NCBI RefSeq assembly: GCF_965363235.1 | Contig: NC_134840.1 | Location: 95,306,416 to 95,370,415, forward strand | DNA: 64,000 bases | Origin: Mytilus galloprovincialis | Lineage: Eukaryota; Mollusca; Bivalvia; Mytilida; Mytilidae | Direction of reading: 5' to 3' | Part shown: positions 1-64,000 of the stretch, piece by piece | How positions within the stretch are numbered: position 1 is the first letter of the stretch | Layout of the letters: the number at the start of each line of letters is the position of its first letter | Notes under the pieces: model-generated | Databases searched by the model: none | The model's input: the letters and a program-made list of their open reading frames with translations, nothing else | Told to the model about the DNA's origin: nothing | Translations under genes and position numbers: made by a program

Positions 1-63
1 ATTGAGTTAATAATACATGTAGTCACATATCAAAACCTGCATGAATTAACAGTAACTGTTTAA

Positions 64-150
64 AAAAATAATAACTTGGGTTCTGTAAACCAATCTGGAT
101 TTGCAGATGATTTGTTAGCTGAAAAAAGAAAAGTGGATGATGAAATTTAA
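64..150 (+). CDS. possible terminal coding exon of a gene starting left of the window
   Basis: An open stretch ends in TAA at 148-150 and is followed by an AATAAA polyadenylation-type signal at 173-178. The last residues would read GFADDLLAEKRKVDDEI. No convincing splice acceptor is visible and no family is recognised. The call rests only on the stop plus poly(A) signal spacing and a charged, protein-like C-terminus, so it may be chance. Confidence 0.15.
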   Translation, partial: KNNNLGSVNQSGFADDLLAEKRKVDDEI

Positions 151-406
151 ATTACACAGAAATGTCTTTATCAATAAAACCTGATCAAGATGAAAAAAAA
201 CCATACCCAGTAATTTTGACATGTCTGGGGAAAGAATAAATACCAAATCAAATAACTTATTTAATTTGAATACTATAATTACAAAAAATATGTACTGGAA
301 AGCTAAATACTCATGTGATGAACATTAAATTGATAATTTAAGACTTGTTCACATCTTTGGCTTTTGCATGGTCTTTTGATAGTTGCTTTATTGGCAATCG
401 TACCAG

Positions 407-738
407 GGTTCTCACTAAGGTGAGTCCATGAGTCCTGAACTCATCAAAATCTGTCTGGACTCACCATTTTCAAAACTGATGAGTCCACAGATGCATCAAG
501 ATTGAAATATTGTATATAAACTGAACACAGTTAAACACAAATATCATCATTTTATAGCAAAAGTTTAAAAGTGATGTGAATTTAATGTCATTTCATTACT
601 CTATTGGGATATGGAGACTATAATCAATGATAATATTACATTATATTGCAATAAATTATTTTCTTCTAGCTGTTGGACTCATCATGGCCAAAAATGACGA
701 GTCCCTGGACTTGCCTTCAAAAATCCTTAGCGAGAAAT
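407..738. mobile_element. small TIR element with repeated TGAGTCC motifs
   Basis: The imperfect terminal inverted repeats are GGTTCTCACTAAGG at the left and CCTTAGCGAGAAATC at the right. The heptamer TGAGTCC or its complement occurs at 421, 429, 457, 480 and 675, with a variant at 698, clustered just inside both ends. No transposase is present. The target duplication is unclear and the superfamily is not assigned. Confidence 0.4.
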
Positions 739-1107
739 CTGTCATACCACATACCGGTATTCTTATTTTTGTTTTGAAAATAGAAAATACTAAAGCTTTT
801 GTTAACAAAGGAAGATTTTTATTATTATTATTATATAAATTGGCAGTGACACATTTATGATGTAGCTTTCACTGGTTGAATGATTGTACCATGAGTGTTT
901 CTTCATGATTCCACCACTTAAAAAATAGTTTATAGAACCTTTACAAGCCTCAGTATTTTAAAACAATCTCTGATATTATAATAGATTCCTTATCTGTACT
1001 AGTTTTCTTACCAATGGTATGCTGGGAGTTGAGAGATTTCCTATCAGTTTCAAAAGTGTATTTAATGGAAATGTTCACCGTCATGTTGTATTAGGAATAT
1101 ATTACAG

Positions 1108-4100
1108 TGGGAGATGGGGTACCATAGGGATGAGTCGACGAGAGGAACTTATGTACAAACCACTAGTTTTCAAGGTAAATCTAAACAGTTAATAATAAAC
1201 CTACAAGCTTTAGACATTAATAGCGTTTTTTTTCATCTACACACTTTATTTCATAATTTTGTATTTAAATGTTTATTTTACATAGCTATAAAAGACGATT
1301 GCTGGCCATCTTCATTGAGTTTACTGATTTTGACAGATAGTTTTGCTTTGACATAATTTAAGTTATTTCCCTTTGACCTCTTATTGTTAAGAGAGTTGAC
1401 TCAAAAGATACACCCATTGTCAGGGAGAATGAATAATGTACTGTAGAAAATACTGTGGATTCATTTATTTTCATGGGTATCAATTTTCGTGGATTAAGGA
1501 AAACTAGCTTCTTGGTTTTGTCAATCTGTGCACACAAAGCCATAGAAAATTTGTAATTCGTTGAACATTTGAATTCGTGGTTCACTTGTACCCACGAAAA
1601 TTGGTATCCAACGAATAATAATGAATCCACAGTAAGTTGAAATGTTGACCAGGATCTATTATGATATACACAGGCATATCCAGGATTTTTTGAAGGGGGT
1701 GTAATTGCTGATAAATTAATTTTTGTTCAAGCAGAGCAAGGGGATTTTTTTTTACAATTGCATGCATACTACAGGAGTGACAATCATATCTTCTGAAATA
1801 ATAAAGTTAAATTTAAAATATGGGAATATCAAATACAAAATATCTTAAAATACCACTTTACCACACAATCAAACACACCACACCCTCTACATCTCTGTAA
1901 GAATTATAATTTCAGAGTTTGGCAGATTTGATGTTTGATTATGAAAAGTCCTACAACCTCTGTAAGTATATGTATATTTAATATATATGAGTGTGCTAAT
2001 AAAAACAAACTTATATTCCTCATATCTCCTTTCTATTCATATTTATTTTAACTATAGATTAAGAATGTATGACAGCAAATTACAGGACAAATATCTAGAC
2101 AAAAAGTCACAATTTAGTTTTGAGATGATTTTCTGTGATGTACAGAAACTCTTATTTTCAACACAAATTTTGTGTTTTTCTTGACTATAATATAAAAAGC
2201 AAATTTGTAATCAAAATGTATTCTAATTAAAAATCAATAATGATAAAAAAAATTCAATAATTGAAAACAACTTGTCAAAGTGACTTGGTTCATAATTGGC
2301 TCAATGGTGCCACAAAATATATCTTATGCATGTTAAAAGTTGACATCATTAAAGGCTTATAAACAATTTCCTCAACCTTAAAATGAATATATGTAAAAAT
2401 AAATTACTTCAAGAACTTTTTTTTTTATCATGTATATCATATATCCAAACAATAATAAACAAATTATTTGTGAGTTTTATTCATTGACTTTTTGTTCTAT
2501 CAAATTTGTTTCTTTCTGTCTTTTTACCTAGATATACTACATGTACTGTCATATGATATATATAGATTCCTACACTGCAACAAGTGTATTACGATATTTC
2601 TCCACTCGAGACGGTTAAATTTTATTATTTAAAGCGTGAGGTTGCCGAGCTCTTTAAATAACTAAAATTTAACTGTCGAGAGTGGAGAAATATCGTAATA
2701 CACGAGTTATAGTGTAGGAATCTGTTTCTCTAATGATTTTTATCCTTCTTTTTCAAAGATTTTCAGAAACTTGTGTTCTTTATATGCGACGTCATCAGGC
2801 ATTGTTGCCTTTTTTCATGACGTCACAATAGGAAAATACAGAAGAAAACAAAACATTTAGACGTCATAATCAAATTTCGACTAATCATTTGCCGAGAACA
2901 GATTTTTCACTAGTGAGGAGAAATATTTTTCTCACACCGGTCAGGAAATGTGAAAATAGCACAAACATTAGAGAACACTGTTGTCATAATTTTATCTATT
3001 TTTTTTTGTAATAGAAATAAAGCTAGCAGTTCTGAGTTTTTTTTAAATATGGACATGATGGATATGAACATTTGCACTAGTTGGTTATTTTTTAATTACA
3101 GTTTATCATGAAGTAAAGAAAATGAAAATAGGACTACCAGCTCCACATGATCCTCATAGTTATGAATTTATCAACTGGAAGGTATAGTTTACATTATATA
3201 TACAGCCCCACAAAATCCTCATAGTTATGAGGGTCCCTGTCAGTGGCGGATCCAGCCATTTTAAAAAGGGGGGGGGGGGTCCAATTATATGTCCCCATTC
3301 AAATGCATTGATCGGCCAAAAAAAGGGGGGTTCCAACCCCCTGACCCCCCCCCCCCCCCCCCCTGGATCCGCCAATGCCTGTGGCCAAGTGGTCTAAGTA
3401 GTTCTACGTTAAAACACCAACTAGCAATCAATCAATCATAGTTATGAATTTACCAACTAGAAGGTATAGTTCACATGAATTTACCAACTAGAAGGTATAG
3501 TTCACATGAATTTACCAACTAGAAGGTATAGTTAACATGAATTTACCAACTAGAAGGTATAGTTCACATGAATTTACCAACTAGAAGGTATAGTTCACAT
3601 GAATTTACCAACTAGAAGGTATAGTTCACATTATTCAATCAAAGTTGCCTGTATATAAGGTCATACTGAAAACCACAGCAAACTGACCTAAGCTTTTAAG
3701 TTATGTTAAATTGAAAAAGAAATAAGAATAACTGATCAGGTAAAAAAAAAATAATGTGTAGCTTCCTCGTTCCTTGCGAAAAAAAAACTTGGAAAATTCT
3801 ATTACCAGATACACTTCAAAATTAATTGGTGTTTAACACCTCTCTCAGTAGTTGAACTACTTAGACCACTTAGCCACAGAGACCCCTGAACTTCAAAAAG
3901 TCAGTTAATATTTAAAAAGACTTTCAAGCATCATCATTTTTCTGCATTTTTCTGTCTTTGTTTTCCTATATTATTCCCATGACAAAAAAATTAAATTATC
4001 TCCCTTTATACTATTTTCTATACATTTTGTTTTCAGACCTTAACATTAACACCTGGTAAACAGAATAAAAAGGAAATGACTAAAGACCTAGAACATATGG

Positions 4101-7100
4101 CTAAAGAAATAAGACTCAAGGTATTTAGTCTTTTAACCAAAATTTAATATACAATGCTGGAATAAAAATAGGTAATCCGTCCTTATTTTTTTTTATATAT
4201 AGTTCCATTTTTTTCAGAGACCTATGACAATAAATACCAATGATGTCTTCTGTAATATAACAATGAAATTTAACCACTTAAAAATATTTGCTGTTCAGCA
4301 AAGTTTAGGGTGATATAACCTTCTAGGAAATACATGTACTGAATGGATGACCAAATGGGCTGTTTCAGAAGGCACTAAAAACCAAATCTTGGTCATCATG
4401 GGTAGTAAGGCCATAAAAAAAATAGGTTTGTTTGCCCAAACGCTACCTACCCAGAAAAAAGCTGCCTACTCAAATTCTTTTATTATCCTGATTTGAAGAA
4501 GTTTTTTTTTTAATCAGATAGGCATGAAGACTAATAAACACCCGATACTTCAATTTCTCATTTTGAAAAAAAAAAAAAAGAAAATGCCTACCTACCTACC
4601 CACTGTCTCAACTTTTGGGTAGGGTTTGGGCAAACCAAATTATTTTTAATTGTGGCCTAAAGTTACCAGAAATGACAGATGGGAACCAGACTAAATATAT
4701 GAAGAGTTCATTAACACAAAGTTGCATTGTAGGCTAGATTGAATGTTCTTTGTTAGACAGAGATGTTCTTCCCATCCCTGGGGGTGAAAATGGTACAAGG
4801 GAGGGAATCAGACTTAGACATGTATAAAGATGTGTACTTACAAAAAGCTATATTTTAGGCTAGATTGAATGTAATATGTCAGACAGAGATGTTCTTCCCG
4901 TCAATGAAGGTATTATGGTACAGGGAACACAAATTGATACACTATTGATAAAAGCAGAAAATTACTTGCACTTGAGTTTATGTCATCAGATACACTGGAT
5001 GAGGCTAAGAATATGAATTACAACAAAAACCATACTCATGTTGACCACATTTTTTTGCAAGTTCTGTTTTAATTTATTAAGAGCTGTTTATAAAAAGACA
5101 ATGTATCTGTTAAACTGAAATTGCTAAATAAATGGAAATCTATCTCTGTAAATGGTGCTGTGGTAATATGACCTAAATCATTAGACTTGTAAAGCATTTC
5201 ACCAGAGCAATATCAATTTTTAAAACAGTGCATGATAAAATTGAAATTAAACTAATTTTCAAAAAGTTGGATGAGACATGTATGAGTATTGCTGTAACTG
5301 GAAATAAAGGAAGCATCACATTGCAAAACTTGTTTTAATTTGCAGTCAATATTTATTTGTCATTGTAAAAAGTCATTAAATAAATTCTGGTGCATATGAA
5401 TTAATATTCATTTATTTATTATGAATTACCGTCTTTAAGTGTGTATACAGTACACATTTTTCAATCCCCAAAAAGTAGATGGTTTTCAGTATTTGAAAGA
5501 AAAAAAAATCACCAGTTTTTGAGACTGAAAAGGCCTTGTAATACACAACTGCATACTATACACTTCTAAATAAGGTATTGGTCATTATTTATTATGATTT
5601 TTTTTTTGTAAAATGATGTTTGTTTTTTCTCATTTATGTATTTTTAATCCATTGAAAAAGTAAGGCCTAAGTACAACCCTTTTCCTTAAGGTTGACTTTT
5701 CACCCTCTCCAGACATCTTAATTTAATTTTGAGACCATCAGTCCTTCACTCTTTGTCACGTGCTGGATGAAAATACCAACTTTTAAGTCTTTGCTTTGAA
5801 TATGAACCCAGCCTACATGCTGTAACAGAATTTTAATGTGCTTCACCAGAAACAATCAGCAGAAAGTTTTTTCATGACCATATTCTACCGCATATTTGTA
5901 ATAACAAAGGTTTCTCATTTCAATGTATAGAGGTGACAAATGACTTAAAGTGTTTTAAAACCAAAAGAACATAATACTTGTAGAATTATATGAAGTTTGT
6001 TCAAAGTAGAAATCAAGTATCAACCTCAATCCTAAAATAGGTAACTTTTCATAATGAAAATAAAAAATTCAACTTTTCAAAATTAATGAAGCCCAACTCT
6101 GACCCTGATAGCCATGAAAATAAATTAATCTAAGTAGTTGATCTTTTTAATCTTTAAATTTGAATGACCTTTTTGAATGTATTTTAAGGCGGTACCTAAC
6201 ACTACAGGGAGATAACTCTTTAAAAATCAGCTAGACGTTTTAATCACCTTGTGCTGTTAAGGGAATATTAAACTTCTCAATGATCAAAAGTATTGTCTGT
6301 CAAACTGCTATATAACCAGTGTAATTTTTCTGATTAAATGATTGGTTCAAATGTTTTGAAATTTTTATATGTTTGTCATAGGGTCAAAGTAAGTACTTTG
6401 TCAAAATTTTATGAAAATTAAACGAGCCAAATTAATTTTAGTCACGGTGTTGGGTACCACCTTAAATATTTATAAGAAAAACATATTGTATTCAAAATGT
6501 AAGCTGATTGATGGACTAAAGTATTGAATTTGCATATATCTATCTTAGGCTTACCATAATTCAGAACCTACACCTGGCATCATACTGTATTCTTCTCGTA
6601 AGGTAGAATGTTTGTTTAAATCTCTGTACATAGAAGTTTTTAATAATATGCTCTTTTGTCATAACAAATATGTAAAATGTTCAAGTCATTGTTCTCCTTA
6701 TTTTAGAAAATTCCTTAATTAATGCAATAGCATTGAAATCACCTTATAGTTTCTTGTATGGATTTATTAGTCAATGATTGCCTTTGTTATTAAAGCTCAA
6801 AAAGAACCGTTTATGCAGGGTTTTATACTAAAACTTTGCTGTCATTGAGAAAACTTGTTTCTGTTGAGTTGTTTCAGATATAGGTCAAATGACAGTTGAG
6901 ATAAGATAATAATGTTGAATTGTATTATTCTTTTTAAATGTTTTTATTGGGTCAAAGATGTTGTAATATTAATTTGAAATGATAGGTAATGAAATAATCG
7001 AATGTCTATGCTAGTACTAGCTTACAATTTAATGGTCTGTTGGATTGTGTTCTACTGTTACCAGGCATATCATTCCCAGGGGTGGATCCAGGATTTCAGG

Positions 7101-9836
7101 TGAGGGGTGCAAATTTAAATATTGCCTTTGGTAAAATTATCAAAATATTCTTTATAAGCTGAAGACAGCCCATGCTTTGCATCTTTTAGTGGAGGCCCAA
7201 GCAAGCCACACCCTGTCTGAACTGCATGTTGTTATATTATGTATGTTTGAAATGTGGTAATCCCATAGTAAAATTGTCGAGTCTTTGTTTAACTAAGATT
7301 AGCTTTTAATGGTTGCTCCATTCTCATACATAATCTTATGAAAAATATAAACATATTAATGAAAAAAAAATATAATTTTAACATAGAAAAAAAGATTTTA
7401 ATCTCATGTAAAACATTAATGACATCTGACATGTTTGTGAAGTTGTATGGATCACAGTTGCAAAGAATGTTAGTCCTTGTTTGAAACTTTATAGTTTTCT
7501 CTAAGTATTTTTGTTTACCATACATGGTTTAATGCTAATTTTTTATTTCTTTTTCAAATAATAATACATTTAATGTCCATCAACACATGGTTGCACTTTG
7601 TAAATACAAATGTTTCACAAGCCACACCTTTTCTTGGGGAGATATATAAGATGCATAGATATTTATTTTGCTTTGTTTACCTACTGGTTCCCAGATATGA
7701 TCTCTATAATTCATCTAATAGAGACATAACTTGGGAATATTACCAGTATAACAATATATGGTACCAGCGAATATTGAAATCTGAGGAAGGTCCAAATTAA
7801 AGGTAGGGGTAGCTCAGAATTTTATTATAAGTTTAAACTGTGAGATGTTTGTGAAATAAAAAAAGTATTGCATATCAACTTTCTGTTCTAGAAAAGACAA
7901 GGATATCATTTTTAACAGAAATTTAAAATGGCACTGTTTTAGCCACAAAGGGAGTTTCTATGGGAAATTGCATTGTCTATATTTACAAAAGTGCAACCTA
8001 TATTGTATATTAATATGAAATAATATATAGCACATGATCTCATGCCATGCAAAGTACAAAAGAAAATTGATAACATTGATTTTTTTTAATGCAAAATTTG
8101 TACTACATGTAACATGAATTATATCACTAATTTTCACATTTGAATTTAAAAACTTTAAAAAACCATGGTCATAATTGATATAAACTTGCATTGATTGAAT
8201 GAGACATTATTTAAAATTACTATTGTATCTAATTAGGCAAAATCGTACAGTACCCACCAGTGCCAGTCTCCAAGAAAAACCTATTCTACAGCAGAATTTC
8301 CATATCATGAAAGCAATACTCAGAGAAGTATAAGGGAGGCAACCAAGGTCTATAGGTCGTAAGTATTTTCAGTAACAAATGTTATTTTTTATAATAAAAA
8401 ATTTCCAAACAAAATCAATGTATACATGTATCATAATTTTATTATTAGTACAACATATAATGGTAGTATTAAGTTTTTGCAATTAAATTCCATTTTTGGA
8501 TTAAGGGAATGTTTTATAAACACCTAAATGGGATCCAGGGAAGGTACCTTGAAAACTGAACTATGGGTGGGAGTCAAGAAACGTGAAAATCATACCTCTA
8601 TACGTTGTGTCCAATTTTGAAATTGCCATCACATGGTTAACTTATAATGTATAGCTATGAAGGGAAAAGTCCTTATCAGAAATTTTAGATAGCTGCATAT
8701 TTATTATATATAGATTCCTACACTGCAACAAGTGTATTACGATATTTCTCCACTCGAGACAGTTAAATTTTATTATTTAAAGCGCGAGGCTTGCCGAGCT
8801 CTTTAAATAACTAAAATTTAACTGTCGAGAGTGGAGAAATATCGTAATACACGAGTTATAGTGTAGGAATCTGTTTCTCTAATGATTTTTATCCTTCTTT
8901 TTCAAAGATTTTCAGAAACTTGTGTTCTTTATATGCGACGTCATCAGGCATGGTCGCCTTTTTTCATGACGTCACAATAGGAAAATTCAGAAGAAAACAA
9001 AACATTTAGACGTCATAATCAAATTTCGACTAATCATTTGCCGAGAACAGATTTTTCACTAGTGAGGAGAAATATTTTTCTCACACCGGTCAGGAAATGT
9101 GAAAATAGCACAAAAATTAGAGAAATATCCTGTCCAGAATTTATTTTTTATAAACGAGGTGACTCTAAAATGAATGACAGTTTTGTTCAAGTCTTGAAAG
9201 ATGATAACTAATTAAACAATTGTTTAGCGTATAAAATTCCAGTCTATTTATAGTTGGGGCTGTTACATTGGCATTTGACCTTGTTATCACATATTTATGG
9301 TTAATAACAAATTGAAGGGCAAAAACTTTGAGATGACATGTAGCCAAGAACCTTTCTCCAGTTAAAATAGATATAGAAGATGTGGTATGAGTGCCAATGA
9401 GACAACTCTCGATCCAAGTCACAATTTATAAAAGTAAACCATTAAAGGTTAAAGTACGCCTTCATATAACCTATTCATGCCTATTTACCTAGGCAACATT
9501 AATAAGGTCCTCATATTATTCTTATCTAAGTAAAAAACATTTCTCAGGTGAATGATGCAGTTTGTTATGAAAAATTATAGAAAAAGATCGATGGAAAGTT
9601 CCAGGATAATTCCAAATTGCTTATCTCTGCATAATGATTTTTACGTAAAACTTTGTCTGATCTTCCAGCAAAAAAGTTGTCATATCAATAAATAGTAATT
9701 GAACTGAACCATTTTGTTTTGATTCATTATACATACATAGATGTATTTATTTTTCAGCCAAACTTCAATCAATGCAGAATCTCTAAAGAAGTTTACCAGT
9801 ACAAATGAATCAGCTGACTACCAGCTTAGGATTTAA
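1108..9836 (+). CDS. unrecognised spliced gene, six exons visible, 5' end missing
   Basis: Exons are 1108-1174, 1916-1961, 3102-3181, 4037-4120, 8237-8358 and 9758-9836 (TAA stop). Every junction has AG acceptor and GT donor (gtaaat, gtaagt, gtatag, gtattt, gtaagt), and the reading phases chain without conflict through all five introns, which is the main evidence that it is real. The first visible exon starts with the last base of a codon, so at least one upstream coding exon is missing and may lie left of the window. The readable product is 158 residues: it begins GRWGTIGMSRREEL, continues through a basic stretch around KMKIGLPAPHDPHSYEF, and ends SADYQLRI. It is rich in Lys, Ser and Tyr, with no signal peptide, membrane segment or catalytic motif. 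I do not recognise the family and assign no function. Confidence 0.72.
1451..1634. mobile_element. MITE, TIR TACTGTGGATTC (TA-type), uninterrupted copy
   Basis: The left end TACTGTGGATTCATT and right end AATGAATCCACAGTA are inverted repeats. Both ends begin or end with TA, as expected for Tc1/mariner-like target use. It has no coding capacity and lies in the first visible intron of the 1108-9836 gene. The same family recurs at 17613-21157, 45990-46186 and 46226-46912, and the last two full-length copies are interrupted by other insertions. Confidence 0.7.
2557..2975. mobile_element. foldback repeat element, copy 1
   Basis: A roughly 160-bp imperfect palindrome (arms starting GATTCCTACACTG and ending CAGTGTAGGAATC-like sequence) is followed by about 250 bp ending in CATTAGAGAA. 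That end is itself the inverse of TTTCTCTAATG near 2722. A near-identical copy lies at 8704-9124 with only a handful of substitutions, so the family moved recently. It is intronic and no ORF is seen. Confidence 0.65.
3241..3377. mobile_element. MITE, TIR CAGTGGCGGATCCAG, copy 1
   Basis: The element starts CAGTGGCGGATCCAG and ends with GGATCCGCCAATG, with C/G homopolymer runs inside. It is flanked by CCTGT at 3236-3240 and 3378-3382, a 5-bp target duplication. CAG-starting ends suggest a hAT-like element. The 71-aa reading frame across it is low-complexity Gly/Pro and not a gene. Confidence 0.75.
3424..3640. repeat. 31-bp minisatellite derived from an exon/intron boundary
   Basis: About six near-perfect copies of a 31-bp unit (ATGAATTTACCAACTAGAAG then GTATAGTTCAC) lie here. 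The unit matches the end of the exon at 3102-3181 and its splice donor (ATGAATTTATCAACTGGAAG then GTATAG). The array is therefore a tandem amplification of that exon end, lying just downstream in the intron, with the 3241-3377 MITE between parent and array. Confidence 0.85.
4409..4657. mobile_element. Harbinger-like MITE, GGCC-ended, copy 1
   Basis: TAA at 4406-4408 and 4658-4660 flanks GGCCA...TGGCC ends. Long inverted arms read GTTTGCCCAAAC at the left and GTTTGGGCAAAC at the right. A TAA duplication with GG-starting ends fits the PIF/Harbinger superfamily. It is intronic and non-coding. Confidence 0.6.
4661..6183. other. intron stretch without recognisable genes
   Basis: Part of the long intron between exons 4037-4120 and 8237-8358. 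The only structure seen is a short direct duplication (GGCTAGATTGAATG...CAGAGATGTTCTTCC) near 4732 and again near 4857. The rest is AT-rich, with no supported features. Confidence 0.5.
6184..6465. mobile_element. TTAA-flanked piggyBac-like MITE, copy 1
   Basis: TTAA at 6184-6187 and 6462-6465 encloses ends GGCGGTACCTAACAC and GTGTTGGGTACCACC. A TTAA target duplication is typical of piggyBac. It is non-coding. Related copies are at 10193-10473 and 14860-15274. Confidence 0.75.
6466..8236. other. intron stretch, mostly unremarkable
   Basis: A degenerate repeat fragment (CCAGGGGTGGATCCAGGATT) occurs near 7077-7110. Otherwise the stretch is AT-rich with only short chance reading frames; no gene is supported. 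Confidence 0.45.
8704..9124. mobile_element. foldback repeat element, copy 2
   Basis: Near-identical to 2557-2975, in the same orientation and in a later intron of the same gene. Flanking sequence differs on both sides, so this is an independent insertion rather than a segmental duplication. Confidence 0.65.
9350..9465 (+). repeat. dispersed repeat fragment (family with GAGACAACTCTC core)
   Basis: Matches fragments at 25140-25245 (reverse), 57505-57650 (reverse), 59395-59680 and 63487-63605 through the shared text GAGACAACTCTC...CCAAGTCACAATTTAT and, in some, AAGTAAACCATTAAAGG. No ends, tail or ORF can be defined. Confidence 0.5.
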
Positions 9837-10192
9837 CATTAGATGAAGAAAAAGATTGTTAATGTTTTAAATTCTTGCCAAGATATCAGACATTTTTATC
9901 TTCAAAACTTTTTATTAATAAGTAAAGACTGTTTGTCAAATTTGTACATGTCAAAAGGCTAAAACTGTGATATTTGTATTTAATTTGTATTTTATTTTTA
10001 ATAATTCATAAAATGTATCAGATCAGTGATATTTTTTTTGTACTTTTCACATACATGTGTATTGTCAAAACCATTTATTTATTTATTTATCTTGTATATT
10101 TTTTGATTTTTTTTTTTAATACAATTAAATTGTTTGATTTTTAGCAGTTTATTTGAATGAATATTTGTTGACTTTGTTTTTTTGTTGTGCTA

Positions 10193-10473
10193 TTAAGTTG
10201 GTACATAACACTACAGGGAGATAACTCTAAAACTGAACATTTTAATTACGTTCTACTGTTCAAGAAATATTTTGAGCTTCTCAATGATTAAAATTGGTGT
10301 TAGTCAAACTGTTATTTGTCCAACGAAATGTTACGAGTGTGTGGTTCAAGTTTTTTGGAAATTTTTATATTTATTTTTGTCATATGGTCAAAGTAATACA
10401 TGTACTTTGTTAAAATTTTATGAAAATTAAACGAACCAAATTAATTTTATTGAAGGTGTTTCGTACCACCTTT
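10193..10473. mobile_element. TTAA-type MITE, copy 2
   Basis: Homologous along its length to 6184-6465, with the left TTAA intact and the right one decayed to TTTA. Ends read GTTGGTACATAACAC and CGTACCACC. Confidence 0.65.
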
Positions 10474-10825
10474 ATATTACTATGTGCACCACAAAGCCAA
10501 CAAATTCGTTATCTTTTGTAAGCATAAGGACATGTGTTATGATTGTCAAGGAGGAAACTAAGATGACCACTCAAGATGACCACTCAAGATGACCACTTGA
10601 GTCCAAATAATGTTGATGTAAGCAACTAACTGTTCTTAAACAATGAGCAAAACCCATACCAATGAAACTATGTAGTCAGCTGCAAAGGCCTTTCATAGAA
10701 AATGTGAAACAATTCATATAAGGGAACTATTATCCTAATTATTACAAAACAAAATATGAAACAGTTCAAATGAGAAAACCAAGGACCTGATTTATGACAA
10801 AGCAGTAAACTAAATTACAAGTATA

Positions 10826-11266
10826 ACAGACAACAACCAATGACAACCACTTAGTTACAAGCTCCTGCCTTTGTACAGACAACAACCAATGACAACCACT
10901 TAGTTACAAGCTCCTGACTTTGTACAGACAACAACCAATGACAACCACTTAGTTACAAGCTCCTGACTTTGTACAGACAACAACCAATGACAACCACTTA
11001 GTTACAAGCTCCTGCCTTTGTACAGACAACAACCAATGACAACCACTTAGTTACAAGCTCCTGACTTTGTACAGACAACAACCAATGACAACTGCTTAGT
11101 TACAAGCTCCAGACTTTGTACAGACAACAACCAATGACAACCACTTAGTTACAAGCTCCTGACTTTGTACAGACAACAACCAATGACAACCGATTAGTTA
11201 CAAGCTCCTGACTTTGTATAGACAACAACCAATGACAACCACTTAATTACAAGCTCCTGACTTTGT
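10826..11266. repeat. 49-bp minisatellite, nine units
   Basis: Units start at 10826, 10875, 10924, 10973, 11022, 11071, 11120, 11169 and 11218, exactly 49 bp apart, each containing CAACAACCAATGACAACC and TTACAAGCTCCTG. A related single-copy text (ACAAATGATGACCACTGAATTACAGGCTCC-like) at 59610-59645 suggests the array was amplified from a piece of a dispersed repeat. Confidence 0.85.
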
Positions 11267-11394
11267 ACAGACATATGTACATAAAGAATGTGGTGGATAA
11301 ACAATTTTGTGAGCACTGAAACCTCAACCTCACCTTGGACAGAGGTGTAAAAATTTGACTTGAGTTCATAATTAAAAATTAACTGTTAACAAAA

Positions 11395-11600
11395 CTTTGA
11401 ATTTTTGAAATACCAAGGTTTCTACTGCAGGAATAGATTACCTTAGCTGTATTTGGCAAAACTGTTAGGAATTTTTGGTCCTCAATGCTCTTCAACTTTA
11501 TTTGGTCTTTTTAACATTTTTTGAGCGTCACTGATGAGTCTTTTGTAGATAAAGCATGTGTCTGGCGTAAATATAAAATTTCAATCCTGGTATCTATGAT
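11395..11600 (+). mobile_element. retrozyme-like fragment with decayed hammerhead ribozyme
   Basis: Homologous to part of the roughly 360-bp repeat units at 18083-18443 (minus) and 46378-46864. The hammerhead region 11525-11568 keeps CTGATGA and a GTC cleavage triplet, and stem I (GCGTCA with TGGCGT) still pairs. The segment corresponding to GAAA has lost its invariant G, so self-cleavage is not expected. Confidence 0.6.
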
Positions 11601-11692
11601 GAAAATATTTATTAACATATGAACAAACTGTAAAAATCAGTTTGAAATGGATTGATTCTTCATGTTGCCATAAAACTTAATAAACAAGAATG

Positions 11693-11968
11693 TGTCCATA
11701 GTACACAGATGCCCCACTCACACTATAACTTTTCTGTGTTCTGTGGACTGTGAAATTGTGGTAATAACTCTAATTTGGCATTAAAATTAGTAAAATCATA
11801 ACATAGGGAACATGTGTACTAAGTTACAAGTTGTTTGGACTTCCAACTACATCAAAAACTATCTTGACCAAAAACTTTAACCTGATGCATGACAGATGAA
11901 CGAATGAAAGTACACACAGACCAGAAAACATAATGCACCTCTACTATATTAGGTGGGACATAAAAAAC
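11693..11968 (+). mobile_element. AACAAGAATGTGTCC...GGGCATAAAAA repeat, copy 1
   Basis: Begins AACAAGAATGTGTCC and ends near GGTGGGACATAAAAAA, with one core unit of about 150 bp. The same ends enclose cores at 13622-14078 and 14125-14403. The architecture of fixed ends around a variable number of core repeats resembles bivalve pearl/Helitron-type non-autonomous elements; that classification is inference. Confidence 0.6.
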
Positions 11969-12127
11969 AAGATAAATACAAAACACCCAAAGTACCAATA
12001 TCCGAGGTGAGGCGAGGTTTAAGTGCTCACAAACTTGTTTATCCACAACGTTCTTTATGTAATCATAAATCATAGCGATTATCTTGATAATTTTTTATCA
12101 CCCTTAGTTTTAAACATACATGTTGAA

Positions 12128-12213
12128 GACCCATTGGTGGCCTTCAGCTGTTTTCTACTCTATGGTCAGGTTGTCTCTTTGACACACTCTCCATTTCCAC
12201 TCTCAATTTTATG
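12128..12213 (-). repeat. dispersed repeat, GGAATGTGTCAAAGAGACAAC family
   Basis: A reverse-strand fragment containing the complement of GTGTCAAAGAGACAAC. Other copies are at 49857-50012/51168-51215, 50345-50456, 53802-53958 and 59142-59207. An 82-bp piece of it is tandemly amplified at 45336-45995. Confidence 0.55.
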
Positions 12214-12973
12214 ATATAAGCAGATCTAAAATTATTTCCAAGGAGACAGCTACCCTAAAGACAACACAGTGGCAGAACCAGAAATTTTCATAAGTGGGGG
12301 CCCATTGACAACCTAAGAAGGGGCGGCTCTTGTCATGCTTCAGTGATTATATAATTAACCAAATTTTTGCCCCATGGGCTCCCTCTAAATCTGCCTCTAC
12401 AACAGGACAAGCATGTTAACATATATTTATCCCTTTACAGCCTTCAACATTCGAGCAACAATTAAGTTTATAGTGAGCTTCCAAAGGCTCTAACATGATA
12501 AAATTTTAAACAACTCCAAAGAAAAATTCAGCTACTTGATTTTTTGATAAAAAAAAATGGACATATATGGCAGGGTCCACCAACAAACATGGACAATCAC
12601 TGCATTTCCCTCAGAAATTCCTGACTGGAACATATATTCTGTATCACTTTCATGCCTTTGGAAGGCTATGTAAATGGCTACTATTTTGCTGACTCTTATA
12701 TAAAAAAAAAACACCAAAATTAAACATGAAAATTTATTCAAACTGCTGCCAACAATTGCATGAATTGAAAAATATGTTATTTACATTGAAAATAACAATT
12801 AACATGATTAATAATGGAACAAAAAAAAGAATTTATTATATTGATAACCTAATAAACGTACCATGAATTCTTTCATTTTTTAATCAACCCATATACTGTA
12901 AATTCAGAAAGTATTGTGTGCATTCATTATTGACAGTTTTGAAGAATTGTCAAAAATGTGAGATTTGTTATTA

Positions 12974-13159
12974 GGGCTATTCCAGAAAAAAATGTATGGG
13001 GGGGTTGGAAGGCACATATTAATAATACATGGGTGATGGGTATCAGAGCAACTTTTCACACTATAATGCACTATAATTATCAAATACAATTGTCTGGGTG
13101 GCGGGTGCTGACAAAAACTGCCTTCCAACACCCCCATACATTTTTTACTGGAATAGCCC
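12974..13159. mobile_element. Harbinger-like foldback MITE, TIR GGGCTATTCCAG
   Basis: TTA at 12971-12973 and 13160-13162 flanks ends GGGCTATTCCAG and CTGGAATAGCCC. The inverted arms extend about 40 bp (...TGTATGGGGG / CCCCCATACA...). A TTA duplication and G-rich ends fit PIF/Harbinger. It is 186 bp and non-coding; the two overlapping 77- and 103-aa frames across it are artefacts of the palindrome. Confidence 0.75.
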
Positions 13160-13621
13160 TTAGAAAAAATCTGTATATGTACAGCTGTATTTATCAGATT
13201 TCAGAATCCAAGTTTTTTTATAATTTAGATAATCACCTAGTTGCATTATTCAAAGAAATATACCTCTGAATTTACGGTATTAAAGTAAAAATCACACAAA
13301 GTCAGCTGTTTCATGTTGTCAATATTGGTTTTAATACCTCAAAAATGTAATTTAACTTAAAAATAAATTGAATAACCATTTGCAAGAAAATTAAATAATA
13401 CTTTAAAAACATGATTTGGGTGTAAAAATGAAGTCAGTCTATAATGCCCATGATTTGTTTTCAGTAATACTAACATGACTGATATATATCAATATACATC
13501 CCTTAAAAAAATATAATCTGTACATCATTTTCTCAAAAGTTCTTACAAAAATAATTTTCTATAATATTGGAATTTTCATACCATTTACGTATGCATGACA
13601 TACATGATAATATATTTCTAA

Positions 13622-14078
13622 AACAAGAATGTGTCCAAAGTACATGGATGCCCCACTCGCACTATCATTTTCCATGTTGGGTAAAAAAAAAAATAATTTG
13701 GCATTAAAATTTGAAAGATCATATCATAGGGAACATATGTACCAAGTTTCAAGTTGATTGGACTTCAACTTCATCAAAAACTTGAATTTGAAACTCCCAC
13801 TTTCATTTTCTATGTTCAGTGGACCATGAAATTGGGGTCAAAAGTCTAATTTGGCTTTAAAATTAGAAAGATCTTATCATAAGCAACAAGTGTACTAAGT
13901 TTCAAGTTGACTGGACTTCAGCTTCATCAAAAACTACCTTGACCAAAAACTTTAACCTGAAGTGGAACAACAGACAGACGAACGGACAGACAGAAGGACA
14001 GACTAATGAACACAGACGGACGGACACACAGACCAGAAAACATAATGCACCTCTACTATCGTAGGTGGGGCATAAAAA
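13622..14078 (+). mobile_element. AACAAGAATGTGTCC repeat, copy 2 with two core units
   Basis: Same ends as copy 1, but the roughly 150-bp core (TAATTTGGC...CTTCATCAAAAACT) occurs twice in tandem. After the terminal GGGGCATAAAAA, the flank GAATCA...TTTCAAAA resembles the flank after copy 3, suggesting copies 2 and 3 arose by local duplication. Confidence 0.6.
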
Positions 14079-14124
14079 GAATCATATTTGAAAAAAAAAA
14101 ATTTCAAAAACAAAAGAATGATTA

Positions 14125-14403
14125 AAACAAGAATGTGTCCCAAGTACATGGATGCCCGTTCTGCACTACCATTTCTATGTTCAGTGGACCGTGAAAATAG
14201 GGGGAATCTCTAATTTGGCATTAAAATTGGAAAGATTATATCATAGGGAACATGTGTACCAAGTTTAAGGTTGAATGGACTTCAACTTATCAAAAACTAC
14301 CTCAACCAAAAACTTTAACCTGAAGCAGGACAGACTGAAGGACGAACAAACGAAGGGACGCACAGACCAGAAAACATAATGCACATAAATGGGGCATAAA
14401 AAA
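14125..14403 (+). mobile_element. AACAAGAATGTGTCC repeat, copy 3
   Basis: One core unit between AACAAGAATGTGTCC and GGGGCATAAAAA, 47 bp after copy 2. Confidence 0.6.
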
Positions 14404-14859
14404 GAATCAAGGTTGAAAGAAAACAATTTCAAAACAACAGAAAAGAAAATCTCTCTTTCGGCAGTTGGTTGATGTTAAAAAAACACCATTTCAAAACATT
14501 GGTTCTGCTACCACTCTTTGTAGAAGTACTAAAGACTGCAAAATAGATATATATTTACACATCAGCAATATAATGTATTTGAAAGTTGATTATTGTACAA
14601 TGCATGATGTCATAAGTCTATTCCAAGACAGTTAGAGACAATTCAACTAAACGCTTAAAAGCACTGCTGTTTCCTTTAAAAGGGGAGATAATTCATTACC
14701 ATATATCAGAAAGTAAAAAGATATTCAGTAAAGGTCTTTCACCTTATTGTTTGTTGGTACCTATTCATTTTGAAAAACAAATAAAAGTCAATTCTGGTAC
14801 AAATCAATCACACTAACAAACACATACACAAACATAACATTGATGGTCACACTACGGTC

Positions 14860-15274
14860 TTAAGGTGGTACCCAACACTTTCACTGAAATTAATTTGGCT
14901 CGTTTAAATTTCATAAAATTTTGACAAGGTGGTACCCAACACTTTCACTGAAATTAATTTGGCTCGTTTAAATTTCATAAAATTTTGACAAGGTGGTACC
15001 CAACACTTTCACTGAAATTAATTTGGCTCGTTTAAATTTCATAAAATTTTGACAAAGTATATACTTTGTCCCTTTGGCAAAAATATAAAAATTTCAAATA
15101 ATTTGAACCAACCGTTTTTTCAGAAAAAATACACTGGTTATATAGCAGTTTGACAAATACTAATTTTGATCATTTAGAAGCTTAAGATTTCCCTAACAAC
15201 ATAACGTAATTAAAAGGTTTAGCTGATTTTACAGAGTTATATAAATCTCCCTGTAGTGTTAGGTACCACCTTAA
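14860..15274. mobile_element. TTAA-flanked piggyBac-like MITE, copy 3, with triplicated end
   Basis: TTAA at 14860-14863 and 15271-15274 encloses ends GGTGGTACCCAACAC and GTGTTAGGTACCACC. The first 64 bp, including the terminal repeat, occur three times in tandem starting at 14862, 14926 and 14990. It is inverted relative to copies 1 and 2. Confidence 0.8.
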
Positions 15275-15808
15275 TCCTGTGATCACCATCTTTTTCTAAG
15301 CTGAGTTTTAATCCATTTAGTCTAGACTAGTTGTGAAAGGATTTTGATTATTTAAAGTACAAAAATATATAACCTTTAGATTCAATACCAAAATTAGAAA
15401 ATACATATATTGCATGTATCTAAATATTCCTAATTTGTAAACATGGTAAACAGCATGATTATAAGTGACTGTTATTATTTCATCATTATTAACTTCAGAC
15501 ATGTAATAAGAGTTTAAATGCATTTTTAACTGCAACATACTTAGGATTTATAATTATATAAGCATTTAAATTCTCCTTTAATACTGCTTTTTATATGGAT
15601 AATACTGCATGCATGTATTGAGAAATAAAAAAAAATGTATGTTTATGGAGTATTAATGCTGCCCTAAAATAATACTACACATGACATATTTGAGAAATAA
15701 TATGTGTCTTTAAATTAATGAATACCTATATATACATGTACATGATTTATGTGTATCCAGATAAGAAAACAATTATCATGATTATATAGCTGATTTATTT
15801 GCAATTTT

Positions 15809-15975
15809 CATTGGCGGATCCAGGGGGGGGTTTCCGGGGGTTGGAACCCCTCCTTTTTTTTTGGCCGATCAATGCATTTGAATGGGGACATATAGCTGGA
15901 ACCCCCCCCCCCTTTTGTCCTGGGTTGGGACCCCCCCCCCCCCCCCCCCCCTTAAAAAGCCTGGATCCGCCCCTG
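15809..15975. mobile_element. MITE, TIR CAGTGGCGGATCCAG, copy 2
   Basis: Starts CATTGGCGGATCCAG and ends CTGGATCCGCCCCTG, flanked by ATTTT at 15804-15808 and 15976-15980. It contains long C and G runs. Non-coding. Confidence 0.75.
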
Positions 15976-16293
15976 ATTTTGATGTTTGTTAGGCATCAAT
16001 GAAAATTGAAAATGCATTAAAATTTTCACTCTTCTTATCGTCCCACTTACAAAATTACTTACAGTATACATTTGTACAGTTATACATCTTTATTGACCAT
16101 GATAAATCTAAATTTACATACACTGCATACATGTACACAGCACCACATATTTTGAAAGTATAAAAAACTTCTAAGTCAAAATAGTAAGAAAATGCACTGT
16201 TAATTAGCACTAAATGAAAGTAGAAGCAGGATTCTCCAATAAGGAATATCAAAGATTCAAATCTAAATGAAATCACAAGCACCCTTTTCATAA

Positions 16294-19200
16294 TCAAATC
16301 AGCATCATTTTAACCAATAAAGGTAAATGGTCAGAAGGATTATATTGATTTGGCAAATTTCCAAGTTCTTGAATTTCTCTGGATGACATGAGGCCCCAGC
16401 GACCTAATAATCTGAGTTTATCTTCCATAACATTGCTAGTAGTGTGCTTGTTTCGTCGGGTATGCACGTTCCTGTGTTGGACGCTGTAAAATATATAGTC
16501 CACTGTGCAAGCATCAGCACTGTGTTGTGTGGTGACTTCACGTTCATAATGTCCCAGTCTTTCTATAGTGTGGCGATATGTTGATACTAAATTCAACTTG
16601 TGCCATATACACCCTGAAGACTGTGACACAGCTGGATTGCTCCTATGTTCATAGTTCTCCTGATGATGAGATCTCCTAGCAGCATGTTTATTTTCACTTT
16701 CTATATGTTGACACTGGTCTGAAATGTTTACATCTGACGGGAAAAAATCTCTTGATAAATAATTGTCTTTGCCATATTGCCCTTCTCTCTGGCCAGATAT
16801 AGTCCTCGTTAGTAATCCTTCATACCTCAAGAACCCTTGAACCATGAACTTATATAAGTCACTAAATGGTGTGGCATTGAAATCCCCACACATGAGAACC
16901 TGGCAACGATGATTTCTATTGGTTTTCGCTACTTTATCTATTTCTGCCAGAAGACACATGGCCTGACCTAGTTTAATGTCCCCTCTCCTTGGATTAAATA
17001 ATAAATGAGTATTAGCTACACAAATAGAATCTTCTTCAGAATATGGATGTTTATGGGGTCGAAGCTTAACAACAAGACCAACATTGTCTCTGTCCAACAG
17101 ACTATAGTTAGATTTATAGTAAGGCACAGAAACACTCTGTTCCAGCGTAAATTTTTCTCTTTTGTAAAATGTTGCACAACCGTCTAATTTGTCACCAGTT
17201 CTCTTGACGTACACACCATTGTAACCTGAAAAAAAAAAGGTTATTTTAATCCATGGATTTTTATTATAGTGCATGTAGTGAAAATATTGAATCTCGGCAA
17301 AAATTCAAACATTACTAAATTTACAAATGTTAACAAAAACAGAAAAATTACAACGAAACGTATTATGTCTCTATTCCTGTCCACCATGATTTAGGCATGT
17401 ACTAAATTGAAAGAATTGCATTATGTTCAGCATATGTTTTATGATTTCATGTTTTCTACTTTGGTGTATCCTTTCTCAAAGAAAGTACTAAAAACCAAAA
17501 AGTTCATTTTCAAATTTAACATGCTTTAAAACTGGATAATCTGGTCCTCTGATGCCTTGTACATGTATAGATTCTGCTTGTATTTTGCTCTGATCAATTC
17601 CTTTCTGCTTATTACTGTGGATTCATTAATTTTTGTGGTTATCATTTTTTGGTGAGGACTGCTAGATTAATCCTTCTGCACCTTTATTCAAACACTTAAA
17701 CTGGATGACAGTTGAACAGAGAATAAAATATCATAAGTTAGTGATGACATTTAAGTGCATTAAAAATGATGCCCCATCATATCTTACTAACAAGTTTCAT
17801 TATGTTTCAGACAGAAATCCATACCCCTTGAGAAATGCTGTTCAAGGAAACCTCATACTCCCTAAACCAAAAAAAGAATTGTTCAAAAAATCTTTTATGT
17901 ATTCTGGACCATTCTTGTGGAATAATTTGTCAATACCATTAAGAAATATATTACAAATGTTAATTCTTTCAAATACAAAATAACAGATCATTTATTGAAA
18001 TCAACCTAGCTGTATCAATAATATTGAAAACTGTCAGCATGTTTCTTTTTTCATCACATTTTATCAAGTTGTATTGAATAGTTATCAAAGGTACCAGGAT
18101 TATAATTTAGTACGCCAGACGCGCGTTTCGTCTACATAAGACTCATCAGTGACGCTCATATCAAAATAGTTATAAAGCCAAACAGGTACAAAGTTGAAGA
18201 GCATTGAGGATCCAAAATTCCAAAAAGTTGTGCCAAATACGGCTAAGGTAATCTATTCCTGGGATAAGAAAATCCTTAGTTTTACGATAAATTCAAAGTT
18301 TTGTATACAGGAAATTTATAAAAATGACCACATAATTGATATTCATGTCAACACCGAAGTGCTGACTACTGAGCTGGTGATACCCTCGGGGACGAAACGT
18401 CCACCAGCAGTGGCATCGACCCAGTGGTGTAAATAGTTATCAAACGGCCTAGCCAAGATCAGATGTGCATTTCATATTGGGTCTATGTTATAGGCTTGTA
18501 AAGACAAGAAGATAAACTTTACATAAGTAATACATCTTTGAACTGAAGAAGAGGATGTAGGGTTTCACAATGAATATCAAATATCATGTATAGGTGTTAC
18601 CGTTTTGAAAAAAAACACTAAAATACACGCTGAAAATGGGCAAAATTACACGTTATGTTGTTTCATTTAAAATTTACCTTTTTTTATCAATTGATAGTTA
18701 ATAATTGAACTTAATTTGAACTACATTATTGGTTCACTGTTATAGACAATTTATTCTTCTTTCTTTTACTGGTTGTTGCAACAAAAAATCTTCAGTGGTT
18801 ACAAAGTTATGATAAAAAGTTGAATACTATGCGCTCGTTATGCAATTTTGTACTTTTGTTTTTAGCTTGCTCAGTGTAGTGATAAAAGAGAAAAATAAAT
18901 TAAATTTATGCTATTATGTCTTTTATTTTCTCTTCTAGTATATACATTATCAGAAACTACCTCATTTATCAAAATTGCAGTACCCTAGCTGGAGATATAT
19001 GCCATCAAAGTTGGATATACAAATAAAGTGAAAAAATGTCTTGTCCGTAGACATGCATTCCCTAGTAAACTGGAAGCATAATTACATTTATGTTGCATTG
19101 CTAAGTTCCTGTTCTTTTGTAGATATGAAAACACTACTAACATTTTTTTCTTCCATCTATTAATAGAGGAAAAAATTCAAAAATATGTCAGAATGTCTTG

Positions 19201-22200
19201 TCCGTAGACACATGTCTTGTCCGTAGACATGTCTTTTTATCAATATTGCTTGGCTTTATGGGTCTTAATTAGTCCTATGTGTTGTTTAAACTTAGAAATA
19301 TCTTATTTTTTATAAATGAATGGTAATTTAAGTGTTCTCAATTTTTGTAAAATGACTTTACGGGAGTGGATTTTAAAAAGTGTCAGATTATCAGTCATAA
19401 AAAGCATACCTTATTTTACTTCAATATTGTTTATTCCAGTTGATGCATACCTTAAAAGATTAACTAAATCAAATGAAGAAAAAGTATTTCTCTCTCTCTA
19501 ACTTTATCTTTTGCATTTCAGTATTAACAGCAGATGAGGAAGTGTCTACGGACAAGACACTTGTACATAACAAGTATTAAATTCAATTATTTGTCTGCTA
19601 TGGAACTTAAATCTTATTTATAGGTGATGAAAGTTATCTATTCAAATTAAAACTCAGTATTTTCAACATGAATATAGTCACAATTAATTCTAACAGATTT
19701 TTTTTTTAACTGAAATTGTCTTGTCCGTAGACATTACCACAATATATTTGTATCCAATTTCCTTGATTTCAGCCTAATTTGATAGGTAAAATGTATGTTA
19801 TTCTTTTAAGAGAACACATTCAACTATGTCAAAATTGAGTTTTAATAATAGTTTGATTGTTTTAAACAGACAGATATATGTATTTCAGTTAAAAGAATGT
19901 GTCTTCAGTTTGGCTTAATCAATAAATTATTGAGATATGTAAAGAATTATGGGTACATTTTTGTATTTTCCAAAATTTAAAAAACACAGCTTAAAATTTA
20001 AATAGTAACTTTTAATCTTAACTTTAACAATCATCTTTGAAAGCATTTAATTGAATATCAATAAAATGTCTTGTCCGTAGACATTATCAAAATGTATTTG
20101 TTTCCATTTTCCTCGAAGTTAAGCATCATTTGATAGATAAACCTGATAAAATGTATGGTTTTTTTTTAAGAGAACACTTTCAGCTGTATCAAAATTAGGT
20201 TTTAATAATGCATTTCATTAAATATGAATACAATGTCTTGTCCGTAGACAAAACATATAAATTGTATTGCTAAGTTTGATTGTTTATTGTAAGAATATGC
20301 ATCAAGTTATTTTAATGTTCTATACACCAAAAGAAAGGGTTTTTTTGGAAGTTTTGTTATTTATAGATAATTTTAGATACAGTTTTATCAGATAAGATTA
20401 ATGATCAAAGAAAGCTACTGTTGTTTGAAATAACTGTGAGTTAAACGTGTTCTTGTAATTTTTTTTTCAATTAAAATGTTTGATATTCAATAATTCTAAA
20501 CATATTTTGTTGTCTTTGTCATTGACCAAAAATCTGACACTGGTGACCATGTCTTGAAGCCAACCATTAAAGAAAATTATACAGTTTTTAAACACCATTT
20601 ATTTAATAAAAATATTAAATATTTCTTCCAAAAACTGCATGTAATTATATAAATGCTTCCAGTGTTAGCCTAACGATAGCAATTTTTCATAATTTAAACC
20701 ATTTTTGAACCAAAATATCAAAAGAGTTTTTCCCTGAGGTGATACTCATTTTTGACTTCATGTGAAACACAAAATGCACATCTGATCTTGGCTAGGCCGT
20801 AAGGTACCAGGATTATAATTTAGTACGCCAGACATTATTATCATACTTGACTTTTTATACTACTGTCATGACTGTATGCAATGTATATGTTTGCATTTTG
20901 TTTGATTTCTCATGATGAGGGCCTCAGGGAAGATTAGTTATATAGCTAACTGTGTAACCCTCTTAAAATAAAGTATTGATGTTGTTGTTGTTGGTGGATT
21001 GAGGAACTCTAGTATTTTTGTGGATATTTGCCAATCACTGCATACAAAGCCTAGAGAAAAATTGTAATTTGTCGACAATTTGAATAGGGTCCACCCAGCC
21101 TATATCCATGAAACCCACAAAAATTGGTATCCAGTAAATAATAATGAATCCAAAACATTTCTTTCTTACCTAGTAATGCTAGTTGCACTAAAAAAAAGTC
21201 TTACAACTATCAGTATATTTTACTATTCAAACCACTTGTTCCGTTTTAATAAGAATATGACAGCCAAGGGACCTCAATTTATTTAAGGTATTTATTGTCT
21301 CCAAGCAATAATTTCATTGGTGGATACAGGGGTGGGGTTTGAACTCCTTGTTTTTTTTTGGCCGATCAAGGCATTTGAATGGGGACATAGTTGGAACCCC
21401 CTCCTTTATCCTGTGTTGGGAACCCCCCCTTTTTAAAATGGCTGGATCCGCCCCTGAATTTCATGTCTATCTCAATGTCTTACCCAGCTGTTTCAGTTTA
21501 GGTTCCAGGAATACTGTGTAATGCTGTTTGTTTACTTCTTGTAAACATAATATCTGAAAGTAAATTAAAAGTAAAGTATTGTATACTTCAGTACCCCAAA
21601 TACCCTTTTATCCATATAATGTACATGTATAAAATCTAGTTAAATGAAGTAGATAGCACTTTTTTTTAATTCTTTCTACAAATTTTTAAATGACTTTCCA
21701 GTCTTTAGAACTCCCTAACCCCCCGCCCCATCCCCGATACTTAAAATAATTGTTGTACATGTCATGTAATCATACAATGTATATATAAGAGGATTATTTG
21801 ATTTGTAATATGCTTTATGTATCCTACACATAATATATAAAAACTCTTATTTAGCAAAATTAAAACAGATTATTAAAGTTGTAAATAGGATATACCGGTA
21901 ATTGTTATTTTACAAATGCTCATACATTCATGTATAATAACACGTATAATATTATCAGAAATTTCTTCTTTTCTTTTATCTAATGATATAATTACTTTAA
22001 AATTACAGGATATATTTAATTTAAGATAAATGAATAGACTAGTAAAAAGTTGTCATCCTTAAACAAAATAACTCTTTTGTTCAAATGAGGAAGTCTTCAG
22101 ACAAATACTTGTCTTTAGTTCAATGAGCCAAAAAATAGAGCAAGGTCTTCCTTTTGTTATAATATTAAGGAAATTTACTTAAGTGGTACACATTTATATC

Positions 22201-25200
22201 TATCTAGTCCATAATACTTCTAGAATTCTATTGCATTTGATTTTGCTTTAATGACTGTCATTCATTGTGACAATAACTGAACTTATAAAAAAAAAATAGC
22301 AATATGTAGCAGTGGGGGGAAATATGAAAGAGTCAAATTATAGTATGCCAATACACATAATGAACAGTGCCTGGTGTCCCTATAATATATTTAAATATTT
22401 TACTTGACAAGGCATATATATGTTTTATACATGTTTTAGTTCCTCTTACATTGTCTTACTAATAGCCCAACAATGTTAGATCTGTAAATTTGTGGAAGCA
22501 AGTTTTTGTTTTTCCCAGGCCAGGATTCCAACTCATGCATTGATACATATCCAGAAATTAGTAGTGCTTTTGCTAATTAATATTCATAATATGTAAATGA
22601 GAATTGTATCACGTGATTATAGTTTGAACTAGACTAGATTGATACATTAAAATCTTTAAAACACGGATATTATAAGTCGCCCTTCACAGAGTCCTTGTTT
22701 ATAATCACTCTGATATTTCCGTAAAGTTGTCAGGCGGTCAAAATCAAAACAATGATCGCGAATTAAGTGAATTTTTCGTGTTCTCGTGAGTTTATTCTTC
22801 TTGAAATATTGGCATTTTAACTTTACGTGGGGACCTAGAGTTCAACGACTACACATACAAGGTTTGGACTTGCTTATTCTTTGGACATCCAAGTTTCAAG
22901 TTACACCCCGGCAACTTGTTTTTCTAATGACCTTGTTAGCCATTTTTCAGCACGAAGTTTGCAAATTTGACGTTTCAGCCATTTTAGCCTGTATTTTATA
23001 CTGCAATGTTAAAAGCCTCTCGCTTCGATTTTCAAAATAGCTCAGGAACCTTGGTTTTTGCAACGACAGTCATAATGTTTCGTTTAAATGGTGTATATTG
23101 TTGTGTATATTTATTTTCTGCCCCGGCAACCTGTCTATCACTTAAATTAAAGTTAAAATAGACATTTTTTCAAAAATCCCTATCATTTCAATATAATTTC
23201 CGTGACCCGTATCCGATTTCATTAGTATAATATTCAAATGAGCAAAGTGGCGTTGATTTCTGGATATGATACATGTATCTGTACTCATTTCGCACCATAA
23301 GATTTATCATCAATACCTCAGCATTTAGAGCTTGAATCTCTTGCAGCAATTTTTCAGATCTGTACTTCCAGTCTAGAACCTGTTGTGGGGATTCTCTGTA
23401 TAGATATTTATTGTCCTCCAATAAGTTCTGAGCCAGGATATTGTATGACATTATGGTAAATTCAAATCCAGGTCTGGGTCTTTGTAGCTGTTCTATACCT
23501 AATCTGGTCAGTTCCCACTGTCTATTCACACCATACTCTTTATCTGTAATATACAATGTAAAAGACATGGGTCACGTGGGTTATTTCAATAAGACTTACA
23601 TGTACCTCTAACACCTATATGTGTATCTGATAGTGATAGCTACATGTATATATATATATTTATACATTCAGTTTCACAAGAAGTACAGAAAATGTGTAGC
23701 TTATTGTGTACATCAGTCAGAGCTCAGACATAAATAGGTCTGAATCTGCTTTTGACTCATAGAGGTCTAAATTTGTAAGTTTTAGGATTTGTCTCCCTTT
23801 AATGCAAGACAAACTACGACTTTAATAAGTCAAATATTGTTAAGCAAGAAATAATTGACCAGAATCAAAAAGTTGCAAATATCGACTCCTACAAGTCGAT
23901 AAGTTACCAAAATTGGTAAACTTCAAGACCCACGCATATTTATAAAAAGGTCACGCATCTAAATCAAATAATGACAACATTGAAAAACAATGCTTTGTCT
24001 TCTAGAGAAAAATATGAATGAGAGTCTAAAAAATCGGAGATAATGTTAATTAACCTTACAATGCAACCACCTGGAGCCACAGTTAATGAGATAAAACCTC
24101 TGTGTTTAGTAAGGATGTTCAATTAGGTAATTAAATATAGATAGCTCAAGTCCTTGTGAACTCTCAGATAGGTTTTTGCTGTCATAGGAGGTGCACTTTG
24201 GCCACCAAGTCAAATTAAGTTTTTTCATCAACATAAATAGACCTAAACAAGTCTGTCATTTTCTGACTTAGATAAGTCTAAAATTGAAAACACATTTTTA
24301 TAATAAATACATGTTTTGACTTCTGTAAGTCAAAAACAAAAATCGACTTGTTTATGTCTGAGCTCTGACTGTACATGTTATTCACATTTGTTCTTATTTC
24401 TGTATATTTTTTTATTTTACTCTATAATTATTTCAAGCTTTTGTAGACTAGTGCTCTTTTGGGCTTGTGTGGACGCCAGTCTGTTGTTTCAGGCTGTGTG
24501 TTGCCATTTGAATATCTTTTGATTATTATAGTTGTTGGGTTACTTTCATGTTGACAAATAACATGAATCTATAGGGGACATAAAAAAGTTTTGCCTTACC
24601 CTACTATGGGCATAATGACTGAGTGCAAAATGCAAATCTAATGGCATGTAGTGTATTGGAAATATAGACTTGACCAGGAAATCTAAATGCTGATCACTGG
24701 TCCATGGAATGGGGTCATGGTCAGGTGAACCCTGTCTGACAGACTGTTAACCTTGAATGGAGCCCAAAGTTAAAGAGTCAAGTGAGATAAACACAATAGA
24801 TGGTACACAATTTTAAAAACATAGATTTTAATTATCAAATATAAACATTTGCTGAAACATAAAAATGAAAACAATTTGTTTACAAGGAACACAAAATTGT
24901 TTCACCTTTTGAAATATATAAAGCTTTAAGCAGAGATTTAAAGCTTTTGTGCCATTACTGGATCAGTATCCTGATAAAGTTATACTCACAGAGAAGGATA
25001 AAATTCATATAAATGATATACACATGATATATCGAAATTTGTATTGCTTGGCATACAGACCATTGGTCTTCCCATTTGAATGGTTTTACACTAGTAGTTT
25101 TTGGAGCCCTTTATAGCTTGCTGTTCTGTGTTAGCCAAGGCTCCATGTTGACATGTTGAAGGTCGTACCTTAACCTTTAATGGTTTACTTTTATAAATTG

Positions 25201-27870
25201 TGACTTGGATGGAGAGTTGTCTCATTAGCACTCAAACCCATTACATTTAAATTTGTAACTGAGAGAATTGCTTTTAATAAATACTTCTGAGTTGTCTTTT
25301 TCATTTTTTTCTCCTATTTTTAAAAGGTGGTCCGAGACCACCATTGTCATCCCTTGATTTTCGTTGTTCACAAATATAGTCCCTAGTGTTGACAGTGGGT
25401 CACTTGCCATTAATTTTTATACCCCTTCCAAATTTATTTCTCCATATTTAATGCCTCAAATTGCAAGTAGGGGGTGAAATTACACTGTAAAAAAATTTGG
25501 GTCCAGAATTTTAAAGGAAAGTAGTGATTTGGTCCAGCTGAAAAAGGTTTAAAATTAGCACTTCGGAAGCTGTCAAAAGATTTCAAGACGCCCTAAACAT
25601 AAAATTGTCCATATTTTGAGTTAGAGACGATGAAGTTTTCTATAATTTTGATATAATTTGTCCCAAAAGTAGTACAACACACTGTAAAATGTTCTTTGAA
25701 AAAACGCAGGTGGGATTTTCTTATTTTCATTTATGTTCTAAAAGAAATGCACTACGAAATAATTGTGGTCTCGGACCAGGTGAAACTGGATGTGATGTAC
25801 ATGCACTGTTTGGTGGTTTTACATCTTAAGGTGGCTCGGGCGTATTCGAAGTTTCTATCAGAAGTGCCGTATTTTTGGTTATTTTATTCTTTAAAGAAAA
25901 TGATTCAAATTGGTCAAAAAAAAATAGGGGGTCACGGACCATTTAAGCTCAAAATTTTACTTTTAAACAGGTATGTAAAAGGGACCATTTTTCAATGAAA
26001 TGATAGGGGAAATAGAGTTGTTGACATATTTTTTTCGGAATATCAAAAAACGTTCTATGACAATTGGTCCAAAACTGTTATATGAAAAGCTGGAATATAG
26101 CTTCAAAGAATGAGCCAATAAAAAACATAGGTCACCGATAAGGAAAAAAAAATATTTTACCTTAAAACCCAAATTTTGGCGGGAAAATGGTGAAAATGGG
26201 TGAATTGTCATTTTGACCCTTTAAAAAATACCGATAATAACGAAAATATTCTATTAGTTACATAACTACAATGATTTGACATTTCTAATCAATCAAAATA
26301 TTAAAAAAAATTATATCGAATTTACGACAAATACTTTTGTAATTCATGCGTGAAATTATGCGCAGTCGAATAGTCCCGAGCCACCTTAACCCTTTCGCCG
26401 ACGAGTCCCGGTTTACCGGGATTCACGCTTCAGACAGCTGACGATGAGTCCCGTTTTACCGGGATCGGAATACCTCTTTTATGTTTCCCGCTCAAACAGT
26501 GCAAACGTGGGTTATCTTTCTTTGATGGATAACCCGGATGAAAGTGTAAACATGCCGGTTCCTTTTGTTGAAAACCGTGTCAAAATCAGAGGAAATTTAC
26601 GGAATTTGCGAGAATTTGAAATGAGGGAACATTTTTTTTTGAAAGAATATGGAAGAATTGAAGCCAAACTAGTATACTTTTTTGACATAAAATGTCGTTT
26701 TATGTACAAAACAGTTGGAATGGACATCGATCAGTGTGAGGAATTTGTACAGCCTCATAAAATTTTTCAAAATTTTGCCGTTTTGGGTTAAAAAATTACG
26801 ATTTGGGGTGAAAGAGTCGAATTTTGAGAATTTCACCTTGATAATGACGAAAATTTGAAAATTTTGATATTTTATGAAGAAAAAATTGTCAAAACATGAA
26901 CAAAACTGTGAACAGGGTCTTAGTGAATAAAATAAATACACAAATAACTATAAACAAGTTTTTATTGACATTTATTATGAATATTTCCAACTCGAGTAAT
27001 AGTAGCCAGGGACGCCATCGTCTCAGAGTAGCTTCTGTCTGGGCAGCAATCGGTGAAAGGGTTAAAGGTGTTTTAACGTCTGATATCATGATGATCATGA
27101 TTTACATGGAATTCGTTTAAAATTTCTGTTTAAAGAAAATGGTACATTGACATGTATGAATGCCTGTGACTTTGCATAATTAACCTAACGAAATACATTT
27201 TTTTAAATATAATATTCATGTCTTTTAATAGAAAAACCTTTTCATTTTACAGTTAAACATGTTAAATAAAATGCATTCACACTCTCCACATGTAATAAAA
27301 TGAAAATAAACATGTACCTATTTGTTTAACCTTGTTTGGACATTTTATCTCCTCAGCAAGTTCAAGAGTTTCTTCAGTTTTGGTTCGAGCTACTTTATAA
27401 TTAGATTCTCCAGACAAATGTACTTTTCTTTTTTGAGTTACAGTTTCATGAAAGCTGTTTTCCAATAACCCTGAGGAAAATGGAATTGATCTTCGATTAT
27501 AACGATCCTTTTTATACTGAAATATTTCCTCTTGTACTTCATTTGTACAAGGTTTCATAGTACATCCAACTTGAATAACAGCTGGGTCGTCTAATACATT
27601 AACGTTTTTTTGGCTACACTTTTTCTGCATTCCTTTTTCCTCTGATCCACACAAGTCCAAATTTTCAATGTTAGATTTTCTGCCTTCCACTGTTTGTCTT
27701 TGATTATAACATTTGTGTTTATCTAACAAATTATCTTTTTCCATTTCACAGGAATTACTTACACTTGAACTAGTACATGTATTTAATGATATGGTACTAA
27801 CAGTTCTTTGATTCACAAGTCTCCCCAATATACAAAGCCTGCACTGCATTTTCGAAAACATCTTTCTCAT
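16294..27870 (-). CDS. ANGEL2: Angel-type 2',3'-cyclic phosphatase / CCR4-family nuclease homologue, four coding exons
   Basis: Exons, in order: 27870-27318, 23543-23317, 21553-21484 and 17225-16294. All have GT/AG junctions and consistent phases, giving about 593 aa (human ANGEL2 is 544). The N-terminal exon, about 184 residues, is poorly conserved and Lys/Ser-rich. The endonuclease/exonuclease/phosphatase fold follows, with the expected catalytic motifs: IMSYNILAQ (Asn about 219), ILCLQEVN (Glu about 266, in the 70-nt third exon), CGDFNATP (Asp about 398, Asn about 400) and PSDHLPL (Asp-His about 582-583). The family adopts the CCR4 deadenylase fold; human ANGEL2 is known to remove 2',3'-cyclic phosphates from RNA ends, so RNA processing is the likely role. 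A family-variable His/Ser-rich insertion lies between CGDFNATP and the C-terminal motifs. ATG at 27870 is the first in-frame start seen; an upstream non-coding exon cannot be excluded. The introns carry many transposons. ANGEL1 is a less likely alternative name. Confidence 0.93.
18112..18155 (-). ncRNA. type-I hammerhead ribozyme, core intact by eye
   Basis: Read on the minus strand: stem I 5' strand GCGTCA (18155-18150), core CTGATGA (18149-18143), stem II GTCT-TATGT-AGAC, GAAA (18129-18126), a minimal stem III, cleavage triplet GTC (18120-18118), stem I 3' strand TGGCGT (18117-18112). All six stem I pairs form (two G-U). Minimal stem III is typical of the hammerheads of metazoan retrozymes. 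Sense relative to ANGEL2, so it would be transcribed in the pre-mRNA intron. Confidence 0.75.
18444..20800. mobile_element. 2.36-kb TIR element with seven-copy palindromic motif array
   Basis: Perfect 29-bp inverted ends at 18444-18472 and 20772-20800 (ACGGCCTAGCCAAGATC... and its complement). No transposase reading frame is present. The interior carries TGTCTTGTCCGTAGACA seven times and a diverged internal duplication of about 350 bp. It sits at the seam between two retrozyme units; a target duplication is not clear. The superfamily is not assigned. Confidence 0.75.
19036..20250. repeat. array of seven TGTCTTGTCCGTAGACA motifs
   Basis: Plus-strand copies at about 19037, 19194, 19213, 19717, 20067 and 20234, and one inverted at 19543-19559. 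The 17-mer is an interrupted dyad (TGTCT...AGACA). All copies are identical while flanking duplicated sequence has drifted, so the motif looks constrained or recently homogenised. Confidence 0.8.
21315..21456. mobile_element. MITE, TIR CAGTGGCGGATCCAG, copy 3
   Basis: Starts CATTGGTGGATAC and ends CTGGATCCGCCCCTG, flanked by AATTT at 21310-21314 and 21457-21461. It lies just downstream of the ANGEL2 exon 21553-21484. Confidence 0.75.
22547..23267. mobile_element. TIR element with ATATCCAGAAAT ends
   Basis: Ends ATATCCAGAAAT and ATTTCTGGATAT are perfectly inverted, with weaker pairing extending about 45 bp. GATAC is duplicated at 22542-22546 and 23268-23272. CCCCGGCAAC occurs twice inside (about 22906 and 23122). 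The 84-aa frame at 22786-23040 resembles nothing known. It lies in ANGEL2 intron 2, ending 50 bp from exon 2. Confidence 0.6.
23714..24371. mobile_element. 658-bp TIR element with eight GAC-N8-GTC dyads
   Basis: Inverted ends CAGTCAGAGCTCAGACATAA and its near complement at the right; TACAT is duplicated at 23709-23713 and 24372-24376. Eight 14-bp dyads of the form GAC-N8-GTC (consensus GACTTnnATAAGTC) lie at 23727, 23754, 23818, 23884, 24240, 24265, 24318 and 24345. No ORF. CAG start plus a 5-bp duplication suggests a hAT-like element. It lies in ANGEL2 intron 1. Confidence 0.75.
24672..24760 (+). repeat. single unit of the CCATGAAATGAGGTCAAGGTC family
   Basis: Contains GGTCCATGGAATGGGGTCATGGTCAGGTGAAC and CTGTCTGACAGAC in segments, matching one unit of the array at 33636-34530. 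Confidence 0.5.
25140..25245 (-). repeat. dispersed repeat fragment (GAGACAACTCTC family, reverse)
   Basis: The complement of the 9350-9465 repeat, including AACCTTTAATGGTTTACTTT and AAATTGTGACTTGG. Confidence 0.5.
25325..25782. repeat. weak inverted repeat around GGTCCGAGACCAC
   Basis: GGTGGTCCGAGACCACCATT at the left and AATTGTGGTCTCGGACCAGG at the right form an inverted pair about 450 bp apart. Termini and target duplication cannot be fixed, so this may be a decayed transposon. Confidence 0.3.
25826..26389. mobile_element. TTAA-flanked piggyBac-like MITE, TIR GGTGGCTCGGG
   Basis: TTAA at 25826-25829 and 26386-26389 encloses GGTGGCTCGGGCGTATTCGA and TCGAATAGTCCCGAGCCACC. Non-coding. Its right TTAA is shared with the next element. 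It lies in ANGEL2 intron 1. Confidence 0.8.
26386..27065. mobile_element. TTAA-flanked piggyBac-like element, TIR CCCTTTCGCCGA
   Basis: TTAA at 26386-26389 and 27062-27065 encloses CCCTTTCGCCGA and TCGGTGAAAGGG. CCCTTT-starting ends after TTAA are typical of piggyBac. GAGTCCCG-TTTACCGGGAT occurs twice near the left end. The 115-aa frame at 26444-26791 has no transposase motif and is probably fortuitous. Confidence 0.8.
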
Positions 27871-28440
27871 ACAAAGTCAATACCACTTGTGACTTAAGCT
27901 TGACATCCATTCTAAAAATACTTATCATGATACTACTAAGGTTTAAAAAACCCAATAAGCTTTAACCTTGACCTTTAAGATTAAAAATAGGATAACTTCA
28001 CCAATACTGGCAATATTACATCATACATGTACATGTAGTGTTTCACTATTGGGCTGCCTTATATTGCAAAATTCTTTGACACGTGCTTATTTAAAAAAAA
28101 TGTTTTGTTCCGAAAAAAAATGAATAAATGTAACTTGTTCAAATGTTAGTTTCACTTTAAAACAAGTTTTATCGCATGGTTATATATTTTCGTAGACTTC
28201 GGCCCTTTGTCATGTTTTTTTTAGTTTTCTTTCACATTCAATCTAAAATGTTCTTATTTTGAAAACATTGGCAGTGTGCCGAAAAGTTTTATAAACAAAG
28301 CAACCACTTATCAATCACTCCTTTGTCATGCATGTACTGGGTTTTCGTCCTTGATTATAATAACACACGAGTCGACTACGGGTCTTAAATTCCGTGTTTA
28401 ATAAATTATTATAAATTAAGGAATGTATCTCCCTCATGAA
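27871..28440. promoter_or_regulatory. ANGEL2 upstream region
   Basis: Sequence immediately 5' of the ANGEL2 start codon (minus strand). It is AT-rich, with no clear TATA box or CpG cluster. It presumably holds the promoter and 5' UTR by position only. Confidence 0.3.
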
Positions 28441-28632
28441 TGCAAAGCTCCGATTCATTACACGGATTTGGGTATACGTTTTGGAACTTTTGGATTATAG
28501 CTCTTCATTTTTTATATAAGCTATTTAAAGGATTTAAAATATTTTGGCCACGAGCATCACTGAAGAGACATGTATTGTGGAAATGCGCATCTGGTGCAAG
28601 ACAATTGGTACCGTTAATTTTATTACCGAATA
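28440..28632 (+). mobile_element. retrozyme-like fragment, second hammerhead family
   Basis: Contains a hammerhead-like region at 28554-28597 followed by AATTGGTACCGTTAATTTTA, a 3' context different from the 18083 and 46378 families. A short matching 3' fragment (AAAATGCACATCTGGTACAATTAATTGGT, in segments) lies at 51268-51298. It is truncated on the right by the CAGTGGCGG MITE. Confidence 0.45.
28554..28597 (+). ncRNA. decayed hammerhead ribozyme of a second family
   Basis: Stem I GCATCA (28554-28559) pairs fully with TGGTGC (28592-28597). The core CTGAAGA is allowed because the fifth position is variable. GAAA is at 28580-28583 and the cleavage triplet is ATC at 28589-28591. The first stem II pair is a G-G mismatch, so activity is doubtful. 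Stem I differs from the other family by compensating changes. Confidence 0.5.
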
Positions 28633-28637
28633 ATGTC

Positions 28638-28804
28638 CAGTGGCGGATCCAGGGGGGGGGGGGGTTCCGGGGGTGCGCACCCCCCTTTATTTTTGCCGAT
28701 CAATGCATTTGTATCGGGACATATGTTTTGCACCCCCCCCCCTTTTTGCCCTGGGTGCCCTGGGTTAGCACCCCCCCTTTCGAAAATTCCTGCATCCGCC
28801 CCTG
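28638..28804. mobile_element. MITE, TIR CAGTGGCGGATCCAG, copy 4
   Basis: Starts CAGTGGCGGATCCAG and ends CATCCGCCCCTG, flanked by ATGTC at 28633-28637 and 28805-28809. Overlapping frames on both strands are C/G-run artefacts. Confidence 0.78.
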
Positions 28805-28809
28805 ATGTC

Positions 28810-30151
28810 ATTAACCTCAGCATAGAACCACCGGCTTAAATTTCAATCATAAACACACAAGGATTTGTAACAAGAATAAGAACACCAATTAAATATTTTG
28901 TACGTATATGCTGTTTGTACAAAGTGAAAGATTCTATATCCACTTGTAAACAGGAGCGATGTTTTACATCTACCCGTTGTGGGGGGGAAAGAAGGTTCTA
29001 TAGTTATATTGAATGGAAAAGGGTTTATAATTATATAGCAGAGACATATGCTACTTTATTTATATCTCTGGTTAACTTTATATGCCGCTATGGTTCCAAC
29101 ATCTTTGCACAATTATTTCCTAGCTAGCGGCCTATTTGGAAAAATCAGATATATCATCATATATACTATGATGTCAGGGCCGTAAACTACATAGATGCAT
29201 GTAGGCAGTTGCCTCCTATTGCGGACTCACTGACAACAAAAAAAATAATAAATGGAGAAAAAAACGCTATTTAAGAATGGAAAATGGTTAAGATCATGCA
29301 TAATTTTTATAGCACTGGCTGTTAGTTAAAACAACAAGGTGGTTAAATCATAATTTCATGCAGGTGTGTTCAATATTTGGATCTGAATGTTCGGTACCCA
29401 ACTCAACTCCTTCGCACACATAAAATTTTCCCACCAAATACTATTGCATGTAGATCTGCATACATAGAAGTAACAATGTTGGCAATATTGAATGCATAGA
29501 AGTGCTAAAAAGATGGGATTTGTCCAGTCAGAAAAAATCACCTTAGCATTTGACAAAACCAGAATAAAACTTTTTGGTGTATACAAACATTGTTACGTTT
29601 TAATAATTTGAACTTGATAGATAAAATTATGAGTTATTGAGTATGCATTTTTATTTTAAGGTTTGAAAATTGTGTCTTTGAAACGAAGTCAAAATTAATT
29701 CGATTTGGACAGCCAAATAAGCCGGATAAACCGCAAAAAATGACCAACTTCAGGGGGCTTAAATTTTTAGTCTTTGCAAAATTTTCCCTTAATTTAAGTG
29801 AGATATCTTGCGTAAAGAGTCATAAAGCAGGATAAAGCGAAAACAAATATTACGCTACCCGGACACGTAATCTAACTCTGGTTTATAACTATTTTTAATA
29901 TATTCCAGGCGCATATTTATTGAAATGTATCAAAAAATTAACAAGTCGTGTATTCTTGGGAGGTACATTGCATACAAGGAAAAGGCCTGGTGTTATATAT
30001 ATAATCCCACTTTTTTTTCTGAACGGTTTTCCCCTTTTAAAACCAGCAGATTTATTTTTTTGATGGATGTATTGTAATTCTGTTATGTCTTGCATTGCAC
30101 AATTTGCCAAAGCCAAAGCCATTGTATGACTATCTATCATTATTTTAATAA
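28810..30151. other. intergenic stretch without recognisable genes
   Basis: AT-rich, with short chance frames only. No clear transposon ends were identified. Confidence 0.4.
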
Positions 30152-30159
30152 CGTGTAGA

Positions 30160-30974
30160 CACAGGCACTTGTCTCAAAAAAAATTCCTTTATACCTTAAT
30201 ATAACACAAGGTACTTAACTAAATTTTTTGAAAAATGACACCCTGTCCCGAATTCCCGTTATTTTTTTATTTCTCGGTTGTCAAACCTACTTAAACTTAA
30301 TATGCCGTAAATCTAAATTGATTTATCTACATATTGGTATATGACACGATTATCATTGTTGTCGGGATCATTAGCAGCAGGCCTCAGAAGTCGGTCAACG
30401 GGATGTTTTTTTGCATTCGTCTCAAACTTTGGCAACACCCAGCCCGCAGTGATTGAATTATTATAAAATATTATTAAAATAAAAACTGTCAGCTTCCCTC
30501 TGACTATGAATTATTATCTTTATTGTAAATTCTTTACAGATTATATGAAACAAACCCAAATAAGTTTGTTATGAAACCCACGTGTACACAACGACACTAA
30601 TGTAGAGTTATAAATTGACCAAAATTTCCCACATTTATTTTTAGCCAGACGATTGACCAATGAGAAACAAGTATAAAATTACATGCGGACTGGGTGTTGC
30701 CAAAGTTTGAGACGAATGCAAAAAAACATACCGTTGACCGACTTCTGAGGCCTGCTACTAATGATCCCGACAATAATGATAGTCGTGTCATATACCATTG
30801 TGTAGATAAATCAATTTAGATTTACGGCATATTAAGTTTAAGTAGGTTTGACAACCGAGAAATAAAAAAATAACGGGAATTCGGGACTGGGTGTCATTTT
30901 TCAAAAAAATTAGTTAAGTACCTTGTGTTATATTAAGGTATATAGGATTTTTTTTTTTGAGACAAGTGCCTGTG
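30160..30974. mobile_element. 815-bp foldback hAT-like element
   Basis: Inverted arms of about 285 bp (30160-30442 and 30686-30974) begin CACAGGCACTTGTCTC and surround a roughly 240-bp spacer. The 8-bp target duplication CGTGTAGA lies at 30152-30159 and 30975-30982, as expected for hAT. The arms are nearly identical, suggesting a young insertion or arm conversion. No transposase. Confidence 0.85.
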
Positions 30975-30982
30975 CGTGTAGA

Positions 30983-33033
30983 CTATAAAGTGACCATGGC
31001 TAGAATTTCGGTTCACCACTAAAGAAATGTGTTGAATGTACATCAATGAGACATTAATCTAATGACACAATAAACTAAAAGAGATAATAAACAGTCACAC
31101 ATAATATATATATAGAGTAACATACTGTCTTCAACAATAGACACTACTAAAATGTCAAATCCACGTGGTCAAATAACTTCTAAATAAATAGTTTCTACAA
31201 ATCTTTCATTTATTAGACAGAAACCTTGATTCAACGATCACCAGTTATTACAAAAAACTCCGATTTTCGATCGAAGGCACATCAGTCCTGTATTTGGTGT
31301 CACAAAAAAAATCTTACGACTTAGACTGATCGTAAGTCACGAATAATTCAATGTACTTATGACCAATCTTAGTTGTAAGTGTTTTTTTTTTTGGTATAAC
31401 CAACTCCTAGTGCATCGACTGAATTCACATCATAAACAGATATGGATATAATCATATCAATTCTAAGATGTTAAACCACAGCCAGATCAGAGTCACACAC
31501 ATATTAAAAGAAAAAAAGGCATAACAATTATATCTAATATTAACAGGCAAATGTTCACAAAAATAATATCTGTACTATATTGATAGCTTTCTCAGTTCAA
31601 AACATATATTAATATAAATTGCAATACTTTTCAGTCCCGCTAGGTTTTCTTGAATAAAAAGCCAATTAAATTTGGCACTTGTGCTTAACTTTCAAATTTT
31701 ACAACATATTAGAATATGATCATAAAAGGCTTTTCTTAAAAAGTTATAAAGGGGACATTGACATATAAAATATTGATAATATAGGCAATCGTTGAAGCAT
31801 GACTGTATCGAGCCACCCTTACAGGACAGTCAACCCCTCCCCCTTGTATTTTTTGGGGGATCCTATGGCCACTGCATGGGTATTTTATTTATTTCAGTTT
31901 TATTACTAGTCCCCGCGGACCTACTATGCCGATTATGTGCTATATTACAGGAACAGTGAACTTTTTTATGTCCCTTTACGAGATAGCAACTCAAAAATAC
32001 AAATAATTTTACATAAAAAAGGTCAAACGACATATGTACTAACTTACCTGTATACATGTGTCTTTGTCTCCCAGACATGAATATATACCTTATGTATATC
32101 TTATTGGTCAATATATTCTGTGTACATCGTTTATAAAGGAATCGTAACATTAATCATTTCATTTATAGAAGACCCCCCATCCCCTTTCGTTGCTAATACC
32201 TTAACAACGCCTGTGACGTGTATACATATTTACGTTCGATGCGCCATAAGGGCACGGAACAGCATGTGATGGTTTAGCTAAAGTTTTCCAAGAGAATCTT
32301 TGAACATGGTCCCAGCCAATAGACTGTGATCCCGCTATACATAATCATCTTGTTCTATAAATATTGATATATGAAATATGTAATATGCACATGTATCTAG
32401 GCAGGCGAACCAGTCTACTCAGCCAACAGAATCACTGTTAACCGCGGGTGACAATGTTACAATCACCATCACGAGTTGGTTGACCGGTATGGCATATTTC
32501 TCCGTTTCACAGATGATATAGCAAATATGTTCCCTTTCCCCAAATGTAACATAACCATATTAAATTAAAACCGAGTTTGTACTGACGAAATGAGCAACGC
32601 GACAGGCGCCCCAATAATGTATATGGAGCAGATTCTGCTTATCCTTCCAGAGCTGTGACCTGGCTGGACATCACCCCCAGTTTACAAAGCCAATGGGGGC
32701 TCGTGTTGTTCAGTCTTTAGTATTTATGATTTTTTTTGCGTACTATCGGTTGTTTATTTGTTGGTCCTTTTCTCAGCTTTGTCAGTTTATTTTTGACTTA
32801 TGAGTTTGAATGTCCATTTGGTATCTTTCGCCTATCTTTTCATGAAATCGAAATACCCATCGGCTCATCATGCAATGTTGAATAGTTCTTGATGAATTGT
32901 ATCCATTGATAAAGTGCATGTTGACTGATATATCATTAGAAAGAAACAGAAGAAAAAAAGAAACTCCAAACCGAGAGAAATTAAAAATAAATTGACAGCT
33001 AATCACCTCCTGTAGTCCAGACAATCATTAATT
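30983..33033. other. intergenic stretch with repeat debris
   Basis: A dispersed mollusc-type repeat fragment is likely at about 32640-32860 (GACATCACCCCCAGTTT). Nothing coding is supported. Confidence 0.35.
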
Positions 33034-33400
33034 CTAAATACATAATTTACAAGCATTGTACGGGAGGTAATTAAACATTGTTGTTTTCAATTGGGATCGG
33101 ATTACCTCCCTTAGACTGCTTTTAAATTGTAGTAATTGTCCTTTAACCAGAAAAAAATTCGTTTTGCCCCCTTTTTTGCCTCTAATTCCTAAATGGTTGG
33201 AACCATAACCCCCATAGTCAATCCTTACCATCCCTCTGTTGTATGGAAACTGGAATAATTTCAGAGATTCATACACTTTAACACAAGTTATTGTCTGAAA
33301 ACTACAAAAATGCTTATTTGGGCCTCTTTTTTGGCCCGTAATTCCTAAACAAAAATCAATCCCAACCATCCTGTAGTGGTTCTCAACCTTGTGTTAAAAT
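33034..33400 (-). repeat. dispersed repeat with internal duplication
   Basis: On the minus strand the phrase GGAATTA-GGGCCAAAAAAG...TTGTTAAAGG-like text occurs twice about 150 bp apart (GGAATTACGGGCC and GGAATTAGAGGC). The 111-aa frame across it repeats a Gly/Lys-rich phrase and looks like repeat-derived reading frame rather than a gene. Confidence 0.4.
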
Positions 33401-33635
33401 TTTATTGATTTCTATTCACTGATACTAAAGTTATTATGCAGAAACCATCCATTTCAGACAATGCTGACGACGAAGTATTACCAATATACGACCAAAAACA
33501 TTTTAAATGTTTGTGGGCGTGTAAAAACCCACTGTGAGTCTTCCAAGAAGACTTGTCTCCAAATATTGCAAGCAGAAATTGTCCATGGTTTATTATGGCA
33601 AACCCTAAAATTCATTCAGATAATAAATTAAACAA

Positions 33636-34530
33636 GAGTGCACACACTGAATGTCTCACTTGTTTACTGTTGAAAGTCTTAAAGATAATGGTTTATCTAA
33701 AAGCATAAAAGAAACTAAGGTATGATAAATGCTGTCAGGCAGACATTTAGATCTTAAAAAATTTTGTATACACAAAATATAGTAGAGCTATAGCTTCTGG
33801 TTATTGAAAAAAAGACAAGAACAAGAAAATCTTAACCAACTTTACCAATGAACCATGACAATTATGTCAAGGTCAGTTGATACATGCCAGACAGACATGT
33901 ACACCTTACAATGGTTCCATTATATAATTGACCTATTGCTTAAAGTACTTGAAATACAAACTAAACCACAAAAAACTTGACCTTGACAAATGAACCATGA
34001 AAATTAGGTAAATGTCAGAATAGACCTGCAAGACAGACATGTACTCCTTTCAACTATTCCATATACCAAATATAGTTGCCCTATTGCTTATAGAACTAGA
34101 CTAAAACAGACTCAACCACAAAAACTTGGCTAACCATGAAATAAGAGTTCCAAGGTCATATGAAACCTTTCAGACTGACATGTCATTCCATAGACCACAT
34201 ATATAACTTGTTGGCTTACTGCTTACTAGTATATATAGCATTCAAGAAACAGACCTAATCATGTAACCTGAACCTTTATCATTGATCCATGAAATGAGGT
34301 CAAGGTCAGGTGAACTCTGTCTGACAGACATGCAGGTATCACAAATAAACCATATACCAAATATGGTTATCCTCTCACTCGTAATATTTATATGTGAGAA
34401 ATTCACATGACAAATAAACTAAATCTTTTTTCAAGCAATGGCTAAACCATGAAAATGAAGTCAAGGACAATGGACATTTGACAGATGGAAACTTTGTAAT
34501 CTGAGGTAATTGCATACTAGATGTAGGTGA
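33636..34530 (+). mobile_element. AACAAGAGTGCACAC element with about five degenerate core units
   Basis: Starts AACAAGAGTGCACACACTGAA. Units of 135-160 bp each contain AACCATGAAA, GTCAAGGTCA, CAGACATG and CCATATACCAAATAT, starting near 33850, 33987, 34131, 34281 and 34441. A single unit occurs at 24672-24760. Fixed start plus variable cores is the pattern also seen at 13622-14403. Confidence 0.6.
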
Positions 34531-34904
34531 CAAAGATGACCATGCAAGGAGACAGCAGTAATCCTATGTTTCTCAGCAGCTTCTATGTTTAGAAAACATG
34601 TTTTGTTTTTGGTTCATGTCTGTCATATTTGTTTTCATAAATCATTTTGTTATATTTTTTTTCCCTTCTCATTTACAACAGTTTATGAACTTTGCTTAGA
34701 TCATCACTGATCAGACAATAAATAAGGTAAATTATAACCTAGGTCTTCCTACATTTTCTAGTATGTTAACCAATGGTGGATATGATTGATGGATGGCTGT
34801 TTGATGTCCAGTGGCAAATCAAATGAATATCCAGGATGAGAACATGATAATGCTTTGTACCAGATTTTAAACAAGCTTCTTCATTTAGAAACAGTTTACA
34901 GGAA

Positions 34905-35098
34905 GAAATAACAACCTATTGGTACACTCTGACACAGATCTGACCAGTGTCTGCTCTTACTCCAGAATGACACCTGCGTAAAGGGAGCAGAAATACTTAT
35001 TTAAGTATTTCTTTTCATCTGGCCTGGTTTAGAAACCACAATCTCTTGAACAGGAAACAGACACATTACAACAAGACCACTGAGGTGGTTCTGGTGAA
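34905..35098 (-). mobile_element. decayed tRNA-derived SINE
   Basis: On the minus strand, 35098 to about 35022 reads like a tRNA head: CCTCAGTGGTCTTGTTGTAA (A-box region) and GTGGTTTCTAAACC (decayed B-box). A body follows to about 34905. The exact tail is not visible. Confidence 0.45.
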
Positions 35099-35454
35099 AT
35101 ATAAGGCAAATAAATAACAAAATATTAAGTTGATACCATCACACTTTATCTTGCACTAAGACAAAAATCACATGACAACAAAATGGCTAATAACAATATT
35201 TACATACAACTGCTTGTACTAGCTGCCTGAAGAAGTTACCTCCCCTTTAATCACTCATCAAAGCTATTGCATGTCGTAACAATAACAACAATTGGGACGG
35301 CACCAACATGTGCGAATTAACAATAAAATAACAATGCACAAATATTTACAATTCTTAGCACTTGTTACTGAATGAAAGTAAGAAAATATCATCTAAATCA
35401 CAGAATTTATATAAAAAACTTTATCAGACGTGCATCAAGCCTGACGGAAGTGCA

Positions 35455-35840
35455 GTTCAGGTGTGTACCTAAATTTACATACATAATAGACATCACAAAG
35501 AAATAAACCATTTTCAGATGTGTAACTTAAATTACATACATAACTGAAAAAGAAAAGAATTTATTATTTTAGCTGTGTACCAAAAATTACACAGATAACA
35601 AAGAAAAAGAATTTATAATTTTTCAGGTGTGTACCTAAATAATATACATCACAAAGAAAAAAATTTATCATTTTCAACTGTTTACTTAAATTTCATACAT
35701 AACAAAGAAATTTATCATTTTAAGGTGTGTACCTAAAATAAGATTCATAATTATATAACAGACAATGAAAAGAATTTACAATTTTCAGAAACATAACAAG
35801 GAAAATATTTTATCATTATCAGGTGTGTATCTCAATTTAT
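35455..35840 (+). repeat. degenerate tandem repeat, about seven units of 50-60 bp
   Basis: Each unit starts GTGTGTACCTAAAT-like and ends AATTTATCATTTTCAG-like. Units start near 35461, 35518, 35573, 35628, 35680, 35727 and 35825. Confidence 0.65.
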
Positions 35841-36836
35841 AGTATCTCTCTGTTTACTCTGATATTTTTTTTAAAGAAATTTCAATGATTCTTATCTCTC
35901 TGCAATTAAACAAACTTTGAAATTTTTCTTTTGTTGTTATACGAGTTTTTTTTATCAATTAGAAACTTTGCCACAATAATTTTCCCTTTTTTATCTAAAA
36001 AATAAAAAAAAAATTAAATGGCAATTGGTAATTTACCCGGAATCTTCTTTTTATTCAAGTATTTTTTTTATTGAACACCTCAAATACCCCCCCTCCCCCC
36101 AAAGCAATAAATTTACTCTCAATCTATCCCTAAAATTAACAGATGCACCACACAGTTGTTTTAGTGGCAAAAACCAAATGATTACAATGTTCGATTAAAC
36201 CACTTTTTTTTCCAATCCAATTAAAATACAAACCCTCTGTCCAAGCTTTGATTTCAAATCAGATATATCAGTCACTTTAATTTCTATCCATAAAGGATTT
36301 TTGTAATGGTATACTATGTACATTTCTTTTAAAACATTTAATGTGGATAAAAATTCACTAGCCTGTGGATATATGCAAAAAAGATATGAATATAAAATGT
36401 GCATCTAAGGGATGAACATGTACAATCAGTTTAAAAAACAAACAATGATGCACCAATGATAACAATTATTTAAGAATAAGCTAACAAAGAAAATGTACAA
36501 TCCAATAACAGAACAAGAACATTAACAGCTAAAATACAATTATTATTAAAAAGAACATGATTTAACACACACTTATTTTTACAAGTACATAATAACATTT
36601 TTTTTATTAAAATAATTTTCCTAAAAAGTAATATACAGTAGAACAAGCACAAATTTGTTTTGCTTGGGAAAAATAAAATGACCATATCATATTTACAATA
36701 TAGAGTCAAATCTGAAAATCTGAATAACCTTTAACCTATATTTTCTTAACTATAAAAAGTAAATGTGAAGATGACGGGTCTGTCAGATGCCCAAGCTTCA
36801 ATCAAATCCAAAACAGAATACAGAACATTGTTTTTG

Positions 36837-36895
36837 AGAAAATTATAGATTTGGAGAAAATTATAGATTTGGAGAAAATTATAGATTTGGAGTTA
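36837..36895. repeat. three tandem copies of an 18-bp unit
   Basis: GAGAAAATTATAGATTTG is repeated three times head to tail. Confidence 0.85.
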
Positions 36896-37191
36896 AGTTT
36901 TGTTTTTGAAGATTTACAGGCATAAATTGACAATTTTTCCCAAATGGAGTTTACTGGAAACACATTTGTAGTCAGTAACATGAAATGGGATCAAATTAAA
37001 ATATTTATGCCCCAAAATCTTAAAATAGAACACTGTTATCTGCCTCCTAAGGGAAACGAGAGAATCACTGCTAAATGTAATATTTTGTATCATTTAAATG
37101 ACATCTGTGCTTGTGACAGAAAATATAGGTAAAGAACACCATTCTTCTGTCACATTTCATTTTCATTTTATAAACTTAACATCATTTGTAA

Positions 37192-38168
37192 GGCCAGGAT
37201 TTTTTAATTTGTTGGTTTACGGATCCGCCGACCCGATTTTGCGGACTTCCAGAATAAAAATAAAATTGACTTTTCATGCTTTTTTATTCCCGCCGACCCT
37301 AATTATAATTAAAATAATTTTTTTTATGAAATGAAATGCTTTAATCACTAACAAAATTGATAACACTTTCTGTTGTGAAAAAAAAACTTCCAGTTAACGT
37401 TTCTAAAAATAGACAAATCAATCATAACTGACCTTGAAATGTCGTTTGCGCAAATAATTTTGCGGAACGAAACTTGTGTTTAAAACTTACACAATAAGTT
37501 TGTTTCCTTTATTTGTCATCAGTCCGTAAGATGCATCATCTCATAGAAATAGACTTTTCCAAATGTGGACAGGGTGAAGGCATCAAGTTGAAGTACTGAT
37601 ATTAACAAATCATTACGAATTTTCTTGTTTCATAGATAATAAAAAAAATTATATCGTCCATTTGGATAAAAAACGGGAATGCGAGACAACAGATTAACCC
37701 AATAATCTCGTTTTTCCAGTGGACGAGTCTATTAGGTTTTTGACACGTGTGTTAAAACTTATTTTCGTACGACGTTTTTACGTTTTTTTCTTTATCAGTT
37801 TTCGTGCTTGAAGATCATTATTCACCAAGTTTTCTGGAATTAAGAGCTACGCGAATCTATTTTTCTTGTTTCTGAAATGACAATTTAATTTCGTCTTTGT
37901 CCGTGCACCCCCCTTTTTTTTACTGTAAATTATTAGACAATGTCATGCGATGTTTATAACAGCTGAGCAATAATATTTCATCGAACTAAAATTTAAGAAA
38001 TGATGATAAAATAGCCTAACAAACATATTGTTAGAAAGGTGAAATATATATTGATTTTGCATATTTTTCTGTCATCAAAGATGATTTTTTTTCTTTTTTT
38101 TCCCGACCGACCGACCAGACTTTTTCATGGGGAAAATCCGTAAACCAACAAATTAAAAACCCGTGGCC
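37192..38168. mobile_element. Harbinger-like element, GGCC-ended, copy 2
   Basis: TAA at 37189-37191 and 38169-38171 encloses GGCCA...TGGCC ends. Arms include AATTTGTTGGTTTACGGAT and TCCGTAAACCAACAAATT. The interior has CCGACC repeats near both ends. No transposase frame. Confidence 0.7.
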
Positions 38169-38171
38169 TAA

Positions 38172-41100
38172 GAAAACTTGTTAATAAAGACCTCTTTTTT
38201 CATGACAGAAAGGGGGGTCTCTAAAGACGAGTTCCACTGTAAGAAAAAGCCAAGTTTTAATAACAGTCTTGATTGAAGTAAAGTATTAACATTAATAAAT
38301 ACACATTTTTTTGCTTTATTCTTCTGTTAATTGGCCTTAGAGAAAAATTCACAAGTCACTTCTAAATATAGGTAACAGTCACACACATTTTATTTTATTG
38401 TTATTGTTCTGTAAGAGGAGACTGAGTCTAATGTTTACCAATAACAGGGAAACGAGACTTTTATAGTAATGTAAAACTTAAACGAATTCAGAATGTACAC
38501 ACAAGATAAACTTAAATGCCACACACACATAGGCAGGACATACAATACAATACTGTAAATTTAGAAATTATTGTCTACATTTATTATTACGATTTTGAAG
38601 AATGGACAAATATGTGATTAATTATTGAGATTACAGGAAATGTATTAGATATCAGAATACAAGTTTTTATTACAGTGATTGTTACTCAATCACATTCATT
38701 GCATGAATAAAAATGTTGCATTAATTTCTCAATTTTAAGTAACAGATAAAACCGAAAATATATGTATACCTACTAAAAATTATGAAATATTTGCGAAAAA
38801 ATTGAAATGGGTTAGATTTTTCAAAACTAAAATTTACATTTAAAATTTTGAAAGTGCTATTTCTACGCAGCAAATTGTAATGATCAATACATTTTTGTTA
38901 TTGTTTAACAATAGCAATAATAAATTCAGAGAAATTTCTGAATTTACATGTAAAATACAGTATGATAAAGTGTGACAATACCGGTATCGATAACAGTTAG
39001 ATGATAAAATGAGTATGATTTTTCTACTTCATTGACACAGTGGAAGGTTCCGAAAGAAACTTTCATACAAAAAAGAAACCGCTTTCATTCCAGATAAATC
39101 ACTTATTCAAAACACTATTCAATGATGTCACAATAATATTTACATATGTACAATTATGAGTGATTTTATATACAATGTTAACTTTTACACAAAAGAGATC
39201 TAACACAATTGCATTTAAGTAAGAACACATTGTGGATGACTATAAAACATAGATATAAACACATTGCCATTAAAAATTTCATTAAAACAAAAATATAGCA
39301 CTATACGATGCTTTCAAGGATTAAAATTACAACTTGAAGTTATGCTAAATTAAATATAAATAACACTTTTGTTCTTCAATAAAAATGTACATCATAAAAA
39401 TTCTAAATTCTTAATAGGGCTCTTCCATTAATTAATGGGGGGTTTATAACCCCAACCAAGCACAATATAAAAATTTGATGATTCTTAAAACTCCTTAAAA
39501 TACAACAGCATACTTATTAATCATAAGTATCTCCCAGTTCCCATAAAAACCATTTCCGAAACAACTCTTTTGGTGGGGTGTTGTCTCATAAGCAATTATA
39601 TCACATTTTTTTATTTTTATACTTGTTCAACTTATGCATTCCTATTTTAAATTTAATACTTCTATAAAAGGATAACAGAAATCTGGAGAAGCTCAACGTG
39701 ACTATCAAATAATACTGTAAACTGAATTTTACCGCAACTTTATTTCACGTTAAGCCCTTTCTAGACAACTTTACACCAATTTCTTTTCCCCAATTTTCTT
39801 ATTTTCTAAATGTATTCATATAATGAAAGATGATTGATTGATTGATAGTTGGTTGCCTAACACCCAGATGCAAATATTTCATGCACATTCTGGACGAGAA
39901 CAATTTGTCATTAATTACAAAAGGTTGGTTCTGTGATAGAGGCAAATGAATATCAGTTAACCTATTTCGTGTTGAAAAAATCATGTAACTGTTTGAAAAC
40001 TGACTTGTTATAAAAATCCTACAAAGCTGACCATAATTCATCTATTATTTTGTATTTTCAATCATAGGCTTATACATGTATATGTATATGTGCACTTGCA
40101 TAAGGTCACTTACTAATTGTTGCCACTCATATGATTCTGATTTCAAAATTAACTATGATTTCCTTTTAAATTTGATTATCTAATAACTGATGAAGGTATA
40201 TGTTTGTTTTTTTTATCCCAAAAAATTAGAAGTGTGATCTTCCTCCTTTCAGCCTCAAAACTATGTGGTTTGAAGATCTGAAATTTTATCCTCATTCTAT
40301 TTTTTCTTTTATTGTGAACTCAGGGGGAAAAAAATCCTCACATTTTTTATTTTTTCAAAACAAATTTCTTAAACATTGTTGAAACACATTCATTTGTTTT
40401 TATTGGCCACTCAAAACAATAAAATGATATTTGCCCTAAATATTCAGAATACTATCTTGTAAGGAAAAACTTTTGCCTGTCACAAAGATATACAATCATC
40501 TAAGGTATTACCAATGTTATTTCAACTGATCGGGCGGATCTTATGTTTTAATTTGCATAAGGACAGCCTATTTGAAGATGTGTGTGATAAGGACGATTGC
40601 CGTTATAATTATTACTGATTTATAATTACCTATCAGTGTCATCAAAGGAATTTACAAAACAATGACTGGACACTTCATTGATGAGTTTATCCTAAAACAC
40701 CTATCTATAGATGGACTGGTTTATTAAACTCCGCCCAGTCAAGTGAAATAAATCGAGTAATAAACTGTCACTCAAGTATCAAATGCCCTATTTATGTTAC
40801 TTTAAGTATTGAAATCATTCTATTTAACAGTCTATGATTTTATTTGTATTGCAAGTTAAATTCTTAAAAATTACCAGACAGACCAGGTAAAAAAAAGATG
40901 CACAAAATATATTGATGGATTGATTTTTCTTGTTTAATGCCACTTTGAGGAATATTGGCTATTTCATGGCAGCCAGTTTTTTTTTTGGATGATAAAGCTA
41001 GTGTGTCTGAAGATAACCACCAACCTTTCTTAGCAAAGGTGAGAAAGGTTGGAGTTGAACACACCTTTAACATGCAGGGCTCAAATTCACAATCACAGTA

Positions 41101-42036
41101 TTGACAAGGTAGTTATAAAGTAGATGAACAACTTGCATGCCACTGAGGCCTCTGCAGAAAAATGTAAAAAATCCTATATAAACTTAAATAAGTCATTTAT
41201 TTTATTTTCAAGATCCAAATCCATTTTTTTGTTGTTCAAAAACTTTATTTCATTGCAAATATTTTTTTTTTAGTGATACAATGACTCTCGTTCAAGTCCC
41301 TCTTAAAACTCCTATTATCTTGATTTTCATGAGATTTTTCTGAAATAATTCTTGTGTTTGACCTTGGACCATCAAATACCTAACAGTGAACAGACGAAAA
41401 ACATACGAAAACATAACTTTGATCTTATCACTACCTGTAAATAGTAAATTAGAAACGTGAAAAAGGTTAAGTTAATAAAGTTTACAACAAACAGGAAAAT
41501 TCTAAGAAATTTTAGAAAAACAAGAATTATTACTATAAAAAAACAAACAAATAACTTAAAAAAAAAGCAATTAAAAATGGCTACAATAGCTATTTTGTGT
41601 AAAAAAATATCGTTTGATCAAATTTGATTCAGTCATAAATAAATTATCTTGGAATGCAATCTATACATCAACTTAAACAGGCAGTAAAAAATAAAGAAAG
41701 ACGGCCATGGAATTTAAATTAAAAATATTTACAACAAAAAATAATCTCAGGGATCATTTCAAAAACTGACAGTTTTTCTTATTATCATGAAGTAGGGATA
41801 TTTCTAATTTTCAGTTGTTTAGTTTAGAGAAAATTCAGATATTTAATATGTTCATGATGTTTACATCAACATCTTTGCATTTATACACTTTCCATTGGAA
41901 AGAGTAGACATGGTTAGCGAAAACACCCTTATGTCCATTTTGAAAAAAACTGTCATATTTTGAAATGGTTCCTAACTAACTAAAGCTACAATCTCAAAAC
42001 AAAATAAACATTAACAATAATAACTAATTGGACCAT
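38172..42036. other. intergenic stretch and MEN1 3' flank
   Basis: No gene supported. A tRNA-like/SINE-like decayed repeat may lie at 40900-41150 (minus). The MEN1 3' UTR must begin just below 42037; its end is not resolved. Confidence 0.4.
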
Positions 42037-45000
42037 TTATTCTCGTCGTTGACGTTTCCTTGCCATTGCTAGGTCACCTTCTGTGCTCCTTTTATGATTT
42101 TTGAAATGTACTTGTGATTGTGCTGTAAGTTGAAGTTGTATTGCACTGTAGTTACACTTTTCCGAGGAGAAAATTTTACGCAATGCCAACATTTTATGAC
42201 TTTTCAGACATAAAGTTACTGGTTCAAAAATAACTTTTTCTTCCATGGGCTCTGGTTCAGGCTCAGGAATGGGACTTTCATGAGAACTGACAGGTATGGG
42301 ACTATTCGGTGAGACAGGGGTAATAACTCCGTTAGTAAACTGCTGTTCTTTTTTATACATCATCATATCTGATGGACTTTCTGCCTTAAGCATGGCATCA
42401 ACTGACATACCCATGAAAGGAGATCCGTTGGACTTGGTGCTCAAGAATTCCTGTAAATCGACCCTTGTGTCTGACGACGCTGTTACAACAGATGTTGTAC
42501 TAACAGCTGTAAAAGGTTCACCATTTCCCAGGAGATACTCAGGATTAAGTATTGAATCACCGCATGCTTGAGCTAATGCCTCGATATTAGGATTAGGTTC
42601 TGTGTGCAAATCATCATCAACCTTAGAGACCATGGCTTCAATGTCAGACATAGATTTGATTTGAGAATCTTCTGCTTGCCCATTTATTTTGTCTGATTTG
42701 TCTTTGTCATGAGTTTTACCTTTCTTTGCTTTAACTTTTTTCTTTTGATTTCTATTTTCATCTTGGATGATTTCTCTCTCTTCTTCCGATTCCTCGTCCG
42801 ATTCAGATGAAGAGGATGATTCCTCCCCATCCTCACTTATCAGATGAATCAGTTTTCTAACTGTTGGATCAAATTTAGCTAGCGAATTCACCAGCTGTTT
42901 GGCCCATGTTATGTGAAGAACAGGTGTTTTGCTGTCCTCTTCCCATTCACATATTCCATCGTAGAATCTAAGAAAGTCTGCGTAGCAATCAGGATCATAC
43001 GATATTGATGTTTGGTGAATACGGGAAGCATTTTCACTGGCTACATGCTTCATCATTGTTGGTATTAAATCATTGCCAACTTCTAGAAATTCTTTGTAAA
43101 TTTCTTCATCTTCTCTATTGTAATTAAAACTGTAAAAAATATTATATATTAATAGGGTGACCATAAGATATAGCAATAAGGAGATGAGGTATGACGACTT
43201 ATGAGACATCCATTACCCTAGAATAAAAACTTGGGATGTAAACAACTACATATGTAGATGTTATTTTTTTTATAAACTTGTGAAATTGAATTGAAAACTC
43301 GTAAAAATTTGCCCCATATTTGTTTTTAATAATACATGCAATACCACAATAACAATCCATATATTATTCTAAATGTTAATTATTTCATGCATATTCAGGA
43401 TTATAGTTTTTTTTTTGTGTGCACTCAATATCGAGATTGTTAAACGATCAACAAAAATGCGAGTTAAGGTATTGTGAATACAAAAAATGATATCAAAATT
43501 TAAAATGCGACTTTTCATTTTTGCAAAACCTGTCCTGCCATAATTTTTGCAGTAATAAAAACATCTACAATAATATTCCGCCCTGAGCATAACACTGAGT
43601 AAACAACAATATCCACAGTGAGTCACCTGCTTCTTAACAAAATACTTACTTTTTCACTGCATTAGTTGCTTCTGCCCATGCTTTTAATGCTTTTTTATAA
43701 TTGTGATTTCTGTAATGGTAGCCACCAAGATAGGTATATGGATAAACGTGTTGATTATGGTAATGAACTTTAGATGACTGGATTGATTCCTCAAAAATGT
43801 CCACAGGAGGCGGCCTCCCAGGTGTTGGTGAGATCTCTTCTAAGTCGCCCAGATTACCTAAAGCCATTGGGTATCTGTGCAAAAAAATTGACAGGTTTGA
43901 ATTGCTTTACATTTTTATTTTTTATTGGTGTGCAGAATGGGTTTCTTCATTGTTGAATATTGTACAGTGACCTATAGTTGCAAATATTTTTTTAAGTCTC
44001 CAAAATTACATGTATAAAAGCCACTTGGTACCTGTGGAAGGTAGTTGATGGTTATTTTTTTTCCAAATTTGTCATTTTGGGTCCTTTTATAGCTTGCTAT
44101 GCAGTATGAGTTTCACTGACTGTTGAATAATATACAGTGCCCTATAGTTGTTAACTTCTTCCTTATTTGGTCACTGGTGTCTCATAGGCAATCCTACCAG
44201 ATCTTCTTCTTTTCATAAAAATTGTTGCAATATCTGTTGCTATCTATAGTCCTTCAGAAGCATGAAAGATGGTTACAGACATTCAAAGTTGTTTTTTCAT
44301 AATTTTTTGAAACATTTAATTTTCTCATGAATTTTACGATAAAACTTGTAGGCAAGTTCTTTTTGGTTTCATTCTATCTACATTTAGAATAAAATTGAAT
44401 AGAATATAGTGAAAATAATTCAAAAAATTGACAGTATTTTTTACATGAATAAAAGTACTTAGTACCAAAGGTTAATGTCTTTTTTTAGGGTATTTTTTTT
44501 ACATCTAATTTAATATCTATAATCTTTTGCAAAATCCATGTAACAACAGATCAGATTTCAGTTTCCTTTTATAATGAAAATGTCAATTTTTGCCTTCTAT
44601 TTGATTTGGCATGTTCATAATGAAATGGTTTTTCCAAAAAAAAAAATACACATTATTTACAAAAGTTACATTAAAGAAAAATTGAATGTGTGCTTGATTT
44701 TCATTCTGATATTAAAATGTTTCCTTTTTGCTTTTAGATTTTTGGTCTTTCATCAAGTTGTTATATTCCTCTTTTCCTTTCTTTGGAAATGAAGAGTTTA
44801 TTTTTTTGAAGAAGAGTTTACTCATTGTTCAAGAATCATAGATTTTTATCTCTTGTTTGGTTGCTGTTCCACTGATGATCACCCTTATTCCATTTTTTAT
44901 TTGAAGTATCATTTTACGACACATATTGAAGAGTAAACTTACTTTGATAAATGGCCCAAATCATACAACAGCCACAGAAGTTCCTGGAATGATACAACCA

Positions 45001-48000
45001 TTTTTTTTTTTATTAAATATTAATGAAGTACAGTAAAGTTCAGCAATAGTCCTGGTTATAAAAGTTGGTTCTATCCAGGAATTATATAGGGGCAAAAAAA
45101 ATTGTGTGTTCACAGTTATTGCACGACTTTGTCATACTTCGGTTAAAATAACAATGGTATTGGCAAATATCCCCCTTTTAAATCAAAGGAAATCAATAAT
45201 TTTTCTGTCCTGTGTAATAAAAGGGACAAGCATATAAAGTTTTAATGCTTTCATTTTCCAATAAAGATAAAGAGAATTCAGCCCAGTTGGTAAAAGATAA
45301 TATATATTCAGATATGAAACTATACACTCATTATTATTTGTTTGATGGTGGCCTTATGCTGTTTTCTGCTCTTTGGTCGGGTTGTTGGCTTTTGGACATA
45401 TTCCCCATTTCATTATAATTTGTTTGATGATGGCCTTCTGCTGTTTTCTGTTCTTTGGTCGGGTTGTTGTCTTTTGGACATATTCCCCATTTCATTATAA
45501 TTTTTTTGATGGTGGCCTTCTGCTGTTTTCTGTTCTTTGGTCGGGTTGTTGTCTTTTGGACATATTCCCCATTTCATTATAATTTGTTTGATGGTGGCCT
45601 TCTGCTGTTTTCTGTTCCTTGGTTGGGTTGTTGTCTTTTGGACATATTCCCCATTTCATTATAATTTGTTCGATGGTGGCCTTCTGCTGTTTTCTGTTCT
45701 TTGGTCGGGTTGTTGTCTTTTGGACATATTCCCCATTTCATTATAATTTGTTTGATGGTGGCCTTCTGCTGTTTTCTGTTCTTTGGTCGGGTTGTTGTCT
45801 TTTGGACATATTCTACATTTCATTATTATTTGTTTGATGGTGGCCTTCTGCTGTTTTCTGTTCTTTGATTAGGTTGTTGGCTTTTAGACATATCCCCCAT
45901 TTCATTATTATTTGTTTGATGGTGGCCTTCTGCTGTTTTCTGCTCTTTGGTCGGGTGTTGGCTTTTGGACATATCCCCCATTTCATTATTATTTGATACC
46001 AATTTTCGTGGGTTTCATTAATTTTGTTGGTTGTGGTGAACCTCAAATTGAAATGTTCAAAGAATTATAAATTATGAATAAGATTTTATGCAAACTTGTA
46101 TAAAACCATGAAATTAAACATGCATGAAAATGCAAGTTTTCGTTAGTCCAGAAAATTTTTACCCATGAGAATAAATGAATCCACAGGCATAAGTTATTTG
46201 TTGTTGTTTAAATTGCTATCTGTTATACTGTGGATTATTTATTTGGCGTGTGTACCAATTTTTGTGAATTATGGAAAACTTGGATATTTGAAACTCATTG
46301 TTTTGCTGAAGTCTGAATTCAAGCATATAGAAAATTTGTCACTTGTTGAATATTTCATTTTGTGGTTCACATCAACTTCGTACTTTATTTGGCCTTTTAA
46401 CTTTTTTGGATTCAAGCGTCACTGATGAGTCTTTTGAAGACGAAACCCGCGTCTCGCTTATATACAAAATTTTGTCCTGGTATCTATGATGAGTTTTTTT
46501 ACAACCACTGGGTCGATGCTACTGCTGGTGGAGTTTTAATTCCCAGAGGGTATCACCAGTCCAGTAGTCGGCACTTTTTGTGCTGACATGAATTATCATT
46601 GATACGGCTATATTTATACATTAACTGTTAACAAAATATTGAATTTTTGAAAAACTAAGGCTTTTCTACCTCAGGCAAAGATTATCTTAGCTGTATTTGG
46701 CATAACTTTTAGGAATTTTGGTCCTTAATGCTCTTTAACTTTGTACTTTATTTGGCTTTTTTAACTTTTTTGGATTCCAGCGTCACTGATGAGTCTTTTG
46801 TAGACGAAACGCGTGTATGGCGTATATACAAAATTTAGTCCTAGTATCTATGATGAGTTTATATACACATGAAATCCACTTTAATATGGTATCTAATGAT
46901 GAATCCACAGTACCTGTTGTAATGATCCCATCTCAACACTATCCACAGTCAAATTTATGGATGGATTAATTCCACTAACAATGGCTGCCACTTCCATGTG
47001 TCTGTTACATATAACTGGCTGTCCATTTAAATACAACCAACTCTTTTCTACAACACTAGCTGTGATTGGCTGGCCTCTTTTGTCTTCATTTCCTTTCCCT
47101 TAAAATAGAAATGTCTTAATAATTTATCATTCCACATCAGCACATGATTCCAGCACAATGAACCAATGAAAAATACAATTCAATGACAGGTTGAAAAGTA
47201 AAAGAAGTTGCTGTGCTAAAGTTTTTATTGACAAACCTGCAAACTAAAATAATGTTGGTTAAAGCCTTTTCTAGTTAATACAGAATAGGATCAGGTATTT
47301 CTATTATCTACATGTATGTTTTCGAAAGGGGCAGTTTATTTATGTTGTTAGAAACACCATATACAAGTAACAAGGTTAATCTTAAATATATTGATAAATC
47401 TATAATACCATGGTATTTTGCTAGTGGAGTTGTCAATCCTTTTGAGAGCAGGCTCAACAAAGAATTCATATCAAATTTTGCAAAAGATGCAGCAAAATCA
47501 TGAGTTAAAACTTGACCTATTACCATGCCATGTGACTTCAGCAGTTTCCTTTAAATCTTCACCAAACACAACCCAAGCATGGTCTTCTGATAAAGATAAA
47601 TGTACGTCATTGTATTCTAATATCTGGAAGGCAGCAACTACTGCAAAAGCCACACCAAAACAGTCAAGCTTGTTCCCTGAAAGAGAAAAAGTGCATACAG
47701 TTTATAAAACATTCAGACACCAAATGTCAACCATTCTTAAAAAAAAATATATTTTATTAATAACCTGTTTTAATGTTTTATATATTTGCATCACTACCTA
47801 TAAAGACAGTGTTCTCCCCAGGATTTTTGGATAGCGCTGTTGTAAGCGCGTGATTTTCGACAATTCTCAGTAACTTTGTTGCGGCGCGCGGTTGGTTTGT
47901 AATTGATTTGTTATGTGTTTTTCTTATATAATGCTATTGATGTTTTCTCTTGTAATGATGTCCTCATCATGCTCATGGAAGTTACCCCTTTGTTTGCTAA

Positions 48001-51000
48001 TGTTATTGTCTGGATATAGACATGATAGAAGAAAAGTCTTTTTGTCTCCATTGTAAATACATATAATCCTCATATCATCTGTCTATAAAACCCAAGGAGA
48101 AGTCTTTTCCATGGTGGGTCTATACCAGACTGCCTAGATGTGAAGATTTCTTATCACTAACAGGTGATGTTGCAGAACATGTAGGACCAACAATAAAGTC
48201 ATTGTCAGCTTCTGTGAGAAAGTTTTCAATGACAAGATTGGTATTTTTTACATTTACTTTTATTAACCTTTCTAGCAAAGTACAACTTTTCAATAAAAAT
48301 GAGTATAGTATTTCAAAGGAAGAAATGAAATTGCCCTTTTAATAATATTCAAATCTTATCAAAGACTTGCTTAAAAAAAAGGCTAAAATATTCCAATTAT
48401 GAATATGTAAGAAATCCTTAAAAAATATTTTAAAGAGATTTTTTTATTTCAAAGGTGAATTACCAATCAAATACATTATGTATGCCAATTGAAACAACTA
48501 CCACCTTTAAAGGTTTTGTTTGATAATTTTATAAACATTTGAATACATGCCACCAGATAAGTTTGTCAAGATTTGACAATACTTCTTTTAGGTCTTCCCC
48601 TCCCAAATTATCTCCCTTACTGGCTGACATAATTTCCTGTTTACACCTGTGACTTTTTTTAGCATTAAATACTTAGTTGATTCCTTATCCAAGCCATCCT
48701 CTGTTTACATTAAATTTAAAGCAATATTTAATTAAGATATATTGATGATTGGTTGACAAATATCGATATTTTATATATATTTATACAAAATTTTCGTTTT
48801 GTTTTATTCCCTTATCCATTTGAAAAAGAGCCATGTATGGTCAAGTAATCGTAAAATACGGGCTTATAATGAATCCCTTGATAACAGGGGTGCTTCTTTC
48901 AAGCAATACAGGTTCGACAGTTCGGTTGTAAACGCAAAAAAAGTAATGATATAATCGTAGATGGTTCAAAAAATGGTCGAGACAACGTTGTCAGAGAAGG
49001 GGGTAAAACTTCCCTTATATAATTTAGAAATGAACTTTTCAGCACCCGAGACATGTATTATATGTCTCTGTTAGCACTGTCCATTCCTTTCAAACGTTTT
49101 GGCATCTTTATAAAGCGAAGAAATGTAGCAGTGTTCTGTTAACCTTACGACGTTTAACTTGGCTTCACCCAAGCTGGACATCGAGAAAGTGAATTTCTCA
49201 AGTCTAGTATCAGCTTGGGGTTTGTTTTTCTAATCATATCCTCTTAATTGTTTTCAAAGGGTAAAATTCATTACTGTAGAATTGCTGATTAAACAGGTAT
49301 TAGTTCGATTGGGTGATAATTAATACTTCAAAGACTAGCTCATTGAAGCCAATTTGATCGTTGTTAAAATCTGTTTGTTCAAAGTTCGCTAAACAAGTTT
49401 GTGATTGTCGTTGGGAAATGCGGTCAATTTCTTTCTTCTCATTTCATTCATATATGCCTCTATATATTCATTAAATAGATGTCAATTTTGAAATCTTTGT
49501 TTATTTTGATCTCTCAACGACGCCATTTTGTAAAATTTATTAGACTGGTCCCGCGGAGTTACTTTAATACAACGGAAATAATTCTTTAAAAAATCGTTAA
49601 CCAGTCAATCACGTGATCCGAAAAGAAAAATAAGCGGGAAATTTTAAAAAATACGAAAAAAATATCGCGACGCGGTTGAACGGGATAGCGACGCGGTCAG
49701 TGCAATAGGACAGCGGGAAATTGAAATAGCGCTGAAAATCGCGGCGCTAAAACGGCCTGGGGAGAACACTGAAAGAGATTGATCACCTTAATCATAAGAA
49801 AAGGAGACTACATATATACATTCTATTATTATTCTACTCTATATATACCATAAAATTGAGAATGGAAATGGGGAATGTGTCAAAGAGACAACAACCCGAC
49901 CATAGAACAGACAACAGCAGGTCACCAACAGGTCTTCAATGCAGCCGATTTGCAGCGAGAAATTCATGCACACGGAGGTGTCCTTCAGCTGGCCCCTAAA
50001 CAAATATATATATGTAGGACTCTAAAGTGCGATGGTACTCTAAAGTGCGATGGTCTACGCTAAAGTACGATGGTGTATCACGCTAAAGTGCGATGGCTGT
50101 TTGTTCGCTAAAATACGATGGTTAATCACGCTAAAGTGCGATGGACTAAAAGTGTAATGTTAAAAAAGGGCTTAAAGTATTAAAAAACACAGATTTAAAA
50201 AATAGTCTTCTTGCGAAAGCTAGTACAAGGTTTTATGACATATTTGATAGGCTTTATGATAACCAGTAGTCTTAAGTGATCATTGTTTTAAATTAAGAAA
50301 AATGACCACGTAATAATTGCTAAAATGGTAATTTAGGGTGCGGGAATTTCTCGCTACATTGAAGACCTGTTGGTGACCTTTTGCTGTTGTTTTTTTCTAT
50401 GGTCAGGCTGTTGTCTCTTTGGCACATTCCCCATTTCCATTTTCAATTTTAGGTGTGACAAAATATATATACATGTATCCTGTATATGTTTTTTTTAATT
50501 CAGGCCGGTATCACATATTTGGATAATTGGTGTAGCTTGCCGTTCACACAGTCTATCACTAATGTGAACATCTCCTCTCAAAGTCGTCATTGTAAATTAT
50601 TAATACAAAATTCTTTCTATTTTTTTAGCAGACAATTTATGATTTACGCATGGAAACATGACGTACCTTTATTTTACCGACTTTACTTTTTTATTAAAAT
50701 CAATATTTGAACGGGGACGGCAAAGTAAACTGCAACATAAACAATGATTTCAATGTATCCGTTAGCTTCAAATAGAAACAGGATAAAGGATATTTATAAC
50801 TAATGCATATACTTTTGTATCTGTATAGTAAGATGGTCGACTGCAGGACAAAAGTCCGTCTTCTAGCACCGAAAAAACCCACATTTGCTTCAGCCGACAA
50901 AACACAGTTATCATGTTTAAACTGAGTAAGTCATGGACATTTGCTTTAAAGTTGTTAATCAAATATTCTACATTAATCTTTCGGCATGTTCATTTTTTGT

Positions 51001-52308
51001 TTGTATAAAAGACTGTTCACGTCATAATCCATAGTACGTTTATTACGTCTATACTTTCGCGGACCATCGCACTTTAGCGTGTGTAGGCATCGTACTTTAG
51101 CGTAGACCATCGCACTTTAGCGTGACCATCGTACTTTAGCGTCCCCATCGCACTTTAGAGTCCTACACATATACTAGTTCAGTGATAATGAATTAATGCC
51201 ACATGTGTGTACATGTGTGTGTTAATTGCACTGAGTAAATGCATACGTTGATTGAAACATAATTGGCAAAATGCACATCTGGTACAATTAATTGGTTACT
51301 GGTTGATGTTAGTGGAATGTGTACCTAAATTGAGCATGACCTAGAATAATGAGGGGTACAAGCAGCCTTTAACATGTTCAAGATTAATTTTTTTATAATA
51401 AGTAGATTTATTTATATAAACATGTTCTGATTTTACACTGAAAACATTAGGAGTCTTGGGATTCTATGTTACTCCATACAGATTACTTAAAAGTCTTAGG
51501 CTGGTCACATAAGTCGATGGCATTGTATAACTGATATAAACTACCTCTTCCTTCGGTTTTTGGTGGATAGTTGACTCATTCATTTTGTCATTGGCAATCA
51601 TACCATGTCTCCATATTTAAATGTTTTACTTCCTCATTAGAATCTGATTCTTAGAAATATGGGTATTAAACAACAATATCAAATATTTTATAAAGGATGT
51701 CATATATATGAACAGAATATATAGTTGGATTTATTCTGTATTTGTGATTGAAGATTGACGACAGGGATGTTTTAATATAGAAGCTGTAAATTATGACCAT
51801 AACAAAAGGATTAGTCACTGACAGTCCTATTTCAAATTTCTTTGGACTTAGATAAATAAAACCTCATGTAGAGATGTGTAAACTTGTTAATAAGTATACC
51901 AGTTAAGAAACTGTAAAGTGATTGGAGATGTGCTCGGTCTTTGAAACTCTTTGATAAACAACACCAAACAACATCAGAGACAATTTTCACAAGTTCTCTG
52001 GTAGCAAATTTGTCAGGAAATTTTGTTTTGTCAACGGATCTTTTAATATGCGTCACAAATTTAGTGTACAGTGCTTCAATGGTCGATAATTCAATAACGG
52101 GGAAAATGGGCTCCAGCGTGTTGGATTTGTCAGCATCACTAGATACCGCTCGGTTGACAGTCAGAATATTTTCAATTACTCCAAGCACAATTGACATTAA
52201 TGTTAAGTTAGGTTCATCATCTTTCAGTTCATGTTTAAATAAGTCAATGACATCTTGTATTTTTTGAAGGGGAAAGAATTGTTTTTCGATTTCTCGTAAT
52301 CCCGCCAT
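42037..52308 (-). CDS. MEN1: menin, six coding exons
   Basis: Exons, in order: 52308-51900, 47676-47524, 47098-46914, 44983-44943 (41 nt), 43874-43650 and 43129-42037. All have GT/AG junctions and phases chain without conflict, giving about 701 aa (human menin 610). Diagnostic blocks in order: [147 protein letters not shown]-like end. Menin is a nuclear scaffold binding MLL/KMT2 complexes and JunD. The long last exon has an acidic Ser/Glu run, then Lys-rich stretches and a basic C-terminus (ARKRQRRE) fitting nuclear targeting. The extra length relative to human lies in this low-complexity region. The start AAGATGGCGG context resembles a YY1 site. Head to head with CLPTM1; intron 1 and intron 3 hold large transposons. 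Confidence 0.96.
45336..45995 (-). repeat. 82-bp minisatellite, about eight units
   Basis: Units start near 45341, 45423, 45505, 45587, 45669, 45751, 45833 and 45917, each with GATGGTGGCC, GTTTTCTG, GGTCGGGTTGTTG and CCCCATTTCATTAT. The unit is the complement of part of the GTGTCAAAGAGACAAC dispersed repeat. Because 82 is not a multiple of three, it produces staggered look-alike reading frames that are not genes. In MEN1 intron 3. Confidence 0.88.
45990..46186. mobile_element. TACTGTGGATTC MITE, truncated copy
   Basis: Starts inside the element at GATACCAATTTTCGTGGG and ends AATAAATGAATCCACAGG. Its left end is lost against the 82-bp minisatellite. Confidence 0.55.
46416..46459 (+). ncRNA. 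hammerhead ribozyme, partly decayed
   Basis: GCGTCA, CTGATGA, stem II GTCTTTTGAAGAC, GAAA and GTC are present in order, but the 3' strand of stem I (TCGCTT) pairs poorly with GCGTCA, so activity is probably reduced. Confidence 0.6.
46780..46823 (+). ncRNA. type-I hammerhead ribozyme, core intact by eye
   Basis: GCGTCA (46780-46785), CTGATGA, stem II GTCT-TTTGT-AGAC, GAAA (46806-46809), minimal stem III, cleavage triplet GTA (46815-46817), then TGGCGT, which pairs fully with GCGTCA. GTA satisfies the NUH rule for cleavage. It is antisense to MEN1. Confidence 0.75.
47807..49771. mobile_element. 1.97-kb non-autonomous TIR element, CAGTGTTCTCCCCAGG ends
   Basis: Perfect inverted ends CAGTGTTCTCCCCAGG and CCTGGGGAGAACACTG, flanked by AAAGA at 47802-47806 and 49772-49776. 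GC-rich subterminal blocks (GCGCG on the left; GCGACGCGGT twice and AGCGGGAAATT twice on the right). No transposase frame. CAG start with a 5-bp duplication suggests hAT-like. In MEN1 intron 1. Confidence 0.82.
50013..51167. mobile_element. 1155-bp TIR element with arrays of CTAAAGTGCGATGG at both ends
   Basis: Ends TGTAGGACTCTAAAGTGCGA and its complement. Six direct motif copies on the left (50022-50144) and five inverted on the right (51064-51158); variants differ only at G/A positions (GTGCGATGG or GTACGATGG). The interior includes a reverse copy of the host dispersed repeat at 50345-50456. No transposase. The insertion site is defined by the split repeat, with an ambiguous ATATA-type duplication. 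Confidence 0.82.
50345..50456 (-). repeat. dispersed repeat fragment inside the CTAAAGTGCGATGG element
   Basis: The complement of the GTGTCAAAGAGACAAC family: ACATTGAAGACCTGTTGGTG, then GGTCAGGCTGTTGTCTCTTT, then CCCCATTTCCATTT. Confidence 0.65.
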
Positions 52309-52523
52309 CTTGCATTAGGAAAATAATATTTTAGCCTTTAAATCTGCATTTTTACATAATTACATATTTAAGGAGTTTTATTAAAACATTGACGAAAATA
52401 TTCATGCTTTAATATTTTTATTATCTTAATTTAATTGTATTTTAGGTTGTCATTGCTTTGTTTTTAAAGAAATTTTCTGTTTCGTAATAGGTTTAGAGAT
52501 TATTTATTATGTTTTTAGAGAAA
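52309..52523. promoter_or_regulatory. bidirectional MEN1-CLPTM1 promoter region
   Basis: Only 215 bp separate the divergent start codons. It is AT-rich with no clear TATA box. Both start codons sit in YY1-like contexts (AAGATGGCGG for MEN1, AAAATGGCCG for CLPTM1). The sequence TATGTTTTTAG just before the CLPTM1 ATG could be a splice acceptor, in which case a 5' UTR exon of CLPTM1 would lie upstream and overlap the MEN1 side. Confidence 0.6.
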
Positions 52524-54993
52524 ATGGCCGACAACGTGCCTGTCGCATCAGCAGCCAACAGCAATGAAGTCCAAAATGCCGCACCAGGGGCTGACCAGGC
52601 GGTAATTAACTTTGAAATAAATCTATATGTTAATTTATTTCCCCCCAATATTACTTTATGTTTTGAATTTGTGTAAATAACGATGATTCTGATCGAAAGA
52701 CACAAGAACACACAGTTGAGAAATCTGATAATAATAATGTCGACGTCTGATTCGTCAAGCTTCCCTTTCGACCTTTCCAGAAATTATTTATTTTTACTTG
52801 AACTAAGTATTTTTTCTAACTAGTTGATTGGTCCTTCTTTTTTTCTGAAGGGATAGCATAATTTCTTTTTTAAAGACAGGATGGTCAGCATACTAGATTA
52901 AAGATTTAAAAAAACTGTAGTTTTTCATTTTTTGGTGAAAAAAGGGGGGCGGGTCTGAGAAAGATATACTGACCTTACAAGAGCTGAAAAGAAATACTCT
53001 TGTTAAAAGTGTATCACAACAAATTGAAGTACAGTTTTGTTATTACACCCCCAAACTTTCTTTTGATTACAGAAAATTATATACACATGCAGTTTATACA
53101 TTACATTTTGTGTTTCTTAAAGTCTTTAAAGATCAATTTTTATTTAATTTGAAGGGCGATTTTTTTGTTTCTGCAGAAGGTGGTTGGTGTAAAAATTAAA
53201 TAAGTCAAATTAAGTTTTTCAGATTTATTATTATTGACAATATTGTACTGTCAATTATTGATATATGATCTATATATATAATAGTTGTGAATAGAAGAAC
53301 ATTACATGAAGATATCTAGGTTAAAGGTATTAGTTATAATTGTTGTATTTTATGGATTTATATCTATATAGATATCTACTCAGGTATGTGTCGGGTGTTT
53401 GTTGATTTTAGCATCATCTTCAGTTACATTTGTATGATAAAAATTACCCTTTATAATCCGAAAGGGATTTAACTTTTATGAAAAACAAAATGCATTTATG
53501 TATCTACTATCTAGTGTGACCTTACAACTTTTCCAACTGCACATGTTTTTCTGTACTCAAAAGAGTATGAGTTGATGTGTACAAACATCAATTTTGTCCA
53601 TTTGTGGTGATGAACTTTAAGATAGGATGAAAATGAATATACTACTCTCAAAATGCAAGAAACAATTATGTACAGAGGTAGATAAACATGTATGGCAAAG
53701 CAAAAAAAATAAGCACTGGTACTAACAGATTCAAATTAAAAAATAATATTCAATCCATATAAAACTCCCAAAGTTTATGAGGTGAGGGCTACATATTAAA
53801 ATGGGGAATGTTTCAAAGAGACAATAACCTGACCATAGAAAAAACAACAGCAGAAGGTCAGCAACAGGTCTTTAATGTAGCAAGAAATTCCCGCACCCGG
53901 AGGCGTCCTTCAGCTGGCCCTAAACAAATATATACTAGTTCAGTGATAATGAACGCTATACTTAACTCAAATTGTACATAAGAAACTAAAATTAAAATAA
54001 TACAAGACTTACAAAGGCCAGAGGCTCCTGACTTGGAATGGCACGAAAATGTACTTTTATTTACTTTTTGCAAATTTATGTTAATAGTAAATGTTTGCTA
54101 AAAATTCATGTAATTATAAGCTAGTCATACTTAAAACTTCAAGTCATTCTAATTTGTTGTAAATTTGGATTTTATGTTAAGTGTATAATAAAATGAAAAT
54201 AATGATGATTAATTATCTTTATATATTTTCAACAGAGACCTGGTTTCTTTGGGACCTTGAAGACATTAGTAGTGCGAATGCTATTTATTTATATGATAAG
54301 TAGTTTTTTCCGAAGGTCATCAACCCCTACAACAGGAACAGAAGGACAACCTGAGAAACAATACTCACAGAATCTATTTCCAAAGAACTTGCAGATGGTA
54401 AATATAAGTATTGATATCATAAATAATGTAAAAACATGTAAAAATACACATTGAAGTGTTTATATATATATATAAATCACAAAATATTTTTATATATAAA
54501 TCTCAAAATATTCTTGTCCAGAAAATACTCTGGGAAACAGATCTTGAGCAAATCAGTAATGCAATGTAACTAGCTTGCACATGTACAGGCTTTACATGTA
54601 CATAAAATGCAATAAAATTCACTTAATTCAACTTTGAAAAAGTAAGTTGCCAAAAAGATCAATCAAAAGTAAAATAACAAATATCTAAAAAAAAAATCTA
54701 AACAGAAAGTCCCTAAGAAAATGGTAAAATCTAAAGCTCAAGCACATCAAACGAATGGATAACAAAAAGTTCTGTCATATTCCTGACTTGGTACAAGCAT
54801 TTTCTTATGTAGAAAATGGTGAATTAAACCTTGTTTCTAGCTAGCTAAACCCCTCACTTGTATGACAGTCACATAAACTGCCATTACAATGTATTATATT
54901 GACAATGATGTGTTCTTATTGGCTTTACAGTAATGGAAAGAAATGAAACACTACATTAATACATTTAAACTGAAAACTTTGGAATAAAAAAAA

Positions 54994-55035
<42 letters not shown>

Positions 55036-57168
55036 ATTGTACAAGCATCGTCCTTTATCATTTTGACAAATTAAAACCGTTACAATGAACAGGTACCCAT
55101 GTTGTCTCTTTGTTAGCATTCTATATTAATAATAATTTAAAAGACACAAACATATAATTAGATATCTAATCATTCCAGGACTTATATATGTACTTATCTG
55201 AACAAGAAGCCTTCTCAGACTTTGACAATGAAAATGCACTAGTTTGGAAAAAAACAGGTCTGATGTATGGTGATTGGACCAGTGGACCAAATGGAGATGG
55301 ATCTTATGAAAAATCTATGGAGATAGATACACCAGAGGTAAACAAAGATAACTTTTGTGAGGCCTGGGGCGAAAGTTGCAGAAAGTAAGGCCAAATAAAA
55401 ATATATGTGTGGTTCCAGTAACCCGACCGACCCTAGTTAAAACCCCCCGACCCTAGAACTTTTTTTTTCATTTCTGAAAAATTAATTTTCAAACGATCAA
55501 ATTTTGAGGATTGTGAATTAAAATAATTAAATTCATAGATTTCTGTCATCTGAATTTCCATCACAAGTATCTGTTATCTGTTATGGCTAAAATGCAGCAA
55601 TTCATAACAGAATGCAACAAAATTAACTAAAAACGTATCATGACTGTTTAATTTACAACCAAACACATGTAAAAATGGTGGACTTCCGGTTGGGGCATGT
55701 ATAATACCGGAAACAATTTCGGTAAACACACGATTTTTTTCCGGATTTTGACATTCAAAAATAAAAATTAAAAAAAAAAAAAAAATTTGCCGACCTACCG
55801 ACCCTATTTTTTAAAAGTATGTAACTGGAACCACACATATATTTTTATTTGGCCTAAGACATTGGTGTTGCTTTTCTAGCTATTGTAAATGGTTAACAAT
55901 TGTTAAGTTCTCTGCTTAAGTCAGTTTGATAAGAGCTTATATGATAGATCAATACCTTACAGTTTGACACCTATTTTAAGGCTCTATTTCCTAGGTGATG
56001 AGTGACTTTAAAATAAAGTTTTGCTGACAGGCAACATATTGATCTGTGTCAACTATTTTAGTGGTGTTTTGTTGACAGGGTTCCAACCAACAAACCAACA
56101 AGACCAAACACAGACAAATAAGTTACAATTTACAAAACCACATCAAAGTTCCGTGAAAATACTCCATGTACTCCAATCTATACTTAAAAGGATAATGGAC
56201 ACACAGTGTACTTGCAGACCTAACTTTGAAGAAAACATATTGATGAGCCGATTTGAAGATGCATTTTAACAATGTTGTAATACTTATGGAAATTTTATCT
56301 TTTGACTGAATTATTTTATTTCAGAGCGTCCAGAACAATGGTTCTATATACCTTCATGTATATTTTGTAAAAGAAGGGAAATCTCCAAATCCTAAAGATA
56401 AATTAAAATATCTGAAGAGGTATACAGTGTATAATACAAAAAGTAAGTCAATGAAATACTAAAAATTTAGTCAAAATAATACAGAAAGTAAGTCAACAGA
56501 GTTGGTGAAAATGGTGGGCAGAAGGTTTTGAACTACTTTTTGCAAGGAAGGACCACTAAGGAAAAAAGGTTTTGAGAACTCTTGAGTCAAAGGAAATACA
56601 AAAACAAAACAGTAAAGATCTGACAGTAAATCATTTGCAGTACATAATACTGAAAGATAGTCAATGTTTTACTAAATATTCGTCAAAATTATTGAGATTT
56701 TTCTTTCATTTCATATTTTTTTCCACATAGTCAATTTACACACACATCATTCTACCAGAAATTCCATAACATGAGGCAGGCATTATCTGTGAATGGGGAC
56801 AAAGTCTGTATGGTTTTTTGTTTTTTTAAATCAAATATGTTCAAAAGAGAACGGAAATACTGTAAAGTTTCCGATTTTGGTTCTGTTGTTAGGGATTTTA
56901 GTTGTGACGTTATTTAAGTTATGATGTCATATTCAATGTAAACAAAGAACCGCTGTCATCAGGTAACGTTTTTTTTTTTATAACAAACAATTTTTAAAAA
57001 TGAATTAGTTTTAAGTTCCTTTTTTTGACTGATAAGGCCAGACTTTTTTTATTATCTGTTTAACGAGAAAATTTGTAAAAAAAAAGGGTCGAGGGGACGA
57101 AATAAAAAAAAAAAGTGCAAAATTGGTCCAGTCGACACTAAAAATAAAAATAAAACCAATCTAAGTGA

Positions 57169-57211
<43 letters not shown>

Positions 57212-60200
57212 ATTTATCAAAATACAAGTACAATGGAATGAAAACAGACCAGTATATTAACCCTTCTATTAATTTGAACATAAAAAAACTATGTTTTTTT
57301 TATGTATTTACTCTAATATAGATCCATGGCACCAGGCAAATATATCAACTTGGCTGCGTATACACTATATACATGTATATACCTGTCACCCAGTCAGGAA
57401 CCTCTTAGTGTATGTTTAATAAATGTTTATACTGTATATGATATTTGTTTTATATATATTAATCAGGCTGTTTGTATGAATAAAGTCTGAATTGTTTTAC
57501 ACTGGTCAACTTTGGTGCCCTTTATAGCCTACTTTTAATATGGTGAGAGCCAAGTTCTATGTTGAAGGCCATACAATAACAATAATTGCTTAAGACAACA
57601 AAACAGTCTTGGATGGAGAGTTGTGACATTGGCAATCATACAACATTATTTTTTCTTATTATTTATAAATGTAAAATTAACAAAATATCAAGAGATGGAT
57701 TTTATTATTCATAATAGGAATAATTTGGTCTGGGCTACCAGCTTGAGTTTCCCAAGTTTTATCCCTGTGTAGGGTGCAAACGTGTACTGTAGGGTGCGAC
57801 AGTGAAAGGGGGTGAACGTGAATCAAAAAAGTGGTTTTTCAAATGATTTGGTCCCATCCATACACAAAATTCAAAAAGCATTATTGATTTTAATTGATAT
57901 CCTTGATACTATTTTAATATGCATACTACGATACTACTTCAAAGGAAAAATACAAACCCAAACTCTTCCAAAACGTTGACCGGCATGTCGAGTTCCACAT
58001 CTGCCTCGTTGGTTATAATGCGGCTGATGCCAACATCTTCCGGTAACTCCTTGGACAACATGACCCTGATTGTCTCATCTCTATTACACTTAACAAATTT
58101 GAGTGAACACGAACTTTTCTCTAGTGATCGCACTTCAAGTTTAATGAAAAAAACGGTCCCTTCCCGGAAGTCGCTATTTTGTTTGACCATGCGACAAGAG
58201 ATAAATTAGAAATCGCAGACCCGTACTTATACTTTTTTTTTTTTTTTTGAGGATTTCGTAACAGTCGACGGAAAAAATAAAAATAAAAGTAGGAAGCACT
58301 ACTTTTATTTTTATTCTGAAATCGGAAAATGTGGAGTTGGCGGATCTCGTTAAACAGATAATAAAAAAAATCTGGCCTAAATATACCTCTAATTCAAAGT
58401 CTCATGCAAACAAGACCGGAAAGGGAAGTAGATTTCTGCGCTGATCTGGTAATTAAAAAAACGTGACAAAAAAATTTTGAATGATTTTGAGTTCATTAGT
58501 ACAATGAAAAATTCAGGAAATTTTCCCGGTTTTTTTTTATTGATTTTGTTACTGTAATAGGGGACTTTGTCCCCATATAATTTGTAGATACATGTATGTC
58601 ACAGCAAAAGTATATGTTTCCCAAATAATATGTTTATATTTATTATTTTAGGATTAAACAAGTTCAAAAAGAGAAAATTTCAGAATACTGTAAACCTGTT
58701 GACAGGTGAAACAGATGTTCACCCTGATCTTATAAAGGTAAACACAAACTGCAGTTTATAAATTTATCCAAGAAATAAAAAAAACTTTGACAATGATGTT
58801 TGAATTTGACAGCACTTTTTTTAAGATTTGTTTCAGACATATTGAGATTGGAAAGTTTTTTTGTTTTTTTTTTCATGGCAAAATAGATTTCTTTGAAGGA
58901 ATGTTCCAGAACTGATTGTATTGTGGTTGGAAAGTATGTGTAATGAGATTTTCTTGTTTACTAGCACACTAAAAATTGAGCTCCGAATGCAGGTATAGCG
59001 TAAAGCAAGGTGTACACATATTACATTCATAATTTATAGTCTTTTTATGTTTGCAGTATTTTCATTGGGTGGGTACTGAACATCCATCCATCATCATCAT
59101 CATCATCATTGGCATATTATATATGTTTCAACTAAAATTTAGAATGGAAATGGGGTATGTGTAAAATAGACAACAACCCAACCAAAGAGCAAAAAACAGC
59201 CAAAGGCCACCAAAAGTGTTCATTCTTTTTCTTTGCATTTTAGAAAGAGAATATGTCTTCCTTTGAGATTTTATCCCACTGGCACCCTAACTTAACTATA
59301 AACATGATGGATGATCACACACCGTGGGCAAGAGGAAGTCTACCAGCACCTCTGGATGAATGTAAGTTGTCTCCACAAGACCCTCAACTAAAGGAAGTCT
59401 TTTTTACCAATGAGACAACTCTCCACCAGTGACAAAATGAAAAGAATTTTAAACTAATAATGATCACCATCCAGCCTTCAAAAACAAGCAAAGCACACAC
59501 TGCATAGTCAGCTATTTAAGGGTTAAAATGACAAATTTAAAACAATACAAACAAGAAAACTAACAGCTGGTTTTATATACAGAACAATGTACCAAAAACA
59601 AATATGATATACAGCAACAAATGATGACCACTGAATTACAGGCTCCTTATTTTAAACACAAACGATTGTTCAAAATCTATGCTAATCTTTGTTATAAATT
59701 GCAATTTAACATTGTAACACTTGTCAAAAAGTATTAAAATTCAGTTAATAAACAAATTTAAAATTATTGAATCAAGGAATAGTTATTCATTGCTTATTCA
59801 TTATTGTTTTTATTTTTATTTAACAGACGTTGAATTTGTTCCCGGTGGAGAATTCTATTATCCTGTCATATATTTCAATGACTACTGGAATTTAAACACA
59901 GAGTACCAACCATTGAATGATACAGTCAAGTAAGTCATTGAATGAGTTATCCCCCTCTTTAATTTATCTTGTCATCCATTTCTATCATCATTGAAATTAA
60001 ACCACAGATTGACTGATTAATATGTGGCATAGCAAATACAATTCATTTTGAATGATAGTATTCTTTCCAGGTCTCCTGTTGTGCAGAAAGATATATTAAA
60101 AAAGGAGTTTGAAATGAATAATTGATTAGAAATTGAATTTGTTTACCATTTATACATGCATTGATTGTACCCAGGGAAGAAATCTTGAAAATGGAATACC

Positions 60201-63200
60201 TAAACCACCTTTAGCAATAATTTTTGAATTCTTCTATACTTTTTTCACTGTTCAAAAAAAGTGTTTGACACCCACCCAAAATATATTTCTCTTGTTTAAT
60301 ACATGATTTTATGGAACAGGCATGAATCTATTATCAAATGTTGATGAACATTTTTGAGAGTTCAATTATTTATTGTAAGTATTTTTTTGTCATTTTAGAA
60401 AGTTGAATTTGACCTTGACTTATTCTCCAATCTCTCTGCTAAGATGGCAGATGTATGCTGCACAGAATATGAGGAGTAAGTGGTACTCCATGTTAGGAGC
60501 AGATTTCATGGAAGACTCTGATAATGATCAAGACTCCTTAAAGGTGAGAGTTAGCTATCAATGGATAGATTTTATTTGATACTTAACATAGTAACATTGG
60601 TACTGTTTTTCTGATGCTACTAATTTGAATTTAATGTTAATCTAGAAAAATTCTTCCTATAGCAAATATTGTCTGTGTCTAATTACTATTTGTATAGCTG
60701 TTTTTGTGAGTGGAATTATAATAAACAAATTGCACGCTATTTACCTATGGTTTTGAGGCATTTGGGTAGATGTAATGCAACCATAAACCCTATATACAAA
60801 CTTAAATGGTGCTTTCACTTTCGAAAACTTTTGAACAAAGGTTCAAAGAACTTTATGATAAAATCAATGGGGCAAAAAAAGATATTTATAAAAAATCGGA
60901 ACCTACCCAACTGTAATTTTTGGACAGTTCGCCAGGAAACACACCTATTTTATGTTGTCTTATTTTATCAGCTTTACTTATTAGATTTCAGAGGATAATT
61001 ATTTAACTTTTTCTTCCAGACTGCCATTATAGAGACTAATCCTTATTTGTTAGCTATGACAATCATTGTGTCAATTGTTCACAGTGTGTTTGAATTCCTG
61101 GCTTTTAAGAATGGTAAGAAACAATTTGTTACTTTTTTAAATGTACTTTGAATTTAGAAAGGTACTTTGCATGTTAAGTTGCTATGTCAACAATAGGCAA
61201 TAAAAAAACTTGTCAAGGATATAGTCATTGAAAACAAAATAATATAATAACCAAAGACAAATAATCGATTGATAATTAGCTCTAGATGGATAGAAACAAG
61301 GTCTGCTTTGAAGCCTCTCAGGGTGTGTCACATAATCAGAAATTGTTAATATAATCACATACCTGGTATAAATCATTTATTATTTTTTAAACAAGATAAT
61401 CAAAATATAAAAAATACAGTCCTAATTTATCATATATTTATGCAAAAATTTGGTCTGATAATCAAATAATTACTATTAAAACAGCAAAATAATCACATAA
61501 TAAAAAAAACATGAGGATTTTTGACCTAGAAGGTGAGCTGACAAATTATAGTTACAAGGAAGAGAAAACAAATAAAAACAAGGAGAGTACATTGCTATCT
61601 GTGTCTGCTGTCAAATATTTCCATTATTTACAAGCACAAAAGCTTAGAACAATAGTATTTAAAAACATTTTCATCACAACAGAAAACATGTTAAACAGTG
61701 AAACTGAAAATAAAAGTGATAAATACCAGTTAAGTTGGTGTGATCAACAACACAAAAATTAACACAATGTACAAAAAATGATTAGCACAATGTATTGATA
61801 GTTGTTATTGATTATGAATGGCTGGCATGTTAAATGTTATTATATGATTTATATGGCCTTTATTTAACATCTATACATTTATAATTTTTAAAAATCCTAT
61901 TGTAAAATTTCATTTCAAATTTTTCTTAATATTAAGATATAATTACAAAAACAAAAAGAAAAGTACTGTAAATTTAGAAATTATTGTGAGCATGGTGAGG
62001 TTTTGATAATGTGACTCACATCAGGTATCTGAAACATAATTTGTATACAGATTTTCCTGAATCTTAAAAATTTGTCTCAAATTTTTGTCAATTTTCCAAA
62101 AATGGAAATAATGAATGTGGGCAATTATTTTTAATGAACTGTAACAAAAAAAGGTTGAAAATTTAAAGACATCTTTCTTCCTTTTCAGATATCCAGTTTT
62201 GGAGGAACAGAAAGTCATTAGAGGGTCTATCGGTCAGATCTGTCTTTTTCAATGTCTTCCAATCAATCATTGTTGTATTATATGTCCAGGATAATGAAAC
62301 CAATATGATGGTTCGCATTAGTATCTTCATAGGTCTAATTATAGAAATCTGGAAAATACAGAAAGTTATAACAATAAAGGTATGTTACTATGGAAACAAA
62401 CATGAAGGTCTCCATTTTGTTTTCATATGTCAATCGTGGTGGGCAAAGGGACAGTCAATGCCACTATTGATCAGGCTGATGAAATTCAATTCTTCTTTCT
62501 CAGTAACTAACTGCCTGTCATTTATTGGGGTAAAAGATTAGAACTGTTTGATCCCTGGCACCAATTTCAGCATTGTAAAATTTGTGTTTCCAGAAACTAG
62601 AAAGTATAGAAGATACATATAAAATCTTCTTTTGAAATCACATCAACTTTTCCTGAAAGTCAGAATTTCAAGATTGAGTAAAGAGCTATCATGAATCGAA
62701 GATATTTCCTTTATACTTTGATTATATAAATTTCGTAACTATTTTTGTCTCTTTTACTTCTAATGTTAATTTAACGTGATTATAGTGTTTGATCAATTTT
62801 GCTGTTTTTAATCTTTCAAATTATGTAGGATAGTTCCCATTCCTTATTTAAACCGACTTTCTCTTTCCTATACACCTTATTGCTAATCCCCGCTGACCTG
62901 GCCGCTTGAACTTTTGGCGCATACAACAATCACTTTTCCATTATGGCGTCAGATATTTTATTTTATGACGTCAAAATTTTACGGGAACTTGTGTGATATC
63001 CAGTAATGGCTGACAAATAGCAATAAGGTGCATTATGATCCAAAAGATAAATGGTCTCCTGTTTAAACATCTTAATAAACATTTAAAAAAATTCTGTATT
63101 TTTATTGTTTTTTTTTATTTTCAGCTTGATCGTGAAAATCCATTATTTGGAATAATACCAAGGCCCACTTTTGAAGATAAATCTACATATACACAATCTC

Positions 63201-64000
63201 ATACAAAAGAATATGATATGGTAAGATAACTGTCATAACTATAGATTATTCCTAAGATCATTTCAGATTATTGGTAGTCCCTATTTTCTGATCGGCTTTC
63301 CCATAATGAATTTAGAAATTATTAAATAACTACGGTTTCAACTTCTTCAGGCGAAGTGGACCTTTGTTTGTATAGTACAGCATTTCCTTATGATCTGTTT
63401 ATGAATTTTGGTCATATAGATCCTAAAGTATTCAGACAATTTTGGATTGCAAATTTTTGGTTTCAAGCATGCATTCAAGGTAACAGTAAATAAAAAAAAT
63501 GAGACAACCATCCATCCAAGTCACAATTTATGAAAAGTAAACAATTATAGGGCTAGGAAGTAGGAAAAAATGAAGTACATATGAACCTTAACTATAAGTG
63601 CAACACGTTTTGTGCTAGAAGAGAACTGTTTTGTTTACACACTAGAACAACTTGTTATGTTACAAATTTCAATGTTTAAAATTAATATTTACTGCTTATC
63701 AGCGAAGTATCCTGAATTAAGGAGCATTAGCAAAGACTGGCTAATTCAAAGTCATAAAATAATTTGTCTGCTTCAGGTGAAATGTCTTTAATCTAACTGC
63801 TATCTTCTGAACTAGCATTTAAAAAATCCAACTCAGCGTGACCATCTAGTACAAAGCAGGGTTTATTTTCATAATATAGTAACATGTTTTCATCTTGAAT
63901 ATGCATTCAAATTGCAGTTAGGCATCTATCATTATCACCATTAATGCCATATGTTTTGAGTTAATGGGTTATATTTCTGTTTCAGATGGCATTTAAATAC
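52524..64000 (+). CDS. CLPTM1: CLPTM1 transmembrane protein, 5' twelve exons, cut by window end
   Basis: Exons: 52524-52601, 54236-54397, 55179-55337, 56325-56442, 58652-58737, 59244-59361, 59827-59929, 60399-60543, 61020-61113, 62189-62379, 63125-63220 and 63986 to the edge. All junctions are GT/AG and phases chain, giving about 455 of the expected 650-700 aa. Diagnostic blocks: a first membrane segment LFIYMISSFFRR, GLMYGDWTSGPNGDG, QNNGSIYLHVYF, VNLLTGETDVHPDL, SHWHPNLTINMMDDHTPWARG, PVIYFNDYWNL, ETNPYLLAMTIIVSIVHSVF, EFLAFKNDIQFW, SLEGLSVRSVFFNVFQS, KDKSTY-like EDKSTYTQ. The large loop before the TM cluster is lumenal/extracytosolic in the family. CLPTM1 is an ER/Golgi multi-pass protein, known in mammals to retain GABA-A receptors in the ER; related CLPTM1L acts on GPI-precursor lipids. 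CLPTM1 fits better than CLPTM1L by sequence. Confidence 0.96.
53802..53958 (+). repeat. dispersed repeat, GTGTCAAAGAGACAAC family, uninterrupted copy
   Basis: Starts AAAATGGGGAATGTTTCAAA and ends ATACTAGTTCAGTGATAATG. It serves as the empty-site comparator for 49857-51215. In CLPTM1 intron 1. Confidence 0.6.
54994..55030. repeat. (TA)n microsatellite
   Basis: About 18 uninterrupted TA units in CLPTM1 intron 2. Confidence 0.9.
55389..55854. mobile_element. Harbinger-like MITE, GGCC-ended, copy 3
   Basis: TAA at 55386-55388 and 55855-55857 encloses GGCCAAATAAAAATATATGT and its complement at the right. CCGACC repeats lie just inside both ends. In CLPTM1 intron 3, starting 51 bp after the exon. 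Confidence 0.78.
57171..57207. repeat. poly(T) run of 37 bases
   Basis: A single homopolymer tract inside the GGCC-ended element at 57036-58377; its length is likely polymorphic or assembly-sensitive. Confidence 0.9.
57505..57650 (-). repeat. dispersed repeat fragment nested in the 57036-58377 element
   Basis: GGATGGAGAGTTGTGACATTGGCAATCATA-type text (in segments) and GCCCTTTATAGC, as at 25090-25245 and 44090-44200. Confidence 0.45.
59142..59207 (+). repeat. dispersed repeat fragment next to CLPTM1 exon 6
   Basis: AGAATGGAAATGGGGTATGT followed by GACAACAACCCAACC; it ends about 35 bp before the splice acceptor of exon 59244-59361. Confidence 0.6.
59395..59680 (+). repeat. dispersed repeat, GAGACAACTCTC family, longest copy
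   Basis: Runs from AATGAGACAACTCTCCACC through CATAGTCAGCTATTTAAGGG to ACCACTGAATTACAGGCTCC. The last part is the probable parent of the 49-bp minisatellite at 10826-11266. Confidence 0.55.
63487..63605 (+). repeat. dispersed repeat fragment (GAGACAAC...CAAGTCACAATTTAT)
   Basis: Shares ATCCAAGTCACAATTTATGA and AAAGTAAACAATTATAG with 9350-9465. In the last visible CLPTM1 intron. Confidence 0.5.

Follow-up and report, generated by a model that had tools for sequence, protein, structure and literature searches.

The window, a stretch of 64,000 nucleotides of Mytilus galloprovincialis DNA, carries on its minus strand five stretches that match the Menin profile and belong to MEN1 (Table 1; exon limits are those of the open frames or of the matched stretches). 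In the intron after the third of them (46914-47099), approximately 52 nt beyond the 5' splice site inferred from the sequence, lies a short tandem insert with two hammerhead motifs. The hammerheads are read on the plus strand and MEN1 on the minus strand, so the insert is antisense to the gene; both its intronic location and its orientation had been given in the initial annotation and were borne out.

The insert had also been placed inside a miniature inverted-repeat element (MITE), and its flanks agree with this: the inverted-repeat element ends at the left border and resumes at the right one. The left flank matches a MITE-like repeat that is present at many places. When the right flank was aligned to the ends of other copies of this repeat, none of 300 shuffles scored as well in four of six comparisons, and 5/300 and 6/300 did so in the other two. 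Together with the inverted arms, this alignment locates the insert within a MITE-like repeat. In a comparison with an empty site (L032), both flanks met with a three-letter gap and without a long target duplication. At 46905-46916, this repeat directly adjoins the MEN1 5' splice site inferred from the sequence: its TA flank forms intron positions +2 and +3 (CAACAG/GTACTGTGG), and the repeat supplies the donor from position +4 onward. Directly upstream of the MITE-like repeats, positions 45328-45995 hold a tandem array of 8.2 copies of an 82-bp unit.

Table 1. Features of the window that bear on the retrozyme insertion and its surroundings
Feature	Position	Strand	Remarks
Retrozyme insertion, family A	46372..46861	+	1.35 units of 364-bp repeat
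Full 364-bp unit, phase reference	46378..46741	+	Phase 1 = 46378
Hammerhead 1	46416..46459	+	Core and GTC intact; predicted cleavage 46453/46454; 79.1 bits (family model)
Hammerhead 2	46780..46823	+	Core intact; GTA; predicted cleavage 46817/46818; 93.2 bits (family model)
Common family 3' terminus (GATGAGTTTA)	46852..46861	+	43-44 nt beyond cleavage site
MITE-like element, left part, interrupted by retrozyme	46226..46371	.	Inverted arm 46226-46243
MITE-like element, right end	46862..46912	.	Inverted arm 46895-46912
MEN1 exon in open frame	51835..52314	-	Menin profile 3-146
MEN1 exon stretch	47522..47668	-	Menin profile 146-194
MEN1 exon	46914..47099	-	Menin profile 194-255; approximate limits
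MEN1, next exon's open frame	43649..43906	-	Menin profile 267-343
MEN1 exon in open frame	42040..43212	-	Menin profile 342-671
Second window retrozyme, family B	18078..18444	-	Same 3' end; remainder ~20801-20836
Third window retrozyme	11360..11608	+	Same 3' end

A tandem of 1.3 units with a period of about 364 had been proposed for this insert, and we measured 1.35 units with a period of 364; the element itself stood as annotated, with its limits improved from 46378-46864 to approximately 46372-46861. The two units overlap by 119 nt and are identical in 108 of 120 alignment columns, leaving 12 that differ. The copy diverges from the family-A majority by 6.1%, whereas the two samples described below have medians of 3.8% and 4.7%. 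On the basis of these two figures, the window retrozyme is probably older than most copies of its family. Its composition is that of a retrozyme: GC content was 0.355 (retrozymes, below 50%), the 364-bp tandem unit falls within the 150 to 450 bp of such repeats and has many dispersed copies genome-wide, and the hammerhead is of type I with a short stem III. Six open reading frames of 41 to 86 amino acids overlap the insert, the longest of which begins outside it, and the insert can thus be regarded as non-coding. No reverse transcriptase (RT) or GIY-YIG coding was found in the insert and no overlapping frame exceeds 86 amino acids, which sets it apart from Penelope-like elements.

The second hammerhead is made up of GCGTCA, CTGATGA, a stem II of GTCT and AGAC with a 5-nt loop, GAAA, a stem III of the form C-GCGT-G, and TGGCGT. 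The letters that had been read at 46780-46823 (CTGATGA, GAAA, GTA, and a 4-bp stem II) were confirmed one by one, as was the fully paired six-bp stem I, although two of its six pairs are wobbles. Its cleavage triplet is GTA (46815-46817), and the family majority is GTC. A hammerhead had been claimed for each unit; this holds for the core and the pairs of unit 2 and for the core and GTC of unit 1, but not for stem I of unit 1 in the standard register, where GCGTCA faces TCGCTT with two mismatches. In a shifted register, AAGCG pairs with CGCTT. The minimum-energy fold calculated with ViennaRNA contained the full hammerhead for neither window copy (z values of 0.40 and -0.19). With its GUA triplet and its weaker unit-1 stem I, the window copy looks degraded and, as a result, would probably be a poor donor of circles.

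A search of the window with the Rfam covariance models, which had been suggested as a check, was negative, with no family at its gathering score. At a relaxed threshold, RF00008 was the sole hammerhead family listed, at 27.4 and 21.1 bits compared to a cut-off of 48.5, next to two weak unrelated matches and with two lower-scoring clan matches omitted. Since family A, to which the window insert belongs, scores low with the Rfam models, their threshold is unsuitable as a refutation. We dropped Rfam as arbiter for this family and used a covariance model of our own, for which 53 copies from elsewhere in the genome were aligned; it recovered both hammerheads of the insert (Table 1; E values of 6e-23 and 5e-19 for the higher and lower score, respectively). 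Alignment A1 comprised 53 of 58 loci and, because it required an exact CTGATGAGTC with GAAAC after it, is biased toward intact ribozymes. The insert reaches the gathering cut-off of neither RF00163 nor RF00008, whereas relatives from a second family, B, pass RF00163. Genome-wide, 37 places were listed for RF00163, of which 29 were above cut-off, and 19 of 20 that were fetched lay within a family-A or family-B alignment, mostly B; at one such place (L025) the best alignment was to an adjacent copy.

Homologous units elsewhere in the genome had been expected and are abundant. The 28-nt hammerhead core was matched 20,744 times with at most one mismatch, compared with 0 matches for the reversed-pattern control. 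The window segment itself gave 75 matches, partly incomplete, at 88-100% identity in a search that scored 40 of 11,151 first-look candidates. As judged from these sequence counts, a chance origin of the hammerhead repeat is excluded. Both-side changes were seen in 1 of 12 pairs in an alignment with little variation, and covariation was dropped as proof of the hammerhead because the sequences vary too little. A conserved 22-mer had 0 matches in viral contigs.

Copies of family A were found to end at the same place. In the position-ordered sample, which consists of the first 45 exact cores listed on contig C1 in 40 stretches and requires an intact core, 3' ends fell at phase 117-131 in 30 of 38 measurable cases, and 5' ends in 0 of 38. 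For uniform ends, the binomial tail of 30/38 in a 15-nt window is 1e-33. The remaining eight 3' ends were at phases 87, 110, 111, 113, 113, 143, 227, and 227, four of them (110-113) near the shared site. In the best-match set, comprising 39 loci retrieved with a query that ended at the end of the window copy and the window copy itself, 35 of 40 3' ends were at phase 117-131, compared with 1 of 40 5' ends, which otherwise lay all round the unit. The position-ordered sample was added because this query ended at the shared end and could bias the ends. Since selection for both samples relied on an intact core or on match length, very short inserts escape them. Fully contained inserts measured 76-751 bp in the position-ordered sample, where many were below one unit, and 463-3,022 bp in the best-match set, with 1.27 to 8.30 units per copy. 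The two 3' ends at phase 227 (L108 and L110; 2 of 38) are unlike the usual site and perhaps mark a second start site.

The shared end lies beyond the hammerhead rather than at it. In most copies of family A it was 43-48 nt past the cut, and 3' ends coincided with the cleavage site in 0 of 78 cases. Family B, whose unit of 352 bp is 77-83% identical to that of family A by two measures, ends 37-45 nt past the cut: among 20 loci picked by Rfam score, 17 had their 3' end at phase 109-117, with cleavage after 72 (the exceptions being L010, L021, and L025). Of 20 further family-B sites compared by eye, 16 had the same end (one of them, L154, ambiguous), two continued into the next unit, and two differed. 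A 29-mer across the shared end was found 3,670 times genome-wide with two mismatches, versus the 20,744 matches to the core; the core sits about 50 nt upstream of this 29-mer, and the 29-mer search was the more permissive.

The shared end places ATT in the loop of a putative six-pair stem and is followed by an AC-rich strand. The stem was unchanged in all 32 aligned copies, with no variation by which to test pairing (alignment A2, 32 of 40 stretches; the rearranged L072 and L093 were dropped and six others were unlisted). In both families, the template, too, continues with ATT at the junction. We had considered ATT as a target motif and withdrew this, as two read-through copies show ATT in the template itself. 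Candidate target-site duplications were in slight excess, with matches of at least 6 bp in 11 of 63 cases compared to about 5 expected. One locus (L070), which shares its flank with L065, was excluded from the duplication, array-variant, and alignment analyses and included in the end counts. Another copy (L118) is inserted in a repeat that is seen uninterrupted beside L056, and comparison by eye suggests a duplication of 0-2 bp.

The window feature is best explained as a metazoan non-LTR retrozyme, a non-autonomous, non-coding retroelement that was inserted long ago. The type-I hammerhead would cleave its tandem transcripts, and ligation of the fragments would give circles of about 364 nt, a step that is documented in the literature for the mussel. 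An RT, probably of a Penelope-like element, would start at one fixed internal place some 45 nt past the cleavage site, adjoining an AT-rich target, and would proceed back around the template for one fifth of a turn to eight turns, stopping anywhere. A fixed start and a random stop would leave the copies with one 3' end in common and with 5' ends spread around the unit. We consider it likely that a Penelope-like enzyme reverse-transcribes the retrozyme, starting at one fixed site within a template that continues across the cut; the simplest such template is a circle.

That none of the 78 3' ends lies at the cleavage site speaks against a self-cleaved, linear monomer on which copying began at the 3' terminus. 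Copying such a monomer from the shared site would yield at most about 48 nt, and thousands of copies carry the upstream core, which points to a template joined across the cut. For core-bearing copies, this template would need to be either a ligated circle or an uncleaved transcript; that it was circular, and that the enzyme was Penelope-like, we infer. Long arrays are informative here. In L036, L046, and L052, most non-consensus letters are present in all units or in one only; L036, for instance, has 6 sites in 7/7 units, 13 in a single unit, and 3 at intermediate counts. This distribution is expected if a single circle is copied round and the units mutate afterwards. Median divergence was 0.046 within arrays and lower than the 0.069 between arrays.

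Alternatively, older tandem arrays could be transcribed into linear multimers that stay uncleaved and on which the RT starts internally, with circles as a by-product. Such arrays are available as transcription sources, and some of their variants do occur at intermediate frequency, with 13 sites at 2/5 in L057 and likewise more intermediate sites in L087. In addition, insertion by a Penelope-like element in vitro was unaltered by hammerhead mutants, according to the available part of that report (PMC11167929). We nevertheless regard an uncleaved template as unlikely, because the all-or-one variants of several long arrays fit a single circular template better, and because circles were given as the main RNA form in the mussel in the accessible text of PMC7229834.

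Elements with GIY-YIG frames, presumed to be Penelope-like, are present in the same genome, with at least 147 matches and frames of up to 911 amino acids. Three partial frames, which covered other parts of these elements, gave no reverse transcriptase match in Pfam. Eight stretches that follow such frames were read by eye. A minimal hammerhead with CTGANGA, stem II, GAAAGCGCTA, and a matching stem I was seen in L123, L124, and L128; a GAAAGCGCTA-type 3' half with a degenerate core was seen in L125 and L130; and no hammerhead was seen in L126, L127, and L129. At the frame starts, CTGATGA or GAAAGCGC occurred in 0 of 6 stretches. A 25-mer around the cut of the L125/L130 type has 103 places in the genome. 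In 12 of 12 copies of this type (10 of 100 places listed, out of 103 counted, plus L125 and L130), common sequence extends to 43-50 nt beyond the cut of the motif and is followed by TA runs or unrelated sequence, and in L123 and L124 it extends to about 73 nt. The GIY-YIG elements, too, thus end tens of nucleotides beyond a hammerhead-type motif, one type at the distance of the retrozyme. They often end in TA runs, as few retrozymes do, and by eye their tails are unlike the retrozyme tail, so the element need not be the retrozyme's partner. Copies of the L125/L130 type often form close inverted pairs that point outward, and L130 has a short retrozyme copy downstream of the GIY-YIG frame.

Copies that share one 3' end but are truncated at various points on the 5' side are characteristic of LINEs and SINEs in general. 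Copying of the circle by a LINE-type RT through target-primed reverse transcription, in the manner of SINEs, would fit the ends described above, and our data name no enzyme. This possibility appears rather unlikely for several reasons. Neither a poly-A nor a common simple-repeat tail was seen at the listed junctions, there was no clear target-site duplication, and two empty-site comparisons, one by eye and one by alignment, suggest a duplication of 0-3 bp. Furthermore, a GIY-YIG element from this genome has its end about as far past its own motif, and the available part of PMC11167929 documents a Penelope-like enzyme that starts internally beyond a hammerhead.

Two further explanations can be set aside. 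Satellite DNA, spread by unequal crossing-over or by extrachromosomal DNA circles with the hammerhead as a passenger, would account for head-to-tail tandem arrays, but we hold it to be very improbable given thousands of dispersed places, many with less than one unit, that share one 3' end and have scattered 5' ends; integration of DNA circles would scatter both ends. That the hammerhead letters are a chance motif within a tandem repeat is scarcely credible: the missed Rfam gathering thresholds, the incomplete minimum-energy folds, and the weak covariation would allow it, but the genome-wide core count against an empty control, the RF00163 places that align to the two families, and the published cleavage of a cloned M. 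galloprovincialis unit (PMC7229834, available text) do not.

Among the retrozymes published from Mytilus galloprovincialis, the window element is an old and ordinary one, and its initial identification as a retrozyme agrees with the accessible text of that study in unit length, repeat state, hammerhead type, and the presence of two families (Cervera and de la Pena 2020, PMC7229834). Self-cleavage of a cloned unit and circular RNA were published there. Shared characteristics are repeats of 350-390 bp, low GC content, thousands of copies, and two similar families of type-I hammerhead that lack most of the usual loop contacts. We counted 20,744 cores with at most one mismatch, compared to approximately 5,000 in that study, in which target-site duplications, when present, were longer than 4 bp. 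The fixed 3' end goes unreported for mussel retrozymes in the part of that paper available to us, and no published report of it was found among the titles and abstract openings of the papers listed.

Plant LTR retrozymes, as far as described in the available parts of PMC4918200 and PMC7229834, are likewise non-coding, with a hammerhead and a circular RNA intermediate, but differ in having a type-III hammerhead within LTRs, circles of 600-800 nt, a primer-binding site, and a polypurine tract, features for which the insert was compared by reading alone. A parallel to the end reported here is Poseidon, a Penelope-like element of Anolis (PMC11167929, available text). Its RT in vitro starts internally past the hammerhead at an AC-rich stem loop and favors ATT targets, and Poseidon resembles the retrozyme in the hammerhead upstream of this start, in its tandem or partial-tandem structure, and in its AT-rich targets. 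In contrast to the retrozyme, Poseidon is autonomous and encodes an RT and a GIY-YIG endonuclease; its main start is 85-92 nt past the cut, with a second, adjacent start reported, versus 43-48 nt here.

A 2020 review, in its accessible portion, described animal retrozyme repeats as having no conserved motif from which the mobilizing machinery could be deduced (PMC7761336). The 3' end shared by the copies of two families, at nearly the same distance from the cut, is a signal of this kind and bears on how animal retrozymes return to DNA. It argues for a template joined across the cut and identifies a start site whose use could be assayed with a purified Penelope-like enzyme. More broadly, animal retrozymes may be rolling-circle retrotransposons: a Penelope-like RT would initiate on the ligated circle at a constant stem-loop, some 45 nt beyond the cut, and sometimes make several turns, so that the genome would preserve a record of both the start site and the number of turns. 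Retrozymes would then have their start-site rule in common with Penelope-like elements. To this generalization as a whole we would give roughly even chances.

The family model had further matches within the window, at 18091-18159 (minus strand), 11521-11593 (plus strand), 28550-28617 (plus strand), and 20804-20857 (minus strand), in addition to two with E values of 0.65 and 0.88. The match at 28550-28617 is a degraded hammerhead-like sequence with 44.7 bits. The family-B retrozyme of the window, which runs on the minus strand from about 20836 to 18078, is itself interrupted at 18444-20800 by a 2,357-bp element with perfect 29-bp inverted ends.
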